DNA from: Basfia succiniciproducens
GTDB taxonomy: Bacteria > Pseudomonadota > Gammaproteobacteria > Enterobacterales > Pasteurellaceae
NCBI RefSeq assembly: GCF_011455875.1
Contig: NZ_CP015031.1
Coordinates: forward strand, 1,159,405 to 1,223,404
DNA length: 64,000 nt
Direction: 5' to 3'
Below are positions 1 to 64,000 of this stretch, one piece after another (positions within the stretch are counted from its first letter, which is position 1; each line of letters opens with the position of its first letter). Made by a program: the position numbers and the translations under genes. The notes under the pieces were generated by a model. The model saw nothing but the letters and a program-made list of their open reading frames with translations. It was not told the DNA's origin and did no database searches.

Positions 1-769
1 CGTAACGGCAGCGTTCGGCTCTAATACGGGCTAAGCCTTGATGAGCCAGAATCCGGTTATTTTGATCCAAGGGCACAACATCCGCAATGGTACCGAGCGC
101 TACCAAATCTAAAAGTTCGGTAAAATTAGGCTGCGTTTTTTCATTAAATTCGCCCGACTCGCGCAATTTTGCACGCAACGCCAGCATTAAATAAAACGCG
201 ACCCCCACTCCAGCCAAAGCTTTCGAAGGAAAATGACAATCCGCTAAATTCGGATTCACAATTGCATCCGCAGCAGGCAATATTTCCGGCGGTAAATGAT
301 GATCGGTAATCAGCACCCGTACGCCATGCCCTTTCAAAAACGCCACACCGTCGAGAGAAGAAACGCCGTTATCCACTGTAATCAACAGTTCGACGCCTTT
401 TGCTAACGCCATTTCCGCCACAGCAACACTTAGCCCGTAACCCTGCTCAAAACGGTTCGGCACAAGATAATCCACATCGGTAAAGCCCAACTGGCGAAGC
501 GCGCTCACGGTCAACGCCGTACTGGTTGCGCCGTCCGCATCGAAATCCCCGACAATAATCACTTTTTGCTGTTTTTCACGGGCGATTATCAATAGTTGAA
601 CAGCTTGGTCAATACCTTGTAACTGATTAGGCGCCAGCATAGAATGCAAAGTGCGGTCTAATTGTTGGGAATTTTTTATATGGCGGGAACGGTACAGGCG
701 ATCCAATAAGGGATCGGCGCAAACAGCCGAACCATGTGGAATCGTACGACGTTGGATAAGCTTATTCAC
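1..769 (-). CDS. recJ: single-stranded-DNA-specific 5'-3' exonuclease RecJ (partial, C-terminus off the window)
   Basis: RecJ degrades single-stranded DNA 5' to 3' in RecF-pathway recombination, base excision and mismatch repair. The visible N-terminal part shows the DHH phosphoesterase signatures in order: GDFDADGATSTA, VDNGVSS, and the namesake TDHH followed by LPPEILPAADAIVNPN, all manganese ligands. The opening residues read NKLIQRRTIP and LLDRLYRSRHI, usual for the family. I chose a GTG at 769 because the frame further upstream has no ATG. A TTG near 810 is possible and no clear ribosome binding site decides between them. It lies 138 bp downstream of dsbC on the same strand, the order also known in Haemophilus influenzae. 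The identification is sure; the start is not. Confidence 0.93.
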   Translation of the reverse strand, partial: MNKLIQRRTIPHGSAVCADPLLDRLYRSRHIKNSQQLDRTLHSMLAPNQLQGIDQAVQLLIIAREKQQKVIIVGDFDADGATSTALTVSALRQLGFTDVDYLVPNRFEQGYGLSVAVAEMALAKGVELLITVDNGVSSLDGVAFLKGHGVRVLITDHHLPPEILPAADAIVNPNLADCHFPSKALAGVGVAFYLMLALRAKLRESGEFNEKTQPNFTELLDLVALGTIADVVPLDQNNRILAHQGLARIRAERCRY

Positions 770-907
770 AGGATAAATACAATCTAAAATAACGGAAATA
801 CATTTAATCAAACCGCAGCTAATCAACCGAATACTACGGAGATTTTCACTAAGCCGGTCCTAAAATAATTGGTGGGCTAATAAGCCCATCCGAATAATAT
901 GTCTGGA

Positions 908-1597
908 TTATTTTACGCTTTCTAAAGCGGATAATAATTCTTTCGGTGGTAAATAGCCGCCGATTAATTCACCGCTTTGGGTCACAATACTCGGCGTACC
1001 GCGAACACCGAATTGAACGCCCAATTCATAATGTTTTTTCGTGATATTCACCGCTTTTAATTCTTTCGGCGGATTGCCTTTTTCCGCTTCGTCTAATGCA
1101 AATGCGGGATCTTTAGCGGTAAAAATCGCTTCCATTTCTTTTGCCGTTTTCGTTCCTAAACCGCCGCGCGGAAAAGCTAAATAACGAATGGTAATACCTA
1201 AATCGTTATATTCCTTGATTTCACTATGTAATTTTTGACAATAGCCACAAGTAATATCCATAAAAACGGTCACCACGTGTTTTTCATTTTTTGCCGGATA
1301 GACAATCATTTCGTTTTTATAGCTTTCTAATGTCGCTAACAAAGCTTTGCCGGTTACATCCACCGGCCCTTTATCCGTTAATTCGAATAATTTACCTTGC
1401 AACACATATTTACCGTCTTCGGTGGCATAAAGAACGCCTTCGTTCGTTACTACGGTTTTAATACCTGAAATAGGTGAGTCTTTCACTTCAATATTGGTTG
1501 CGCCTAATTTTTTTAATTGAGTTGTAATTTGCGCATTATCAGCCGTAGCTGCCATTGAAATAGCCATTAATGAAAGTGCGGTTACAAATTTCTTCAT
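908..1597 (-). CDS. dsbC: thiol:disulfide interchange protein DsbC
   Basis: Periplasmic disulfide isomerase that reshuffles wrong disulfides and is kept reduced by DsbD. The 229-residue product starts with a Sec signal peptide (MKK, hydrophobic core, probable cut after residue 19, ATA|D). It then has the N-terminal dimerisation domain (about 20-85) and a thioredoxin-fold domain with the active site CGYC near residue 117. A cis-proline loop (GTPSIV) lies near 200. Length is close to the 236 residues of the E. coli protein. It is upstream of recJ on the same strand and probably cotranscribed with it. prfB diverges on the other side, with 182 bp between the two start codons. Confidence 0.95.
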   Translation of the reverse strand: MKKFVTALSLMAISMAATADNAQITTQLKKLGATNIEVKDSPISGIKTVVTNEGVLYATEDGKYVLQGKLFELTDKGPVDVTGKALLATLESYKNEMIVYPAKNEKHVVTVFMDITCGYCQKLHSEIKEYNDLGITIRYLAFPRGGLGTKTAKEMEAIFTAKDPAFALDEAEKGNPPKELKAVNITKKHYELGVQFGVRGTPSIVTQSGELIGGYLPPKELLSALESVK

Positions 1598-1779
1598 TTT
1601 TCTGTTCCTAAATCAGTAGATAAAGTACAAATTATAAAAAGATTACCAAATTGTGCAAGGAGATAATAAGGATTTGTTGAAAAAATATGCTATATACAAT
1701 TAGCCTTCGAGAAGACCTACCAAATTAACGCAAAATAACCTATAATTGCAGTTTATTTTGACAACTCAAAAACAAGAAA

Positions 1780-2878
1780 ATGTTTGAAATTAATCCTGTA
1801 AAAAATAAAATTGCAGACTTAACCTCCCGCACTGACGTGCTGAGGGGGTATCTTTGACTTTGATGCGAAAGTAGAACGCCTGGAAGAAGTCAATGCCGAA
1901 TTGGAACAACCTGACGTATGGAACGAACCGGAAAAAGCGCAGGCTTTAGGAAAAGAGCGTTCCGCATTGGAAACCGTTGTGAACACCATTAAAAAGCTCG
2001 AGCAGGGGCTGGAAGACGTTGACGGACTATTGGAATTAGCCGTTGAAGGAGAAGATGAAGAAACCTTTAACGAAGCCGTTACCGAATTAGACGAATTGGA
2101 ACAGCAGTTGGCTAAATTGGAATTCCGCCGGATGTTCAGCGGCGAGCACGATGCCTGCGACTGTTATATCGATCTGCAAGCGGGTTCCGGCGGCACGGAA
2201 GCGCAGGACTGGACGGAAATGCTGTTACGTATGTATTTGCGTTGGGCGGAAAGCAAAGGCTTTAAAACCGAATTGATGGAAGTCTCCGACGGCGATGTAG
2301 CCGGTTTAAAATCCGCTACGGTGAAAGTATCAGGCGAATATGCGTTCGGCTGGCTACGCACCGAAACGGGCATTCACCGTTTAGTGCGCAAAAGCCCGTT
2401 TGACAGCAATAACCGTCGTCACACCTCTTTTGCCGCCGCCTTTATTTATCCTGAAATTGACGATGATATTGATATTGAGATCAATCCGGCAGATTTGCGT
2501 ATCGACGTATATCGAGCCTCCGGAGCCGGCGGGCAACACGTAAACCGGACGGAAAGTGCGGTACGGATTACCCATATTCCAAGCGGTATTGTAGTGCAAT
2601 GTCAAAACGATCGTTCTCAGCATAAAAATAAAGATCAATGTATGAAGCAATTGAAAGCGAAACTTTACGAAATGGAATTGCAAAAGAAAAACGCAGATAA
2701 ACAGGCGTTGGAAGATTCAAAATCGGATATCGGCTGGGGCAGCCAGATTCGTTCCTATGTGCTTGATGATTCCCGCATCAAAGATCTGCGTACAGGCGTA
2801 GAAAACCGCAATACCCAAGCGGTATTGGACGGCGATCTAGATCGTTTTATCGAAGCCAGTTTGAAAGCGGGATTGTAA
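1780..2878 (+). CDS. prfB: peptide chain release factor 2 (programmed +1 frameshift)
   Basis: RF2 recognises UGA and UAA and triggers hydrolysis of peptidyl-tRNA. The gene is in two frames. Codons 1-25 run from ATG at 1780 ([10 protein letters not shown]...) to CTT at 1852-1854, followed by in-frame TGA at 1855-1857. Skipping T1855 continues in the +1 frame with GAC TTT GAT GCG to the stop at 2878, giving about 365 residues as in E. coli. The stop-codon recognition motif SPF is in [12 protein letters not shown] and the catalytic GGQ is in GAGGQHVN. A start at ATG 1901 would cut off the N-terminal domain and is wrong. lysS follows after 92 bp, as in E. coli and H. influenzae. Confidence 0.97.
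1843..1858 (+). promoter_or_regulatory. prfB: prfB autoregulatory +1 frameshift site
   Basis: The window holds an internal Shine-Dalgarno-like AGGGGG (1843-1848), three bases, then CTT TGA C (1852-1858). This is the classical bacterial RF2 recoding site. When RF2 is scarce the ribosome pauses at the poorly terminating UGA-C, and the anti-SD pairing pulls it forward by one base on the slippery CUU. RF2 therefore controls its own synthesis. Confidence 0.97.
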
Positions 2879-2970
2879 TCGTACTACTCCATATTAAATT
2901 CAATCAAATATTAAAAAAAATAAAGGGTGGACAAGCATACCCATCCGACGAAATTACAAGGTAACCAAAA

Positions 2971-4482
2971 ATGTCAGAACAACAAAATGCAGAATTAGAT
3001 TTTCACGGTGAAATGGCGGTACGTCGCGAAAAATTAGCGGCCTTACGTGCAAAAGGTAACGCCTTTCCGAACACATTTCGCCGTGATGCATTAGCTCAGG
3101 ATTTACATAATCAATACGATGAAACGGACGGCGAACAATTAAAAGAAAAAGATCTGCATGTTGCCGTTGCCGGTCGCATTATGACCCGTCGTACCATGGG
3201 AAAAGCGACTTTTATAACCATTCAGGATATGAGCGGTAAAATCCAGCTTTATGTGGCTCGCGATAACCTTCCTGAAGGCGTCTACGGGGAAGATGTAAAA
3301 AGCTGGGATTTAGGCGATATTGTCGGGATCAAAGGTACTTTATTTAAAACCAAAACCAACGAATTAACCGTAAAAGCTCATGAAGTGCAATTATTAACCA
3401 AAGCGCTTCGTCCGTTGCCGGATAAATTCCACGGTTTGAGCGATCAGGAAACCCGTTATCGCCAACGTTATTTAGATTTAATTTCTAACGAAGAATCCCG
3501 TCGTACTTTTGTGATCCGCTCAAAAGTTATCGCCGGTATCCGCGAATACTTCATCGGTAAAGGCTTCATCGAAGTAGAAACACCGATGCTGCAGGTAATT
3601 CCGGGCGGCGCGGCGGCGCGTCCGTTCGTAACTCACCACAACGCTCTGGATATCGATATGTACCTGCGTATCGCCCCCGAACTTTACTTAAAACGCTTAG
3701 TGGTGGGCGGCTTTGAACGGGTATTCGAATTAAACCGTAACTTCCGCAACGAAGGGGTTTCCGTGCGCCACAACCCGGAATTCACTATGATCGAATACTA
3801 TCAGGCATACGCGGATTACCACGATTTAATGGATAACACCGAAGAATTGTTACGTAAATTAGCCCTTGATATTTTAGGTACCACCATTGTGCCTTACGGC
3901 GAATATGAATTCGATTTCGGCAAACCGTTCGAACGTATCACCATGCATGATGCGGTGATTAAATACGGCGCGGAAAAAGGTATTGTAAAAGAAGATTTAT
4001 ACGATTTAGACCGTGCCAAAGCGGCAGCCGCCAAATTAGGCATTGAAATCCAAAAATCCTGGGGCTTAGGTTCAATCGTCAATGCCATTTTTGAAGAAGT
4101 GGCGGAACATCACCTGATTCAACCGACATTCTTAATGGCTCACCCTGCGGAAATTTCGCCGTTGGCGCGCCGTAATGACGAAAACCCGGAAGTAACCGAT
4201 CGTTTTGAATTATTCATCGGCGGCCGTGAAATCGGTAACGGTTTCTCGGAATTGAACGACGCCGAAGACCAAGCTGAACGTTTCGACGCCCAAGTAGCGG
4301 CGAAAGACGCAGGCGACGATGAAGCCATGTTTAAAGATGACGACTTCGTCACCGCACTGGAACACGGCTTACCGCCGACTGCGGGCGAAGGTTTGGGGAT
4401 CGACCGTTTAGCAATGCTGTTCGCCAACGCTCCGTCAATCCGCGATGTGATTCTATTCCCGGCAATGAAACACAAAGGGTAA
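2971..4482 (+). CDS. lysS: lysine--tRNA ligase (class II)
   Basis: Charges tRNA-Lys with lysine in the cytoplasm. The 503-residue product has an N-terminal OB-fold anticodon-binding domain (about 55-150, with [21 protein letters not shown]). The class II catalytic core follows, with motif 2 ([24 protein letters not shown]) and motif 3 ([11 protein letters not shown]) near the C-terminus. Length fits the 505 residues of E. coli LysS. An AAGG ribosome binding site precedes the ATG. It is the second gene after prfB and is closed by an inverted-USS terminator at 4501-4535. Confidence 0.97.
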
Positions 4483-4500
4483 AAAATTAACGAAAAATCG

Positions 4501-4535
4501 ACCGCACTTTTTTATGCAAAGTGCGGTTCTTTTTT
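4501..4535 (+). terminator. inverted-USS terminator after lysS
   Basis: ACCGCACTTT and AAAGTGCGGT form a perfect 10-bp stem around a 7-base loop, followed by TCTTTTTT. Two uptake signals in opposite orientation make up the hairpin, a common Pasteurellaceae arrangement. hypA starts 11 bp further on, so readthrough or a promoter inside the hairpin region must supply hypA mRNA. Confidence 0.85.
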
Positions 4536-4546
4536 AAGGAAATTTT

Positions 4547-4888
4547 ATGCACGAAATGTCCCTTACCCAAAACATTATGGAAATTGTGGAAGAACAATGC
4601 CACCGCAATAACGTGAATAAAGTTACGGATATTTGGTTGGAAATCGGTCCGCTTTCCTGTGTGGAACCTGATGCCATTGAATTTTGTTTTGAGGTATGCC
4701 GCAAAAATACGGTAATGGAAAATTGCAAGCTCCATTTTGTCCCCGTGCTGGCGCTGGCCTATTGCTGGCATTGCGAAAAAACGGTGGAAATCAAAAGCCA
4801 TCATGACGCCTGTCCCCAATGCGGCGGTATTCACTTACAAAAGCAAGGCGGCGATGATTTGCGAATTAAGGAAATTGCGGTGGAATAA
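4547..4888 (+). CDS. hypA: hydrogenase maturation nickel chaperone HypA/HybF
   Basis: HypA and its paralogue HybF deliver nickel to [NiFe]-hydrogenase large subunits. The 113-residue product begins MHEMSL; the N-terminal Met-His-Glu are the known nickel ligands. It has the zinc-binding pairs CWHC (about 73-76) and CPQC (about 89-92). AAGGA lies just upstream of the ATG. The next gene, hypF, belongs to the same pathway, 166 bp downstream on the same strand. No hydrogenase structural genes and no hypB, hypC, hypD or hypE are in this window, so the rest of the machinery must be elsewhere if the pathway works. Confidence 0.93.
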   Translation: MHEMSLTQNIMEIVEEQCHRNNVNKVTDIWLEIGPLSCVEPDAIEFCFEVCRKNTVMENCKLHFVPVLALAYCWHCEKTVEIKSHHDACPQCGGIHLQKQGGDDLRIKEIAVE

Positions 4889-4992
4889 TTTCAACGGGCG
4901 TTACGCCGCTTCCAAATGCTGTCCATCGCTATTAAAGCTGATTCCTCTCTGACTTCTAAAATCTATTGATAAACGCTTAAATTCCAATATGA

Positions 4993-5026
4993 TTAGGGTC
5001 TGCTTATCTTTTATAAACAGACCCCG
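4993..5026. repeat. intergenic hairpin repeat upstream of hypF
   Basis: TAGGGTCTGCTTAT, CTTT, then ATAAACAGACCCC form an almost perfect inverted repeat. Related sequence occurs at 28672-28703 (TAGGGCCGTTTAT and ATAAGCGGATCCTA), and half of it at about 34889-34901 (TAAACAGACCCTA). It is therefore a small dispersed intergenic family. Here it ends about 14 bp before the hypF ribosome binding region. Confidence 0.6.
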
Positions 5027-5054
5027 GCTAAATAATAAATGAAGGCATTTCCAC

Positions 5055-7367
5055 ATGAACACCGAAAAACACTCCGTTATCGAACTACGTATTAAAGGCA
5101 AAGTACAAGGAGTAGGATTTCGTCCTTTCGTTTGGCTATTGGCAAATCAATACGGGCTAAAAGGTGATGTGAACAATGATGGTCAGGGCGTATTGATCCG
5201 CTTTATTGAACCTGATTGTGTCTCTCTGCAACAGTTTTTGCGGGATTTACAGAATAAACTGCCGCCTCTTGCGCAAATTACGGAAATTCAAGAGACAACA
5301 AAAATCGGCGAAAATTTACCGCACTTTTCAGACTTTACCATTCGAGAAAGTGAAAATAACGCCGTAGATACGCAAATTGTGCCGGATGCCGCCACTTGCC
5401 CCGCTTGTTTGAAAGAGTTATTTGCGCCCCATAACCGCCGTTTTCATTACCCTTTCACAAACTGTACGCATTGCGGCCCCCGTTTCACCATTATTAAATC
5501 CATCCCTTATGATCGCCCGAATACCTCAATGGCAAACTTTCCTTTTTGCCCGGAATGCGAGCGGGAATATAAAAACCCGGCGGATCGCCGTTTTCACGCG
5601 CAACCGAACGCCTGCCCCGTTTGCGGCCCGCATATTTGGCTGCAGAATCAACATACCAAAATAGCAGATCACGAAGCGGCATTAATACAAACCCTGCATT
5701 TGCTGAATGAAGGTAAAATTATTGCCATTAAAGGTATCGGCGGATTCCATCTGGCTTGCGACGCCACCAATCGGCAAACCGTACAATTATTGCGCTCTCG
5801 TAAACGCCGCCCCACTAAACCGCTTGCAATTATGGTGCCCGATTTGCGGTTTTTAACGGCACTCAGCCGGGCGGAAACCGAACTTTTAACCTCAAGTGCG
5901 GCACCTATTGTATTACTGTCAAAACATAAAGTACCGGCGGTTGATGAACTTATTGCCCCGCATTTAAATGAAATCGGCGTTATGTTGCCAAGCAATCCGT
6001 TGCAACATTTATTATTAAAGGCGATAAACAAGCCGCTGGTTATGACATCCGCCAATCCGAGCGGGCAACCGCCGGTGTTGGATAATGAAAGTGCGGTTAA
6101 ATTTTTGCAAAATTTGGCGGATTTTTATCTTTGCCATAATCGGGATATTTTACAACGCGCGGACGACAGCCTTGTGCGCATTGCCTTTGACGGTTTAGAA
6201 ACGTTACGTCGCGCCCGCGGTTATGTACCGGACGAAATTTCACTAAATATCTCAAACAACAAAAATATTCTCGCCTTAGGTTCGGATCTAAAAAACACAT
6301 TCTGCCTGCTTAAAAGAAATAAAGCCGTGGTCAGCCAGCATATCGGCGATACCGCCGACGAAAAAGTGCGGTCTCAATTAGAGGAAAATCTGGCGTTATT
6401 TCAGCATATTTATCAATTTAAAGCCGATTTAATCGCGGTTGATTCCCATACCGGCTATTTCAGTTCGGCAACGGGCAGACAAATTGCGCAATGCCAACAG
6501 ATTCCCGTTATGGAAATTCTTCACCACCACGCCCATATTAGGGCGGTAATGGCAGAACATAATTGCAATGAAAAGGTGATCGGCATTGCCTTAGACGGCA
6601 TCGGAATGGGTGAAAATCAACAGCTTTGGGGCGGTGAATGTTTACTGATAAACCGGACGGAAGTTAAACATCTCGGCGGGTTGCCGGCTGTAGCTCTTCC
6701 CGGCGGCGACCTTGCGGCAACCCAACCTTGGCGCAACTGGCTCGCGCATATTCATCAATTTGTGGAAAACTGGCAAGAACTTGCGGCTAAAAGCTGCGAA
6801 AAATATAATTGGCAGCCACTAAGCCGCGCAATAGAACAAAAAATCAACTGCCCGACAATTTCTTCCGCCGGCAGATTATTTGATGCGGTAGCCTACTCCC
6901 TTAACATCGCGCCGGAAAACCTGAGCTGGGAAGGCGAAGCCGCCTGCCGGTTAGAAGCGCTCGCAGGTCAATCGCAATTTACTGAAAAAAGTGCGGTCAA
7001 AATTCGACAAATTTTACCGGAATTTGCCGATGAACTTATTTGGACGAATGATAAAAATAATAAAACATTTCTAAATCTGGCCAAATTCTGGCAATCATGG
7101 CGCAATTATAAAGAGCAGAAAGCCGATAAAGCCTTTGCTTTCCATCTCGCGCTTGCGGCCGGATTTGCCGAATTAGCCCGTCAACAGGCAAACAAATATC
7201 AATGCCGTACCATTGTGCTTTCAGGCGGTGTAATGCATAACCGGCTTTTACGCCGGTTATTAAAAGAAAATCTGCAAGAATTTAATGTGCTAAGCGCCCA
7301 TCAGTTCCCGATGGGCGACGGCGGATTAAGCCTCGGGCAAGCCGCAATCGCAGCGGATTTTACTTAA
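5055..7367 (+). CDS. hypF: carbamoyltransferase HypF ([NiFe]-hydrogenase cyanide ligand synthesis)
   Basis: HypF transfers a carbamoyl group from carbamoyl phosphate to the C-terminal cysteine of HypE, the first step in making the CN ligands of [NiFe]-hydrogenases. Domains of the 770-residue product in order: acylphosphatase-like (about 8-95, with GKVQGVGFRPFVWLL); two zinc-finger-like Cys clusters (CPACLKEL with FTNCTHCGPR, then CPECEREY with ACPVCG; about 113-195); a YrdC-like domain (about 205-390, with KGIGGFHLACDA); and a Kae1-like domain with the metal-binding HHHAHIRAVMAEH. Length fits the family (about 750). It probably works with hypA upstream. USS copies lie inside the coding sequence at about 6087, 6366 and 6999. 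Confidence 0.95.
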   Translation: MNTEKHSVIELRIKGKVQGVGFRPFVWLLANQYGLKGDVNNDGQGVLIRFIEPDCVSLQQFLRDLQNKLPPLAQITEIQETTKIGENLPHFSDFTIRESENNAVDTQIVPDAATCPACLKELFAPHNRRFHYPFTNCTHCGPRFTIIKSIPYDRPNTSMANFPFCPECEREYKNPADRRFHAQPNACPVCGPHIWLQNQHTKIADHEAALIQTLHLLNEGKIIAIKGIGGFHLACDATNRQTVQLLRSRKRRPTKPLAIMVPDLRFLTALSRAETELLTSSAAPIVLLSKHKVPAVDELIAPHLNEIGVMLPSNPLQHLLLKAINKPLVMTSANPSGQPPVLDNESAVKFLQNLADFYLCHNRDILQRADDSLVRIAFDGLETLRRARGYVPDEISLNISNNKNILALGSDLKNTFCLLKRNKAVVSQHIGDTADEKVRSQLEENLALFQHIYQFKADLIAVDSHTGYFSSATGRQIAQCQQIPVMEILHHHAHIRAVMAEHNCNEKVIGIALDGIGMGENQQLWGGECLLINRTEVKHLGGLPAVALPGGDLAATQPWRNWLAHIHQFVENWQELAAKSCEKYNWQPLSRAIEQKINCPTISSAGRLFDAVAYSLNIAPENLSWEGEAACRLEALAGQSQFTEKSAVKIRQILPEFADELIWTNDKNNKTFLNLAKFWQSWRNYKEQKADKAFAFHLALAAGFAELARQQANKYQCRTIVLSGGVMHNRLLRRLLKENLQEFNVLSAHQFPMGDGGLSLGQAAIAADFT

Positions 7368-7482
7368 CCCGAGCTTCCGGCCGTTGCTTATCAAAAGTAT
7401 CGTTTTGCAGTTACCGACATAAATAAACTAAAACCCTTTAATAACCGGAATTAGTTTATGAAAAGTAAGAAATCCGGGCAAT

Positions 7483-7507
7483 AAAAAAGACCGCTAAAAA
7501 GCGGTCT
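7483..7507 (-). terminator. terminator of tRNA-Leu(CAA)
   Basis: On the minus strand AGACCGC, TTTTTA, GCGGTCT is followed by TTTTTTAT. It starts 9 bp after the CCA end of the tRNA gene. It may also stop plus-strand hypF transcripts, although the U-run is on the minus-strand side. Confidence 0.8.
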
Positions 7508-7515
7508 CTTGAATT

Positions 7516-7602
7516 TGGTGCCAGTGGTCGGACTCGAACCGACACGCTTTTAAGGGCGGCGGATTTTGAATCCGCTGCGTCTACCGATTTCGCCACACTG
7601 GC
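7516..7602 (-). tRNA. tRNA-Leu (anticodon CAA)
   Basis: This 87-nt class II tRNA begins GCCAGTGTGGCG and ends in an encoded CCA. The anticodon arm is GCGGA, TTCAAAA, TCCGC, giving anticodon CAA, which decodes UUG. The variable arm is long, as leucine tRNAs require, and the T-arm contains GGTTCGAGTCC. The 7-bp acceptor stem GCCAGTG/CACTGGC is perfect. Confidence 0.96.
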
Positions 7603-7630
7603 TTCACTGATAAATACGTGAACAGAGCGT

Positions 7631-7658
7631 ATTATACGGAGTTCTTCGGTTGTTGCAA
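7631..7658 (-). promoter_or_regulatory. sigma-70 promoter of tRNA-Leu(CAA)
   Basis: On the minus strand TTGCAA (7653-7658) and a consensus TATAAT (7631-7636) are 16 bp apart. The -10 box lies 28 bp upstream of the mature 5' end. The position and the strong -10 are typical of a tRNA promoter. Confidence 0.75.
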
Positions 7659-7716
7659 GAATAAATTGTTAATTTGTTTTTAGTTGATTTAATTTTCAAC
7701 AATTCCTAAAAATTTA

Positions 7717-7751
7717 CAAAAAAAGACCGCACTTTTGTTAACGTGCGCTCT
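7717..7751 (-). terminator. USS-containing terminator after lptG
   Basis: On the minus strand AGAGCGCAC, a 10-base loop, then GTGCGGTCT (one mismatch) is followed by seven U residues. The right arm carries one uptake signal. It sits just downstream of the lptG stop codon. Confidence 0.75.
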
Positions 7752-7765
7752 TTTTTCATGGGGTT

Positions 7766-8836
7766 TTAATCCCGTTTACGGCTTAGTAACCACCAGGTAA
7801 TCACTAAGAATAAAAGGCTCGGCATTAATGCGCCGATGATAGGCGCCACATTATACACCAGACTTAACGGGCCGAAAATTTCATTGATTACGTAAAATAA
7901 GAAGCCGAAACAAATCCCGGTAACGATTCTTGCACCCGCGGTAACGCTACGTAACGGACCGAAAATAAAGGATAACGCCAACATCATCATCACGCCCACT
8001 GAAATCGGCTGGAATAATTTGCGCCAGTAGGTCAGCTCGAATTTTTTGCTGTCCTGTCCGGTTTCTTTCAGGAAAGAAATATAGCTGGATAGTCCGGAAA
8101 TAGACAACGAAGTCGGTTTAACCGTGAAAATTCCTAATTTATCCGGCGTTAACGAGGTTTTCCAGGGACGGTTTAAATAGTTTTTCGTTTTAATTTCATC
8201 CGCCGAAATCTGCGATTCATTAACCTGTTTTAACACCCAGCTTCCGTTTTCATAACTTGCTTTATTGGCATGGCTAACCCGTTGCAACTGGCGGTTGTCA
8301 TTAAAACTGTAAATATAAATGTTATTTAAATTAGCGTCTTCCGTTGCTCGTTTAATATAGATGAAATCATTGCCGTCTTTTGCCCAAATACCGTTTTTCA
8401 CCGATAGCATAGAACCGCCGGAAATCGCTTTTGAACGCATATCCCGTGCAAACTGTTCCGTTTGCGGAATGCCCCATTCGCCGATAACCATAGTTAATAA
8501 AACCAACGGCAAAGCGGTTTTCATCACGGCAAAGCCGATTTTCATACGGGAAAAGCCCGCCGACTGCATAACCACCAATTCGCTGCGACTGGCAAGATTA
8601 CCCAATGCGATGAGCGCCCCCAATAATGCCGCCATCGGGAAAAAAGTTTCGATATCTTTCGGCATTGTCAGCACGGTATAAAGGAAAGCCTGCATACTAT
8701 CATAGCTGCCTTTACCTACACTGCGGAACTGTTCGACAAATTTAATAATGCCTGAAAGTCCGACTAAGGTTAATAAAGTAGCAAAAATCGCCCCTAAAAT
8801 GCTTTTGCCGATATATCTATCTAATGTATTCATCAT
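7766..8836 (-). CDS. lptG: LPS export ABC transporter permease LptG
   Basis: Inner-membrane half-permease that, with LptF and the ATPase LptB, extracts lipopolysaccharide and feeds it to the LptC-LptA bridge. The 356-residue product has the YjgP/YjgQ layout: transmembrane segments near residues 15-35, 60-80 and 100-120, a large periplasmic beta-jellyroll domain (about 130-265), then three helices to residue 350 ending in RKRD. It is the second gene of an lptF-lptG operon with 12 bp between the genes, and the operon diverges from pepA as in E. coli. Confidence 0.95.
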   Translation of the reverse strand: MMNTLDRYIGKSILGAIFATLLTLVGLSGIIKFVEQFRSVGKGSYDSMQAFLYTVLTMPKDIETFFPMAALLGALIALGNLASRSELVVMQSAGFSRMKIGFAVMKTALPLVLLTMVIGEWGIPQTEQFARDMRSKAISGGSMLSVKNGIWAKDGNDFIYIKRATEDANLNNIYIYSFNDNRQLQRVSHANKASYENGSWVLKQVNESQISADEIKTKNYLNRPWKTSLTPDKLGIFTVKPTSLSISGLSSYISFLKETGQDSKKFELTYWRKLFQPISVGVMMMLALSFIFGPLRSVTAGARIVTGICFGFLFYVINEIFGPLSLVYNVAPIIGALMPSLLFLVITWWLLSRKRD

Positions 8837-8848
8837 TTTTCAGTCTCC

Positions 8849-9949
8849 TTAAATCGCCGATTTTTTTGAGAACAGATGACGAATTTTATACATAAAGGCG
8901 CTATTCCAACTGTTTAGCATAATTCCCAAGAGTAAGAAAAAGAGATTAACCAACGGCATCAGCAATCCGGCATCTAATTTGCCGGCACCGCCTGCCGATT
9001 TTAATGAACTCTGCAATAAGAAATAAATTAAGTAAAGCAATAATGCCGGCAAAATTTTGGCAAAACGTCCTTGTCGAGGATTTACCTTACTTAACGGAAC
9101 CGCTAGCAACGCCATTAAAGGAACGGCTAAAATCAAACTGATACGCCAGTTTAATTCGGCTTTCGCCGCCGGTGTTTTCAGCGTTAACAATTTCGCAAGC
9201 GGTAATTCTGTTGTTTCATTTTCATCGGAATCCACATTACGATGTCCTAAATAAGCCTGATATTCGGTGAAATTGGTAATACGAAAATCAGGCAACGCAG
9301 CGGAACCTTCCACTCGTTGACTATTTTGCAGACTTAAAATCTGATCGCCATTCGGTAAAGATTGTAATTCACCGTTCTCCGCAACAATAACCGACGGTTT
9401 AGAATTTCCTTTTTCTTTCGTTTGGAATAAATAGATATTGCTGATTTTGTTATCTTTAATATTATCTATAAACAGTACGAAATCGCTATCATTGGAGGTC
9501 ATAAATTGACCGGCCGATAATGCGGACATATTCGGATTAGCTCTTGCATCCTCTACAATCTGTCCTTGTTTTTGAATAGCCCAAGGGGAAACCCACAACA
9601 CATTGTAAGCCGCCAGTGCCGCCGTTAACACGGAAAGCCCCAGCGCCACCTTAACAAGAATACGTTGCCCCACGCCACAGGCTCGCATAACCGAAATTTC
9701 ACTTTCCGCATATAAACGACCGAATGTTAATAAAATCGCGATAAACAAGCATAAAGGAAGCATTAATTGCGCCATCGCAGGCATACCTAAGCCTAATAGC
9801 GATAATACCAGGTCTGCCGGTACATTCCCGTTCGCTGCCGAACCTAAAACTCGGACTAGCTGTTGGGAGAAAAAAATCAGAAGTAAAATAAATAAAATAG
9901 CCACTTGGCTCTTAAATACTTCTTTTGTTAAATATCTCGTTAAAATCAC
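8849..9949 (-). CDS. lptF: LPS export ABC transporter permease LptF
   Basis: Partner half-permease of LptG in the LptB2FG complex. The 366-residue product starts [15 protein letters not shown], the typical amphipathic start of the family. It has helices at about 15-35, 55-78 and 97-118, a periplasmic domain (about 125-260), then three more helices and a basic C-terminal tail ([13 protein letters not shown]). First gene of the operon; 142 bp separate it from the divergent pepA, so the promoters of both lie in that gap. Confidence 0.95.
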
Positions 9950-10091
9950 ATTATTGCCTATATTTTTTCTTGCAATTTAAATAAAACCGGTTAATTTAGG
10001 TAGCTCAAACGTTTTAGCCGCCCATTTTTCAGCGTGCCATATAATAACGTATTTTCGACTTTAAAACAGTAAAAAAATTAGGAAGGAACGA

Positions 10092-11564
10092 ATGAAATAT
10101 TCGGTAAAACAGACCGCACTTGAACAGGAAAACAAAAGTCTTTTTATTGCAATTTTTGAGAATCAGGAACTCTCACCTGCCGCATTAAAGCTCGATCTTA
10201 AACTAAAGGGCGAAATTACCGAAGCGGTAAAAAACGGTGAAGTCAGCGGTAAAATCGGGCGAATTTTAGTACTCCGCCACGGTGCTCAACGTATTATTTT
10301 AGTAGGTTGCGGCAAGCAAAATGAAGTTACCGAACGTCAATATAAACAAATTATTCAAAAAGCCGTTAAAACCGCCAAAGAAACTATTGCAACAACAATT
10401 ATTAACGCCTTAACCGAAGTAAAAATCAAAGATCGCGATCTTTACTGGAATGTTCGTTTTGCGGTAGAAACTATTGAGGAAGATAATTATATTTTTGAGC
10501 AATTTAAACGTAAGAAATCTGAAAATAACAGCAAATTAGCCGAAATTACCTTCTACACGGAAGAAAATCATGAACAAGCAGAACTTGCCATTCGACATGC
10601 AACGGCAATTTCTTCAGGTGTAAAAGCGGCAAAAGATATTGCAAACTGTCCGCCGAATATCTGTAATCCGGCCTATTTGGCGGAACAGGCAAATCAGCTG
10701 GCCCACCGCTCATCGCTAATCAAAACTACGGTTATCGGCGAAAAAGAGATGAAAAAATTAGGCATGAACGCTTATCTTGCGGTTTCTTGCGGTTCAAAAA
10801 ATGAGGCGAAACTGTCTGTTATGGAATACCGTAACCATGAAAATCCGAATGCTAAACCTATCGTTCTGGTGGGCAAAGGGCTGACCTTTGATGCCGGTGG
10901 TATTTCATTAAAACCCGCGGCGGATATGGATGAAATGAAATATGACATGTGCGGTGCCGCTTCCGTTTACGGGGTAATGAACGCTATTGCCGAATTACAA
11001 TTGCCGTTAAATGTTATCGGTGTGATGGCGGGTTGCGAAAATTTGCCGGACGGTAATGCTTATCGTCCCGGCGATATTCTGACGACTATGAGCGGTTTAA
11101 CAGTTGAGGTGTTAAATACCGATGCGGAAGGTCGCTTAGTTTTATGTGATACCTTAACCTATGTGGAACGCTTCGAACCTGAACTGGTTATTGATGTTGC
11201 CACCTTAACAGGTGCCTGTGTAGTAGCTTTGGGGCAACACAACAGCGGGTTGGTTTCAACGGATGACAATTTAGCGCAAGATCTCGAACGGGCAGCGAAA
11301 CTTGCCAATGATAAGGCCTGGCGTTTGCCGTTAAGTGAAGAATATCAAGAACAATTAAAATCTAAATTTGCCGATTTGGCAAATTTAGGCGGTCGCTGGG
11401 GAGGCGCTATCACTGCCGGCGCATTTCTTTCCAACTTCACTAAAAACTACCCTTGGGCGCATTTAGATATTGCCGGAACAGCCTGGTTACAAGGTCAAAA
11501 TAAAGGTGCCACCGGCCGCCCGGTTTCATTGTTGGTTCAGTTTTTGCTGAATCAGGTGAAATAA
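10092..11564 (+). CDS. pepA: cytosol (leucyl) aminopeptidase PepA
   Basis: M17-family dimanganese/dizinc aminopeptidase; in E. coli it is also a DNA-binding protein for cer/Xer recombination and for carAB control. The 490-residue product (E. coli 503) has the active-site lysine in [20 protein letters not shown], the metal ligands around YDMCGAASV, and the M17 signature [21 protein letters not shown] precedes the ATG. In E. coli pepA is followed by holC and valS. Here a repeat array and an accessory island come next, and valS/holC lie 7 kb further on in opposite orientation. Confidence 0.96.
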
Positions 11565-11589
11565 TTTAAGTGAAATTTAGAGGTTAGGA

Positions 11590-12178
11590 ATCCCCCTCAG
11601 TCACTGCGTGACAGCTCCCCCGGCTTCGTGGGGGAGCGAACATTTTTTGCGTATTTCGATAGCGATAACATTATTTCAGTCCGTTCCCTCCCCCACAAAG
11701 TTGGGGGAGGGACCTGAAAGCCGGTGGGGAAAATTCCTTGCCCCCTCAGTCACTACGTGACAGCTCCCCCGGCCTCGTGGGGGAGCGAACATTTTTTGCG
11801 TATTTCGATAACGATAACATTATTTCAGTCCGTTCCCTCCTCCACAAAGTTGGGGGAGGTGCCTGAAAGCCGGTGGGGAAAATTCCTTGCCCCCTCAGTC
11901 ACTGCGTGACAGCTCCCCCGGCCTCGTGGGGGAGCGAACATTTTTTGCGTATTTCGATAACGATAACATTATTTCAGTCCGTTCCCTCCCCCACAAAGTT
12001 GGGGGAGGTGCCTGAAAGCCGGTGGGGAAAATTCCTTGCCCCCTCAGTCACTGCGTGACAGCTCCCCCGGCCTCGTGGGGGAGCGAACATTTTTGCGTAT
12101 TTCGATAACGATAACATTATTTCAGTCCGTTCCCTCCCCCACAAAGTTGGGGGGAGGTGCCTGAAAGGCGGAGGGGGT
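11590..12178. repeat. four-copy 149-bp tandem repeat array, hairpin rich
   Basis: This fills most of the 698-bp gap between pepA and ald. Units begin CCCCCTCAGTCACT at 11592, 11741, 11890 and 12039, a period of exactly 149 bp, and differ by only a few bases. Each holds two strong hairpins: CTCCCCCGGCCTCGTGGGGGAG, and CCTCCCCCACAAAGTTGGGGGAGG with one to two changes per copy. A low-GC middle (GCGTATTTCGATAACGATAA) lies between them. The last copy ends in GGTGCCTGAAAGGCGGAGGGGG. The short open frames across it repeat with the array period and are not genes. The module is shared, in inverse orientation, with the array at 41570-43372. Confidence 0.95.
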
Positions 12179-12262
12179 GGGATTTCAAGACATGAGCCAC
12201 TTTACATGTTATGCGACGGCTATCCCACTAAAAAAACGGAAATTTCCACCGCACTTTTGCCG

Positions 12263-13747
12263 CTAATACATACCTTCACGCTCTTCCCGAGTACTGATGA
12301 AGATATTTTTCACCTGGGTATAGGCATCCAGCATCATTTTATGAGTTTCACGACCGATACCTGAAGTCTTATAACCACCGAACGGCGCGCCCGCTGGCAG
12401 GCGGTTGTAACAGTTCACCCACACACGGCCGGTTTCCAGCGCGCGAGCAACACGTAACGCACGGTTGATATTGTGGGTCCATACGGCACCGCCAAGCCCG
12501 TATTCGCTATCGTTCGCCATGTGAATCACATCCGCTTCCTCTTTAAATTTAATAACCACGGCAACCGGACCGAAAATTTCTTCCTGTGCCACCCGTTTAG
12601 TATTATCCGGCGCCAGAATTAATGTCGGTTGGAAAAACTCGCCTTTTGCCAAGGCAGGATCCGTCGCTTTTTCGCCGCCGATAATGATCTCACAACCTTC
12701 TTCTCTGGCAATATCCACGTATTTGCTGATCACCTTAATTTGGTTGGAATTTACCTGTGCGCCCATCTGAGTGTCGTCTTCCCAAGGTAAGCCGACTTTC
12801 ACTTTCTTGAATTCTTCTTTTAGCGCGGCAATAAATTTATCGTAAATATTTTCCTGTACGAAAATCCGCGATCCGGCGCAACATACCTGCCCCTGATTAA
12901 ACAGAATACCTTTTTGCGCCCCTTCCAGCGCTTTATCAAAAGGCATATCGTCAAAGAAAATATTGGCTGATTTACCGCCTAATTCCAAGGTGGACGGAAT
13001 TAACATCTCGGCCGCCGCCACCCCGATTTTACGCCCGATCTCAGTAGAACCCGTAAACGCCAGTTTATTAAAACCAGTATGGTGCAGCATATATTCGCCG
13101 GACTTAGAACCTTTACCGGTAATCACGTTAAACACACCCTTCGGCAATAAATGGTTAATTTTCTGTGCCAGAGAAAGCAAACTCAAAGAGGTGGAAGAAG
13201 AAGGGTGAATCACCACCGTGCATCCTGCCGCCAATGCGGGTGCAATTTTCCATGCTGCCATCAAGAACGGGAAATTCCAGGGAATAATCTGCCCTACCAC
13301 ACCGATCGGTTCACGTAAAATCAACGACAAATCTTCGTCGTCCAATTGATTGGCGCTGCCTTCTTCGGAACGAATTACCGCTGCAAAATAACGGAAGTGA
13401 TCCGCCGCCAGCGGAATATCCGCAGCCCGGGTTTCACGAATCGGTTTACCGTTATCCAGGGTTTCCTGCAAAGCAAATAATTCCGTATTTTCATCAATCA
13501 CATCGGCTATTTTATTTAAAATTGCCGCCCGTTCCGCCGCAGTAGTGTGTTTCCAGGTTTTAAAAGCTTCCTGCGCAGCAGTTACCGCCGCATCTACATC
13601 CGCATCCGTTGCGTCAATAAAAGTCGCCAGTTCCGCCCCGTTTGCAGGGTTATGCGCAGTTAAAGTTTTGCCTTCGGAACCATCAGTCCATTCGCCGTTA
13701 ATCAATAAACCGTAATGTTTATCAAATACATTGAGATCTTTTGTCAT
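12263..13747 (-). CDS. NAD(P)-dependent aldehyde dehydrogenase (AldB/ExaC-like)
   Basis: Oxidises an aldehyde, probably acetaldehyde-like, to the acid. The 494-residue product is close to E. coli AldB throughout: DNGKPIRET, PIGVVGQIIPWNFP with the catalytic Asn, FTGSTEIG, ELGGKS with the general-base Glu255, NQGQVCCAGSR with nucleophile Cys289, EEIFGPV, and GGYKTSGIGRETHKMM. Odd point: the usual cofactor-binding Lys of the KPA motif is His181 here (VVIHPSSSTSLS). The gene stands alone between the 149-bp array and the amidohydrolase genes. Substrate cannot be told from sequence, so no gene symbol is given. Confidence 0.9.
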   Translation of the reverse strand: MTKDLNVFDKHYGLLINGEWTDGSEGKTLTAHNPANGAELATFIDATDADVDAAVTAAQEAFKTWKHTTAAERAAILNKIADVIDENTELFALQETLDNGKPIRETRAADIPLAADHFRYFAAVIRSEEGSANQLDDEDLSLILREPIGVVGQIIPWNFPFLMAAWKIAPALAAGCTVVIHPSSSTSLSLLSLAQKINHLLPKGVFNVITGKGSKSGEYMLHHTGFNKLAFTGSTEIGRKIGVAAAEMLIPSTLELGGKSANIFFDDMPFDKALEGAQKGILFNQGQVCCAGSRIFVQENIYDKFIAALKEEFKKVKVGLPWEDDTQMGAQVNSNQIKVISKYVDIAREEGCEIIIGGEKATDPALAKGEFFQPTLILAPDNTKRVAQEEIFGPVAVVIKFKEEADVIHMANDSEYGLGGAVWTHNINRALRVARALETGRVWVNCYNRLPAGAPFGGYKTSGIGRETHKMMLDAYTQVKNIFISTREEREGMY

Positions 13748-13915
13748 ATTCGCTCTCCTATTACTAACGTTGCGGTAAAAAACTGTTACGTTTACCTTGC
13801 TCTCAACACCGGCGGTGTTTACCGCTTGATTAAGGTTTAGCTATTTGAACATAAAATCATCTATAAAAATGAGAGGTGTATCACAATTTTATCAATTTAT
13901 TTACATTTTTTTAAC

Positions 13916-13959
13916 AAAAAAGTGCGGTTAAAACATTTTGATTTTCAACCGCACTTTTT
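13916..13959 (-). terminator. inverted-USS terminator after the AbgA-like gene
   Basis: AAAAAGTGCGGTT and AACCGCACTTTTT form a long stem around an AT-rich loop. It sits 17 bp beyond the stop codon of the minus-strand amidohydrolase gene. The A/T runs on both sides make it potentially bidirectional. Confidence 0.8.
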
Positions 13960-13976
13960 GATTCTTAAAACCGTTT

Positions 13977-15245
13977 TTAACCGAGCAGCCGTTGTACCAG
14001 TGCAGTATAAATGTTCACGCCGTTCATCAATTGGTCTTCATCGAAATCAAACTCCGCCTCATGATGGCCGGCCGTACGGTCTGCGCCAAGGACAAAATAG
14101 ATCGCTTTGCCACCTTGTTCTTGTACCCGTCTGCCTAAAACCGTTGCATCTTCACTGGCGTTAAAGGCATAATTTGCATTAGCGCTATGCACTTTAGGGT
14201 GGGCAAGAACGATGTCTTCCACCAGCCCTACCAGTTCGGTATCGTTAATCATATCCACCGCTTCGCCCATGATTTCCGTTTCATACTCCACATCAAAGCT
14301 GACGGCGATACCGTTGGCAATCCTCATGACCTGATCAACCATATACTGATTGACGGCTTTGTTTTCACCACGTACTTCAAGCTGAATTTCCGCTTTACTC
14401 GGAATAACGTTCCGCCCTTCGCCCGCCTTCAGCACGCCTACATTAATCCGCGTCATTCCTTCGCCGTGACGGCTGATTCCGTGTAGCTGGGTAACAGCGT
14501 GAGCGGCGGCAAGCAGAGCATTGCGTCCTAAATGCGGAGCGGCTCCCGCATGTGCCGGTTTGCCTTGGTAACGGATATCGATCTTAGTGGTGGAAAGGAA
14601 ATTTGTCGGATTGGAAATCACCGTACCGCTATCCGCACAAAAGCCGATATGCGAAGCGGAGAAATAATCGGCATCGTCAATTACGCCGCTTGCCGCAATC
14701 GCCGCCGCGCCGCGCACGCCTTCTTCCGCCGGTTGAAACACAATTTTCACTTTGCCGCTGAGTTTATCCTTATTTTGCGACAGCCACAGCGCAGTACCTA
14801 AGCCGATAGTGATATGTCCGTCGTGTCCGCAGGCATGCATAAAGCCATCGTTAAGGGAAGTAAAACCCTCTTTATTCGGAATATGTTCCGGTGCTTTGGT
14901 TTCCATCACATTCACGCAGTCGATATCGAAACGCAAGGCCAGGGTTTTCCCCGGCTTCCCCGAATCCAATACCGCCACACAGCCGGTGTAGCCGTCCATT
15001 TTTTCCAGCCATTTTTGTTTAGCGCCGTATGCAACGGCATTTGCCAACCCTTTTTCCACAACGGCTTGTTGACGACCGCGTACAAAATCACGGTTAATGA
15101 TTTGATTACCGAGAAGAATCTCAAATCCCATTTGTTCTAAATAATCGGCAATACGAGAAGTTGTCCAAAACTCTGCCCAGCCCGTTTCCGGAAAACGATG
15201 AAATTCTCTGCGCCATTGTACGAGCTGTTGTTGAGTCAATTCCAT
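13977..15245 (-). CDS. M20 amidohydrolase, AbgA-like
   Basis: M20D-family metallohydrolase that cleaves an amide such as p-aminobenzoyl-glutamate or another N-acyl amino acid. The 422-residue product resembles E. coli AbgA along its length: WRREFHRFPETGWAEF, FDIDCVNVME, HACGHDGHITIGLG (metal ligands), FQPAEEGVRGA (catalytic Glu), KPAHAGAAPHLGRNALLAA in the dimerisation lid, and GHHEAEFDFDEDQL at the end. E. coli AbgA works with AbgB; no AbgB is visible. Here the gene follows a DcuC-family carrier on the same strand, 204 bp downstream of it, so carrier plus hydrolase may form one uptake-and-cleavage unit. Substrate is unknown. Confidence 0.87.
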   Translation of the reverse strand: MELTQQQLVQWRREFHRFPETGWAEFWTTSRIADYLEQMGFEILLGNQIINRDFVRGRQQAVVEKGLANAVAYGAKQKWLEKMDGYTGCVAVLDSGKPGKTLALRFDIDCVNVMETKAPEHIPNKEGFTSLNDGFMHACGHDGHITIGLGTALWLSQNKDKLSGKVKIVFQPAEEGVRGAAAIAASGVIDDADYFSASHIGFCADSGTVISNPTNFLSTTKIDIRYQGKPAHAGAAPHLGRNALLAAAHAVTQLHGISRHGEGMTRINVGVLKAGEGRNVIPSKAEIQLEVRGENKAVNQYMVDQVMRIANGIAVSFDVEYETEIMGEAVDMINDTELVGLVEDIVLAHPKVHSANANYAFNASEDATVLGRRVQEQGGKAIYFVLGADRTAGHHEAEFDFDEDQLMNGVNIYTALVQRLLG

Positions 15246-15449
15246 AGTATGCTCCTTCTTGATATTGATAAATATACGGTGTTCTTACCATATGCGATGT
15301 TCGGGTAAGCGTATATTCACCGTAAGACGGAAATTATATCTGGGGCACATTCTTGATTGTATTTTTGTATCGGCTGTTTTTACCCGAGAATCCGTCCCGC
15401 TTCAAATTGAGGACCGCCCTAAAAGTGCGGTCGTTTTTTCACCTGTTTT

Positions 15450-16742
15450 TTACAGCATAAACAGAGCAAGAAATAAGATTGCCAAAACCATTCCCAACGC
15501 GGTACGTTTGATCATTTCCATCGGGCTGACCATTGCCAGGCCCGCACAGACGATGGTGACACCTGCAATCGGCGAGGCGGTACGTCCGATCGCGCCCGAA
15601 ATTGCCGCCGCCATACCGAGATTAACATAAGTATAACCGAGTTCGACCGCATGCGGTGTAACGGCGGAGTTGAAGGCGATTGCCGCCGCATCGCCGGAAC
15701 CGGTGATGATCCCCATCAGGAACGGTCCGATAGTCGCACCCCAGCGCACAAATTCGTTGGAATGTTTGAGGAACCCGATGGCAGAGTCAATAGCGCCGGT
15801 GGATTTTAACCCGGCCACAAACACGCCCGCCGCAATAATGATACCGAGTACGTTGGCATAAGAATTACCCATTCCATTAAAGAATTCTTCGGTGATTTTC
15901 ACCGGAGAAATACGGGTGACCAAAATGCCGTAAATCGCCCCGATTAACATTGCCTGCGGTACGCCCATTTGGGTCCAGCCTAACCAGGACACCTGTTGCA
16001 ACGATGTACCGCCAATAACCAGAATCACCAACGGCACCAAAGGCGCTAAAGCAAACAGAACATTAACTTTAACGAATTTATCTTCCGCTTCTTTCTGTTC
16101 TCTTAAATAAGCTTGACGGTGTTCATCGCCGTAATCTTTAAAAAACAGCGCCAACAATGTCAGCATAACCGCACCGATAGCGCCCGCAACCATAGTATAA
16201 GGGGCATGAGTCAGGTTAACTTCAGTAATCGTTAGTTTCGACATTTCACTGATCATCGCCGAGTGAGAAGAACCGGGGCTCATCATGGAACCGAAAGTCC
16301 CCGCCAGAATGGCCGCCCCGGCTGTCGCCGGACGGACGCCGGCACTTTTCAGTATCGGAATCAACGTTGCTCCCACCGCCGCCGCGCATCCGGCCGCAGA
16401 AGGAATCGCGATATTAATAAAGAAAGTGATCACCGTCGCTACCGGGATCAAAAAGAATTTTAATCCTCCCAGTGGTTTGGTCAGCAAATGTACTAAATGA
16501 GTATCGCATTGAGTATATTTCATTACATAGGCAAAACCCATACTAGAACAGATTGCCATAATCAGTCCGCCGGAAGTCATACTTTTGGCGAATGCGTCCA
16601 ATGCGCCCATCGGATTAAACGTAAGGAGCGACATCAACAACCCGACCCCGATCAGTACGGTTCGGGTTTCATATTTTTTAATCAGCAAATAAATGGTCGC
16701 AATAATGCCGGCAACGGCAATAACAGGTTTCAATTCATCCAT
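15450..16742 (-). CDS. DcuC-family anaerobic C4-dicarboxylate (or related anion) carrier
   Basis: Inner-membrane secondary carrier of 430 residues with about 12 hydrophobic segments. Family marks are the re-entrant Ser/Gly-rich loops SAAGCAAAVGATLIP with GTFGSMMSPGSSHSAM in the first half, and TGSGDAAAIAFNSAV with SGAIGRTASPIAGV in the second. DcuC proteins export succinate or exchange C4-dicarboxylates anaerobically, but many family members sit beside peptidases and carry other anions. The neighbour here is an amidohydrolase, so the substrate is left open. Its leader is long (see 16826-17011). Confidence 0.85.
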   Translation of the reverse strand: MDELKPVIAVAGIIATIYLLIKKYETRTVLIGVGLLMSLLTFNPMGALDAFAKSMTSGGLIMAICSSMGFAYVMKYTQCDTHLVHLLTKPLGGLKFFLIPVATVITFFINIAIPSAAGCAAAVGATLIPILKSAGVRPATAGAAILAGTFGSMMSPGSSHSAMISEMSKLTITEVNLTHAPYTMVAGAIGAVMLTLLALFFKDYGDEHRQAYLREQKEAEDKFVKVNVLFALAPLVPLVILVIGGTSLQQVSWLGWTQMGVPQAMLIGAIYGILVTRISPVKITEEFFNGMGNSYANVLGIIIAAGVFVAGLKSTGAIDSAIGFLKHSNEFVRWGATIGPFLMGIITGSGDAAAIAFNSAVTPHAVELGYTYVNLGMAAAISGAIGRTASPIAGVTIVCAGLAMVSPMEMIKRTALGMVLAILFLALFML

Positions 16743-16825
16743 AATAATTTTCCCTTAATATCTGAATGTCGAATTAACGGGTAACTCGGTGAGTTGTATA
16801 TTCTCACTGAAACGTAACACCGCCG

Positions 16826-17011
16826 CTACTCCAAAATCGTAGCTTGTCTGCCTTCGATATGCAACGCCGTACTTTCAGGATGTACGTGTACAAGTGCGGT
16901 CGGATTAACGATTAAAAATTCCGCCAAATGTTCCTCACGACTTTCGCCATTGTGTCTCAACATTTTGCCGGAGATGATTTCCATATTTAACGGTGATAAA
17001 ACCGCTTGCAC
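16826..17011 (-). CDS. hypothetical small ORF in the leader of the dcuC-like gene
   Basis: An open frame of 61 codons with a GTG start, or 53 codons (52 residues) from ATG at 16984, ending in TAG at 16826. The product is soluble-looking and acidic (REEHLAEFLIVNP, HVHPESTALHIEG). No family was recognised and no Shine-Dalgarno is clear before either start. A good minus-strand -10 box (TATAAT, 17023-17028) lies just upstream, and the dcuC-like gene starts 83 bp downstream. It could be a leader peptide, a remnant of a degraded gene, or chance. Confidence 0.3.
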   Translation of the reverse strand: MQAVLSPLNMEIISGKMLRHNGESREEHLAEFLIVNPTALVHVHPESTALHIEGRQATILE

Positions 17012-17281
17012 GGTTTCTTAATATTATAAGAACGACGTATGTCGGCATAAAAAACAAAAACAATTTTTTACCCCGATAAGCGGATAAGAATTGTTGTAAC
17101 CAAGGAATACAATGGATTAAATAACCGCTTTCCTTGTATTTTTAACCGCTGATGAGTAACATATTTTTCATTATAATTTTCTCCGATTCAAACATTATTA
17201 TGCAATCGAATGTTTGAAAGAGAAAAATAAAGATCCGAGTTCTGTGGTCTAGCTCACAAAATAAATGAAAAAGGAGAAGCT
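17012..17281. other. divergent control region between the dcuC-like and AllC-like genes
   Basis: This AT-rich region, together with the small ORF above, accounts for the 539-bp gap 16743-17281. On the minus strand TATAAT at 17023-17028 sits 17 bp from a weak TTTATG. It lies in a TTCTTA/TAAGAA inverted repeat and could start a dcuC-like transcript. On the plus strand TATAAT at 17172-17177 could serve the AllC-like gene. A CRP-like site follows at 17243-17258. AAGGAGAA directly precedes the ATG at 17282. Confidence 0.5.
17243..17258. promoter_or_regulatory. CRP-like site in front of the AllC-like gene
   Basis: TGTGGTCTAGCTCACA matches the CRP consensus TGTGA-N6-TCACA in nine of ten positions. 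It ends only 23 bp before the start codon. That is too close for ordinary activation of this gene, and would fit repression or a roadblock. Confidence 0.55.
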
Positions 17282-18517
17282 ATGTCCGTTAATATGAAGC
17301 GAATTCAAACTATTATTGAAAAATTGGCGTCAATTTCCTCCGTACCGGGCGAATTAACCCGCTTAGCATTCAGTGCGGAAGACGAAGCGGCACATAATTA
17401 CCTGATTGAGCTGTGCAAACCCTATGATCTCTCCATTCGCCGCGATCAAGTCGGCAATTTATTTATCCGTAAATCGGGAATTGAAGACCATTTGCCCGCA
17501 GTAACGTTCGGTTCCCATATCGATACTGTCGTCAATGCGGGAAAATTTGATGGTCCTTTGGGTTCTGTAGGCGGGCTGGAAATTCTGTTTCAATTGTGCG
17601 AACAGGGCGTACAAACCCGCTATCCGTTAGAACTGATCATTTTCACCTGCGAAGAATCCAGCCGTTTTAATTATGCCACCCTTGGCAGCAAGCTCATGTG
17701 TGGAATTGCTAATCGGGAAAGTTTAAGCAGGCTGCGTGATAAACAAGGAAACAGCTTAGAAGAAGCCATGGCGACTATCGGTTTGGACTTTACCGAAGTT
17801 GATCAGGTCAAACGCAATGCGGAAGAATTTAAATGCTTTTTTGAATTACACATCGAACAGGGGCCACGCCTGGCAAACGAACGGAAAACCATCGGTGTAG
17901 TAACGGGAATTGCCGCGCCGATTCGCTGTATAGTAAAAATTCAAGGGCAGGCGGATCATTCCGGCGCGACCGCAATGCACTACCGCCGCGATGCGCTGTT
18001 AGGCGGTGCGGAATTGGCGTTGGCCATTGAACGGGCGGCAATCGATGCCGGACATTCTACCGTAGCAACGGTCAGTAATCTCAATGCCAAACCGGGCGTA
18101 ATGAATGTTGTGCCGGGCTATTGCGAACTGCTGGTAGATATTCGCGGCATTCATAGCGAAGCCAGAGAATCGGTTTTCACCGTATTACAACAACAAATCG
18201 AACAAGTTACCGCCAAGCGGGGATTATCTATCGAATTACAACTGATTTCCAAAGATCAACCGATTCTATTGCCCGATCAAATGGTGCAACAAATCAGCCG
18301 AGCGGCGCAGGATTTAGGCTATGCCTATGAAATTATGCCGAGCGGCGCAGGCCACGATGCCATGCATATGGCGACTTTCTGCCCGACCGGCATGATATTC
18401 GTTCCGTCAAAAAACGGCATCAGTCATAACCCGCTGGAATTTACCTCATGGGAAGAGATTGAAGCCGGCATTAAAGTATTGCAGCTTGTAGTATTGGAAC
18501 AGGCGGAAAAAGTTTAA
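17282..18517 (+). CDS. M20 Zn-dependent hydrolase, AllC/HyuC-like (allantoate or N-carbamoyl-amino-acid hydrolase)
   Basis: Family that hydrolyses allantoate, N-carbamoyl-L-amino acids or ureidoglycine. The 411-residue product shows GSHIDTVVNAGKFDGPLG (first metal ligands), TCEESSRFNYATLGSKLM, FELHIEQGPRL, QADHSGATAMHYRRDAL in the dimer lid, and the C-terminal GAGHDAMHMATFCPTGMIFVPS with the last metal ligand and substrate loop. No allantoinase or other purine genes are near, so the name of the substrate is open. It diverges from the carrier/AbgA-like pair; the three may act on one class of N-acyl or carbamoyl compounds. Confidence 0.85.
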   Translation: MSVNMKRIQTIIEKLASISSVPGELTRLAFSAEDEAAHNYLIELCKPYDLSIRRDQVGNLFIRKSGIEDHLPAVTFGSHIDTVVNAGKFDGPLGSVGGLEILFQLCEQGVQTRYPLELIIFTCEESSRFNYATLGSKLMCGIANRESLSRLRDKQGNSLEEAMATIGLDFTEVDQVKRNAEEFKCFFELHIEQGPRLANERKTIGVVTGIAAPIRCIVKIQGQADHSGATAMHYRRDALLGGAELALAIERAAIDAGHSTVATVSNLNAKPGVMNVVPGYCELLVDIRGIHSEARESVFTVLQQQIEQVTAKRGLSIELQLISKDQPILLPDQMVQQISRAAQDLGYAYEIMPSGAGHDAMHMATFCPTGMIFVPSKNGISHNPLEFTSWEEIEAGIKVLQLVVLEQAEKV

Positions 18518-18523
18518 TAAAAC

Positions 18524-18567
18524 AAAAAAAGTGCGGTAAAAAATGCTTATTTTTCGACCGCACTTTT
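18524..18567. terminator. bidirectional inverted-USS terminator between the AllC-like gene and valS
   Basis: AAAAAGTGCGGT and ACCGCACTTTT form a long stem with an AT-rich loop in the 69-bp gap between two convergent genes. A-runs on the left and T-runs on the right let it work in both directions. Confidence 0.8.
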
Positions 18568-18586
18568 GATGAAATTTTATTCAGAA

Positions 18587-21451
18587 TTAAAGATTCTCAA
18601 TACTCAAATATTGCGCTCTGAGTTTCTCTAAACCTTCTTGATAATCCTGCATTTTTTCGCGCTCTTTGGCAATCACCGCTTCCGGCGCTTTGGCGACGAA
18701 AGCTTCATTACCGAGTTTACCTTCAATACGTTTCACCTCGCCAATCAATTTCTCGATTTCTTTATTTAAGCGGGCGAGTTCCGTATCCTTATTAATGAAA
18801 CCGGCCATTGGCACCAGCAATTCCGCACTACCCACCAGTTTAGCTACGGAAAGCGGCGCTTCCTCGTCTTGCGCCAACACTTTCACACTGTCTAATTTCG
18901 CCATAATCTGCATTAAAGTGCGGTTGTTTTCCAACGTTTTTTGTTCCGTATCGGGAAGATTGCGTAACAATAAATCCAAACCTTTGCTCGGCGCAATGTT
19001 AGATTCCGCGCGAATATTACGCACCGCCGTAATCACTTCTTTAATCCAGCTGATTTGCGCGACCGCCTCATCATTAACTAAAGCCTCGTCAAACGCCGGG
19101 AACGGTTGAGTCATAATGGTTTCACCTTCCACGCCGGCAAAATCTTTCACTTTTTGCCAGATTTCTTCGGTGATAAACGGAATCAACGGATGAGCTAAAC
19201 GCAATAATTTTTCTAATACATTCACCAAAGTGAAACTTGCCGCACGTATTTGCGCGTCCGTACCATTGGCAAATACCGGTTTGGTTAATTCCAAATACCA
19301 GTCGCAGAATTGGTTCCAGGTGAATTCGTAAAGTTCCGTCGCCGCTAAATCGAAACGGTATTGATCCAACGCATTACGGAAATTTTGCACCGTCTTATTG
19401 AATTCCGCCTGGATCCATTTATCCGCCAACGACAATTCGCGCTCGCCAGTACTGAGATCCAATTTATCGTTGGTTAACACAAAACGGCTGGCATTCCACA
19501 ATTTGTTGCAGAAATTGCGGTAACCTTCCAAACGTTTCATATCCCAGTTGATATCGCGACCGGTTGAAGCCAGCGCCGATAAGGTAAAACGCAACGCGTC
19601 CGTACCATGTGGCTGAATACCTTCGGGAAACTCTTTTTTGGTGGCTTTGGCGATTTTTTCCGCTAACTGCGGCTGCATCATATTGCCCGTACGTTTTGCC
19701 AATAAGGATTCAAGGTCGATACCGTCGATCATATCCAACGGATCGATAACGTTACCTTTGGATTTCGACATTTTTTGTCCTTGCTCATCGCGGATCAAAC
19801 CGGTAACGTATACGGTTTTGAACGGTACTTGCGGTTTGCCGTTTTCATCTTTGATGAAGTGCATGGTCATCATAATCATGCGAGCCACCCAGAAGAAAAT
19901 AATGTCGAAACCGGTAATTAACACATTGGTCGGATGGAACATCGCCAATTCTTTGGTTTGTTGCGGCCAGCCGAGGGTTGAGAACGTCCATAACGCCGAT
20001 GAAAACCACGTATCTAACACGTCTTCATCTTGGCGCAACGCCACGCTTGAATTCAAACCGTTTTTCGACCGCACATCTTCCTCGCTGCGACCTACATATA
20101 CATTACCTTGTTCGTCATACCACGCTGGAATGCGGTGCCCCCACCAAAGTTGGCGGGAAATACACCAGTCCTGAATGTCGCGCATCCAGGAATAATAAAG
20201 ATTTTCATATTGCTTCGGCACGAATTGAATTTCGCCCTCTTCCACCGCTTTAATTGCCGTTTCCGCCAACGGTTTGACCGACACATACCATTGGTCTGTC
20301 AACATCGGCTCAATCGGCACGCCGCCGCGATCGCCGTAAGGCACTTTTAAATCATGAGGTTGGATTTTTTCCAATAAACCTAAGCTGTCGAAATCCGCTA
20401 CCACTTTTTTACGGGCGGCAAAACGTTCTAAACCGCGGTAATCTTGCGGAATCTCCGCTTCATAAGTGGTTAGCGGTTGACCGTCCGTACCGATAATTTC
20501 CGCTTCTTCGCGAATATCCGCATTAAAGGTCATCACATTCACCATCGGTAAATTATGACGTTTACCCACTTCATAGTCGTTAAAATCGTGAGCCGGAGTG
20601 ATTTTCACCACGCCGGTACCGAATTCGCGATCCACATATTCGTCGGCGACAATAGGAATTTCACGGTTAGCAAGCGGCAGAATCACTGTTTTGCCGATAA
20701 GCGATTGATAACGTTCGTCTTCCGGATGAACGGCAACGGCGGTATCCCCCAACACGGTTTCAGGACGTGTGGTCGCCACTACCAAATAATCCAAGCCTTC
20801 CGCGGTTTTCGCACCCTTTGCCAACGGATAGCGGAAATGCCATAAACTGCCTTTGGATTCCTTGTTTTCCACTTCAAGGTCGGAAATCGCGGTATGTAAC
20901 TTCGGATCCCAGTTCACTAAGCGTTTACCGCGATAAATTAAGCCTTCTTCATGCAAACGTACGAATACCTCTTTCACCGCTTCGGATAATCCTTCGTCCA
21001 TAGTAAAACGTTCGCGTTCCCAGTCGATGGAATTCCCTAAACGGCGCATTTGCTGACTGATTGTACCGCCCGAATAAGCTTTCCAATCCCAGATTTTTTC
21101 AATAAATGCCTCACGACCGTAATCGTGGCGCGTTTTATTTTCTTCCGCCGCAATTTTACGTTCCACCACCATTTGGGTGGCGATACCCGCATGGTCGGTT
21201 CCCGCCTGCCATAAAGTGTTGTCGCCTTGCATACGATGATAACGAATCAAAGTATCCATTAAAGTTTGTTGAAACGCATGCCCCATATGCAACGACCCCG
21301 TTACGTTCGGCGGCGGAATGGCAATAGAATAACTCGGACGCCCCGCATCATAAGAGGGTTTAAAATACCCTTTCTGTTCCCAGTGGTTATAAAGTGCCTG
21401 TTCTACGGCCGACGCATCGAAACGGTCCGCCATTTGTAGTTTTTGTGTCAT
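18587..21451 (-). CDS. valS: valine--tRNA ligase
   Basis: Class I synthetase charging tRNA-Val, with an editing domain that removes misactivated threonine. The 954-residue product (E. coli 951) has the HIGH-type signature [12 protein letters not shown] near residue 50, the CP1 editing domain (about 190-350, with [16 protein letters not shown]), KMSKSKGN in the catalytic core, the anticodon-binding helices, and the C-terminal coiled coil (about 890-950, Glu/Lys-rich) typical of ValRS. holC lies upstream on the same strand, 125 bp away, as in the E. coli pepA-holC-valS order. Confidence 0.97.
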
Positions 21452-21466
21452 TATATTTTCTCTATC

Positions 21467-21489
21467 GGTAGGGTGGGATTTATCCCACC
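21467..21489. repeat. GTAGGGTGGGAT-type hairpin repeat
   Basis: GGTAGGGTGGGAT and ATCCCACC make a short hairpin between holC and valS. The same words occur at 51763-51821 between afuB and afuC, so this is a dispersed intergenic element. Confidence 0.55.
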
Positions 21490-21576
21490 GGGTATTAGGT
21501 ATGATATGACGGCATAATTCCCGACATCATCATTGTATTATCAAATCTCCCGAGTGCGGTCAAAATTTCAAAAGTT

Positions 21577-22020
21577 TTAGGCTTTTTCCATCACCATTTC
21601 AAAACCGAGCTGGCGATAAAGTTTGTAGCGTTCGCGCGCCACAGCCTTCCGCTCTTCTTCCGCGGGGACGAAGTCGATCACATGATTAAAACTTTGTGCA
21701 TAATCGGGTACGTTATTTTGCAATGAAATCAATAAATCGCGGCGTTGCGCGTTACGCTTGCCCTGCCATGAAATTTCAATCGGCGTCGCATAATTGGTGA
21801 TTTCGCCGGAAAGATTATGTGGCACGAACTGTTCCGCATCGCGTTGCCATAGCGCCTCATCCAAATTTAAGGCTTGCTCTTCCGTTTCACAGGCAATTAA
21901 CACCTTTTTACCCAAACGCCAAGCATCCGCAGCTAAATTACAAGCTAACGCTTCCGTCGCAGAAAGCGCGTTATCGGCTTGTGTCTTTTCGATTAAATAA
22001 AATTGGGCTTGTTTCGGCAT
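21577..22020 (-). CDS. holC: DNA polymerase III chi subunit HolC
   Basis: Chi links the clamp loader to SSB and, through psi (HolD), to the tau/gamma subunits. The 147-residue product matches the family in length and has the conserved start QFYLIE, ACNLAADAWRLGKKVLIACETEEQALNLDEALWQ, and FVPHNLSGE. The psi gene holD is also in this window, at 54158. It precedes valS on the same strand. The neighbourly pepA of E. coli is displaced to 10092. Confidence 0.92.
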   Translation of the reverse strand: MPKQAQFYLIEKTQADNALSATEALACNLAADAWRLGKKVLIACETEEQALNLDEALWQRDAEQFVPHNLSGEITNYATPIEISWQGKRNAQRRDLLISLQNNVPDYAQSFNHVIDFVPAEEERKAVARERYKLYRQLGFEMVMEKA

Positions 22021-22168
22021 TTTGAATTCATTTTTTTCAGTAAAAAAGATAGCCGGAGAATTCTAGCGAAAAATGCTTAAAAGATAAAGTTTTTTGCTTG
22101 TATAAGCATTAGTTTCGCACTAGACTTACCAACTGATTTTTTTCAAGCTATTTATAAGAATTAAAACC

Positions 22169-24444
<2,276 letters not shown>

Positions 24445-24463
24445 TTTTATATAATCCAAAGGA

Positions 24464-24486
24464 GCGTATCCTATACGCTCTTTCTC
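24464..24486 (+). terminator. terminator after tgt
   Basis: GAGCGTAT, CCT, ATACGCTC is a perfect 8-bp stem with a 3-base loop, followed by TTTCT. It lies 20 bp after the tgt stop codon. Confidence 0.8.
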
Positions 24487-24495
24487 GATCTTTTT

Positions 24496-24513
24496 GGGCG
24501 TAATGATACGCCC
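24496..24513. repeat. GGGCGTA-type hairpin before the hemerythrin gene
   Basis: GGGCGTA, ATGA, TACGCCC is a perfect 7-bp stem with a 4-base loop, 13 bp upstream of the ATG at 24527. The same stem motif occurs at 49630-49647, 31 bp upstream of afuB. Confidence 0.55.
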
Positions 24514-24526
24514 TACAGGAAATGTT

Positions 24527-25057
24527 ATGATCAACATCCAACCATCCGCCCTCATGCAATCCGCCACTTGGGCACAACCCATCGAAATGCTGTTTGCCTG
24601 TCACGGTCGGGTAAAAAATTTCTGTCGTCAACTGGGTATGTTGCCGGATTATTTGGCTGAAAACGGCGTAAATCAAGCGGTTAAAAATGACGTTAAACAA
24701 ATCATTACCTACTTTAATGTCGCCGCTCCTCTGCACCATAAGGATGAAGAATCGGATTTTTTCCCCGCTCTTTTGCACTATGTACCTGAAGCGAAAACCG
24801 ATATTCTGAAGCTTGAAGCGGAACATATCGGCATTCACGGAATTTGGGAACAATTAGGCGTTCAATTGCAGGAACTGATTGATGAAAAACGCACGACTAT
24901 TGAGCAAAACCTGCTGGATGACTATCGCGCCGCCTATGAACGCCATATTGCCTTAGAAGAACCTTTATTCGAATTAGGACAAAAGCATATTCCGGCGGAA
25001 CAATTAACCGCCATGGGAAAAATTATGGCGGAACGGCGCAAAGTGAAAAATTCTTAA
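24527..25057 (+). CDS. hemerythrin-domain (HHE) protein
   Basis: Predicted di-iron four-helix-bundle protein of 176 residues; related proteins bind oxygen or NO or act in iron-sulfur cluster repair. Candidate iron ligands appear in the expected spacing: FACHGRV, HHKDEESDFFP, LEAEHIGIHG, and ERHIALEEPLF. I start at ATG 24527 (ACAGGAAATGTTATG gives a ribosome binding site); an earlier in-frame ATG at 24494 lies inside a hairpin repeat. It sits between tgt and a TusA-like gene. Exact role unknown. Confidence 0.8.
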   Translation: MINIQPSALMQSATWAQPIEMLFACHGRVKNFCRQLGMLPDYLAENGVNQAVKNDVKQIITYFNVAAPLHHKDEESDFFPALLHYVPEAKTDILKLEAEHIGIHGIWEQLGVQLQELIDEKRTTIEQNLLDDYRAAYERHIALEEPLFELGQKHIPAEQLTAMGKIMAERRKVKNS

Positions 25058-25074
25058 AAAAACGACCGCACTTT

Positions 25075-25293
25075 ATGCAATATCGATTGGATTTAACCGG
25101 CTATATTTGCCCGCTTCCGCTGTTAATGGCAAGACAAGTACTTGATAAATTGGAAAAAGGCGCCATATTAACATTGTTTTTGAATCATACGAGTGCCGTA
25201 ACTGATTTTGTTTCGCTCTGTGAGCAACAGGGGTATCAGCTTATTTCTACTGAAAATTCAGCCGACAAATTTATTCTGACTATCAAGAAATAA
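25075..25293 (+). CDS. TusA/SirA-family sulfur-carrier-like protein
   Basis: A 72-residue product with the family's N-terminal CPLP motif (LTGYICPLPLLMARQVLDKL), where the Cys carries persulfide sulfur in TusA. It has the beta-alpha-beta-alpha-beta pattern of the fold (TLFLN, FVSLCEQQGYQL, FILTIKK). It could be a true TusA or a YedF-like relative. It follows the hemerythrin gene by 17 bp. The ATG overlaps the tail of a USS (ACCGCACTTTATG), so no normal Shine-Dalgarno is present and initiation may depend on upstream translation. Confidence 0.8.
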   Translation: MQYRLDLTGYICPLPLLMARQVLDKLEKGAILTLFLNHTSAVTDFVSLCEQQGYQLISTENSADKFILTIKK

Positions 25294-25407
25294 AGTGCGT
25301 TAAATTTTTCAAGAGATTTACAATATCATTTTCACATTCCATTGATTTTATGGTATTTTAGCCACCGTTTTCTTTAAATATCAACTCAACTTTATAAGGA
25401 ATATAAA

Positions 25408-25707
25408 ATGGACGCACAACAAGGCAGCCCAATGTCAATGCTTATTATTTTTGCAATTTTCGGTTTGATCTTCTACTTTATGATCTATCGTCCGCAAGCA
25501 AAACGTAATAAAGAACATCGTCAATTAATGTCACAATTGGCGAAAGGTACCGAAGTGTTAACTTCCGGCGGTTTGGTCGGCAAAATTACTAAAGTAACGG
25601 CAGACAGCGATATGGTTGTTATTGCATTAAACGAAACTAATGAAGTAACTATCAAACGTGATTTTATTGTTGCCGTATTACCGAAAGGCTCAATTAAATC
25701 TCTTTAA
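25408..25707 (+). CDS. yajC: Sec translocon accessory subunit YajC
   Basis: Small membrane protein that associates with SecDF-YidC. The 99-residue product has one N-terminal transmembrane helix (about 10-30, MLIIFAIFGLIFYFMIY), then RPQAKRNKEHRQL and the soluble domain with TSGGLVGKITKV. AAGGA lies before the ATG. First gene of yajC-secD-secF. Confidence 0.95.
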   Translation: MDAQQGSPMSMLIIFAIFGLIFYFMIYRPQAKRNKEHRQLMSQLAKGTEVLTSGGLVGKITKVTADSDMVVIALNETNEVTIKRDFIVAVLPKGSIKSL

Positions 25708-25740
25708 TTTTTTATTATTCCTCAAGGGGAAAGTTAAGCT

Positions 25741-27591
25741 ATGTTAAATCGCTACCCTTTATGGAAGAATCTAATGGTGATCCTTGTGATCGCCATTGGC
25801 GTTTTATACGCGCTTCCAAATATTTACGGTGAGGATCCGGCGGTCCAAATTTCGGGTACCAGAGGACAAACCGCCACCGAAACAACTCTAACCGATGTAC
25901 AGACATTATTAACATCAAATCAACTGGAACCTAAATCTATCAAATTAGAAGAAGGTTCGATTCTTGCTCGTTTTCACAATACCGACGACCAGTTACTTGC
26001 TAAAGATAAAATTACTGAAAAATTAGGTCAGTCTTATTCCGTTGCGCTCAATCTTGCTCCTTCAACACCTGCTTGGTTAAGCAGCATCGGCGGCAACCCG
26101 ATGAAATGGGGGCTTGATTTACGCGGCGGGGTTCGTTTTCTGATGGAAGTGGATATGAATACGGCACTGTCTAAACGTCAGGAACAATTACAGGACAGTT
26201 TACGCACGGAATTACGCAAAGAAAAAATCCAGTATTCCGCAATTAAAAATACGGATAACTTCGGTACCGGTGTAACCTTAGTAAAACCGGAACAATTATC
26301 CGATGCCGGCCGTTTTTTACGTAAACAGCACCCGAATTTAAATATTACCGAGTCCGCCGATAACACATTAAATCTGGCTTTATCGGAACAGGCACTAACC
26401 GAAGCGCGTGAAAATGCTGTAGAACAAAACCTGGGCATTTTACGTAAACGGGTGGAAGAACTTGGTGTTTCCGAAGCGGTTATTCAACGCCAGGGTGCGG
26501 AACGTATCGTTGTTGAATTGCCGGGGATTCAGGATACCGCCCGGGCAAAAGAAATTTTAGGAGCGACCGCCACCTTAGAGTTCCGCCTTGTGAACCAAAA
26601 TGTCAGTCCTGAAGCTATGGCGCGTAATATTGTGCCGACGGATACCGAAGTCAAATTTATGCGTGACGGTCAGCCGGTAGCGTTATTTAAACGCGCGGTA
26701 CTCGGCGGCGAACATATTACCAATGCAAGTTCCGGGCTTGATCAACAAACCTCCCGTCCTCAGGTTAGCGTAACCTTAGACAGCGAAGGCGGCGAGATTA
26801 TGGCTGATACAACCCGCTTAAACATCAAAAAACCGATGGCTACTTTATATGTTGAATATAAAGACAGCGGTAAAAAAGATGAAAACGGTAAAGTTATCCT
26901 AGAAAAACATGAAGAAGTGATTAACGTGGCAACCATTCAGGGTCGTTTCGGCAGTCAGTTCCAAATTACGGGAATCGACAGCCCCGCCGAAGCACAAAAT
27001 CTTTCCGTGCTATTACGTTCCGGTGCTTTAACCGCACCGATTCAGATTGTTGAAGAACGTACGGTCGGCCCGTCTTTAGGTGCGCAAAACGTGGCGCAAG
27101 GCTTAAATGCGGGGCTTTGGGGGTTGGCGATAGTGATCGTTTTCTGTCTGGTTTTCTACAAAGTTTTCGGTTTAGTGGCAAGTTTAGCCTTATGTGCAAA
27201 CATGGTGCTTGTGGTCGGGTTAATGTCATTGCTTCCGGGCGCGACGCTGACCATGCCTGGTATTGCGGGTATTATCCTGTCCGTTGGGATGTCGGTGGAC
27301 GCCAACGTACTGATTTTTGAGCGGATCAAAGAAGAACTGCGCAACGGCCGTCCTATCCAACAAGCCATTAACGAAGGTTATAACGGAGCCTGGACATCCA
27401 TTTTCGATGCCAACCTCACTACCATTTTAACCTCTATCGTCCTTTATGCGGTAGGTACCGGCCCGGTTAAAGGCTTTGCCGTAACCCTTGCATTAGGTGT
27501 GGCAATCTCAATGTTTACCGCTATTACCGGCACGCGTATGCTGATAAACTGGATTTACGGCGGTAAACGTGTTGAGAAATTATCAATTTAG
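25741..27591 (+). CDS. secD: protein translocase subunit SecD
   Basis: Proton-driven subunit that pulls secreted proteins into the periplasm with SecF. The 616-residue product has a first helix (about 10-28), the large periplasmic P1 head domain (about 30-440, with GLDLRGGVRFLMEVD and ILRKRVEELGVSEAVIQRQG), then five helices with LPGATLTMPGIAGIILSVGM, SVDANVLIFERIKEEL and FDANLTTILTSIVLY. Length equals E. coli SecD (615). Gap to secF is 9 bp. Confidence 0.97.
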   Translation: MLNRYPLWKNLMVILVIAIGVLYALPNIYGEDPAVQISGTRGQTATETTLTDVQTLLTSNQLEPKSIKLEEGSILARFHNTDDQLLAKDKITEKLGQSYSVALNLAPSTPAWLSSIGGNPMKWGLDLRGGVRFLMEVDMNTALSKRQEQLQDSLRTELRKEKIQYSAIKNTDNFGTGVTLVKPEQLSDAGRFLRKQHPNLNITESADNTLNLALSEQALTEARENAVEQNLGILRKRVEELGVSEAVIQRQGAERIVVELPGIQDTARAKEILGATATLEFRLVNQNVSPEAMARNIVPTDTEVKFMRDGQPVALFKRAVLGGEHITNASSGLDQQTSRPQVSVTLDSEGGEIMADTTRLNIKKPMATLYVEYKDSGKKDENGKVILEKHEEVINVATIQGRFGSQFQITGIDSPAEAQNLSVLLRSGALTAPIQIVEERTVGPSLGAQNVAQGLNAGLWGLAIVIVFCLVFYKVFGLVASLALCANMVLVVGLMSLLPGATLTMPGIAGIILSVGMSVDANVLIFERIKEELRNGRPIQQAINEGYNGAWTSIFDANLTTILTSIVLYAVGTGPVKGFAVTLALGVAISMFTAITGTRMLINWIYGGKRVEKLSI

Positions 27592-27600
27592 GAAATAGCC

Positions 27601-28569
27601 ATGACTGTAACGACAAATACAAAACAAAAACACGAGTATAAAGGAATCGGGCTACCGTTTAGCCTGGTTCACTTTATGAAATATCGTAAATTCGGTTATT
27701 TATTCTCAATTATAGTGATTGCACTGAGCTTATTTTCCATTTTTACGAAAGGCTTTAACTGGGGATTGGACTTCACCGGCGGCGTGATTATTGATACCCA
27801 CTTCTCCCAACCGGCGGATCTTGAACATGTACGCAGTACCTTAAAAACCGGCGGTATTGAAAGTGCGCTGGTGCAAACGACGGGTAGTGCAAATGATGTT
27901 GCCATTCGTTTGCCCGCTTCAGCCAGCGATGCCAATATCGGTAATAATATTAAAAATATGATGACCTCATTGGATAAAGATATCCAAATCCGCAGTGTTG
28001 AATTCGTCGGACCAAATGTGGGCGAAGAACTGACCCAGGGTGCAATTTATGCTACTCTTGCCACTTTAATTTTATTATTGGCTTACGTAGGAATGCGTTT
28101 TGAATGGCGCCTGGGTTTAGGCGGGATCTTGGGGCTCGCCCACGATGTTATCGTGACTATCGGATTGTTCTCCTTCCTGCAGATTGAAATCGACTTAACC
28201 TTTGTGGCGGCGATTTTAACGGTAGTCGGTTACTCGTTAAACGACAGTATTGTGGTATTCGACCGTGTGCGGGAAAACTTCCGCAAAATCCGCCGCTTAA
28301 GCTCGGAAGAAGTCATCAATATTTCTTTAACACAAACCTTATCAAGAACATTAATGACCTCGGTCACAACCTTGTTCGTGGTATTTTCGTTATTGTTTTT
28401 CGGCGGTCCGTCAATTTACAGTTTCTCCCTGGCGCTGTTAATCGGTATCGGTTTTGGTACTTATTCGTCCATCTTCGTTGCCATTGCCCTTGCCTTCGAT
28501 TTCGGTTTAGACCGTGAACACATGGTTGTAAAAGTTGTGGAAAAAGAAGACTTCCAGGAAGGCTTATAA
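27601..28569 (+). CDS. secF: protein translocase subunit SecF
   Basis: Partner of SecD in the RND-type SecDF pump. The 322-residue product has a first helix (about 32-50), GLDFTGGVIIDTHFSQ at the start of the periplasmic P4 domain, and five C-terminal helices with GYSLNDSIVVFDRVREN and TSVTTLFVVFSLLFFGG. Length matches E. coli SecF (323). Two terminators in tandem follow (28590-28621 and 28639-28665). Confidence 0.97.
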   Translation: MTVTTNTKQKHEYKGIGLPFSLVHFMKYRKFGYLFSIIVIALSLFSIFTKGFNWGLDFTGGVIIDTHFSQPADLEHVRSTLKTGGIESALVQTTGSANDVAIRLPASASDANIGNNIKNMMTSLDKDIQIRSVEFVGPNVGEELTQGAIYATLATLILLLAYVGMRFEWRLGLGGILGLAHDVIVTIGLFSFLQIEIDLTFVAAILTVVGYSLNDSIVVFDRVRENFRKIRRLSSEEVINISLTQTLSRTLMTSVTTLFVVFSLLFFGGPSIYSFSLALLIGIGFGTYSSIFVAIALAFDFGLDREHMVVKVVEKEDFQEGL

Positions 28570-28589
28570 GCAAAAATCACGAAAAATCT

Positions 28590-28621
28590 ACCGCACTTTT
28601 TCCAAAAAGTGCGGTCTAATT
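28590..28621 (+). terminator. inverted-USS terminator after secF
   Basis: ACCGCACTTTTT, CC, AAAAAGTGCGGT is a perfect 12-bp stem with a 2-base centre, followed by CTAATTT. Confidence 0.75.
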
Positions 28622-28638
28622 TAACGGAATTTCATAAG

Positions 28639-28665
28639 ACCCGATACTACATCGGGTTTTATTTT
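28639..28665 (+). terminator. second terminator after secF
   Basis: ACCCGAT, ACTAC, ATCGGGT followed by TTTATTTTT. It has no uptake signal and is a conventional intrinsic terminator backing up the one before it. Confidence 0.8.
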
Positions 28666-28733
28666 TATATTAGGGCCGTTTATCTTTTATAAGCGGATCC
28701 TACTGTCTGACAAATCAAGCAAATAGGGCTCTT

Positions 28734-30842
28734 ATGAACTTTTCTCGCTACGCACTCGCGCTATTCTCTTTCGGCGCCGTTATGCCGGTCATTGCGGCGG
28801 AACAATCTTTGTCACAACAACGTGAAATCTATCAAAAAATCAACCAATTACTCAGCATCTCACAAAGCGAAAACACGCAAAATATCGCCAAAGCGTTGCT
28901 TGATGAAATGAAAGACTATCCGCTTTATCCCTATGCCGAATACAAGCTTATCAGCAGTAATTTGGCTAATACGGATTTCGCCCAAATTGAAGCCTACCTA
29001 CAACGCCGGAAGGATTTCCCGCTTGCTAAAAATCTGACTAAACAATGGGTTATACAACACCAAAGTAATCAGGACTGGCAAGGTATTTTAGCCAATCAAG
29101 ACAAACTGCCTAAAGATATTGTCAGCCAATGCGCACTGTTACAGGCAAAATCGCCAATCTCACCGGTGATCGATACGAATAATCAGAATGCGCTGAAAAG
29201 TGCGGTCAATTCCGCCCAAATTTTAACTGAAAAAGCCGAACATCCGTTACCGCAGGCGGAGCTGGAAAAATTATGGTTAACAGGAAACAGCTTGCCAAAA
29301 GCTTGTGATCCAATCTTAAACCAATGGAATCAAACGGGCGGTCTAACGGCAGATCTGATTCGCCGGCGCGCCGTTTTGGCGCTTGAGCAAGGTAATTCAG
29401 GCTTGTTGACCCATTTATCCGCGCAAACTCAGGATACCGGCTTACAAAACTGGCTTAAAACACTGGCTGCAATACAAAAAGCCCCGCAAAAACTGAAAGA
29501 TCCGGCAAATCCCTTTAACCCGGATAAATTAGAACCTAATACGCAAAACAAACGTATTGCAAAAGCCTTGTTTCCTTCTTTTGTCAGAACGATTAAAGAT
29601 AATGAAGTCGGCGATCCGCAAAGGTTGCTTGCACAGTTTGACGGTTGGGCAAAACGCTTTAATTTAACCGCGGAAGAAACAACCGATTGGGAAATTGCGG
29701 TCATCAGCCAATTATTTGACAGTCCGAACACCCTTTTACAGCAATGGCGAGATACGGAATTAAAAAATCTGAAAGCGGACAAATTAACCGAGCGCCGAAT
29801 CCGCATGGCAATCCGCAATAAAGAAGATATTAAGCCTTGGCTTACATTGCTTTCCGATAAGGCTAAAAATGCTGACGAATGGAAATATTGGACGGCCAAA
29901 ACCTTACAGCGTTCAACGGATAAAGCGGAACAAAATCAGGCTAATGCCTTATTGTCTTCCCTATTAAATCAACGGGGATTTTATCCGATGCTGGCGACAC
30001 AGGAGCTGGGAAGAACATACCAAATTAATTTACGGAATGAAGAAAATCTAGCAAAACCGACGGCTTCATCCAAACCGGAAAATCCAGCTCCGGCTAAACC
30101 TTCCGCGCAAGAGTTAACGGCGCAAAAATACGCTGCGGAATTAAGTCGCATTGAAGAACTGCGTATTTTGGCAGATACCAATAACATGAATACGGAATGG
30201 CGGAGTTTATTCGCCCGCGCAAATTTTGACGAGCAAATCGCCCTCACCGAATATGCGCGGGATAAGCAATGGTTTGATCTGCAGGTCGAAGGCACCATTT
30301 TAGCAAAAGCCTGGAATCATATCTCGCTGCGTTTGCCGAACGCTTATCCGCAATGGTTTGATTTGTTATTAAAAAACAAAAAAATCGACCGCACTTTTGC
30401 TATGGCGATTGCCCGTCAGGAAAGCGCCTGGAAACCTTATGTGACGTCTTCCGCCGATGCCCGGGGTTTAATGCAGTTATTACCAAGCACGGCGAAACTA
30501 ACGGCACAAAAAGCCGGCTTGCCTTACAGTAATGCCAATCAATTATATGACCCCTTCAATAATATTATGTTGGGAACTGCTCATTTGCAGGAATTACAGG
30601 ATAAATACGGCAATAACCGCATCTTAATTTCCGCCGCTTACAACGCGGGCGGCAGTCGGGTTGATCAATGGTTAGCCAAATCCGCCGGCAAACTAACCAT
30701 GGCGGAATTTGTCGCTTCAATTCCATTTTATGAAACCCGCGGTTATGTACAAAACGTCCTTGCTTATGATGCTTATTATCAATTATTGCAAAATAAAAAA
30801 GCACAAATCTTTGCCAATGAGGAATACAATAGATTATACTAG
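28734..30842 (+). CDS. slt: soluble lytic murein transglycosylase Slt
   Basis: Periplasmic enzyme that cleaves glycan strands to 1,6-anhydro ends. The 702-residue product has a signal peptide (cut near residue 21, VIA|AEQ), a long alpha-superhelical U/L region, and the C-terminal lysozyme-like domain (about 530-670). The catalytic Glu is in AIARQESAWKPYVTSSADA, followed by GLMQLLPSTA and ISAAYNAGGSRV. It is longer than E. coli Slt (645), partly from a Pro/Ala/Lys-rich stretch around 440-460 (KPTASSKPENPAPAKPSAQ). The trpR promoter and operator overlap its 3' end. Confidence 0.94.
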   Translation: MNFSRYALALFSFGAVMPVIAAEQSLSQQREIYQKINQLLSISQSENTQNIAKALLDEMKDYPLYPYAEYKLISSNLANTDFAQIEAYLQRRKDFPLAKNLTKQWVIQHQSNQDWQGILANQDKLPKDIVSQCALLQAKSPISPVIDTNNQNALKSAVNSAQILTEKAEHPLPQAELEKLWLTGNSLPKACDPILNQWNQTGGLTADLIRRRAVLALEQGNSGLLTHLSAQTQDTGLQNWLKTLAAIQKAPQKLKDPANPFNPDKLEPNTQNKRIAKALFPSFVRTIKDNEVGDPQRLLAQFDGWAKRFNLTAEETTDWEIAVISQLFDSPNTLLQQWRDTELKNLKADKLTERRIRMAIRNKEDIKPWLTLLSDKAKNADEWKYWTAKTLQRSTDKAEQNQANALLSSLLNQRGFYPMLATQELGRTYQINLRNEENLAKPTASSKPENPAPAKPSAQELTAQKYAAELSRIEELRILADTNNMNTEWRSLFARANFDEQIALTEYARDKQWFDLQVEGTILAKAWNHISLRLPNAYPQWFDLLLKNKKIDRTFAMAIARQESAWKPYVTSSADARGLMQLLPSTAKLTAQKAGLPYSNANQLYDPFNNIMLGTAHLQELQDKYGNNRILISAAYNAGGSRVDQWLAKSAGKLTMAEFVASIPFYETRGYVQNVLAYDAYYQLLQNKKAQIFANEEYNRLY
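30811..30840 (+). promoter_or_regulatory. trpR promoter inside the end of slt
   Basis: TTGCCA (30811-30816), 18 bp, then TATACT (30835-30840). It lies within the last codons of slt and gives trpR its own start. The -10 box is overlapped by the TrpR operator. Confidence 0.65.
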
Positions 30843-30853
30843 TTTAATAGTAT
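30836..30853. promoter_or_regulatory. TrpR operator (autoregulation)
   Basis: ATACTAGTTTAATAGTAT, with perfect outer arms ATACTA/TAGTAT, agrees in 14 of 18 positions with the palindromic trp operator GTACTAGTTAACTAGTAC. It covers the slt stop codon and the -10 box of trpR, the place expected for self-repression as known in E. coli. Confidence 0.75.
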
Positions 30854-30876
30854 GATAGAGAAAGCAAGGAGTTTTT

Positions 30877-31182
30877 ATGTACATTAGCCGTAATATGGAA
30901 CAATGGACAAAATTTATCGAAACCTTACGGATTGCCTTTAATGACGGGAAAGAACAGGATCTACTCACTCTTCTTTTGACGCCGGACGAGCGGGACGCTA
31001 TTGGTCTACGCTTACAAATTGTGGCACAATTATTAGATAAAAAAATTCCGCAACGTGAAATTCAGCAAAATTTAAATACCAGTGCCGCCACCATTACACG
31101 CGGCTCAAATATGCTAAAATTAATGTCTCCTGATTTTATGGAATGGGTGAAAAAGCATACTAATGAGACTGAAAACACTTAA
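30877..31182 (+). CDS. trpR: Trp operon repressor TrpR
   Basis: Tryptophan-activated repressor of trp, aro and its own gene. The 101-residue product has the family core [29 protein letters not shown] and the helix-turn-helix with [15 protein letters not shown] sits 6 bp before the chosen ATG. A later ATG (MEQWTKF, 30895) is less well placed. slt-trpR-mtgA is the order in H. influenzae. The stop overlaps the start of mtgA by 20 bp. Confidence 0.95.
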
Positions 31183-31897
31183 GTTTCCGTTTGTTAACAA
31201 AAAAAACACCCGCACTTTTAAGAAAAAGTGCGGTCGTTTTTTATCTTACTTTATCGGCCTGACCGTTGCCCTTACCTTTCTTTTCCGGTTCGTGCCTATT
31301 CCCTTTTCCGCTTATATGGCGGAACAAAAACTTGCCCATATAATACAATTGGATTTTGATTATAAAGTCAATTACGATTGGATAAGCCTTGAAGACATCT
31401 CTCCCTATATGCAGCTGGCTGTCATTGCAGCGGAAGATCAAAATTTTCCTAATCACGGCGGATTTGACTGGAACGCCATTAAAAGTGCGATAAAATACAA
31501 TGAAAAATCTTCCCGCATACGGGGCGCTTCCACCATTTCCCAACAAACGGCAAAAAATATGTTTCTTTGGCACGGGCAAAGCTGGATCCGCAAAGGCATC
31601 GAAGTGCCGGTAACCTTCATGCTCGAAACCCTGTGGTCAAAAAAAAGAATTCTTGAAGTTTATTTAAATATTGCCGAATTCGGTAACGGTATTTTCGGCG
31701 TTGAAGCGGCAAGCCGCTATTATTTTAAAAAACCGGCCAAGCGCTTAACCCAATCGGAAGCCGCATTATTAGCCGCAGTACTACCGAACCCGATTATTTA
31801 TAAAGCAAACAGACCGAGCCTGTTGGTCAGAAAAAAGCAGGCATGGATTATTCGCCAAATGAATTCGTTGGGCTTAAATTATCTGAAAAAATTATAA
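31163..31897 (+). CDS. mtgA: monofunctional biosynthetic peptidoglycan transglycosylase MtgA
   Basis: Polymerises lipid II into glycan strands without a transpeptidase domain (GT51). The 244-residue product has one N-terminal helix (about 28-50), the catalytic Glu in [17 protein letters not shown], and [44 protein letters not shown]. The ATG at 31163 overlaps the end of trpR. No other ATG occurs before the membrane helix, so the start is credible although it puts an inverted-USS hairpin inside codons 16-27 (see 31210-31242). Confidence 0.94.
31210..31242 (+). terminator. inverted-USS hairpin inside mtgA codons
   Basis: CCGCACTTTT, AAGA, AAAAGTGCGG, TCG, then TTTTTTATC. It lies 28 bp after the trpR stop and would be called a trpR terminator anywhere else, but it encodes [10 protein letters not shown] of MtgA. 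It may act as an attenuator between the two genes. Confidence 0.6.
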
Positions 31898-31962
31898 AAA
31901 TCATTATTTCGGCTAAATTGAGCCTGTGATAAATAATTATCCATAACATAAGGAGAACAATT

Positions 31963-32709
31963 ATGGCAATTTTAATAACCGGTGCTTCGGCGGGATTTGG
32001 TAAAGCGGCTTGTATAACCTTGGTCAAAGCGGGTTATAAAGTTATCGGTGCGGCGCGCCGTTTAGAAAAATTAACCGAATTAAAACAACAACTTGGTGAG
32101 AATTTTTATCCTCTACAAATGGATGTATCGCAAACTGCCGAAATTGACAGCGCACTTGCAAGCCTTCCCGCAGACTGGGCGGAAATTGAGCTTTTAGTCA
32201 ATAATGCGGGGCTCGCTCTCGGGCTTGAACCTGCTTATAAAGTCAATTTTGACGACTGGCTCACCATGATTAATACCAATATTATCGGACTGACTTATCT
32301 CACCCGCCAAATTCTGCCGCAAATGGTAGAACGCAATAAGGGGCATATCATCAACCTCGGCTCTATTGCCGGCACTTATCCGTATCCGGGCGGTAACGTA
32401 TACGGCGCAACCAAAGCATTCGTTAAACAATTCAGTTTAAATTTACGTGCCGATCTAGCGGGCACCGCCGTGCGCGTGAGCAACATTGAACCCGGGTTAT
32501 GCGGCGGTACGGAATTTTCCAACGTGCGTTTTAAAGGTGACGATGAAAAGGCGGCGAACGTTTATAAAAATACGTTGTCTATCCAACCTGAAGATATTGC
32601 CAATACTATCCTTTGGATTTATCAGCAACCCGCACATGTGAACATCAACCGCATTGAAATCATGCCGATCAGCCAAAGCAGCGGCGCATTGAATGTTGTT
32701 AGAGAATAG
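31963..32709 (+). CDS. ydfG: YdfG-like NADP-dependent short-chain dehydrogenase
   Basis: In E. coli YdfG oxidises L-allo-threonine and reduces malonic semialdehyde and related 3-hydroxy acids. The 248-residue product has the SDR cofactor motif TGASAGFGKA, AARR (NADP preference), NNAGLALG, the catalytic Ser in LGSIAG and YxxxK in YGATK, plus VSNIEPGLCGGTEFSNVRFKGD, close to YdfG. AAGGAG precedes the ATG. It stands alone between mtgA and the sulfatase-like gene. Confidence 0.9.
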   Translation: MAILITGASAGFGKAACITLVKAGYKVIGAARRLEKLTELKQQLGENFYPLQMDVSQTAEIDSALASLPADWAEIELLVNNAGLALGLEPAYKVNFDDWLTMINTNIIGLTYLTRQILPQMVERNKGHIINLGSIAGTYPYPGGNVYGATKAFVKQFSLNLRADLAGTAVRVSNIEPGLCGGTEFSNVRFKGDDEKAANVYKNTLSIQPEDIANTILWIYQQPAHVNINRIEIMPISQSSGALNVVRE

Positions 32710-32779
32710 CATAGCGTTTCTCTGACTGACTAGGATGTAAAGGGATTAATTGCATTCATTCAAAAATTATAAGGAAATT

Positions 32780-34729
32780 ATGAAAAACCTGAAGCGCCTT
32801 TTAGGGGCAAGTTACCCTATTATTATTTTTTTACCGGTTAACCTCGTCGTCTTATCATTAAGCCGATTGGGGTTATCCCTTTGGCAATCAGAGCGGGTTG
32901 ATGCGACTCAAGGCTGGGCGGAATTATTTCTTCAAGGAATGAGGGTTGATTTAGCAAGTCTTTGCTGGTTGTTCTTCCCGCTTATTTTGCTCGGTACGTT
33001 ATTTAGCGGTAACAATAAATTCGGCAAAATAATTCAGTGGATTATCAAACTCGGATTAACGGTTTTCAGTACATTCTTCGTCTTTATGGAACTGGCGACG
33101 CCGGCTTTCATCAAAACTTACGATTACCGTCCTAACCGTCTTTTCGTCGAATATCTGAACACCCCCAAAGAAGTATTCACCATGCTGGTTCACGGACATT
33201 TGGCGGCATTAATTTCTACCGTAATTTTGACCGCACTTTTTGCCGTCATTTTTTGGAAATTCGCACAAAAACTAAGCCGGGATCTTTATTTTTCTAAGTG
33301 GAAATATCGTCCTGTGTTATTTTTAATCCTGGGGCTCCTTGCATTTATCGGCGCACGTTCTTCTTTCGAACACCGTAGTCTGAATCCTTCTATGGTGGCA
33401 TTTTCCAATGATGCTTTAGTGAATTCTCTCGTTCTGAATTCCGGCTATTCCGTTCTTTTTGCCGTTCAGCAAATGAAAGACGAAAGCAACTCTTCTGAAA
33501 TTTACGGGAAAATGCCGTTAGAAGAAGTGGTAAACACATTAAAAGGGCTCAATCCCCGCCCGGAGACCGCTTATATTTCCGCAGAATTACCTACACTAAC
33601 CCATAATCAGGCGAGCTATCAAGGCAAGCCTAAAAATCTGGTTATTCTGTTACAGGAAAGTCTGGGTGCACAGTTTATCGGTACCTTAGGCGGCAAACCG
33701 CTTTCGCCAAATATTGACGAACTGGCTAAAGAAGGATGGTTATTTGATAATCTGTATGCCACCGGCACTCGTTCCGTCCGGGGGATTGAAGCAATCATTA
33801 CAGGTTTTACCCCGACACCGGCACGTGCGGTAGTAAAACTGCAGGGAAGCCAGGATAATTTCTTTACTATTGCCGACTTACTCAAACAGCAAGGTTATGA
33901 CACATCATTTATTTACGGCGGAGAGAAACACTTTGATAATATGGCGAGTTTTTTCTATGGCAACGGGTTTACACGTATTATTGATCAAGCGGATTATTCT
34001 AATCCTACATTTTCCGGTACTTGGGGAGTTAGTGACGAAGATCTGTTAAATAAAGCGAACGAAACCTTCGAAAGCCTGCATCAACAGGGAAAACCGTTTT
34101 TTAGTCTGGTATTCAGCTCAAGCAATCATGATCCTTTTGAATTTCCGGAAGGTAAAATCCAGCTTTATGAACAGCCTCAGGCGACACGCAATAATGCGGC
34201 GAAATATGCCGATTACGCACTAGGCGAATTTTTCAAAAAAGCGAAACAGGCAAACTATTGGAAAGACACGGTGTTTATCATCATCGCAGACCACGACTCC
34301 CGGGTTAACGGGCAACAACTGGTACCTATTAAGCATTTTCATATTCCGGCTCTCGTTTTAGGGGCTGATATCGAACCTAAACGGGATCACCGATTAATCA
34401 GCCAGATCGACATACCGCCTACATTACTTTCATTAATCGGTATCAGCGGAGATTATCCGATGATAGGCTTTGATCTTACCAAAGCTGAAAATCCAAACAG
34501 GGCATTAATGCAATTTGATAAAAATCTTGCTTATATGCGTGATAACCGAGTTGCGATTTTGCAGCCGAATAAACCTGCGACAGGCTTTATTTACGATGAA
34601 AGAACAGGCGACCTAACCGCAGCAAGCCTCCCTGAGAATATGGCAAAAGAAGCGTTAGCATATGCACTTTGGGGCAGTTACGCCTATAAAAACAAACTGT
34701 ATAAAAGCGATTATCTGTTAAAAAAATAG
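32780..34729 (+). CDS. LTA-synthase/phosphoglycerol-transferase family membrane sulfatase
   Basis: Inner-membrane enzyme of the alkaline-phosphatase superfamily, related to LtaS and OpgB. In Gram-negatives relatives add phosphoglycerol or phosphoethanolamine to cell-surface glycans or lipids. From ATG 32780 (AAGGAAATT upstream) the product has 649 residues: five transmembrane segments to about residue 200, then a periplasmic sulfatase domain. Ligands are Glu in LLQESLG, the nucleophile Thr in YATGTRSVRG, and DHDSR with HFHIP. Substrate is unknown. An upstream in-frame ATG at 32750 lacks a ribosome binding site. Confidence 0.85.
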   Translation: MKNLKRLLGASYPIIIFLPVNLVVLSLSRLGLSLWQSERVDATQGWAELFLQGMRVDLASLCWLFFPLILLGTLFSGNNKFGKIIQWIIKLGLTVFSTFFVFMELATPAFIKTYDYRPNRLFVEYLNTPKEVFTMLVHGHLAALISTVILTALFAVIFWKFAQKLSRDLYFSKWKYRPVLFLILGLLAFIGARSSFEHRSLNPSMVAFSNDALVNSLVLNSGYSVLFAVQQMKDESNSSEIYGKMPLEEVVNTLKGLNPRPETAYISAELPTLTHNQASYQGKPKNLVILLQESLGAQFIGTLGGKPLSPNIDELAKEGWLFDNLYATGTRSVRGIEAIITGFTPTPARAVVKLQGSQDNFFTIADLLKQQGYDTSFIYGGEKHFDNMASFFYGNGFTRIIDQADYSNPTFSGTWGVSDEDLLNKANETFESLHQQGKPFFSLVFSSSNHDPFEFPEGKIQLYEQPQATRNNAAKYADYALGEFFKKAKQANYWKDTVFIIIADHDSRVNGQQLVPIKHFHIPALVLGADIEPKRDHRLISQIDIPPTLLSLIGISGDYPMIGFDLTKAENPNRALMQFDKNLAYMRDNRVAILQPNKPATGFIYDERTGDLTAASLPENMAKEALAYALWGSYAYKNKLYKSDYLLKK

Positions 34730-34796
34730 TTGCTTATTAATCAGTTAAAAGTGCGGTGAAAACTAGACAAGATTTTAGCTCAACTTTACATATTAC

Positions 34797-34820
34797 AAAA
34801 AGCCCTCAACAGGGCTTTTA
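34797..34820 (+). terminator. terminator after the sulfatase-like gene
   Basis: AAAAGCCCT, CAAC-centred loop, AGGGCTTTT followed by ATG TTAATTTG. The stem is compact and GC-rich, with matching A and T flanks. Confidence 0.75.
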
Positions 34821-34965
34821 TGTTAATTTGTATGATTTAGTGTAGGACTGAAAATAATTCTATCGGCTTTCTGAATGTAATAAACAGACCCTAATATAGT
34901 GAATTTTATTCAATATAAAAATAATTTATGGTTTTGCTAAGAAAAAGAATCTTTGATGAGAATAA

Positions 34966-35042
34966 TGGCGGAACGGACGGGACTCGAACCCGCGACCCCC
35001 TGCGTGACAGGCAGGTATTCTAACCAGCTGAACTACCGCTCC
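34966..35042 (-). tRNA. tRNA-Asp (anticodon GTC), second of pair
   Basis: 77 nt from GGAGCGGTAGTTCAGC to encoded CCA. The anticodon stem-loop is CCTGC, CTGTCAC, GCAGG, giving GTC. The T-arm contains GGTTCGAGTCC. Position 5 of the acceptor stem is C paired with G. Confidence 0.96.
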
Positions 35043-35055
35043 GTATTAGAATAAT

Positions 35056-35132
35056 TGGCGGAATGGACGGGACTCGAACCCGCGACCCCCTGCGTGACAG
35101 GCAGGTATTCTAACCAGCTGAACTACCACTCC
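35056..35132 (-). tRNA. tRNA-Asp (anticodon GTC), first of pair
   Basis: 77 nt and otherwise identical to the copy 13 bp downstream, except that pair 5-68 of the acceptor stem is T-A instead of C-G, a compensatory double change. Both are transcribed leftward from the promoter at 35148-35176. Confidence 0.96.
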
Positions 35133-35147
35133 GCACAGGTGAGGCAA

Positions 35148-35176
35148 ATAATAATGGTGAAAGGAGAATCCGTCAA
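35148..35176 (-). promoter_or_regulatory. promoter of the tRNA-Asp pair
   Basis: On the minus strand TTGACG (35171-35176), 17 bp, TATTAT (35148-35153), then a C/G-rich discriminator GCCTCACC. Near-consensus, with the discriminator expected for stringent control. Confidence 0.75.
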
Positions 35177-35259
35177 CTACTTTTTACAAAGAAATGTTTA
35201 CTTGCTTAAATCGTAAACGAATTAAACCCCGCTAATTTTCAAATATACAACTACAAACG

Positions 35260-36042
35260 CTAATGCTGCGTTTCTTCATTAGAATCCGAACCAAGGCGTT
35301 TTTCCCACAGGCAATTATCCTTGCTTTTTTTATTAATTAATTTGATGTATTCAAGGTGTGCCTGTAATTCCTCGTCCGTAGGTTGCAACAGGGATAAATG
35401 ATGCGCTACTTTATCCGCATTTTGCGCCAAAATCTGTGCTTTAGCCGAATGAATATCGGCAAGTTCGGGCTCATTGTCGTCAAATAAACTTGTCTGGCCG
35501 CCCGTCATCACTAAATAAACATCACCCAGAATCTCAGCATCCAGCAATGCGCCGTGAAGAACACGTTTGGTATTATCAATACCAAGACGGTCACAAAGGG
35601 CGTCTAAACTGTTACGTTTGCCGGGATACATTTGACGGGCAAGCTGTAACGTATCGGTAACCGAGCAAATATCCGCCGTTTTAACGTCAATATGGTGTTT
35701 GCGAAATTCATAATCCATAAATCCCACGTCGAAGGGCGCGTTATGAATCAATAATTCGGCACCTTTGATAAAATCAATGAATTCCTGCGCGACTTCGGTG
35801 AAAACCGGTTTGTCCTCCAGCATTTCATCGGTAATACCATGTACTTTAATCGCCTCAGGGTCCACCAGTCGATCCGGTTTGATATAAAGATGCAGTTTTC
35901 TGCCCGTATATCGACGATTAATCATTTCCACAGCGCCAATCTCAATGATGCAATGCCCTTCATAATGGGCGCCGAATTGGTTCATACCTGTGGTTTCCGT
36001 ATCCAGCAATATTTGGCGATTTAAATCAATTTCAACTTTCAT
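35260..36042 (-). CDS. dnaQ: DNA polymerase III epsilon subunit (3'-5' proofreading exonuclease)
   Basis: Proofreading nuclease of the replicase. The 260-residue product has Exo I (LLDTETTGM), Exo II (LLIHNAPFDVGFMDYEF) and Exo III epsilon-type (HGALLDAEILGDVYL), then a linker with the clamp-binding sequence QTSLFDD, and a C-terminal alpha-binding tail. It diverges from rnhA by 70 bp between start codons, as in E. coli. Confidence 0.96.
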   Translation of the reverse strand: MKVEIDLNRQILLDTETTGMNQFGAHYEGHCIIEIGAVEMINRRYTGRKLHLYIKPDRLVDPEAIKVHGITDEMLEDKPVFTEVAQEFIDFIKGAELLIHNAPFDVGFMDYEFRKHHIDVKTADICSVTDTLQLARQMYPGKRNSLDALCDRLGIDNTKRVLHGALLDAEILGDVYLVMTGGQTSLFDDNEPELADIHSAKAQILAQNADKVAHHLSLLQPTDEELQAHLEYIKLINKKSKDNCLWEKRLGSDSNEETQH

Positions 36043-36112
36043 TTTCTTAAACTGTCTATTTATGGGGTTTTAGGTTATTATTCTGCGATGATTTTACAGA
36101 TTGTATCAAATT

Positions 36113-36577
36113 ATGCGTAAACAAATTGAAATTTTTACAGACGGATCTTGCCTGGGCAATCCCGGTGCCGGCGGCATTGGTGTCGTACTGCGCTATAAGC
36201 AGCATGAAAAAACCCTCTCGCAGGGATATTTTAAAACCACCAATAACCGAATGGAACTGCGCGCCGTGATAGAAGCGCTGAATCTATTAAAAGAGCCTTG
36301 CGCCGTTACATTGCACAGCGACAGCCAATATATGAAAAACGGCATAACTCAATGGATTTTTAACTGGAAAAAGAAAAATTGGAAAGCCAGTAACGGCAAA
36401 CCGGTTAAAAATCAGGATTTGTGGATGGCGCTTGATAATGCCGTCCAGGCGCATACAATTGACTGGCGTTGGGTAAAAGGCCATTCCGGGCACCGAGAAA
36501 ACGAACTATGCGACCAACTGGCAAAGCAAGGGGCGGAAAACCCAACCTTGGAAGACATCGGCTATCAGCCGGACTAA
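36113..36577 (+). CDS. rnhA: ribonuclease HI
   Basis: Cuts the RNA strand of RNA-DNA hybrids, for example Okazaki primers and R-loops. The 154-residue product has the catalytic residues in [12 protein letters not shown] (Asp), [13 protein letters not shown] (Glu), [11 protein letters not shown] (Asp) and a His/Asp end ([17 protein letters not shown]). Start chosen at ATG 36113 because the family begins just before this beta strand. The longer frame from TTG 36101 adds only four residues. Confidence 0.96.
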
Positions 36578-36590
36578 AACAAGATTAAAC

Positions 36591-36640
36591 AAAAAGTGCG
36601 GTGAAAAATCACAAAATTTTCACCGCACTTTTAATTTTTT
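36591..36640. terminator. bidirectional inverted-USS terminator between rnhA and tmaR
   Basis: AAAAAGTGCGGTGAAAA and TTTTCACCGCACTTTT form a 16-bp stem between convergent genes, flanked by A and T runs. Confidence 0.8.
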
Positions 36641-36652
36641 AAGGTTTTGTTA

Positions 36653-36997
36653 TTAATCGTCCGCTTTTTTCAATAACTCGGCATGGGCTTTTTTCTGCGC
36701 TTTCATTTTTTCTTTAATTTCGCGACGTTCTTTTGAAAGATCCGCATTGCGAATCATGTAATCGTCCACACGGCCTTCATAGTCATCACGCATGTTTTCA
36801 ATAATCGCGCGGATATCTTCAACGCTCATATCATTGGTAATATATTGACTTAAGTTGTCTAACAGAAGCACACGTTTTTGGTTATCGCGAATTTTACGGT
36901 CATTATCGCCGATATCACGCAATAATTTATTTCTTAAACGGTATAAACGTACATATTCTAAAACGTCTTGGAATGATTGTTTGTTTACATTTTCCAT
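36653..36997 (-). CDS. tmaR: PTS system regulator TmaR (UPF0265, YeeX)
   Basis: In E. coli TmaR forms polar clusters and sequesters PTS enzyme I. The 114-residue product is wholly helical and charged, with the family block [19 protein letters not shown], then [23 protein letters not shown] and [11 protein letters not shown]. No membrane segment. Single gene convergent with rnhA. The upstream 215 bp separate it from serC, which diverges. Confidence 0.9.
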
Positions 36998-37212
36998 AAT
37001 CCTACTCTCTATAATTTAGGTTAAAGACTTAAAATCTCGTCACAATGTAGCCTGTTTTCTTCCCCTCGTCAAAGAGTTATATGGCTTTTTGTAAGTCAGA
37101 TCAAATTTTTTCGGGAATTCATTAAAATTCGTTGCTTAGAATAGTGCAAGGTGATAAAAATAAGGGCACTATTTTTCAATTCTCATAACCAAATCAATTA
37201 GGAAGCAAAATC

Positions 37213-38298
37213 ATGTCAAACGTATTTAATTTCAGTGCAGGACCTGCAATGATGCCGCCTGCCGTTCTGAAAAAAGCACAGGAAGAATTATTAAACTGGC
37301 AAGGTCAGGGAACGTCGGTGATGGAAATAAGCCATCGCGGCAAATATTTTATGGAATTAATTACGCAGGCAGACAAAGATTTCCGTGAGTTATACAATAT
37401 CCCCGAAAACTATAAAATATTATTCTTGCAAGGCGGGGCGCGCGGTCAATTTGCCGCCATTCCGATGAATTTAGCCAATAATAAAGGCAAAGCCCTCTAT
37501 CTGAATACCGGTCATTGGTCTGCCACCGCGGCGAAAGAAGCCCGTAACTTTACAGAAGTGGACGAACTCAATATTACCGAACAAATTAACGGTTTAACCC
37601 GAGTCAATCGTTTGGATTTCAGTGATATCGCCGAACAATACGACTACGTACATTATTGTCCGAACGAAACTATTACCGGCGTTGAAATTAATGAAATCCC
37701 AAATGTCGGCAATGCCGTTTTAGTGGCGGATATGTCGTCAAATATTATGGCGCGCAAGCTGGATATCAGTAAATTCGGTATTATTTATGCGGGCGCACAA
37801 AAAAATTTAGGTCCGGCCGGTATTGTAATCGTTATTGTGCGCGAAGATTTAATCGGTCATGCGCGCAAAGCCACACCCTCAATCTGGAATTATGAAGTTC
37901 AGGCAAATGCGGATTCTATGATTAACACCCCGCCGACTTTTGCTTGGTATTTATGCTCGTTAGTCTTTAAAGATTTACTGGCAAACGGCGGTATTGATAC
38001 CGTTGAAAAACGCAATGCTCAAAAAGCCGCATTGCTGTACGACTATTTAGATCAAACCGCTTTCTATCACAACACCATTGCTAAAGAAAACCGTTCCGTC
38101 ATGAATGTAACCTTCACAACGGGCGATGACCAATTAAATGCAAAATTTGTTGCGCAAGCCACCGAAGCGGGCTTGCAGGCGCTAAAAGGGCATAAAGTAT
38201 TCGGCGGTATGCGCGCCTCAATTTATAACGCGATGCCGGTTGAAGGTGTTGAAGCCTTAATTGCATTTATGAAAAAATTCGAAGCGGAAAACGCTTAA
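37213..38298 (+). CDS. serC: phosphoserine aminotransferase
   Basis: PLP enzyme for serine biosynthesis (3-phosphohydroxypyruvate to phosphoserine), also used in pyridoxine synthesis. The 361-residue product begins VFNFSAGPAMMPPAVL. It has QGGARGQFAAIPMN at the cofactor phosphate site, DMSSNIMARKLD, and the PLP lysine in YAGAQKNLGPAG. Length fits E. coli SerC (362). hisC and aroA follow on the same strand; E. coli has serC-aroA. AGGAAGC lies before the ATG. Confidence 0.97.
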   Translation: MSNVFNFSAGPAMMPPAVLKKAQEELLNWQGQGTSVMEISHRGKYFMELITQADKDFRELYNIPENYKILFLQGGARGQFAAIPMNLANNKGKALYLNTGHWSATAAKEARNFTEVDELNITEQINGLTRVNRLDFSDIAEQYDYVHYCPNETITGVEINEIPNVGNAVLVADMSSNIMARKLDISKFGIIYAGAQKNLGPAGIVIVIVREDLIGHARKATPSIWNYEVQANADSMINTPPTFAWYLCSLVFKDLLANGGIDTVEKRNAQKAALLYDYLDQTAFYHNTIAKENRSVMNVTFTTGDDQLNAKFVAQATEAGLQALKGHKVFGGMRASIYNAMPVEGVEALIAFMKKFEAENA

Positions 38299-38385
38299 TC
38301 TTCATATATCCTAAAGGCGGGCTTGGTAGTCCGCCCGAATTTCAAAACAACCATTCCGAATAACCATAAAAGTGCGGTAGAAAAT

Positions 38386-39486
38386 ATGACATTTTTACAA
38401 CAAGCCAACACTGGCGTGCAAGCTCTTTCTCCTTATCAAGCGGGCAAACCTATTGAAGAATTGGAACGTGAACTTGGCATTTCAAATATCATCAAACTAG
38501 CCTCTAACGAAAACCCGTTCGGTTTTCCGGAAAGCGCTAAAAAAGCCATTCAAAACCAACTGGATAACCTAACCCGCTATCCGGATTCAAACGGTTTTTC
38601 CTTAAAAGCCGCCATTGCTGAAAAATTTAATCTGCAACCGGAACAAATCACCTTGGGTAACGGTTCCAACGATCTAATCGAACTGATTGCCCACACTTTC
38701 GCCGCAGAAGGTGACGAAATTATTTTTTCCCAATATGCCTTTATTGTGTATCCCTTGATTACTAAAGCCATCAACGCCAAAGCACGCGAAATCCCGGCAA
38801 AAAATTGGGGTCATGATTTAGAGGCCTTTTTAGCGGCTATTAATGAAAAAACAAAATTAATTTTTATTGCCAACCCGAATAACCCTACCGGTAACTTTTT
38901 AACCGAAGCGGAAATCGACTCGTTTTTAGCCAAAGTGCCGCCGCATATTGTTGTAGCGTTAGATGAAGCCTATACCGAATTTACCGCAAAAGAAGAACGG
39001 GTAAATTCACTGGCGTTATTAAAAAAATACCCGAATTTAGTGGTATCCCGGAGCTTATCCAAAGCTTACGGGCTGGCAGGTTTGCGTATCGGTTTTGCCG
39101 TATCAAACCCGGAGATTGCCGGCTTGTTTAACCGGGTACGTCAGCCGTTTAATGTCAATAGTCTTGCCCTGGCTGCGGCGGAAGCGGTATTAAACGATGA
39201 TGATTTCGTAGAAAAAGCGGCTGAAAACAACCGCCGAGAGCTAAAACGTTATGAAGAATTTTGCAAGAAATACGGTTTGCAATATATTCCGTCCAAAGGC
39301 AATTTCATTACCATTGATTTCCAACAACCCGCCGCACCGGTTTATGACGCTTTATTGCATGAAGGCGTGATCGTGCGCCCAATCGCCGGCTACGGCATGC
39401 CGAATCACTTGCGCATCAGTATCGGATTGCCTGAAGAAAACCAGCGTTTGTTTGATGCGCTAATTAAAATTTTAAATCTGAAGTAA
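38386..39486 (+). CDS. hisC: histidinol-phosphate aminotransferase
   Basis: PLP aminotransferase of histidine synthesis; HisC-type enzymes may also accept aromatic substrates. From ATG 38386 (MTFLQQANTGVQALSPYQAGKPIEELER) the product has 366 residues, with SNENPFGFP, GNGSNDLIELI, NPNNPTGN, ALDEAYTEF, and the PLP lysine in SRSLSKAYGLAGLRIGF. A longer frame from GTG 38323 runs through a USS (38371-38379) and is not family-like. Placed between serC and aroA, so it may serve a joint amino-acid transcript. Confidence 0.94.
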   Translation: MTFLQQANTGVQALSPYQAGKPIEELERELGISNIIKLASNENPFGFPESAKKAIQNQLDNLTRYPDSNGFSLKAAIAEKFNLQPEQITLGNGSNDLIELIAHTFAAEGDEIIFSQYAFIVYPLITKAINAKAREIPAKNWGHDLEAFLAAINEKTKLIFIANPNNPTGNFLTEAEIDSFLAKVPPHIVVALDEAYTEFTAKEERVNSLALLKKYPNLVVSRSLSKAYGLAGLRIGFAVSNPEIAGLFNRVRQPFNVNSLALAAAEAVLNDDDFVEKAAENNRRELKRYEEFCKKYGLQYIPSKGNFITIDFQQPAAPVYDALLHEGVIVRPIAGYGMPNHLRISIGLPEENQRLFDALIKILNLK

Positions 39487-39541
39487 TACAAGGGGTATTT
39501 ACCCCTGTTAAAACCCATAAACAAGGCAAACAGAATATTTA

Positions 39542-40843
39542 ATGGAAAAACTCACTCTTACTCCTATTTCTCACGTAGAAGGTACTGTCAATTTACCGGG
39601 CTCAAAAAGCCTGTCAAACCGTGCTCTGCTTTTAGCCGCATTGGCAAAAGGCACAACCCGGGTCACCAATCTGTTGGACAGCGACGACGTCCGCCATATG
39701 TTAAACGCCTTAAAACAATTAGGTATAAATTACAGCCTTTCCGAAGACAAATCCGTTTGTGAAGTTCAGGGTTTAGGTAAAGCTTTTGAATGGCAAAACG
39801 GTTTAGCACTGTTTTTAGGCAATGCGGGTACGGCAATGCGCCCCTTAACTGCGGCGCTTTGCCTTGCTAATGCCGATTCGGTACCGGCGGAAATTATCCT
39901 GACCGGTGAGCCGCGCATGAAAGAGCGCCCCATAAAGCATTTAGTTGACGCCCTGTTACAAGCCGGCGCCGATGTGCAGTATCTTGAACAGGAAGGCTAT
40001 CCGCCGCTTGCTATCCGTAATACGGGCTTAAAAGGCGGTAAAGTAAAAATCGACGGCTCCGTTTCTTCGCAATTTTTGACCGCACTTTTAATGGCGGCGC
40101 CTATGGCGGAACGGGATACCGAAATTGAAATTATCGGCGAACTTGTATCAAAACCCTATATTGATATTACGCTGAACATGATGAAAATTTTTGCAGTAGA
40201 TGTAGATAATCAGAATTATCAGCGTTTTGTCGTTAAAGGAAATCAACAATATCAATCACCGAATAACTTCCTGGTAGAAGGCGATGCCTCATCGGCGTCT
40301 TATTTCCTGGCGGCCGGGGCGATTAAAGGCAAAGTCAGAGTTACCGGTGTCGGCAAAAACAGCATTCAGGGCGACCGCTTATTTGCTGAAGTCTTGGAAA
40401 AAATGGGGGCTAAAATCACCTGGGGCGAAGATTATATCGAAGCCGAACGAGGTGAATTGAACGGTATTGACATGGATATGAACCATATTCCTGACGCCGC
40501 CATGACGATTGCCACTACCGCCCTTTTCGCCCAAGGCGAAACGATAATCCGCAATATTTACAACTGGCGGGTAAAAGAAACGGATCGTTTGAGCGCCATG
40601 GCAACGGAATTGCGTAAAGTAGGCGCCGAAGTTGAAGAAGGTGAAGATTTTATTCGAATTCAACCTCCGGCGTCGGATCAGTTCAAGCATGCGGAAATCG
40701 AGACTTATAATGATCACCGTATGGCGATGTGTTTTGCTTTAGTCGCGCTTTCAAACACCGCGGTTACTATTTGCGATCCAAAATGTACGGCAAAAACATT
40801 CCCGACCTTTTTCGATGAGTTTTCCGCCATTGCAACGGTATAA
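39542..40843 (+). CDS. aroA: 3-phosphoshikimate 1-carboxyvinyltransferase (EPSP synthase)
   Basis: Sixth step of the shikimate pathway, joining phosphoenolpyruvate to shikimate 3-phosphate. The 433-residue product has the signatures [44 protein letters not shown], and [19 protein letters not shown] near the end. It is a class I (glyphosate-sensitive type) enzyme by these motifs. The lipoprotein gene follows after 11 bp, so the two are probably cotranscribed. Confidence 0.97.
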
Positions 40844-40854
40844 AAACAGGGCGT

Positions 40855-41568
40855 ATGATGAAAAAATGGCTTTTAACCGCGATTAGCGGCGTATTCTTAA
40901 CCGCTTGTGGCTCAAGTTCAAAAAGTGGAAACGACTTAAAATACATTGCTTATCAAGATCTAGACGGCAAAACGCAGCAAGTTGCTTTTTTAAAAACGTT
41001 ATCAACAGAGAACAACGCTGATCCGAAAACCTCAATTAGCGGAGAAGCATTACAAAAAGCCAAATTCGGCAATTTGGATACCCATCAAAAAATAGGCGAT
41101 ATTTATACTATTTACGATGCGCAAGCAAACCCGATGAATGTAATTTTTGTTATTCCAAGCCGGGGAAAATCCTTTAGCCCGCACAAAGCGGATGATATGG
41201 CGCAGCTTGCGAAAGAAAAATCCTTTGATTTTTACGAATTCGGTAAAGCACGTATCGCCCATAGCCAATTCTCCGCTAAATCCGCTATTTGCCGGGATTA
41301 TAAAGCGAAATCCGGCGTAGATGTGAAAATCGCTACCACCTATTACCTGGATTCCGGCGGGGAAAACTACTTGGCAACACTCGTCGGTGCCCAAGCCAGC
41401 CGAAAAAACGGAGAAATCCGAAAATTCACCTATTCGCCGAGCTTTAATATTGATAATAAAAAATTGCAGGAACAAATTCAGCGGGAAGTTAGCTCTCACG
41501 GCGAAAAAGTGGCAAAAAGCAATGTGATTGAAAAACTAAGCGTATTGGAAAACATTGTTTGCCGATAA
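40855..41568 (+). CDS. putative lipoprotein of unknown function
   Basis: The 237-residue product starts MMKKWLLTAISGVFLTACGSSS, a lipoprotein signal with lipobox LTAC; the residue after Cys is Gly, which does not favour inner-membrane retention. The start could be the first or second ATG. The rest is soluble, Lys/Ser-rich and not recognised. It sits directly behind aroA. Its stop codon at 41566-41568 abuts the first unit of the 197-bp array. Confidence 0.75.
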   Translation: MMKKWLLTAISGVFLTACGSSSKSGNDLKYIAYQDLDGKTQQVAFLKTLSTENNADPKTSISGEALQKAKFGNLDTHQKIGDIYTIYDAQANPMNVIFVIPSRGKSFSPHKADDMAQLAKEKSFDFYEFGKARIAHSQFSAKSAICRDYKAKSGVDVKIATTYYLDSGGENYLATLVGAQASRKNGEIRKFTYSPSFNIDNKKLQEQIQREVSSHGEKVAKSNVIEKLSVLENIVCR

Positions 41569-41700
41569 TCGCCTTGTCGCTACCATGTGCAACCCTCTGA
41601 AGTCACGCCGTAGCCTACGATTTCCGCATAAATATAACATTATTTTCGCGCCCACCTTTACGGAAGGAGCTGTTGCGTAGCGACTGAGTGTAGTGGTCAA

Positions 41701-42486
41701 CTAATTTAACAGTCTCCGATAAGTTGTTTTTGCTAAAATCGGAGATAGACCTTGATTATAGCTATGTGGGCGAATGTGATTATAATACATCACATATTCT
41801 CTCACATCATTTACAGCACTTTCAAAATCACTATAACCACCTTTCAGCATCCATTCATATTTAAAACTTCGAAACCAACGCTCCACCGGCGCATTGTCCC
41901 AACAGTTACCACGACGGCTCATACTTTGTGTAAGCCCATGTTTCTTAACTGAATCAGTAAAGATTTCACTGCCATAAATACTACCTTGGTCTGAATGGAA
42001 CAACATTCGCTCCGTGCGTTCAATATTCAGCATCGCATGATTCAGTGCATCTTTAACCAGCTCACTATCATGATAGCGACTTAGCTTCCAACCGACGACT
42101 TGACGATTTAATAAATTAATTACCACTGCTAAATAGCACCATATCCCATTGATTTTTATATAGGTCGTGTCACCACATAGCACGGTCGTTTGGCTATCAG
42201 GCGTAAATTCTCGACTTAGTATATTCTCAAAAACTTGACTGTTTCCTTTACTAGGATTGCGCCATTTTTGCGGTTGCTTACTAAATAATCCTTGCTTATT
42301 CATTAACTTACGAATTAAATACAACCCCACAAAAATACCTTTCTCTTTCAAATGCGATTGAATCGTTCGTTTGCCTGCTGAACTTCGGCTTGCATCAAAA
42401 ATTGCCTTGATTTCAACGGCTAAAGCTGTGTGTTTCGCTGGCTTTTTGGCTGTGCGCAAATGGGCGTAGTAAGCACTTTCAGACAC
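41701..42486 (-). CDS. IS3-family transposase OrfB (DDE catalytic part)
   Basis: Catalytic integrase-like domain. The 261-residue frame from GTG 42486 shows LCGDTTYIKINGIW (first Asp), FHSDQGSIYGS (second Asp) and PVERWFRSFKYEW (Glu), a DD(35)E triad, and ends in IRPHSYNQGLSP. The same frame stays open upstream to the slippery site at 42582-42588, so the working protein is most likely an OrfAB fusion. The TAG stop lies within the terminal inverted repeat. Confidence 0.93.
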   Translation of the reverse strand: MSESAYYAHLRTAKKPAKHTALAVEIKAIFDASRSSAGKRTIQSHLKEKGIFVGLYLIRKLMNKQGLFSKQPQKWRNPSKGNSQVFENILSREFTPDSQTTVLCGDTTYIKINGIWCYLAVVINLLNRQVVGWKLSRYHDSELVKDALNHAMLNIERTERMLFHSDQGSIYGSEIFTDSVKKHGLTQSMSRRGNCWDNAPVERWFRSFKYEWMLKGGYSDFESAVNDVREYVMYYNHIRPHSYNQGLSPILAKTTYRRLLN

Positions 42487-42524
42487 GCTAAATAGCTCAC
42501 ATAACCGGTTGATTCCTCGCGATT

Positions 42525-42839
42525 TTAACGTCGTAATGACTTGGTATTTTTGTTTTCGAGTGACATTAAAATCGCTGTAGCCTTTTTTAAAATGGCCTTA
42601 TCTTCTTCAAGTTCTTTAATACGATTTTCAAGTTCTCGAATTCGTTGTTGTTCTGGGCTAATTGGCTTTGAACCAGCTAAAACGTAACCTTGTTGCTCCG
42701 CTTGAACTTGACTTATCCAGCGACGAAGTGCTGTTTCACCCACACCTAACTCTCGGCAAGCTTGAGAAACTGAATATCCTCGTTCAGTCACTAATTTTAC
42801 TGCTTCAGCTTTATATTCTGCGCTAAATGTTCTTCTCAT
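42525..42839 (-). CDS. IS3-family transposase OrfA (helix-turn-helix part)
   Basis: 104-residue DNA-binding half: MRRTFSAEYKAEAVKLV, helix-turn-helix around YSVSQACRELGVGETALRRWI, then a leucine-zipper-like stretch (RIRELENRIKELEEDKAILKKA). Alone it usually represses transposition. A -1 slip at A AAA AAG (42582-42588) in ILKKA leads into the OrfB frame. Confidence 0.93.
   Translation of the reverse strand: MRRTFSAEYKAEAVKLVTERGYSVSQACRELGVGETALRRWISQVQAEQQGYVLAGSKPISPEQQRIRELENRIKELEEDKAILKKATAILMSLENKNTKSLRR
42582..42588 (-). promoter_or_regulatory. programmed -1 frameshift site of the IS
   Basis: On the minus strand the heptamer A AAA AAG sits in phase with orfA codons TTA AAA AAG. The -1 frame continues GGC TAC AGC GAT without a stop into orfB. 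This is the usual heptamer of IS150/IS3-type elements. Confidence 0.88.
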
Positions 42840-42970
42840 AATATTTCCTCATTTGTGATGTTATTTTATCACTTATTGAGGACTGCGGAATTAGTCTACC
42901 ACTACAGAGGGGGGTATTTTCCCACTCCGCCTTTCAGGCACCTCCCCCGACTTCGCGGGGGAGGGAAAGT

Positions 42971-43052
42971 AACGTTTCGCACCTTCGCCGCTTGGCGCTA
43001 TCATGTCACAACCCTCTGAAGTCACGCCGTAGCCTAGGGTTTCCGCATAAAT
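42971..43052. pseudogene. 82-bp fabB-derived segment in repeat unit 2
   Basis: Matches fabB positions 55461-55542 over 82 bp with no gap and about 8 differences, same strand orientation. The minus strand corresponds to codons about 252-279 of FabB. No longer an open gene (start, ends and context missing). Confidence 0.9.
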
Positions 43053-43166
43053 GTAACATTATTTTCGCTCCCACCTTTACGGGGGGAGCTGTTGCGTAGC
43101 GACTGAGGGGGTATTTTCCCCCTCCGCCTTTCAGGCACCTCCCCCGACTTCGCGGGGGAGGGAAGT

Positions 43167-43248
43167 AACGTTTCGTAACTTTGCCGCTTGGCGCTATCAT
43201 GTCACAACCCTCTGAAGTCACGCCGTAGCCTAGGGTTTCCGCATAAAT
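43167..43248. pseudogene. 82-bp fabB-derived segment in repeat unit 3
   Basis: Second full-length copy of the same 82 bp. It shares most of the changes of unit 2 (such as CCTAGGGTTT for CCTACGATTT), so the units were amplified after capture. Confidence 0.9.
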
Positions 43249-43405
43249 GTAACATTATTTTCGCTCCCACCTTTATGGGGGGAGCTGTCGCGTAGCGACT
43301 GAGGGGGGTATTTTCCCACTCCGCCTTTCAGGCCCATCTCCCGACTTCGCGGGGGAGGGCACTACTGTCATAATTATAAATGATGAACTGTTAGCCTATT
43401 TTTAT

Positions 43406-44599
43406 TTACTGATTAACAATATTGAGAGGAACCCGACTGAATTTTAAAAACATCAGAATAAACCAAATAATACTTACCGCACCGAGAACCGCCCCCACAT
43501 AACCGATATTTGCCAAACCTAAATGTTGCATAACCTGATTACCAATTAAGGCGCCGCCGCCGATACCGATATTATAAATGCCCGAATAAATGGCTGTTGC
43601 CACATCAGTAGCGTCCGGAGCCAGTTGCAGTACCTTCATCTGCATGGCCAGACTGAGTGCCGAAATTGCAACGCCCCAAATGAAAACCAATGCGAATATC
43701 GCACCGGATATGCCACTAACCCCGTATAAACAAATCAATGCCAAAGTTAAAATAGCTACGGAACTCAGTAAAAACTTAATTGGCGCAATACGATAAAGCC
43801 GGCTGAACAAAACACTGGCAAACACGCCGGACACACCGAAAATCAACAACACGGCAGTTGCCGTATTAGCCGAAACCCGGCTGATTTGAATCATAAAAGG
43901 TTCAATATAACTATAAGCGGTAAAATGCGCAGAAATCACTAAAATAGTGAAAATATACAGTGTAATCAGCATTGGCCGGCGAGCAAGTACCGGTAAACTT
44001 TTTAATGAACCGGCGTTTTGACTCGGAATTTTTGGCAATAAGCGAACAATTAAAATTAAAATCAGCGCGGCAAAAACACCAATTAAAGTGAATGTTGTAC
44101 GCCAGCCGAATGCCTGACCGATAATCCGCCCTAAAGGCAGCCCCAATACCATTGCCAGGGAGGATCCTAACGCTAATAGACCTAAAGCTTGGGTTTTCTT
44201 ATTTTTCGGTGCAATACGAATAGTTAAGGCGGCTGTAATCGACCAAAAAATAGAATGCGTTAACGCTACGCCGGCACGAGCGATCAACAGCACTTCATAA
44301 TTCCAAGCAAATGCGGAAAGAATATGACTCGCAATAAATAAAATAAACAGACTGATTAATAAACGGCGACGTTCCAGCTTTGCCGTCATCAGCATGCACG
44401 GTAAAGAACATAAGGAAACAATCCAGGCATAGATAGTAATCATCAGCCCTGTGTTTGAGACCGGCATTTGGAAACTATCGGCTATATCACTAAGTAATGC
44501 CACCGGCACAAATTCCGTGGTATTAAATACGAATGCGGCAAACGCCATAACAATCACACGGAAATATTCAACACGATTAACCAGTTTTCTATTTAGCAT
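43406..44599 (-). CDS. sotB: sugar efflux transporter SotB (MFS)
   Basis: Major-facilitator exporter; E. coli SotB exports arabinose and IPTG. The 397-residue product has about 12 helices with FNTTEFVPVALLSDIADSF, TIYAWIVSLCSLPCML, ERRRLLISLF, FWSITAALTIRIAP, VLGLPLGRIIGQAFGWR, and APDATDVATAIYSGIYNIGIG, nearly the SotB pattern. Its ATG directly abuts the stop of the AsmA-like gene, so they share a transcript with dcd and udk. Same order as HI0132-HI0135 of H. influenzae. Confidence 0.92.
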   Translation of the reverse strand: MLNRKLVNRVEYFRVIVMAFAAFVFNTTEFVPVALLSDIADSFQMPVSNTGLMITIYAWIVSLCSLPCMLMTAKLERRRLLISLFILFIASHILSAFAWNYEVLLIARAGVALTHSIFWSITAALTIRIAPKNKKTQALGLLALGSSLAMVLGLPLGRIIGQAFGWRTTFTLIGVFAALILILIVRLLPKIPSQNAGSLKSLPVLARRPMLITLYIFTILVISAHFTAYSYIEPFMIQISRVSANTATAVLLIFGVSGVFASVLFSRLYRIAPIKFLLSSVAILTLALICLYGVSGISGAIFALVFIWGVAISALSLAMQMKVLQLAPDATDVATAIYSGIYNIGIGGGALIGNQVMQHLGLANIGYVGAVLGAVSIIWFILMFLKFSRVPLNIVNQ

Positions 44600-45961
44600 T
44601 TAATTAAATTTGTCCTTAATAAAATTTCTTAATTGATGACGAAAGTCTTTATTGATTTCTATTTTATATTGCGGTGAAGTGCAATCATCAAAAAAACGAA
44701 TTGGTAACGTTAGCTGCTTATATTGCGCATCATTCACACCGATATTTACCATGGCATCACATTTCATAGTTTGCAAATCCGCATATCCTCTGCCCTTTAG
44801 AATCAAATCTTCGGTCTGCAGTAACATATTATCAATGTGCAAATTCCGCCCTCGCCAACGAAATTGAGCATTATACTGAATAAACCCCGTTTCTAAATTC
44901 TTTAACTTGCCTTCATCATAATTAATAGGAAGGTATTGTCCGATTAACGATAATAAATTCACGCCTTTCAATTTGCCGTTTAATACATTAAGGCTGAAAT
45001 CCCCGACGGTCGGCTGCTCTTCACTCAAATACAATTCGGCGGTAACATCACTTTTGCCTGAAAGCAAAACCGGCAATTTTAAAATACCTAACAGGGTTTC
45101 CAACGGGAAAAATTCGGTTTTAAAGCGTATTATGCTGTTTTGAGGATTAACAGACCGAACATCAATCATTGAATTACAATAATTACAAATTGATGAGGTT
45201 AAATTCACTAAATAACCCTGCGGGTTAACACCGGACGCCAGCCACTCGCCCTGAACCCGACCTAAATCTTCATTATTTAGTTTGAGATTTTCTGCGGAAA
45301 ATTCGTAATTTTCTACCGCACTTTGTTGTGTTGTCAGATAAATTTTATCGGCGGTTAAGGTAAATTGTTTATTATCGGAATAAGCCAATTCATTTAAATC
45401 CACACTTGCATTGGTGTCTTTCAATGCGATTCCCTGCGTTAATAACTTAAAGGTCGTGGCAAAATGCAAATTATCATTACTACGGTTTTTCGCCGTTAAA
45501 TTCAGCTCATATAACCATTGATTATTTCCGCCGTCTAATACTTCTTTGGTTTTTAAAAAATGCAACAAATACTCAAGACGATTGAGATAGAGTGCGGCGG
45601 GTTTTAAGGAAAAATTGAGCGAATACAACACCGGCGGAGATTGAGGTTCTGAGCGAATTTCACCGTCGTTAAAACGCATATTACTGATTTTAAAATCACC
45701 CAACAGCAATGAGGCGCCGGAAAATTCCGCCGCCACCTGCTCAAAAGCAACGAGGCGGGACGATTCGGGAACAAGATAACGCACTTTATTGGCGGTTAAT
45801 GTCGGATGCGGTAAAAAACTGAAATCAAGGCTATTCACCTTGATTCCTTGCTTTTGCAGTAAAGTAAGTAATTGAGTTTCAGCCTTATTTTTCTGCCCGT
45901 AAAGAAAAGCCAATAAGGCAAAAATCCCTACTAATACGGCGACACTCAATTTCTTCGACAT
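44600..45961 (-). CDS. AsmA-like protein
   Basis: A 453-residue protein with a short N-terminal helix (about 5-22, LSVAVLVGIFALLAFLYG) and a long beta-rich periplasmic part, as in AsmA-type proteins thought to affect outer-membrane lipid transport. Features: KVNSLDFSFLPHPTLTANKV near the start, and a C-terminal AsmA_2-like part (LKGVNLLSLIGQYLP, GFIQYNAQFRWRGRNLHIDN, LILKGRGYADLQTMKCD). Shorter than E. coli AsmA (617). Lies between dcd (7 bp) and sotB (0 bp). Confidence 0.75.
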   Translation of the reverse strand: MSKKLSVAVLVGIFALLAFLYGQKNKAETQLLTLLQKQGIKVNSLDFSFLPHPTLTANKVRYLVPESSRLVAFEQVAAEFSGASLLLGDFKISNMRFNDGEIRSEPQSPPVLYSLNFSLKPAALYLNRLEYLLHFLKTKEVLDGGNNQWLYELNLTAKNRSNDNLHFATTFKLLTQGIALKDTNASVDLNELAYSDNKQFTLTADKIYLTTQQSAVENYEFSAENLKLNNEDLGRVQGEWLASGVNPQGYLVNLTSSICNYCNSMIDVRSVNPQNSIIRFKTEFFPLETLLGILKLPVLLSGKSDVTAELYLSEEQPTVGDFSLNVLNGKLKGVNLLSLIGQYLPINYDEGKLKNLETGFIQYNAQFRWRGRNLHIDNMLLQTEDLILKGRGYADLQTMKCDAMVNIGVNDAQYKQLTLPIRFFDDCTSPQYKIEINKDFRHQLRNFIKDKFN

Positions 45962-45968
45962 AACAAAC

Positions 45969-46553
45969 CTACTCGTCTTGATTTATACGGCTTGCGACCG
46001 CACTTTGCTGATTTTTATATTTTGCGTCCCGCCGACGATTATAAGGGCGGGCGGCATGATTGCTTAAAATCTCAAAACTCAATGCGCCGATAATCATATT
46101 CGGACGCAACGCTAAAGGTAATTTCCCGGAATTGTAAAATTCCAATACGATTCTACCCTCCCAACCCGGGTCAATACGATGTGCCGTTACATGAACCATC
46201 AACCCCAAACGCGCTAAAGAAGAACGACCGTCTAACCAGCCGATAATATTATCCGGTAATCTCACACTTTCCAAAGTAGTCGCCAACGCTAATACGCCCG
46301 GATGCAAAAAGAAGGGTTCGTCATCCCGAATAATGATTTCATCGCTCATTACCCGATCCAATTGCGCACTCACTTCTTCTCTCGGGCCGCTTACATCAAT
46401 ATAAGGTGCCGAATAATCGCGAAAAACCCGAAATGAATTACCTAAACGCAAATCAATAGTCGCACCGTTTATTTTTTCATTACCCGGGCGAGGCGTAATT
46501 TCAATAATACCTTCATCCAGATAACGTTCAATGTCCGTGTCGCATAATCTCAT
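45969..46553 (-). CDS. dcd: dCTP deaminase
   Basis: Converts dCTP to dUTP, the main route to dTMP. The 194-residue product has the family marks [61 protein letters not shown] with the catalytic Glu, and the C-terminal lid [15 protein letters not shown]. coli Dcd has 193. It follows udk by 12 bp in a pyrimidine operon. Confidence 0.97.
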
Positions 46554-46565
46554 ATCAATATCCTT

Positions 46566-47216
46566 TTACTTGCGGCCTAACAAATGTAGAATTTGTGCTT
46601 TTAACATATTGATTGCAATACGGTTTTTACCGCCGCGCGGAATAATAATATCCGCATATTGTTTAGAGGGTTCAATAAATTGCAAAAACATCGGTCGCAC
46701 GGTTTTGCGGTATTGTTCAATGACGGATTCCAAAGAACGACCGCGTTCTTCCATATCCCGTTTTAAGCGACGAATAAAACAAATATCCAACGGCGCGTCA
46801 ACGAATAAGGACAGGCTTAATTCATTACGTACACGTTCATCGGTTAACAGCAAAATCCCTTCTAAAATAATGACTTTTTTAGGAGTAAAATGCGTCACTT
46901 CTTTCATGCGGGTGTGTTCTACATAGCTGTATTGGGGAATATCCACGGATTTACCGGCTTTTAATGCGCGCAAATGTTCAAGCAGCAAATCTCTATCCAT
47001 TGAATTCGGATGGTCGTAATTGGTTTGGGTACGGGTAGCAAAATCTAAGTGACTTTGATCTTTATAATAACAATCTTCGGAAATAATACTGATATCGTCG
47101 CTACCCACCTGATCTCGCAACTCGCGATGCACCGTAGAGGCAATTAAACTTTTACCCGATGCGGAAGCACCGGCAATGGCAATAATAATGCAAGATGAAT
47201 TTGCTGAATCTGACAT
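46566..47216 (-). CDS. udk: uridine kinase
   Basis: Phosphorylates uridine and cytidine for pyrimidine salvage. The 216-residue product has the P-loop [44 protein letters not shown], and [19 protein letters not shown]. First gene of udk-dcd-asmA-like-sotB. 221 bp separate it from the divergent afuA operon. Confidence 0.96.
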
Positions 47217-47326
47217 GGAAAATTCCTAAAACACGATAAAAATTAGTGCAAATTATAAAGAAAATTTCGTTTTATTTACAGTTATTTAAAGCTTTTCCTC
47301 AGATAAACGCTACGAATATCGGAATT

Positions 47327-47342
47327 TGTGAACCATCTCACG
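47327..47342 (+). promoter_or_regulatory. CRP-like site of the afu promoter
   Basis: TGTGAACCATCTCACG matches TGTGA-N6-TCACA in nine of ten positions. A -10-like TAAAAT (47364-47369) would place the transcription start near 47376, so the site is centred at about -41.5, a class II activation position. Confidence 0.6.
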
Positions 47343-47383
47343 GTATGATGCTCCCGAATGGAGTAAAATTCCTCTTGTTAAAT

Positions 47384-47402
47384 AACATGATAGCCTCATG
47401 TT
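47384..47402. promoter_or_regulatory. inverted repeat in the afuA leader
   Basis: AACATGA, TAGCC, TCATGTT: perfect 7-bp arms with a 5-bp spacer, between the proposed start point and the afuA ATG. It may be an operator for an unknown repressor or an mRNA hairpin. Confidence 0.45.
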
Positions 47403-47437
47403 GTATTTCTCCTATCTAATTATAAAGAGGCCTAACA

Positions 47438-48478
47438 ATGAAAATTAAAAAAATTTCTCTTGCTATTTCCACCGCACTTTTAGGTGCCGGTTTAATGTTT
47501 AGCGCACAAGCAAATGCCAAAGGTCGCCTTGTGGTGTATTGCAGCGCTACAAATGAAATGTGCGAAGCGGTAACCAAATCATTCGAAAAACAATATGATG
47601 TGAAAACCGCATTTATCCGTAACGGTTCCGGCAGTACCTTTGCAAAAATAGAAGCGGAAAAAAACAACCCGCAAGCGGACGTTTGGTACGGAGGTACTTT
47701 TGACCCGCAGGCACAAGCCGCCGAAATGGGATTGTTAACCCCTTACCGTTCAAAAAATATTGATGACGTTATGCCTCGCTTCCAGGATCCGGCAAAAATT
47801 AAAGGCAACTATGCCTCTGCAATTTACATGGGGATCTTAGGTTTTGGCGTGAATACCGAACGTTTGAAAAAATTAGGCATTAATGAAGTGCCGAAATGCT
47901 GGAAAGACTTAGCGGATCCGCGTCTTAAAGGCGAAATTCAAATTGCCGACCCGCAAAGTTCAGGTACGGCTTATACGGCAATCGCCACTTTCGTTCAACT
48001 TTGGGGCGAAGATCAAACCTTTGAATTCTTCAAAAAATTACATCCGAATATTTCACAATACACCAAATCCGGTATTACGCCGTCTAACAGTACCGCTCGC
48101 GGCGAAGCGACCGTCGGTATCGGTTTCTTACATGATTACGCAGTTCAAAAAGCCGCCGGTGCACCGATTGAGATGATCGTGCCTTGCGAAGGTACAGGCT
48201 ATGAATTAGGCGGTTTAAGTATTATTAAAGGTGCCCGTAACATGGATAATGCGAAACTATTCGTTGACTACGTATTATCTAAAGAAGGTCAGGAAGTTGC
48301 CTGGAGAAAAGGTAACTCTCACCAAACCTTAACCAATATCAAAGCGGAACAATCACCAACCGCCTTTGATCCGACAAAATTAAATTTAATTAATTACGAC
48401 TTCGAAAAATACGGCGCAAGCGACGAACGCAAACGCTTAATCGAAAAATGGGTCCAAGAAGTGAAACTCGCCAAATAA
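47438..48478 (+). CDS. afuA: periplasmic substrate-binding protein AfuA, copy 1
   Basis: Binding protein of an AfuABC importer. In Actinobacillus pleuropneumoniae AfuA binds hexose phosphates, although the family was first annotated as ferric-iron binding. The 346-residue product has a signal peptide (cut near 27, ANA|KGR), RLVVYCSATNEMCEAV, GSGSTFAKIEAEKNNPQADVWYGGTFDP, and DPQSSGTAYTAIATFVQLWGEDQTFEF. Its start is preceded by AGAGG. A paralogue follows directly. Confidence 0.88.
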   Translation: MKIKKISLAISTALLGAGLMFSAQANAKGRLVVYCSATNEMCEAVTKSFEKQYDVKTAFIRNGSGSTFAKIEAEKNNPQADVWYGGTFDPQAQAAEMGLLTPYRSKNIDDVMPRFQDPAKIKGNYASAIYMGILGFGVNTERLKKLGINEVPKCWKDLADPRLKGEIQIADPQSSGTAYTAIATFVQLWGEDQTFEFFKKLHPNISQYTKSGITPSNSTARGEATVGIGFLHDYAVQKAAGAPIEMIVPCEGTGYELGGLSIIKGARNMDNAKLFVDYVLSKEGQEVAWRKGNSHQTLTNIKAEQSPTAFDPTKLNLINYDFEKYGASDERKRLIEKWVQEVKLAK

Positions 48479-48502
48479 ATAATTACAAAATATTTTATTT
48501 TC

Positions 48503-48534
48503 TGACCGCACTTTTATCTAAAGTGCGGTTTAAT
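48503..48534 (+). terminator. inverted-USS hairpin between the two afuA copies
   Basis: ACCGCACTTT, TATCT, AAAGTGCGGT followed by TTAATTT. With only a weak U-run it may act as an attenuator, giving more of the first binding protein than of the downstream genes, or stabilise the first transcript's 3' end. Confidence 0.6.
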
Positions 48535-48560
48535 TTCCCTTTATTTTAAAAGGAAACCCT

Positions 48561-49598
48561 ATGAAAATCTCAAAAATTGCGTTATCGCTTTCTACGGTGT
48601 TATTAGGAAGTTTGATGTTCAGTCAAAATGTAGCCGCCGATACCGGGCGTTTAGTGGTTTATTGTTCCGCCCAAAATACGATGTGTGAGCAGGAAACCTT
48701 GGCTTTCGAGAAAAAAACAGGCATAAAAACCAGTTTTATCCGTGGCGGTACAGGTTCTATTTTAGCTAAAATTGATGCTGAAAAAGCCAATCCGCAAGGC
48801 GATGTGTGGTATGGCGGTACGCTTGATCCCCATAGCCAAGCCGGCGAAATGGGCCTGCTCGTACCCTATAAATCACCGAATTTACAATATATTCCCAATG
48901 AGCTGAAAGACCCCGCCAAAGTGAAAGGCAATTATTCATCAGCTATTTATTTAGGGGTATTAGGCTTTGGCGTGAATACCGAACGTTTGGCAAAACTCAA
49001 AATCCCGGTGCCGAAATGCTGGAAAGACTTAACCGATCCGCGTTTAAAAAATGAAATCCAAGCGGCAGATCCGCAAAGTTCCGGCACCGCCTACACCGCG
49101 TTGGCTACTTTCATACAACTTTGGGGAGAAGAGCAAGCTTATGTGTACTTGAAAGAATTACACAAAAACGTGTCGCAATACACCAAGTCAGGTAACACTG
49201 CAACACGTAACACCGCGCGCGGCGAAGCGTCAATAGGTATCGGTTTCTTACATGAACATTCTCTGGAAAAAGAGAAAGGCGCGCCTGTTGAACTTATCGT
49301 ACCTTGCGAAGGTACAGGTTATGAAATTGGCGGCGTAAGCATTATTAAAGGTGCGCGTAACCTTGAAAATGCGAAGAAATTCGTGGATTGGGCATTATCT
49401 AAAGAAGCGCAGGAACTTTCCTGGCAAAAAGGTGAAACTCACCAGATTTTAACCAATAGCCAGGCAAAACAATCGCCTTATGCACTGGATTTTAAATCCA
49501 TCAATTTAATCAACTATGATTTTGATAAATACGGCTCAAGTGACTTGCGTAAACGTTTGATTACCAAATGGGTGGATGACGTGAAATTGGCAAAATAA
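48561..49598 (+). CDS. afuA: periplasmic substrate-binding protein AfuA, copy 2
   Basis: 345 residues, clearly a tandem paralogue of the gene before: signal peptide (cut near 26, VAA|DTG), RLVVYCSAQNTMCEQE, GTGSILAKIDAEKANPQGDVWYGGTLDP, DPQSSGTAYTALATFIQLWGEEQAY, and the same ending KWVDDVKLAK. Differences cluster away from the pocket motifs but include HSQAGEMGLLVPYKSPNL against QAQAAEMGLLTPYRSKNI. Both may feed one permease with different ligand range. AGGAAACC precedes the ATG. Confidence 0.88.
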   Translation: MKISKIALSLSTVLLGSLMFSQNVAADTGRLVVYCSAQNTMCEQETLAFEKKTGIKTSFIRGGTGSILAKIDAEKANPQGDVWYGGTLDPHSQAGEMGLLVPYKSPNLQYIPNELKDPAKVKGNYSSAIYLGVLGFGVNTERLAKLKIPVPKCWKDLTDPRLKNEIQAADPQSSGTAYTALATFIQLWGEEQAYVYLKELHKNVSQYTKSGNTATRNTARGEASIGIGFLHEHSLEKEKGAPVELIVPCEGTGYEIGGVSIIKGARNLENAKKFVDWALSKEAQELSWQKGETHQILTNSQAKQSPYALDFKSINLINYDFDKYGSSDLRKRLITKWVDDVKLAK

Positions 49599-49629
49599 GC
49601 CTGATTTCGACCGCACTTTACACTATCTC

Positions 49630-49647
49630 GGGCGTAGCAATGCGCCC
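49630..49647. repeat. GGGCGTA-type hairpin before afuB
   Basis: GGGCGTA, GCAA, TGCGCCC. Same design as 24496-24513 and again upstream of the next gene's ribosome binding site. Confidence 0.55.
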
Positions 49648-49678
49648 CATTATTACCCTAAAAATTGCGAGAGGTTGT

Positions 49679-51736
49679 ATGAATTCCGCAAAAATTCCTT
49701 TTATACAGACGGCAAATTTCTGGATATTGTTATCCGCACTTGCCTTTTTAATTCTGCCTTCTCAGGCACTTGACTACGGTTTGTTGGAAAGTACCGCCGA
49801 CGAATTTTACGATGCTATGGGCTGGTCTTCCCTTAACCTGACCATTTTATGGTTTCTGCCGTTACTCGGTTTTTTGCTTACGCCGCGACTCGGTTTATCC
49901 GCTACCGCGCAAGCTAAAGCCGAATTAGGCTTAGTGGCTTTCACCACATTATTCGCTTTTGTCAGCGCCACCGTTTATAAAGTGTCCATGGGTTATTCGG
50001 TGATCATTCTGTTAGCGTCGCTGACCGCGCTTGCCACCTTTGCTCTGGCAAAACTGAAAATAATGCAGGGCGATAAATTTATTATCGCCTCACTGTTAGC
50101 CATTATCCTGTTGATTTTCTTCTTTATTGTGTACCCGACCGTAGCGATTTTAATCTCCATGTTCTACGACGGCGACACCTTCACACCGCAGCAAGTGTTA
50201 CGCATTTTAAGTCAAAGCTACATTATCCGCGTTATCACCAACTCGCTTGCGTTATCCGGCTTTGTTGGAGTTGTTTCCACCATTTTCGGCTTGGCATTTG
50301 CGCTTTACACCACCCGAATTGCAAAACGTACCGCATTTATCGGTAAAATTTTCTCGATTTTACCTATCGTTACACCGCCGTTTGTTGTCGGTTTAGGGGT
50401 AACTTTAATGCTTGGTCGCTCAGGTTATGTAACGGAATTTTTATCCGATAATTTCGGTTTTACCAACCAAAACTGGCTCTACGGTTTTAACGGTATCGCT
50501 ATTGCGCAAATTCTCGCTTTTGCACCGATTTCATTTATGATTTTAGACGGCGCATTGAAATCCATTCATCCGTCTATTGAAGAAGCGTCTTACACCTTGC
50601 GTGCAAACCGTTATCAAACTTTCTATAACATCATTTTCCCGCTGCTCCGCCCTGCTCTGGCAAATTCGTTTTTAATCGTATTTGTACAATCGCTTGCAGA
50701 CTTCAGTAACCCATTGGTTTTAGGCGGCAGCTTCGACGTAATCGCGACCCAAATCTATTTCTATATTGCAGGTTCACAGCTTGATTACGCATCGGCAAGT
50801 ACATTAGGTTCAATGTTGCTGATCTTCTCATTGCTGATTTTCATCGTACAGTATATGTGGATAGGTAACCGTTCTTATGTGACGGTTTCGGGCAAATCTT
50901 ACCGCGGCGACGTACAGGATCTGCCGGGCGGTTTAAAATGGACTATTATCGGTATGCTCGCATTCTGGGTAATTTTCAACCTGGCGCTGTACGGTAGTAT
51001 TTTCTACGGTAGTTTCACCGTGAACTGGGGGGTGGATTACACCTTAACTACTCGCAACTATCAGCTTATGTTCGGACAAGGCTTTAGCGACGGTGCATGG
51101 CCATCATTGCTGAACACCATGCTTTACGCCGGTATTGCCGCACCGTTAACCGCACTTTTCGGCTTGCTGATTGCGTACATCGTGGTACGCAAAGATTTCC
51201 AAGGAAAAAAAACATTAGAATTTTTGACCATGCTCTGTTTTGCCGTGCCGGGTACGGTTGCCGGGGTATCCTACATTCTAGCCTTTAACAACGCCCCGAT
51301 GTACATTACCGGTACCGGCGTCATTATCATTATTTCTATGGTAATGCGCGATTTGCCAATCGGTATGCGCGCCGCTATCGCAGGTTTAGGGCAACTGGAT
51401 AAATCTCTTGACGAGGCCTCTCTCTCACTGAAAGGCAGTTCCTTTAAAACCATTTGGTATATCGTTTTCCCATTGTTGAAACCGGCGTTGTTATCCGCAT
51501 TAGTAACCAGTTTCGTGCGTGCCATGACAACCGTAAGCGCAATTATCTTCTTGGTAACGGCGGATACCCGCGTTGCAACCGCCTATATTCTGAATCGCGT
51601 AGAAGACGGTGAATACGGTGTCGCTATCGCTTACGGTTCAGTCCTCATCATCGTGATGATGGCTATCATCCTGTTCTTCGACTGGATTGTGGGCGACACC
51701 CGTATTTCCCGCTCCAAAGCGAAAAAAATGAATTAA
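49679..51736 (+). CDS. afuB: ABC transporter permease AfuB (two fused permease domains)
   Basis: Inner-membrane permease of the AfuABC importer. From ATG 49679 (GAGAGG upstream) the product has 685 residues. It carries two binding-protein-dependent permease domains, each with an EAA-type loop: EEASYTLRANRYQTFYNIIFPLLRPAL and DEASLSLKGSSFKTIWYIVFPLLKPAL. About four extra helices precede the first domain. The fused FbpB-like architecture is usual for this family. The longer frame from 49640 crosses the hairpin repeat and is less likely. Confidence 0.9.
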   Translation: MNSAKIPFIQTANFWILLSALAFLILPSQALDYGLLESTADEFYDAMGWSSLNLTILWFLPLLGFLLTPRLGLSATAQAKAELGLVAFTTLFAFVSATVYKVSMGYSVIILLASLTALATFALAKLKIMQGDKFIIASLLAIILLIFFFIVYPTVAILISMFYDGDTFTPQQVLRILSQSYIIRVITNSLALSGFVGVVSTIFGLAFALYTTRIAKRTAFIGKIFSILPIVTPPFVVGLGVTLMLGRSGYVTEFLSDNFGFTNQNWLYGFNGIAIAQILAFAPISFMILDGALKSIHPSIEEASYTLRANRYQTFYNIIFPLLRPALANSFLIVFVQSLADFSNPLVLGGSFDVIATQIYFYIAGSQLDYASASTLGSMLLIFSLLIFIVQYMWIGNRSYVTVSGKSYRGDVQDLPGGLKWTIIGMLAFWVIFNLALYGSIFYGSFTVNWGVDYTLTTRNYQLMFGQGFSDGAWPSLLNTMLYAGIAAPLTALFGLLIAYIVVRKDFQGKKTLEFLTMLCFAVPGTVAGVSYILAFNNAPMYITGTGVIIIISMVMRDLPIGMRAAIAGLGQLDKSLDEASLSLKGSSFKTIWYIVFPLLKPALLSALVTSFVRAMTTVSAIIFLVTADTRVATAYILNRVEDGEYGVAIAYGSVLIIVMMAIILFFDWIVGDTRISRSKAKKMN

Positions 51737-51762
51737 AAGTGCGGTCAAAAAACATAAATTTC

Positions 51763-51821
51763 GTAGGGTGGGATGTTATCTCACCACAAAAATAAAAATG
51801 GTGGGGCTTATCCCACCCTAT
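51763..51821. repeat. composite GTAGGGTGGGAT palindrome between afuB and afuC
   Basis: Outer arms TAGGGTGGGAT and ATCCCACCCTA are perfectly complementary over 11 bp. Inside lie further complementary words CTCACCAC and GTGGGG around AAAAATAAAAAT. Related to 21467-21489. It is inside the operon, just before afuC. Confidence 0.65.
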
Positions 51822-51838
51822 ATAGGCAGTACAATATT

Positions 51839-52894
51839 ATGACAAATCAAAACGACAATTTTTTAGTATTAAAAAACATCAACAAAACCTTTGGCAAATC
51901 CGTGGTTATTGATGATTTAGATCTTGTTATCAAACGCGGAACCATGGTCACGCTGTTAGGGCCTTCCGGTTGTGGTAAAACCACCATTTTGCGTTTGGTC
52001 GCCGGTCTTGAAAATCCGACGTCCGGTCAGATTTTTATTGACGGCGAAGACGTCACCAAATCGTCCATCCAAAATCGCGACATCTGTATCGTGTTCCAGT
52101 CCTACGCCTTATTTCCGCATATGTCTATCGGCGATAACGTAGGTTACGGTTTACGCATGCAAAATATTGCTAAAGAAGAACGTAAACAACGCATTAGAGA
52201 AGCTCTCGAACTAGTGGACTTAGCCGGTTTTGAGGACCGCTTTGTCGATCAGATTTCAGGCGGTCAACAACAACGTGTTGCCTTGGCACGCGCTTTAGTG
52301 CTCAAACCAAAAGTCTTATTATTCGACGAACCTTTAAGTAACCTGGATGCTAACCTGCGCCGTTCAATGCGTGAGAAAATTCGCGAATTACAACAAAGTC
52401 TAAGTATTACTTCACTTTACGTTACCCACGACCAAACCGAAGCCTTTGCCGTATCCGATGAAGTTATTGTAATGAATAAAGGGAAAATCGTGCAAAAAGC
52501 GCCGGCGAAAGAATTGTATCAACAACCGAATTCGCTGTTCCTTGCGAATTTCATGGGTGAAAGCAGTATTTTCAACGGTCAATTGCAAGGAAACCAGGTA
52601 ACCTTAAACGGCTATCAATTTACACTACCGAATGCGCAGCAATTCAACCTGCCGAACGGCGATTGCCTGGTGGGGATTCGTCCGGAAGCGGTAACCTTAA
52701 AAGAAACCGGCGAGCCGTCTCAACAATGTTCAATTAAAACCGCCGTTTACATGGGCAACCATTGGGAAATTGTAGCGGACTGGGCGGGTCAAGATTTGCT
52801 CATTAACGCCAACCCGGAAGTATTCAATCCGGAACAAAAACAGGCTTATGTACACTTGTCCTCCCACGGCGTATTCTTACTCAAAAAAGAATAA
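51839..52894 (+). CDS. afuC: ABC transporter ATP-binding protein AfuC
   Basis: ATPase of the AfuABC importer. From ATG 51839 the product has 351 residues: Walker [11 protein letters not shown]-loop [11 protein letters not shown], signature [14 protein letters not shown], Walker [13 protein letters not shown], switch His in [11 protein letters not shown], and a C-terminal TOBE-like regulatory domain (about 240-350, with GIRPEAVTL). The upstream in-frame start at 51773 runs through the palindrome and is rejected. Last gene of the operon. Confidence 0.92.
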
Positions 52895-52908
52895 CCTAAT
52901 TCTAAAAT

Positions 52909-52960
52909 AAAAAGTGCGGTGAAAATTTCAAAACTTTTGAAAAAATCACCGCACTTTTTT
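52909..52960. terminator. bidirectional inverted-USS terminator between afuC and rsmC
   Basis: AAAAGTGCGGTGA and TCACCGCACTTTTTT form the stem between two convergent genes, with an AT-rich loop. Confidence 0.8.
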
Positions 52961-52973
52961 ATATCCAAAAGCC

Positions 52974-53975
52974 TTAGCCAATCACAGAATAAACTTTGAA
53001 TTTATTGGTTTGCGCCAATACCTTATGCCCGCCGAAATACTCATCCAATAAATCGGGATAAGGCAGGAAAGCATTGGCAACAATACGCAATTCGCCACCG
53101 GGCACTAAATGCCATTTTGCATTACTAATCAACTCCCGGACCGCACGATAAGCGGTATCAATACCGTCATGAAACGGCGGATTGGAAATAATTAAATCAA
53201 ATTTACCTTCCACATGAGAAAAGACGTCGCTTGCCAGAACCTGCCCGCTCAACTTGTTTTCAAGCATTGTTCGCTCCGCCGAAGCAAGCGCCATTGCATG
53301 AATATCGGTCATAGTTACCTTAGTTTGCGGATTTTTCAATTTAATCATAGAGCCGATAACCCCGGCGCCACAGCCTAAATCCAGCACATTCCCGCGAATA
53401 TTATCCTTTACTGTGGAAAGCAGTAGCTGAGTGCCGACATCCAACTCATTTGCGCTGAATACGCCCGGCAAACTATAAACGATTAACTCGCCTAATTGCG
53501 GACTGCGGTAAGTTTTCCAAAAATTTTCAAGCTCAAAGTTCGGCTGCTTTTGCAAAGTAAAATGATATAACCCGCATCGGCGAGCGCTGTCAATTTTGCC
53601 GATATCACCAAAATGAGCCAGCATTTTTTCCGCCGACCGCACACCGCTTCGGTTCTCGCCGATGATCAGCACTTCCTGTCCGACGGGGGCGTTTGCCAGC
53701 AACTGCATTAACTGGAACTGCACTTCCTGCTTATTTTTCGTCCAATAATAAACGATTAAATCGGCCCTTCCTGTAAAAATTACGGAAAAATCCACCGCAC
53801 TTTTTCCCTGAATCTGATTCACATAATCAAAATACCATGACCATATTTTCACCGACCGGCATTGAGATTGAATTTTTTGCGGAAAATCGTCATTCACCCC
53901 ACCAGCCAATAAAACGCTTTTATCGGCAAAAAGCGGCAAATGACGTTCCAGCACCTGGCTTTCAAGAGAAATCAT
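52974..53975 (-). CDS. rsmC: 16S rRNA (guanine1207-N2)-methyltransferase RsmC
   Basis: Methylates G1207 in the 30S subunit. The 333-residue product has the two-domain layout of RsmC: a degenerate N-terminal domain (about 1-160) and a SAM-binding C-terminal domain with VLDLGCGAGVIGSMI, TMTDIHAMAL and the catalytic NPPFHDG. It diverges from holD-rimI, as in E. coli. Confidence 0.94.
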   Translation of the reverse strand: MISLESQVLERHLPLFADKSVLLAGGVNDDFPQKIQSQCRSVKIWSWYFDYVNQIQGKSAVDFSVIFTGRADLIVYYWTKNKQEVQFQLMQLLANAPVGQEVLIIGENRSGVRSAEKMLAHFGDIGKIDSARRCGLYHFTLQKQPNFELENFWKTYRSPQLGELIVYSLPGVFSANELDVGTQLLLSTVKDNIRGNVLDLGCGAGVIGSMIKLKNPQTKVTMTDIHAMALASAERTMLENKLSGQVLASDVFSHVEGKFDLIISNPPFHDGIDTAYRAVRELISNAKWHLVPGGELRIVANAFLPYPDLLDEYFGGHKVLAQTNKFKVYSVIG

Positions 53976-54157
53976 TTTGGAAAATTCCTAGCAGATAAGT
54001 TAAAATAAAAGAGCTTCATTATATAAGAAATCAACCCTTAAACAAAACGAAGAGTTTATTATGCCGGTTTAAACTTATTCTCAAGGTTCGGATTGGATTG
54101 ATAACATATCGCCGATAATCCGACTAATAACCACAATTTAATTTTACGGGAAAAAAA

Positions 54158-54568
54158 GTGAATCGACGGGATCATCTTTTACAGGAATTGGGGATTACTC
54201 AATGGCAATTACGTCGTCCTGACGTATTGAAAGGGGCGATAAATATCGCCGTGGAAGAACATATTCGCCTGCTGGTTATTGCCGAATGCACATTAAGTGC
54301 CCGTGATTTTTTTATTCAAGATGTGCTACGTAGCGCCGAAATCAAGCTACAAGATTGTTTATTTTTGACTTTTTCGCAGGCGGCGCATTTGACGGTGCAG
54401 CATCCCGTTAATTATTGGTTATTATCTGATGAACAAGGGATAATCGAGCAAACTTTGACATTTTGTACGTTACAAAATTCTCTTTGGCAAACGCCGGATT
54501 TGCCGCGATTAAAGCTGGATCGGCGCGCAAAACAAGCCCTTTGGAAACAAATTCAAACTTCGTTATAA
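54158..54568 (+). CDS. holD: DNA polymerase III psi subunit HolD
   Basis: Psi bridges chi and the clamp loader. The 136-residue product starts with GTG (MNRRDHLLQELGITQWQLRRPDVLKG), the N-terminal clamp-loader-binding stretch of the family. It also shows YWLLSDEQGI and WQTPDLPRLK. E. coli HolD has 137. rimI follows after 3 bp; the rsmC/holD-rimI layout is that of E. coli. Confidence 0.9.
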   Translation: MNRRDHLLQELGITQWQLRRPDVLKGAINIAVEEHIRLLVIAECTLSARDFFIQDVLRSAEIKLQDCLFLTFSQAAHLTVQHPVNYWLLSDEQGIIEQTLTFCTLQNSLWQTPDLPRLKLDRRAKQALWKQIQTSL

Positions 54569-54571
54569 ATT

Positions 54572-55015
54572 ATGACTGAAATTTCACCAATTCAGGCAGA
54601 GGATTTCGATCGCCTGTTTGAAATCGAACAAGCGGCGCATTTAGTGCCATGGTCAATGGGTACGCTGCAAAACAATCAGGGGGAACGCTATCTTAATCTT
54701 AAGAGCTCCGTTCAAAATCATATTGCGGGCTTTGCTATATGCCAAACCGTGTTGGATGAGGCGACTTTATTTAATATTGCTATTGACCCCGTTTGTCAGG
54801 GGCAAGGAATCGGCAAAGCCCTATTAAGTGAGCTGATTAAGCGGTTACGGGAAAAAAATGTGGCGACTTTGTGGTTGGAAGTACGGGAGTCAAATCAAAC
54901 GGCTAAACGACTTTATGACCGATTAGGTTTTAATGAAGTGGATATTCGTAAAAATTATTACCCTACACCCGACGGCGGCAGGGAAAATGCCATTGTAATG
55001 GCGTTATATTTATAA
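54572..55015 (+). CDS. rimI: ribosomal protein bS18 N-alpha-acetyltransferase RimI
   Basis: GNAT enzyme acetylating the N-terminal Ala of ribosomal protein S18. The 147-residue product has FEIEQAAHLVPWS at the start, the acetyl-CoA motif QGQGIGKALLSELI, and WLEVRESNQTAKRLYDRLGFNEVDIRKNYY. Translationally close to holD. Convergent with fabB, with a shared terminator. Confidence 0.94.
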   Translation: MTEISPIQAEDFDRLFEIEQAAHLVPWSMGTLQNNQGERYLNLKSSVQNHIAGFAICQTVLDEATLFNIAIDPVCQGQGIGKALLSELIKRLREKNVATLWLEVRESNQTAKRLYDRLGFNEVDIRKNYYPTPDGGRENAIVMALYL

Positions 55016-55023
55016 CGTACCTA

Positions 55024-55057
55024 AAAAAACTGCGGTATTTCTTACCGCAGTTTTTTT
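55024..55057. terminator. bidirectional terminator between rimI and fabB
   Basis: AAAAAAACTGCGGTA, TTTCT, TACCGCAGTTTTTTT: long perfect stem with A-run and T-run. It resembles but lacks the uptake signal (CTGCGGT instead of GTGCGGT). Confidence 0.88.
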
Positions 55058-55074
55058 ATTAGTAAAGCCTGAGA

Positions 55075-56295
55075 TTATTTAGCGTAACGTTTGAACACTA
55101 ATGTAGCGTTCGTACCGCCGAAACCAAAGCTGTTTGACATCACGGTTTGTAAACCTGCATTTTCTTTTGTTTCGGTAACGATATTTAAACCTTCGGCCTG
55201 CTCGTCTAATGTTTCGATGTTAATGCTTGGGGCGATAAAGTCGTTGTGTAACATTAATAACGTATAAATCGCTTCGTGCGCACCAGCCGCACCTAACGAG
55301 TGACCTGTCATGGATTTTGTTGAAGAAATTGCCGGTTTGGCTTCACCAAATACATTTCTGATTGCGCCTAATTCTTTCACGTCACCAACCGGTGTTGAAG
55401 TACCGTGAACGTTGATATAGTCGATCGGCGTATCAATATTCGCCATCGCTTGTTTCATGCAACGTTCCGCACCTTCGCCGCTTGGCGCTACCATGTCGTA
55501 ACCGTCTGAAGTCGCGCCGTAGCCTACGATTTCCGCATAAATTTTTGCACCGCGGGCAAGAGCGTGTTCTAATTCTTCAACAACAACAACCGCACCGCCG
55601 CCGGCAATAACGAAACCGTCACGATCCGCATCATAAGCGCGAGACGCTTTTTCCGGGGTTTCATTATATTTGGTTGAAACGGCACCCATTGCATCGAATT
55701 GTGCCGCTCCTTCCCAGGATAATTCTTCCGCACCGCCTGCGAAAACAATATCTTGTTTACCTAATTGAATTAACTCAAAGGCATTACCGATACAATGTGC
55801 CGAAGTTGCACAAGCGGAACTGATAGAATAGTTAACGCCTTTAATTTTGAACGGAGTTGCCAAACAAGCGGAAACACTTGAAGACATGGTTTTAGTTACC
55901 GCATAAGGACCAATTGCTTTAACACCACGGGAACCGCGTGCCGCATCGGCCGCTTTCACCTGATAATGCGCCGAACCGATACCGGCACCGATAACAAGAC
56001 CTGTACGCTCATTAGAAACCTGATCTTCGCTAAGACCTGCATCTTCAATAGCTTCTTTCATTGACAGGTAGGCATAAGCGGCGGCATCACCCATAAAACG
56101 ATAAATTTTACGATCAATTAATTCGGCAGGATTTAACTTAACTGTTCCGGCGACATGGCTACGCATACCCATTTCTACAAAACTCGGTACGATTTCAATT
56201 CCTGATTTACCTGCTTTTAAAGAAGCTAAAACTTCTTCTTTATTATTACCGATGCTTGAAATTACACCAAAACCTGTAATCACTGCTCTTTTCAT
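55075..56295 (-). CDS. fabB: 3-oxoacyl-ACP synthase I FabB
   Basis: Condensing enzyme for fatty-acid elongation, needed for unsaturated chains. The 406-residue product matches E. coli FabB (406) closely: [18 protein letters not shown], nucleophile Cys in [16 protein letters not shown], His in [11 protein letters not shown] and [12 protein letters not shown], ending [14 protein letters not shown]. It is type I rather than FabF by length and by CATSAH. mnmC diverges, as in E. coli. Positions 55461-55542 (about codons 252-279) are the parent of the 82-bp segments in the array at 41.6-43.4 kb. Confidence 0.96.
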
Positions 56296-56400
56296 TATTT
56301 TTTCCTTATCTGTTCAAGAGAAACATTGAAATATTTCAACTTACATTTGTTAGCTGAAAGCTAATTTACTATGAATATAAAATATTGCAAGTATTAATTT

Positions 56401-56416
56401 TAACATACGACCAGTA
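56401..56416 (-). promoter_or_regulatory. possible FadR half-site upstream of fabB
   Basis: On the minus strand TACTGGTCGTATGTTA has a full left half of the FadR consensus (ACTGGTC) but a poor right half. FadR activates fabB in E. coli. It is 106 bp from the start codon. Suggestive only. Confidence 0.3.
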
Positions 56417-56512
56417 AACAAAAAATCGCTAATTCGCGCCATTTTGGTATTCATTCCGATTTAAGCGTATCATAAGAGCTTATGAAGTAAGAAATAAAGG
56501 AAATTTGTCTCT

Positions 56513-58531
56513 ATGTTGAAAGTTACCGCCGCCCATATTCATTTTAATCGGGACAATACGCCCGTTTCGGAGCAATTTGATGATATTTATTTTTCAACCG
56601 CAGACGGACTTGAAGAAAGCCGCTATGTTTTTCAGGAAGGCAATAATTTATGGCGACGCTGGTTACAATTCGGCGAAAATCATTTTGTTATCGCGGAAAC
56701 TGGATTCGGCACCGGATTAAACTTTTTGGCGGTTACCGCATTATTCAGAGAATTCCGGACGCAATATCCCGACAGCCCGTTAAAACGGTTGTTTTTTATT
56801 TCATTTGAAAAATATCCGATGAGTTGTGCCGATTTAAGATCGGCTCATCAGGCTTATCCGCAATTTAATTCCCTTGCCGAACAACTGCGACAAAACTGGT
56901 TACAACCCATTGTCGGCTGTTATCGTTTTCATTTTGAAGAAACCGCATTGGATCTATGGTTCGGTGATATTGCGGACAATCTGCCCCAACTCGGCGATTA
57001 CATGGTAAATAAAATAGACGCCTGGTTTTTAGACGGTTTTGCACCGAGCAAAAATCCTGAAATGTGGAACGAGAATTTATATAAACAAATGTTCCGCTAT
57101 ACCAAACCGGCAGGCACGTTCGCTACCTTTACGGCGGCAAGTGCGGTGAAAAAAGGTTTAGAATCTGCCGGTTTCAGCTTGCAGAAAAGAAAGGGGTTCG
57201 GCAAAAAACGGGAATGTTTACAGGGCTTCAAACCCTTGAATGCCGAACAAAATCCGGTGGTACATACGCCTTGGTTGCTTTCGCGAAGCGCAACCTTATC
57301 TGAAAATACCGATATTGCCATTATCGGCGGCGGAATTTCCTCACTTTTTAGCGCAATTTCGCTGTTGCAGCGGGGTGCAAATGTTACGCTTTATTGCGAA
57401 GACCAACAGCCTGCGCTCAACGCTTCGGGCAATAAACAAGGGGCGTTTTATCCTCAATTAAGCGACGACGATATTCATAATATCCGTTTTTATATTCATG
57501 CTTTTGCCTACGGGCAACAACAATTACGTTGGGCGATTCAACAAGGCATTGAATTTGAACATGAATTTTGCGGCGTAGCACTTTGCGCTTATGATGAAAA
57601 AAGTGCGGTCAAATTAGCGAAAATTTCTGACTACGATTGGGATACCAGTTTATATCAACCTTTAAATCAACAGGAATTAAGCGAAAAAGCGGGGTTGCCA
57701 TTGCCGTGCGGCGGCGGCTTTATTCCGCAAGGCGCTTGGTTAGCGCCCCGTCAATTTGTACAAAACGGCTTTGCCTTTGCGCAAAAGTGCGGTCTGAAAT
57801 TAAAAACTTTTGAAAAAATTACCGCACTTTCACAAAGTGAAAAGGGCTGGATTCTGCATAACGATAAAAACGAGCAATTTCATCATGAGACGGTAATTAT
57901 TGCCAACGGGCATAAACTCAAACAATTCACCCAAACCTCCCGCATTCCCGTTTATTCGGTACGCGGTCAAGTGAGCCAAATTCCCACTTCAAGCCAATTG
58001 CTAAAATTAAAATCCGTGCTTTGTTATGACGGTTATCTCACACCGGCGGATCAGGCGAAACAATTTCACTGTATCGGAGCAAGCCATGTGCGGGATTGTG
58101 AAGACCGCGATTTCAGCCTGCAGGAACAGCAAGAAAATCAGGCTAAAATTCAGCTGAATATTGCGGAAGACTGGACGAAAGAAGTGAACACCGCCGATAA
58201 TCTTGCCCGCACCGGCATTCGCTGTGCCGTTCGCGATCGGATTCCGCTGGTCGGCAATGTACCGGACTTTGAGCGGCAAGCGGATGAGTACCGTAACATT
58301 TTTAATTTGCGCCGCCGCAAACAGTTTATCCCGCAGGCGGCGGTATTTGAAAATCTCTATTTGGTAGGCGCTTTAGGTTCAAGGGGTTTAACTTCCGCGC
58401 CGTTGCTCGGCGAAATTTTGGCGTCTATGATTTATGGAGAACCGATTCCTTTAAGCGAAGATATTCTGCATTGTCTGAATCCGAACCGCAGCTGGATGCG
58501 GAAACTATTGAAAGGCACGCCGGTAAAATAA
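56513..58531 (+). CDS. mnmC: bifunctional tRNA mnm5s2U biosynthesis protein MnmC
   Basis: Finishes the wobble-uridine modification mnm5s2U. The N-terminal SAM methyltransferase domain (about 1-245) has [16 protein letters not shown] and [17 protein letters not shown]. The C-terminal FAD oxidase domain (about 260-672) has [21 protein letters not shown] and [14 protein letters not shown]. 672 residues against 668 in E. coli. Several uptake signals lie inside the gene (57140, 57601, 57786 and 57822 areas). AAGGAAA precedes the ATG. Confidence 0.96.
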
Positions 58532-58553
58532 CTTACCCCAATCTTAATGCTAG

Positions 58554-58578
58554 GCTTGCGGTGCAAAAATCCGCAAGC
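58554..58578. terminator. hairpin between mnmC and rffG
   Basis: GCTTGCGG, a 9-base loop, CCGCAAGC. Stem of 8 bp between convergent genes; T-run weak. Probably a terminator for one or both. Confidence 0.5.
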
Positions 58579-59643
58579 TTAGTTATTTAACCCCAAACGT
58601 TCCAAATGATAAGAACCGTTTAAAATGCGCCGCCACCAAGATTTATTCGTCAAATACCATTGCAAAGTTTTCCGCATACCGGATTCGAAACTTTCTTCGG
58701 CTCGCCAGTCTAATTCACGGTTGATTTTGCTTGAATCAATGGCATAACGAAGATCATGCCCCGGGCGATCGGCAACATAGCAAATCAGATCTTCATACTT
58801 CATTACACCTGCGGGTTTATTCGGCACCAGTTCTTCCAATAAAGTACAAAGGGTTTTCACCACCTCTATATTGCTTTTCTCGTTATTGCCGCCAATATTA
58901 TAAGTCTCGCCCACTCTCCCCTCGGTCAGTATTTTATACAAAGCCCGCACATGATCTTCCACAAACAGCCAATCGCGAATTTGTAAACCCTTACCATAAA
59001 CAGGTAAAGGTTTGCCTTCCAGCGCATTTAAAATCATTAAAGGAATCAGTTTTTCCGGAAACTGAAACGGGCCGTAATTATTTGAGCAATTGCTCACAAT
59101 CGTCGGCAAACCATAAGTGCGATGCCACGCCCGCACTAAATGATCGGCGGACGCTTTCGAGGCCGAATAAGGGCTTGAAGGCGAATAAGGCGTTTCTTCC
59201 GTAAATAAAGCGTTTTTATCGGCTAAATCGCCATAAACTTCATCGGTGGAAATATGATGAAAACGAAAAGTTTTTTTTCTTTCGGTATCCAGCCGGTTCC
59301 AATAATGACGAGCGGCTTCAAGCAGCCTATAGGTGCCGACAATATTGGTTTGAATAAAAATTCCGGCGCCGTCAATGGATCGATCCACATGGCTTTCCGC
59401 CGCCAAATGCATGACTGCATCGGGCTGATGATCGGCAAAAATGCGATCTAAGGCGGCACGATCACAAATATCCGCCCGTTCAAAACTATAACGCGGATTT
59501 AAAGAAACGGTCTCTAAGGAATCCAAATTTGCGGCATAAGTCAGCTTATCCAGATTAATCACCTCATCCTGCCGCTGATTAATAATGTATCGAATCAATG
59601 CGGAACCGATAAACCCCGCTCCGCCTGTTACTAAAATTTTCAT
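58579..59643 (-). CDS. rffG: dTDP-glucose 4,6-dehydratase
   Basis: Makes dTDP-4-keto-6-deoxyglucose for deoxysugars of surface glycans. The 354-residue product has [29 protein letters not shown], the catalytic DEVYGDL and [12 protein letters not shown], and [23 protein letters not shown]. It could equally be called rfbB. No other dTDP-sugar gene is in the window. Single gene between mnmC and obgE. Confidence 0.93.
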
Positions 59644-59692
59644 ATTAAACTCAACTCATATTGGTATGGCAATTTTAACAATCTTTATCGAT

Positions 59693-59735
59693 AAAAAAGT
59701 GCGGTGAAAAATCCTGAAATTTTCACCGCACTTTT
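59693..59735 (-). terminator. inverted-USS terminator after obgE
   Basis: AAAAAAGTGCGGTGAAAA and TTTTCACCGCACTTTT form a 16-bp stem just after the obgE stop codon. Confidence 0.8.
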
Positions 59736-59739
59736 AGCG

Positions 59740-60918
<1,179 letters not shown>

Positions 60919-61839
60919 TTACCTTTTATACTTAAATAATTTATATCCCACCGCTGAGATAATTGCTCCTAATACTACAACAAATGCCCCGATATAACTA
61001 ACAGTATTTAAATGGGGCATCGCAAAATGCGCGGGATCCAGCCCATGTAAAATTCTGGAAAATAAGATTGTAAATAGCGGCACTAAGGTAACCACTACGC
61101 TGACTTTTGAAACATCCCAACGATTTAACGCTTCGGCATAAGCGCCATAACCGATAAGCGTATTTAGACAACAATAAATAAAACAACCCAACGCAAAACC
61201 GCTTAACCCCTGAATCTGCGAAAATTGCGCAAAAGGACATAATACAATTACGCAACCCGTGTACATAATGAGCAAAATCTGTTGTGCGGTAAATTGCCGC
61301 GACATAAGTTTTTGGGCCATACCGTAAGCCACCCAAACCACAGCGGCGCTAACGCTTAACAGAATTCCGGTAGAATACATATTCAAACCGAACAGCATGT
61401 CAAATTTATCGTTAAAGAATAAACCCAATCCTAAAATCAGGATGAGCAATCCCGCTTTTTGATGAGCGCCAAGTTTTTCTTTAAATACAAACACGCCGCA
61501 GATCAACATCATAAATGAAGATAAATGGATAAAAATTTGTGTTATCGCCGGTTCAATATAATTTAATGAAGAATTAAATAAGAAGAAATTGCCCGCCAAA
61601 CCTAGTACGCCGATCAGAGACAATTTCCAATAACGAGACGTAAACTGCGATAAAGCCGGCAGTTTTTTCTTCCAGGCTAATAATAAAAATAATGCCAGCG
61701 AGGCGACAAAAAATCGATACCAAACGATACTCTCCGCCCCCATCACCGTCAGTACATGTTGTAATGCAATCGGCAAAGATCCCCATGCCATTGCGGTAAT
61801 TAAGGCAAAAATAAAACCTAAGACGGGTTGTTGATTCAT
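60919..61839 (-). CDS. EamA/DMT-superfamily permease, copy 2
   Basis: Ten-helix drug/metabolite transporter of unknown substrate. 306 residues made of two EamA repeats (about 7-140 and 150-295), with LGFIFALITAMAWGSLPIALQ and SSFMMLICGVFVFKEKLGAHQKAGL, and NTLIGYGAYAEALNRWDVSKVS. Paralogue of the gene upstream. Their ends share one base, so translation is coupled. Confidence 0.85.
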   Translation of the reverse strand: MNQQPVLGFIFALITAMAWGSLPIALQHVLTVMGAESIVWYRFFVASLALFLLLAWKKKLPALSQFTSRYWKLSLIGVLGLAGNFFLFNSSLNYIEPAITQIFIHLSSFMMLICGVFVFKEKLGAHQKAGLLILILGLGLFFNDKFDMLFGLNMYSTGILLSVSAAVVWVAYGMAQKLMSRQFTAQQILLIMYTGCVIVLCPFAQFSQIQGLSGFALGCFIYCCLNTLIGYGAYAEALNRWDVSKVSVVVTLVPLFTILFSRILHGLDPAHFAMPHLNTVSYIGAFVVVLGAIISAVGYKLFKYKR

Positions 61840-62765
61840 TAATCTCTCTCTTTTAACATTTTCAGCTTATGTCCAAGAGCGGATAGCATCGCCCCGGATA
61901 CAACACAAAACGCCCCTAAATAGCTAATCCAATTCAGTTCGACCGCCACAAAATAATTTGGCGCAATCATCACCGCCAAATGGGAAAACAATAAAGTGAA
62001 AATCGGAATTTGGGTTAAAATAGCGCTTACTTTAGACACTTCCCAACGATCTAACGCTTCGGCATAGCAACCATAGGCAATGATCGTATTCACACCGGAA
62101 AAAACAAGACATACAAGCTGAAAACCGTCTAATTGATATATTTGCTTGATGTCCGCATTTGGGAAGAAAACAAGAGTACAGCCGATATATATCATCAATA
62201 AAATTTGTTGAGAACTTAAATGAGAAAGCAATACTTTCTGTACTATCGCATAAATCACCCAAACAAAACTTGATGCAATAACCATCACCACACCTTTAAA
62301 ATAAGTATTCAACTGTAAAAAATCGTCTAAACGCTCATTAAAGAATAAGATTAATCCGAGTGATAATACGGCGAGTCCAATCTTTTGATGACGCGCCATT
62401 TTTTCTTTAAAAATCAATACACCGGCGAATAACATCATAAAAGAAGATAACGGGCTGAGTACTTGGCTGGTTGTCGGCGGAATATACTTTAAAGCTAAAT
62501 TATACAAATAAAAATTAACGGATAATCCCGCTATGGCAAGCAGGAGTAACAAAGTATTTTTAGGCGAAATCCGTTTAAAAGTAAAAAATTTGCCGCTAAA
62601 ACAAAGCAATAAGAGTACGCCAATCGCAGATAAAACAAACCTGTACCAAACGGAAGTTTGAATATCCATAACCTTCACTACCTGTTGCACAAAAAGAGGT
62701 AATGAACTCCACATACAGGCGGCAATCAGCCCGAATAGAAAACCTAATAAGGGTTGCTGTTTCAT
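61839..62765 (-). CDS. EamA/DMT-superfamily permease, copy 1
   Basis: 308 residues, same ten-helix layout as its neighbour: LGFLFGLIAACMWSSLPLFVQ, SSFMMLFAGVLIFKEKMARHQKIGL, and NTIIAYGCYAEALDRWEVSKVSAIL. The two probably arose by duplication and may work as a pair. H. influenzae has a single EamA gene here, from memory. Confidence 0.85.
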   Translation of the reverse strand: MKQQPLLGFLFGLIAACMWSSLPLFVQQVVKVMDIQTSVWYRFVLSAIGVLLLLCFSGKFFTFKRISPKNTLLLLLAIAGLSVNFYLYNLALKYIPPTTSQVLSPLSSFMMLFAGVLIFKEKMARHQKIGLAVLSLGLILFFNERLDDFLQLNTYFKGVVMVIASSFVWVIYAIVQKVLLSHLSSQQILLMIYIGCTLVFFPNADIKQIYQLDGFQLVCLVFSGVNTIIAYGCYAEALDRWEVSKVSAILTQIPIFTLLFSHLAVMIAPNYFVAVELNWISYLGAFCVVSGAMLSALGHKLKMLKERD

Positions 62766-62849
62766 ATATTCACGAAGAATTCTTCAGTTAACTGTTTAAT
62801 TTATAAGTAAAAATCCACTCTTTTAGAAGGTGTTTTTTAGTCAACAATA

Positions 62850-62879
62850 AAAATGCCCCACATACTTGTGGGGCATTTT
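62850..62879 (-). terminator. terminator of rplU-rpmA
   Basis: AAAATGCCCCACA, TACT, TGTGGGGCATTTT: perfect 13-bp stem with A/T ends 37 bp after the rpmA stop. Strong intrinsic terminator. Confidence 0.88.
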
Positions 62880-62915
62880 AAATTTCATCTATTTGAAATT
62901 AATACGTCGCGTTAA

Positions 62916-63173
62916 TTATTCAGTAACGATGCTTACGTATTTACGGCTTTTTTCGCCTTTCACTTCAAATTTTACTTTACCGTCTGCAGTTGCAAATAAA
63001 GTATGGTCACGACCCATACCTACATTGCTACCGGCATGGAATTTAGTACCACGTTGACGAACGATAATGCTACCTGCTAACACGGATTCGCCACCGAAAC
63101 GTTTAACACCAAGGCGTTTAGCTTCAGAATCACGACCGTTACGAGTTGAACCACCAGCTTTTTTAGTTGCCAT
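62916..63173 (-). CDS. rpmA: 50S ribosomal protein L27 (bL27)
   Basis: 85-residue peptidyl-transferase-centre protein starting [28 protein letters not shown], then [20 protein letters not shown]. Same length as in E. coli. Second gene after rplU, gap 20 bp. Confidence 0.98.
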
Positions 63174-63193
63174 CTACTTGATCTCCTCTGAAA

Positions 63194-63505
63194 TTATGCT
63201 TGAATCCCAGTGATTTTCACTTCTGTGAACCACTGACGATGACCTTGCTGTTTACGACTGTGTTTACGACGACGGAATTTAACGATTTTGATTTTATCGC
63301 CACGACCTTGCGCCACAACTTCAGCCACTACTTTCGCGCCAGTAACTACTGGTGCACCAATTTTAACATCTTCACCGTTAACGACCATCAACACTGAATC
63401 GAATTCAACCGTTTCACCGGTTGCTTTTTCAAGTTTCTCTAAACGAACAACTTGACCTTCGCTTACACGGTGTTGTTTACCGCCACTTTGGAAAACTGCG
63501 TACAT
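63194..63505 (-). CDS. rplU: 50S ribosomal protein L21 (bL21)
   Basis: 103 residues from ATG 63505 ([20 protein letters not shown]), the length in E. coli; an in-frame upstream start at 63556 would add a non-homologous extension and is rejected. It has [26 protein letters not shown] near the end. Transcribed from the promoter at 63582-63610 and divergent from ispB. Confidence 0.98.
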
Positions 63506-63581
63506 AAATACTCCGCTATACCTTGCGCTTATAATGTCTCTGCATTTTATGCGCATTAAAAATCATTTAAATAGGTCGCAA

Positions 63582-63610
63582 ATTCTACGGAAAAACTCCC
63601 TTGATAGCAA
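63582..63610 (-). promoter_or_regulatory. promoter of rplU-rpmA
   Basis: On the minus strand TTGCTA (63605-63610), 17 bp, TAGAAT (63582-63587), followed by a short leader with GCGC-bounded inverted words (GCGCATAAAATGC) before the rplU ribosome binding site. Confidence 0.65.
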
Positions 63611-63739
63611 GCTCTAATTTGCAATAATATGAAAAAATTCTTTATTTGAGCAAAATTGCATTGTTTGCTTTCAGAATTGAAAGAAAATCGGGTAAAATCA
63701 ACCGCACTTTTCCTATTTAATTACATAAAGAATTGCATA

Positions 63740-64000
63740 ATGACCACCACAAACAATTTAATGGATATAAAAACCATCCAAGCGCTCGTTAGCGACGATA
63801 TGCAAAAAGTCAACGAAGAAATTCTAGCACAACTCAATTCGGACGTCCCGTTAATTAATCAACTCGGCTATTATATTATTCACAGCGGCGGAAAACGCAT
63901 TCGCCCGATGATCGCCAACCTTGCGGCAAAAGCCTTAAATTATCAGGATAACAAGCATATTACCTGCGCCGCTTTTATTGAATTTTTACATACGGCGACT
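63740..64000 (+). CDS. ispB: octaprenyl diphosphate synthase IspB (partial, 3' end off the window)
   Basis: Makes the C40 side chain of ubiquinone and menaquinone. The first 87 codons read MTTTNNLMDIKTIQALVSDDMQ, then YYIIHSGGKRIRPMIANLAAKAL, the polyprenyl-synthase GGKRIRP motif, and FIEFLHTAT leading to the first Asp-rich motif just off the window. Start could be ATG 63740 or the Met seven codons later (MDIKTIQ). Confidence 0.93.
   Translation, partial: MTTTNNLMDIKTIQALVSDDMQKVNEEILAQLNSDVPLINQLGYYIIHSGGKRIRPMIANLAAKALNYQDNKHITCAAFIEFLHTAT

Follow-up and report, generated by a model that had tools for sequence, protein, structure and literature searches.

Intrastrand triplex repeats are a known kind of sequence in bacteria. 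In the parts of Holder et al. (2015) drawn on here (PMC4666352), the class II motif (ITxF) unites within a single strand, in this order, a pyrimidine arm, a purine arm and a third strand of purines running antiparallel; it folds in vitro, with no protection in vivo, it is G/C-rich, repeated, present in many bacteria and tied to genome instability, and the search rule allowed loops of 1-6 nt. In the excerpted text of PMC3733652, GTAG REPs, BIMEs and REPINs with RAYT show short palindromic modules, inverted pairs, linkers and arrays, mostly intergenic, and CGTC REPs (dRS3-like) are palindromic, without known transposase, found in several phyla and frequent in alphaproteobacteria. According to the same excerpt, CGTC REPs have a single stem of 8-9 bp, almost always with A-T pairs first, a loop of 4-5 and a CCA tail. 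The CIR repeats of Caulobacter are named in the excerpt of PMC10969869.

The repeats described here were found in a window, the whole stretch of 64,000 nucleotides of Basfia succiniciproducens that was analysed; positions outside it refer to the complete genome, one contig of 2,253,194 bases, and are preceded by C1. Their modules resemble the ITxF motif of Holder et al. (2015), as far as the text drawn on describes it, in the three strands on one strand, the G/C richness, the repetition, the occurrence in many bacteria and the tie to genome instability. They differ from it in that the second loop is a hairpin of ~11-25 nt, so the hairpin-looped form should escape a search with loops of 1-6 nt, and in that the evidence for the modules is covariation, whereas that motif was folded in vitro. 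A pair code with T.C-G, present in these modules, is not noted in the same parts of that paper (PMC4666352). The modules share with GTAG REPs the features listed above, but they have no GTAG at the stem foot, the hairpins coming after CTC-M, and none lies beside 20 Y1_Tnp loci. Identity with CGTC REPs, as the excerpt of PMC3733652 characterises them, was rejected: the modules share the general traits of that class, but they have two hairpins and a mirror strand, and stem 2 is (S)CTCCCC..GGGGAG(S'). Like MITEs, the elements are small and dispersed, have inverted ends and no coding capacity; they may differ from MITEs in that no target duplication was seen by eye and no parent transposon was found among the ORFs chosen between modules. 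A literature search by module sequence words gave no related paper among the matches listed. As far as searches of the open-licence literature show, the hairpin-looped form, its three-state coupling and its spread are new, and other names are possible elsewhere.

Module plan and the array behind pepA

Head modules and reverse-complemented tail modules show the same plan, [CCCCTC-M]-[hairpin 1]-A-[S-CTCCCC..GGGGAG-S'], with CCCCCTC-M in this genome. The third strand, CCCCTC, mirrors the CTCCCC arm of hairpin 2 and is not complementary to it. The loop linking them is hairpin 1 plus one base, and most copies in this genome are an inverted pair of modules.

Array 1 (11592..12177, + strand), located by tandem-repeat and repeat-spacing search, contains four head-insert-tail units of 149 bp (11592-11740, 11741-11889, 11890-12038 and 12039-12177) and is flanked by pepA and an aldehyde dehydrogenase gene, the latter convergent. 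TRF gives a period of 149 bp, 3.9 copies and 97% matches (11592-12176), and the repeat search a unit spacing of 149, once 148, which bears out the four-copy array behind pepA reported in the earlier note. The first head module (11592..11637, + strand; M=A, S=G) is made up of the third strand (11592-11599), hairpin 1 (11600-11612), the A at 11613 and hairpin 2 (11614-11637); the further heads have M at 11748, 11897 and 12046. It is followed in the first unit by the pepA-type insert of 46 nt (11638..11683, + strand) and by a tail module in inverse orientation to the head (11684..11730, - strand; M=C, S=C), M of the four tails being at 11723, 11872, 12021 and 12170. Tails 1-3 share an altered (derived) third strand and the last tail has the intact one, which fits amplification of an inner unit; the array would have grown by replication slippage or unequal exchange of the head-insert-tail unit. 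At 34959-35133 the window also contains a tandem duplication of 90 bp carrying two tRNA genes.

The fabB-containing array and its IS3 element

Array 2 (42907..43359, - strand) consists of 197-bp units with head and tail modules as in array 1, the heads with M at 43104 and 43300 and the tails with M at 42928, 43125 and 43322. An IS3-family element (41689..42906, - strand), which is not repeat material, is inserted into the array and is a later guest; on its far side there is a truncated copy (41573..41688, - strand) with a head M at 41685. The fabB sequence attributed earlier to this unit was recovered: in a genome search with the unit, 82 nt correspond to nt 754-835 of the fabB coding sequence at 90% identity. 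This piece is found at 42971..43052 (- strand) and 43167-43248, and truncated at 41573-41633; the source stretch (55461..55542, - strand) is in the fabB gene (55075-56295). There are three untruncated inserts, two in the window and one at C1:1741204-1741294, and all three (85-90% identity) have the same end points, 754 and 835, which shows descent from one capture, followed by amplification; the truncated insert covers nt 754-815. The short neighbour copy at C1:1741040-1741160 shows no fabB match above chance words and is joined, by eye, at AACGTT, a word on both insert sides there, and is thus the empty form or a deletion product. The fabB piece may have entered by one template switch, with AACGTT flanking both sides.

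The IS3-family element has 11 full-length genome copies, five of which abut or interrupt this repeat family (window 41689-42906; C1:986842-988059, 1377175-1378392, 1400102-1401319 and 1473362-1474579). The repeat family occupies well under 1% of the genome, and the element may target these repeat structures. At least two more IS3 copies (L623 and L633) lie tens of bases from a different motif, CCCCTCTTT..AAAGAGGGG then GGGGAGATTT, which by eye resembles a short-loop triplex motif.

Distribution in the genome and inserts

Used as genome query, the 149-bp unit gave 46 matches, among them the modules of array 2 (tail, 55 nt at 84%, twice; head, 30 nt at 90% and 87%), and the 197-bp unit gave 38, the tail modules of array 1 included. 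Each unit thus recovers the modules of the other array, and both arrays belong to one family, as had been claimed; the sequence common to the two units is ~85 nt plus spacer, so the proposed figure of about 100 bp was slightly generous in length. The head word CAGTCRCTNCGYGACAGCTCCC occurs at 36 sites and the tail word GGGGGAGGTGCCTGAAAG at 24 (at most 3 mismatches each), against 0 sites for the backwards control words in the same 2,253,194 bases, and the module words are therefore not too common by chance. Family copies are spread over 18 genome blocks, mostly intergenic, which agrees with the view that this is not a plain satellite.

The pepA-type insert is present in 20 copies at 11 loci (alignments of at least 100 nt across the insert, 78-100% identity), and a 21st long match, at C1:1741045 with 67% identity, has a different insert. 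About six or seven insert classes between modules were counted by eye, one of them at C1:1400015/1473188; head-to-head inverted elements, also by eye, are at C1:1389757, 1378393, 980977 and 1224946. Common modules with different inserts were therefore found as proposed, although most copies carry one insert. Source genes were sought for four other cargoes (609 nt pooled, one partial), and in the genome only their own copies and the family matched, with the sole exception of one 28-nt match at C1:717036. The suggestion of an element that picks up host DNA is thus borne out for one event, the fabB capture. At C1:1437455-1437793 there are two adjacent single elements, each with the same TTTGAATAATCGGATTTTTC stretch in front, which looks like a joint duplication of element and flank.

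The word AAGTGCGGT, which we take to be the Pasteurellaceae uptake signal, occurs 52 times in the window and lies within 100 bp of 8 of the 18 element blocks (e.g. window 12230-12240), with 2.9 expected from the window density; intergenic placement may explain this excess. For an empty-site comparison the same-genus genome was too distant, being only 72% identical over the matching part of one locus.

Mirror covariation between the third strand and hairpin 2

The letters M and S follow a coupling rule: M is A where S is G, C where S is C and T where S is T, and S=A is nearly absent. In this genome M/S is A/G in all 36 heads, and among the 24 tails it is C/C in 21 and T/C in three; the code fits at 8/8 positions in 32 of the 36 heads and 10 of the 24 tails. 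With a finder that set no mirror condition but required the arm to be rich in pyrimidines, 346 distinct spacer-A modules were obtained. Position 1 is coupled in 333 of them, against a mean of 188 and a maximum of 214 of 346 when M was shuffled within identical-arm groups (2000 shuffles). The mutual information between third strand and arm over positions 1-7 averages 0.371 along the diagonal and 0.053 elsewhere; a large off-diagonal value, third 6 with arm 4 (0.53), is owing to one sub-family, and in the whole set third positions 2, 5 and 6 each have a better partner than the mirror one. With CTTCCC arms, the third strand mostly carries A (or T) opposite in the mirror, the two commonest third strands making up 44 and 6 of 58, and with CTCCCT arms it carries T at the corresponding place. 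The 146 finds in which another base is the spacer cannot serve as a clean control, since coupling is present in 70 and the fit reaches 5-6 of 6 positions in 74.

In the scan of phage-like contigs the pattern was restricted to hairpin 2 and the 3' end of hairpin 1, and the upstream strand was read freely. Among the matches listed, 117 of 166 distinct sites have a perfect hairpin 1 (the other 49 were dropped), with M/S/S' A/G/C in 80, C/C/G in 36 and T/C/G in one; all viral loci, among the matches listed, give A/G/C 80, C/C/G 39 and T/C/G 1 of 120. When the search was anchored on a hairpin 1 ending in GGC, 51 of 107 sites were dropped for the same reason, and the remaining 56 show M/S as C/C in 48, A/G in six, and T/C and C/G in one each. 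Pooled and deduplicated, 335 of 353 modules are coupled and 18 uncoupled, counts that are not independent, the modules being related by descent. All three couplings were found with each of six hairpin 1 sequences.

Before the S=T-anchored scan the triplet code had been set as G.G-C, T.C-G and A.A-T, the last from one to three modules. That scan, with M free and a complete listing, gave 155 distinct modules with hairpin 1, after exclusion of 12 without a perfect hairpin 1 and five too close to an end; M is T in 153, G in one and C in one. They carry 22 different hairpin 1 sequences, 94 of them having one in common; as many are close relatives, they enlarge a class already hinted at and are not 155 independent events. 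The S=A scan gave two stretches in the collection, and a perfect hairpin 1 is missing from both; this is what one would expect if an A-T closing pair had no good triplet.

Spread in other genomes and phage-like contigs

The GTDB contig scan, in which CCCCTC was fixed so that only M and S were free to mix, gave at least 119 stretches. The listed matches belong to Alphaproteobacteria, Clostridia, Bifidobacterium, Planctomycetota, Chloroflexota, Bacteroidota, Riflebacteria, Kiritimatiellae and others, and many of them are metagenome bins. The listed loci contain 137 distinct modules, with M/S/S' A/G/C in 66, C/C/G in 64, T/T/T in two and five single types. Within Pseudomonadota a similar pattern was positive in 15 of 398 genomes, this one included, and the controls gave 0; one genome shows 77 sites. 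Coupling was found at 48 of 50 listed foreign Pseudomonadota sites, and both mixed sites are in the 77-site genome (two of the 10 listed there). The head word is present in 10 of 140 genomes of the window's own family, and the one further genome of the same genus lacks it.

In other genomes of the family the pair is placed, by eye, third strand to third strand. Among neighbours within 400 bp, 23 of 32 pairs at the listed GTDB loci are third-facing and seven hairpin 2-facing; on phage-like contigs, among the matches listed, 41 of 56 are direct and 12 third-facing. Inverted pairs are common and not the rule everywhere. Several modules on phage-like contigs are interspersed among structural genes, those for portal and capsid included. 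Single contigs of this kind contain 13 modules (L318, 10 kb) and eight modules (L344, 14 kb).

Triplex reading and alternative explanations

Direct or inverted repeats arise from copying errors, and mirror repeats do not. For a protein that reads duplex DNA we know of no evident reason for mirror symmetry; its established cause, to our knowledge, is a third strand, and for this reason the module is read as a triplex. Judged from sequence, the arrays are probably a non-autonomous REP-like repeat whose modules fold as an intrastrand purine-motif triplex with a hairpin as linking loop. A single G-rich strand would fold hairpin 2 (CTCCCC..GGGGAG), the distal GAGGGG would be laid antiparallel in its major groove to give a purine-motif (class II) triplex, and hairpin 1 plus one T would form the linking loop at the triplex foot. 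T.C-G is an antiparallel triplet over a C-G pair. Among the 2404 triplet cells read on the G-rich strand, 2075 are G.G-C (1615), A.A-T (383) or T.A-T (77), a further 184, at the foot, are T.C-G, 105 are A.G-C and 40 are others. The A.G-C cells are mismatches under the antiparallel set G.G-C, A.A-T and T.A-T given in the excerpt of PMC10609763, and count against the triplex reading. The folds predicted for the 149-bp unit by a secondary-structure program blind to triplexes are stable (z roughly -3.4 to -4.4). Hairpins 1 and 2 are present in them on the C-rich strand, and in the tail-head stretch on either strand; when the entire unit is folded as the G-rich strand, the program favours head-tail pairing over local hairpins, which also counts against a local triplex. 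Rfam gave no family at threshold for the modules of the window, where only three tRNAs were found, and on eight loci (E up to 1) only tRNA, suhB and PreQ1 were above threshold, all other matches being below it.

If this were an ordinary REP/BIME family mobilised by a Y1 transposase of RAYT type, and the coupling went back to two or three ancient founder lineages of modules that never recombined, the BIME-like look of the inverted pairs, tandem arrays and linkers would be accounted for; the kinship of the modules does inflate the counts. Y1_Tnp (RAYT-like) genes are present in nine of the 10 other genomes tested, and this genome has three (C1:1033714, 612474 and 244703; L074, L075 and L076). 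Each of these, however, sits by eye among other repeats, its own GTAG-tagged palindromes (GTAGGGTGGG.. or GTAGGGACAGA..), and the 20 Y1_Tnp loci, with 1.5 kb flanks, have no module, the one regex match (L240) being unlike a module, so that mobilisation by RAYT was rejected. The coupling, moreover, extends over several columns and different arms, and for six hairpin 1 sequences all three of its forms are found; we consider the founder-effect explanation unlikely. More improbable still are a structure of the C-rich strand (an RNA or a triplex of the pyrimidine motif) and an element acting at transcript level, for example a terminator. C+.G-C and T.A-T would also accommodate C/C and T/T, but A/G (184 of 346 modules) and A over T (77 cells) would require A.C-G and A.A-T, which are outside the parallel set, and the pyrimidine motif on the other strand would leave the A/G and A/T couplings unexplained. 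A terminator would suit the GTDB loci, where, in a crude ORF model, sites are found between tandem (39) and convergent (17) genes more than divergent ones (3), but phage-like contigs show no deficit of divergent gaps (17) relative to convergent ones (11), and the modules of the window match no Rfam family at threshold; as the same model puts 100 of 171 phage-like-contig modules inside an ORF, gene context was used weakly.

The two modules of an element are inverted and the third strands of head and tail are roughly complementary, as they would be if third strands paired both modules into a long cruciform and the mirror symmetry were a low-complexity by-product. In third-facing pairs, however, both modules keep their own code at 32 of 38 arm-differing positions, with identical (pairing-capable) third strands at four of the 38, and the coupling is far above that of the shuffles within identical-arm groups; we give the cruciform very little credence.

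Under the triplex reading, the structure would be kept by selection and would form where DNA is single-stranded for a time, as on the lagging strand or during uptake or transposition. DNA uptake delivers single-stranded DNA. The folded single strand could lead to stalling and slippage and in this way to tandem growth, and the copies would disperse most likely by a trans-acting enzyme that acts on the single-stranded structure, a candidate mechanism for which the searches turned up no enzyme. A transposase was looked for between modules: 89 chosen, mostly longer ORFs from 74 intervals, the IS3 ORF of this genome among them, were compared with Pfam, and the 25 of 54 families listed include no recurring transposase; they correspond to host and phage structural genes (Phage_capsid 3, P22_portal 3, Aminotran_1_2 2). 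More tentatively, and with some doubt on our part, the modules might be trans-phylum non-autonomous elements recognised and spread via a single-stranded DNA triplex, their triplet code (G.G-C, A.A-T, T.A-T, T.C-G) being selected in genomes and phages and the structure read by a putative enzyme.

The role of natural DNA triplexes inside cells is a long-standing question, and it was through evidence like compensatory change that RNA structures were established. Here, compensatory change of a third strand is found in a DNA repeat of several phyla and of phage-like contigs. The coupled letter changes are a rare sign that evolution may preserve a three-stranded DNA structure, and the repeat family gives exact swap-and-restore mutants, and a mobiliser to look for.
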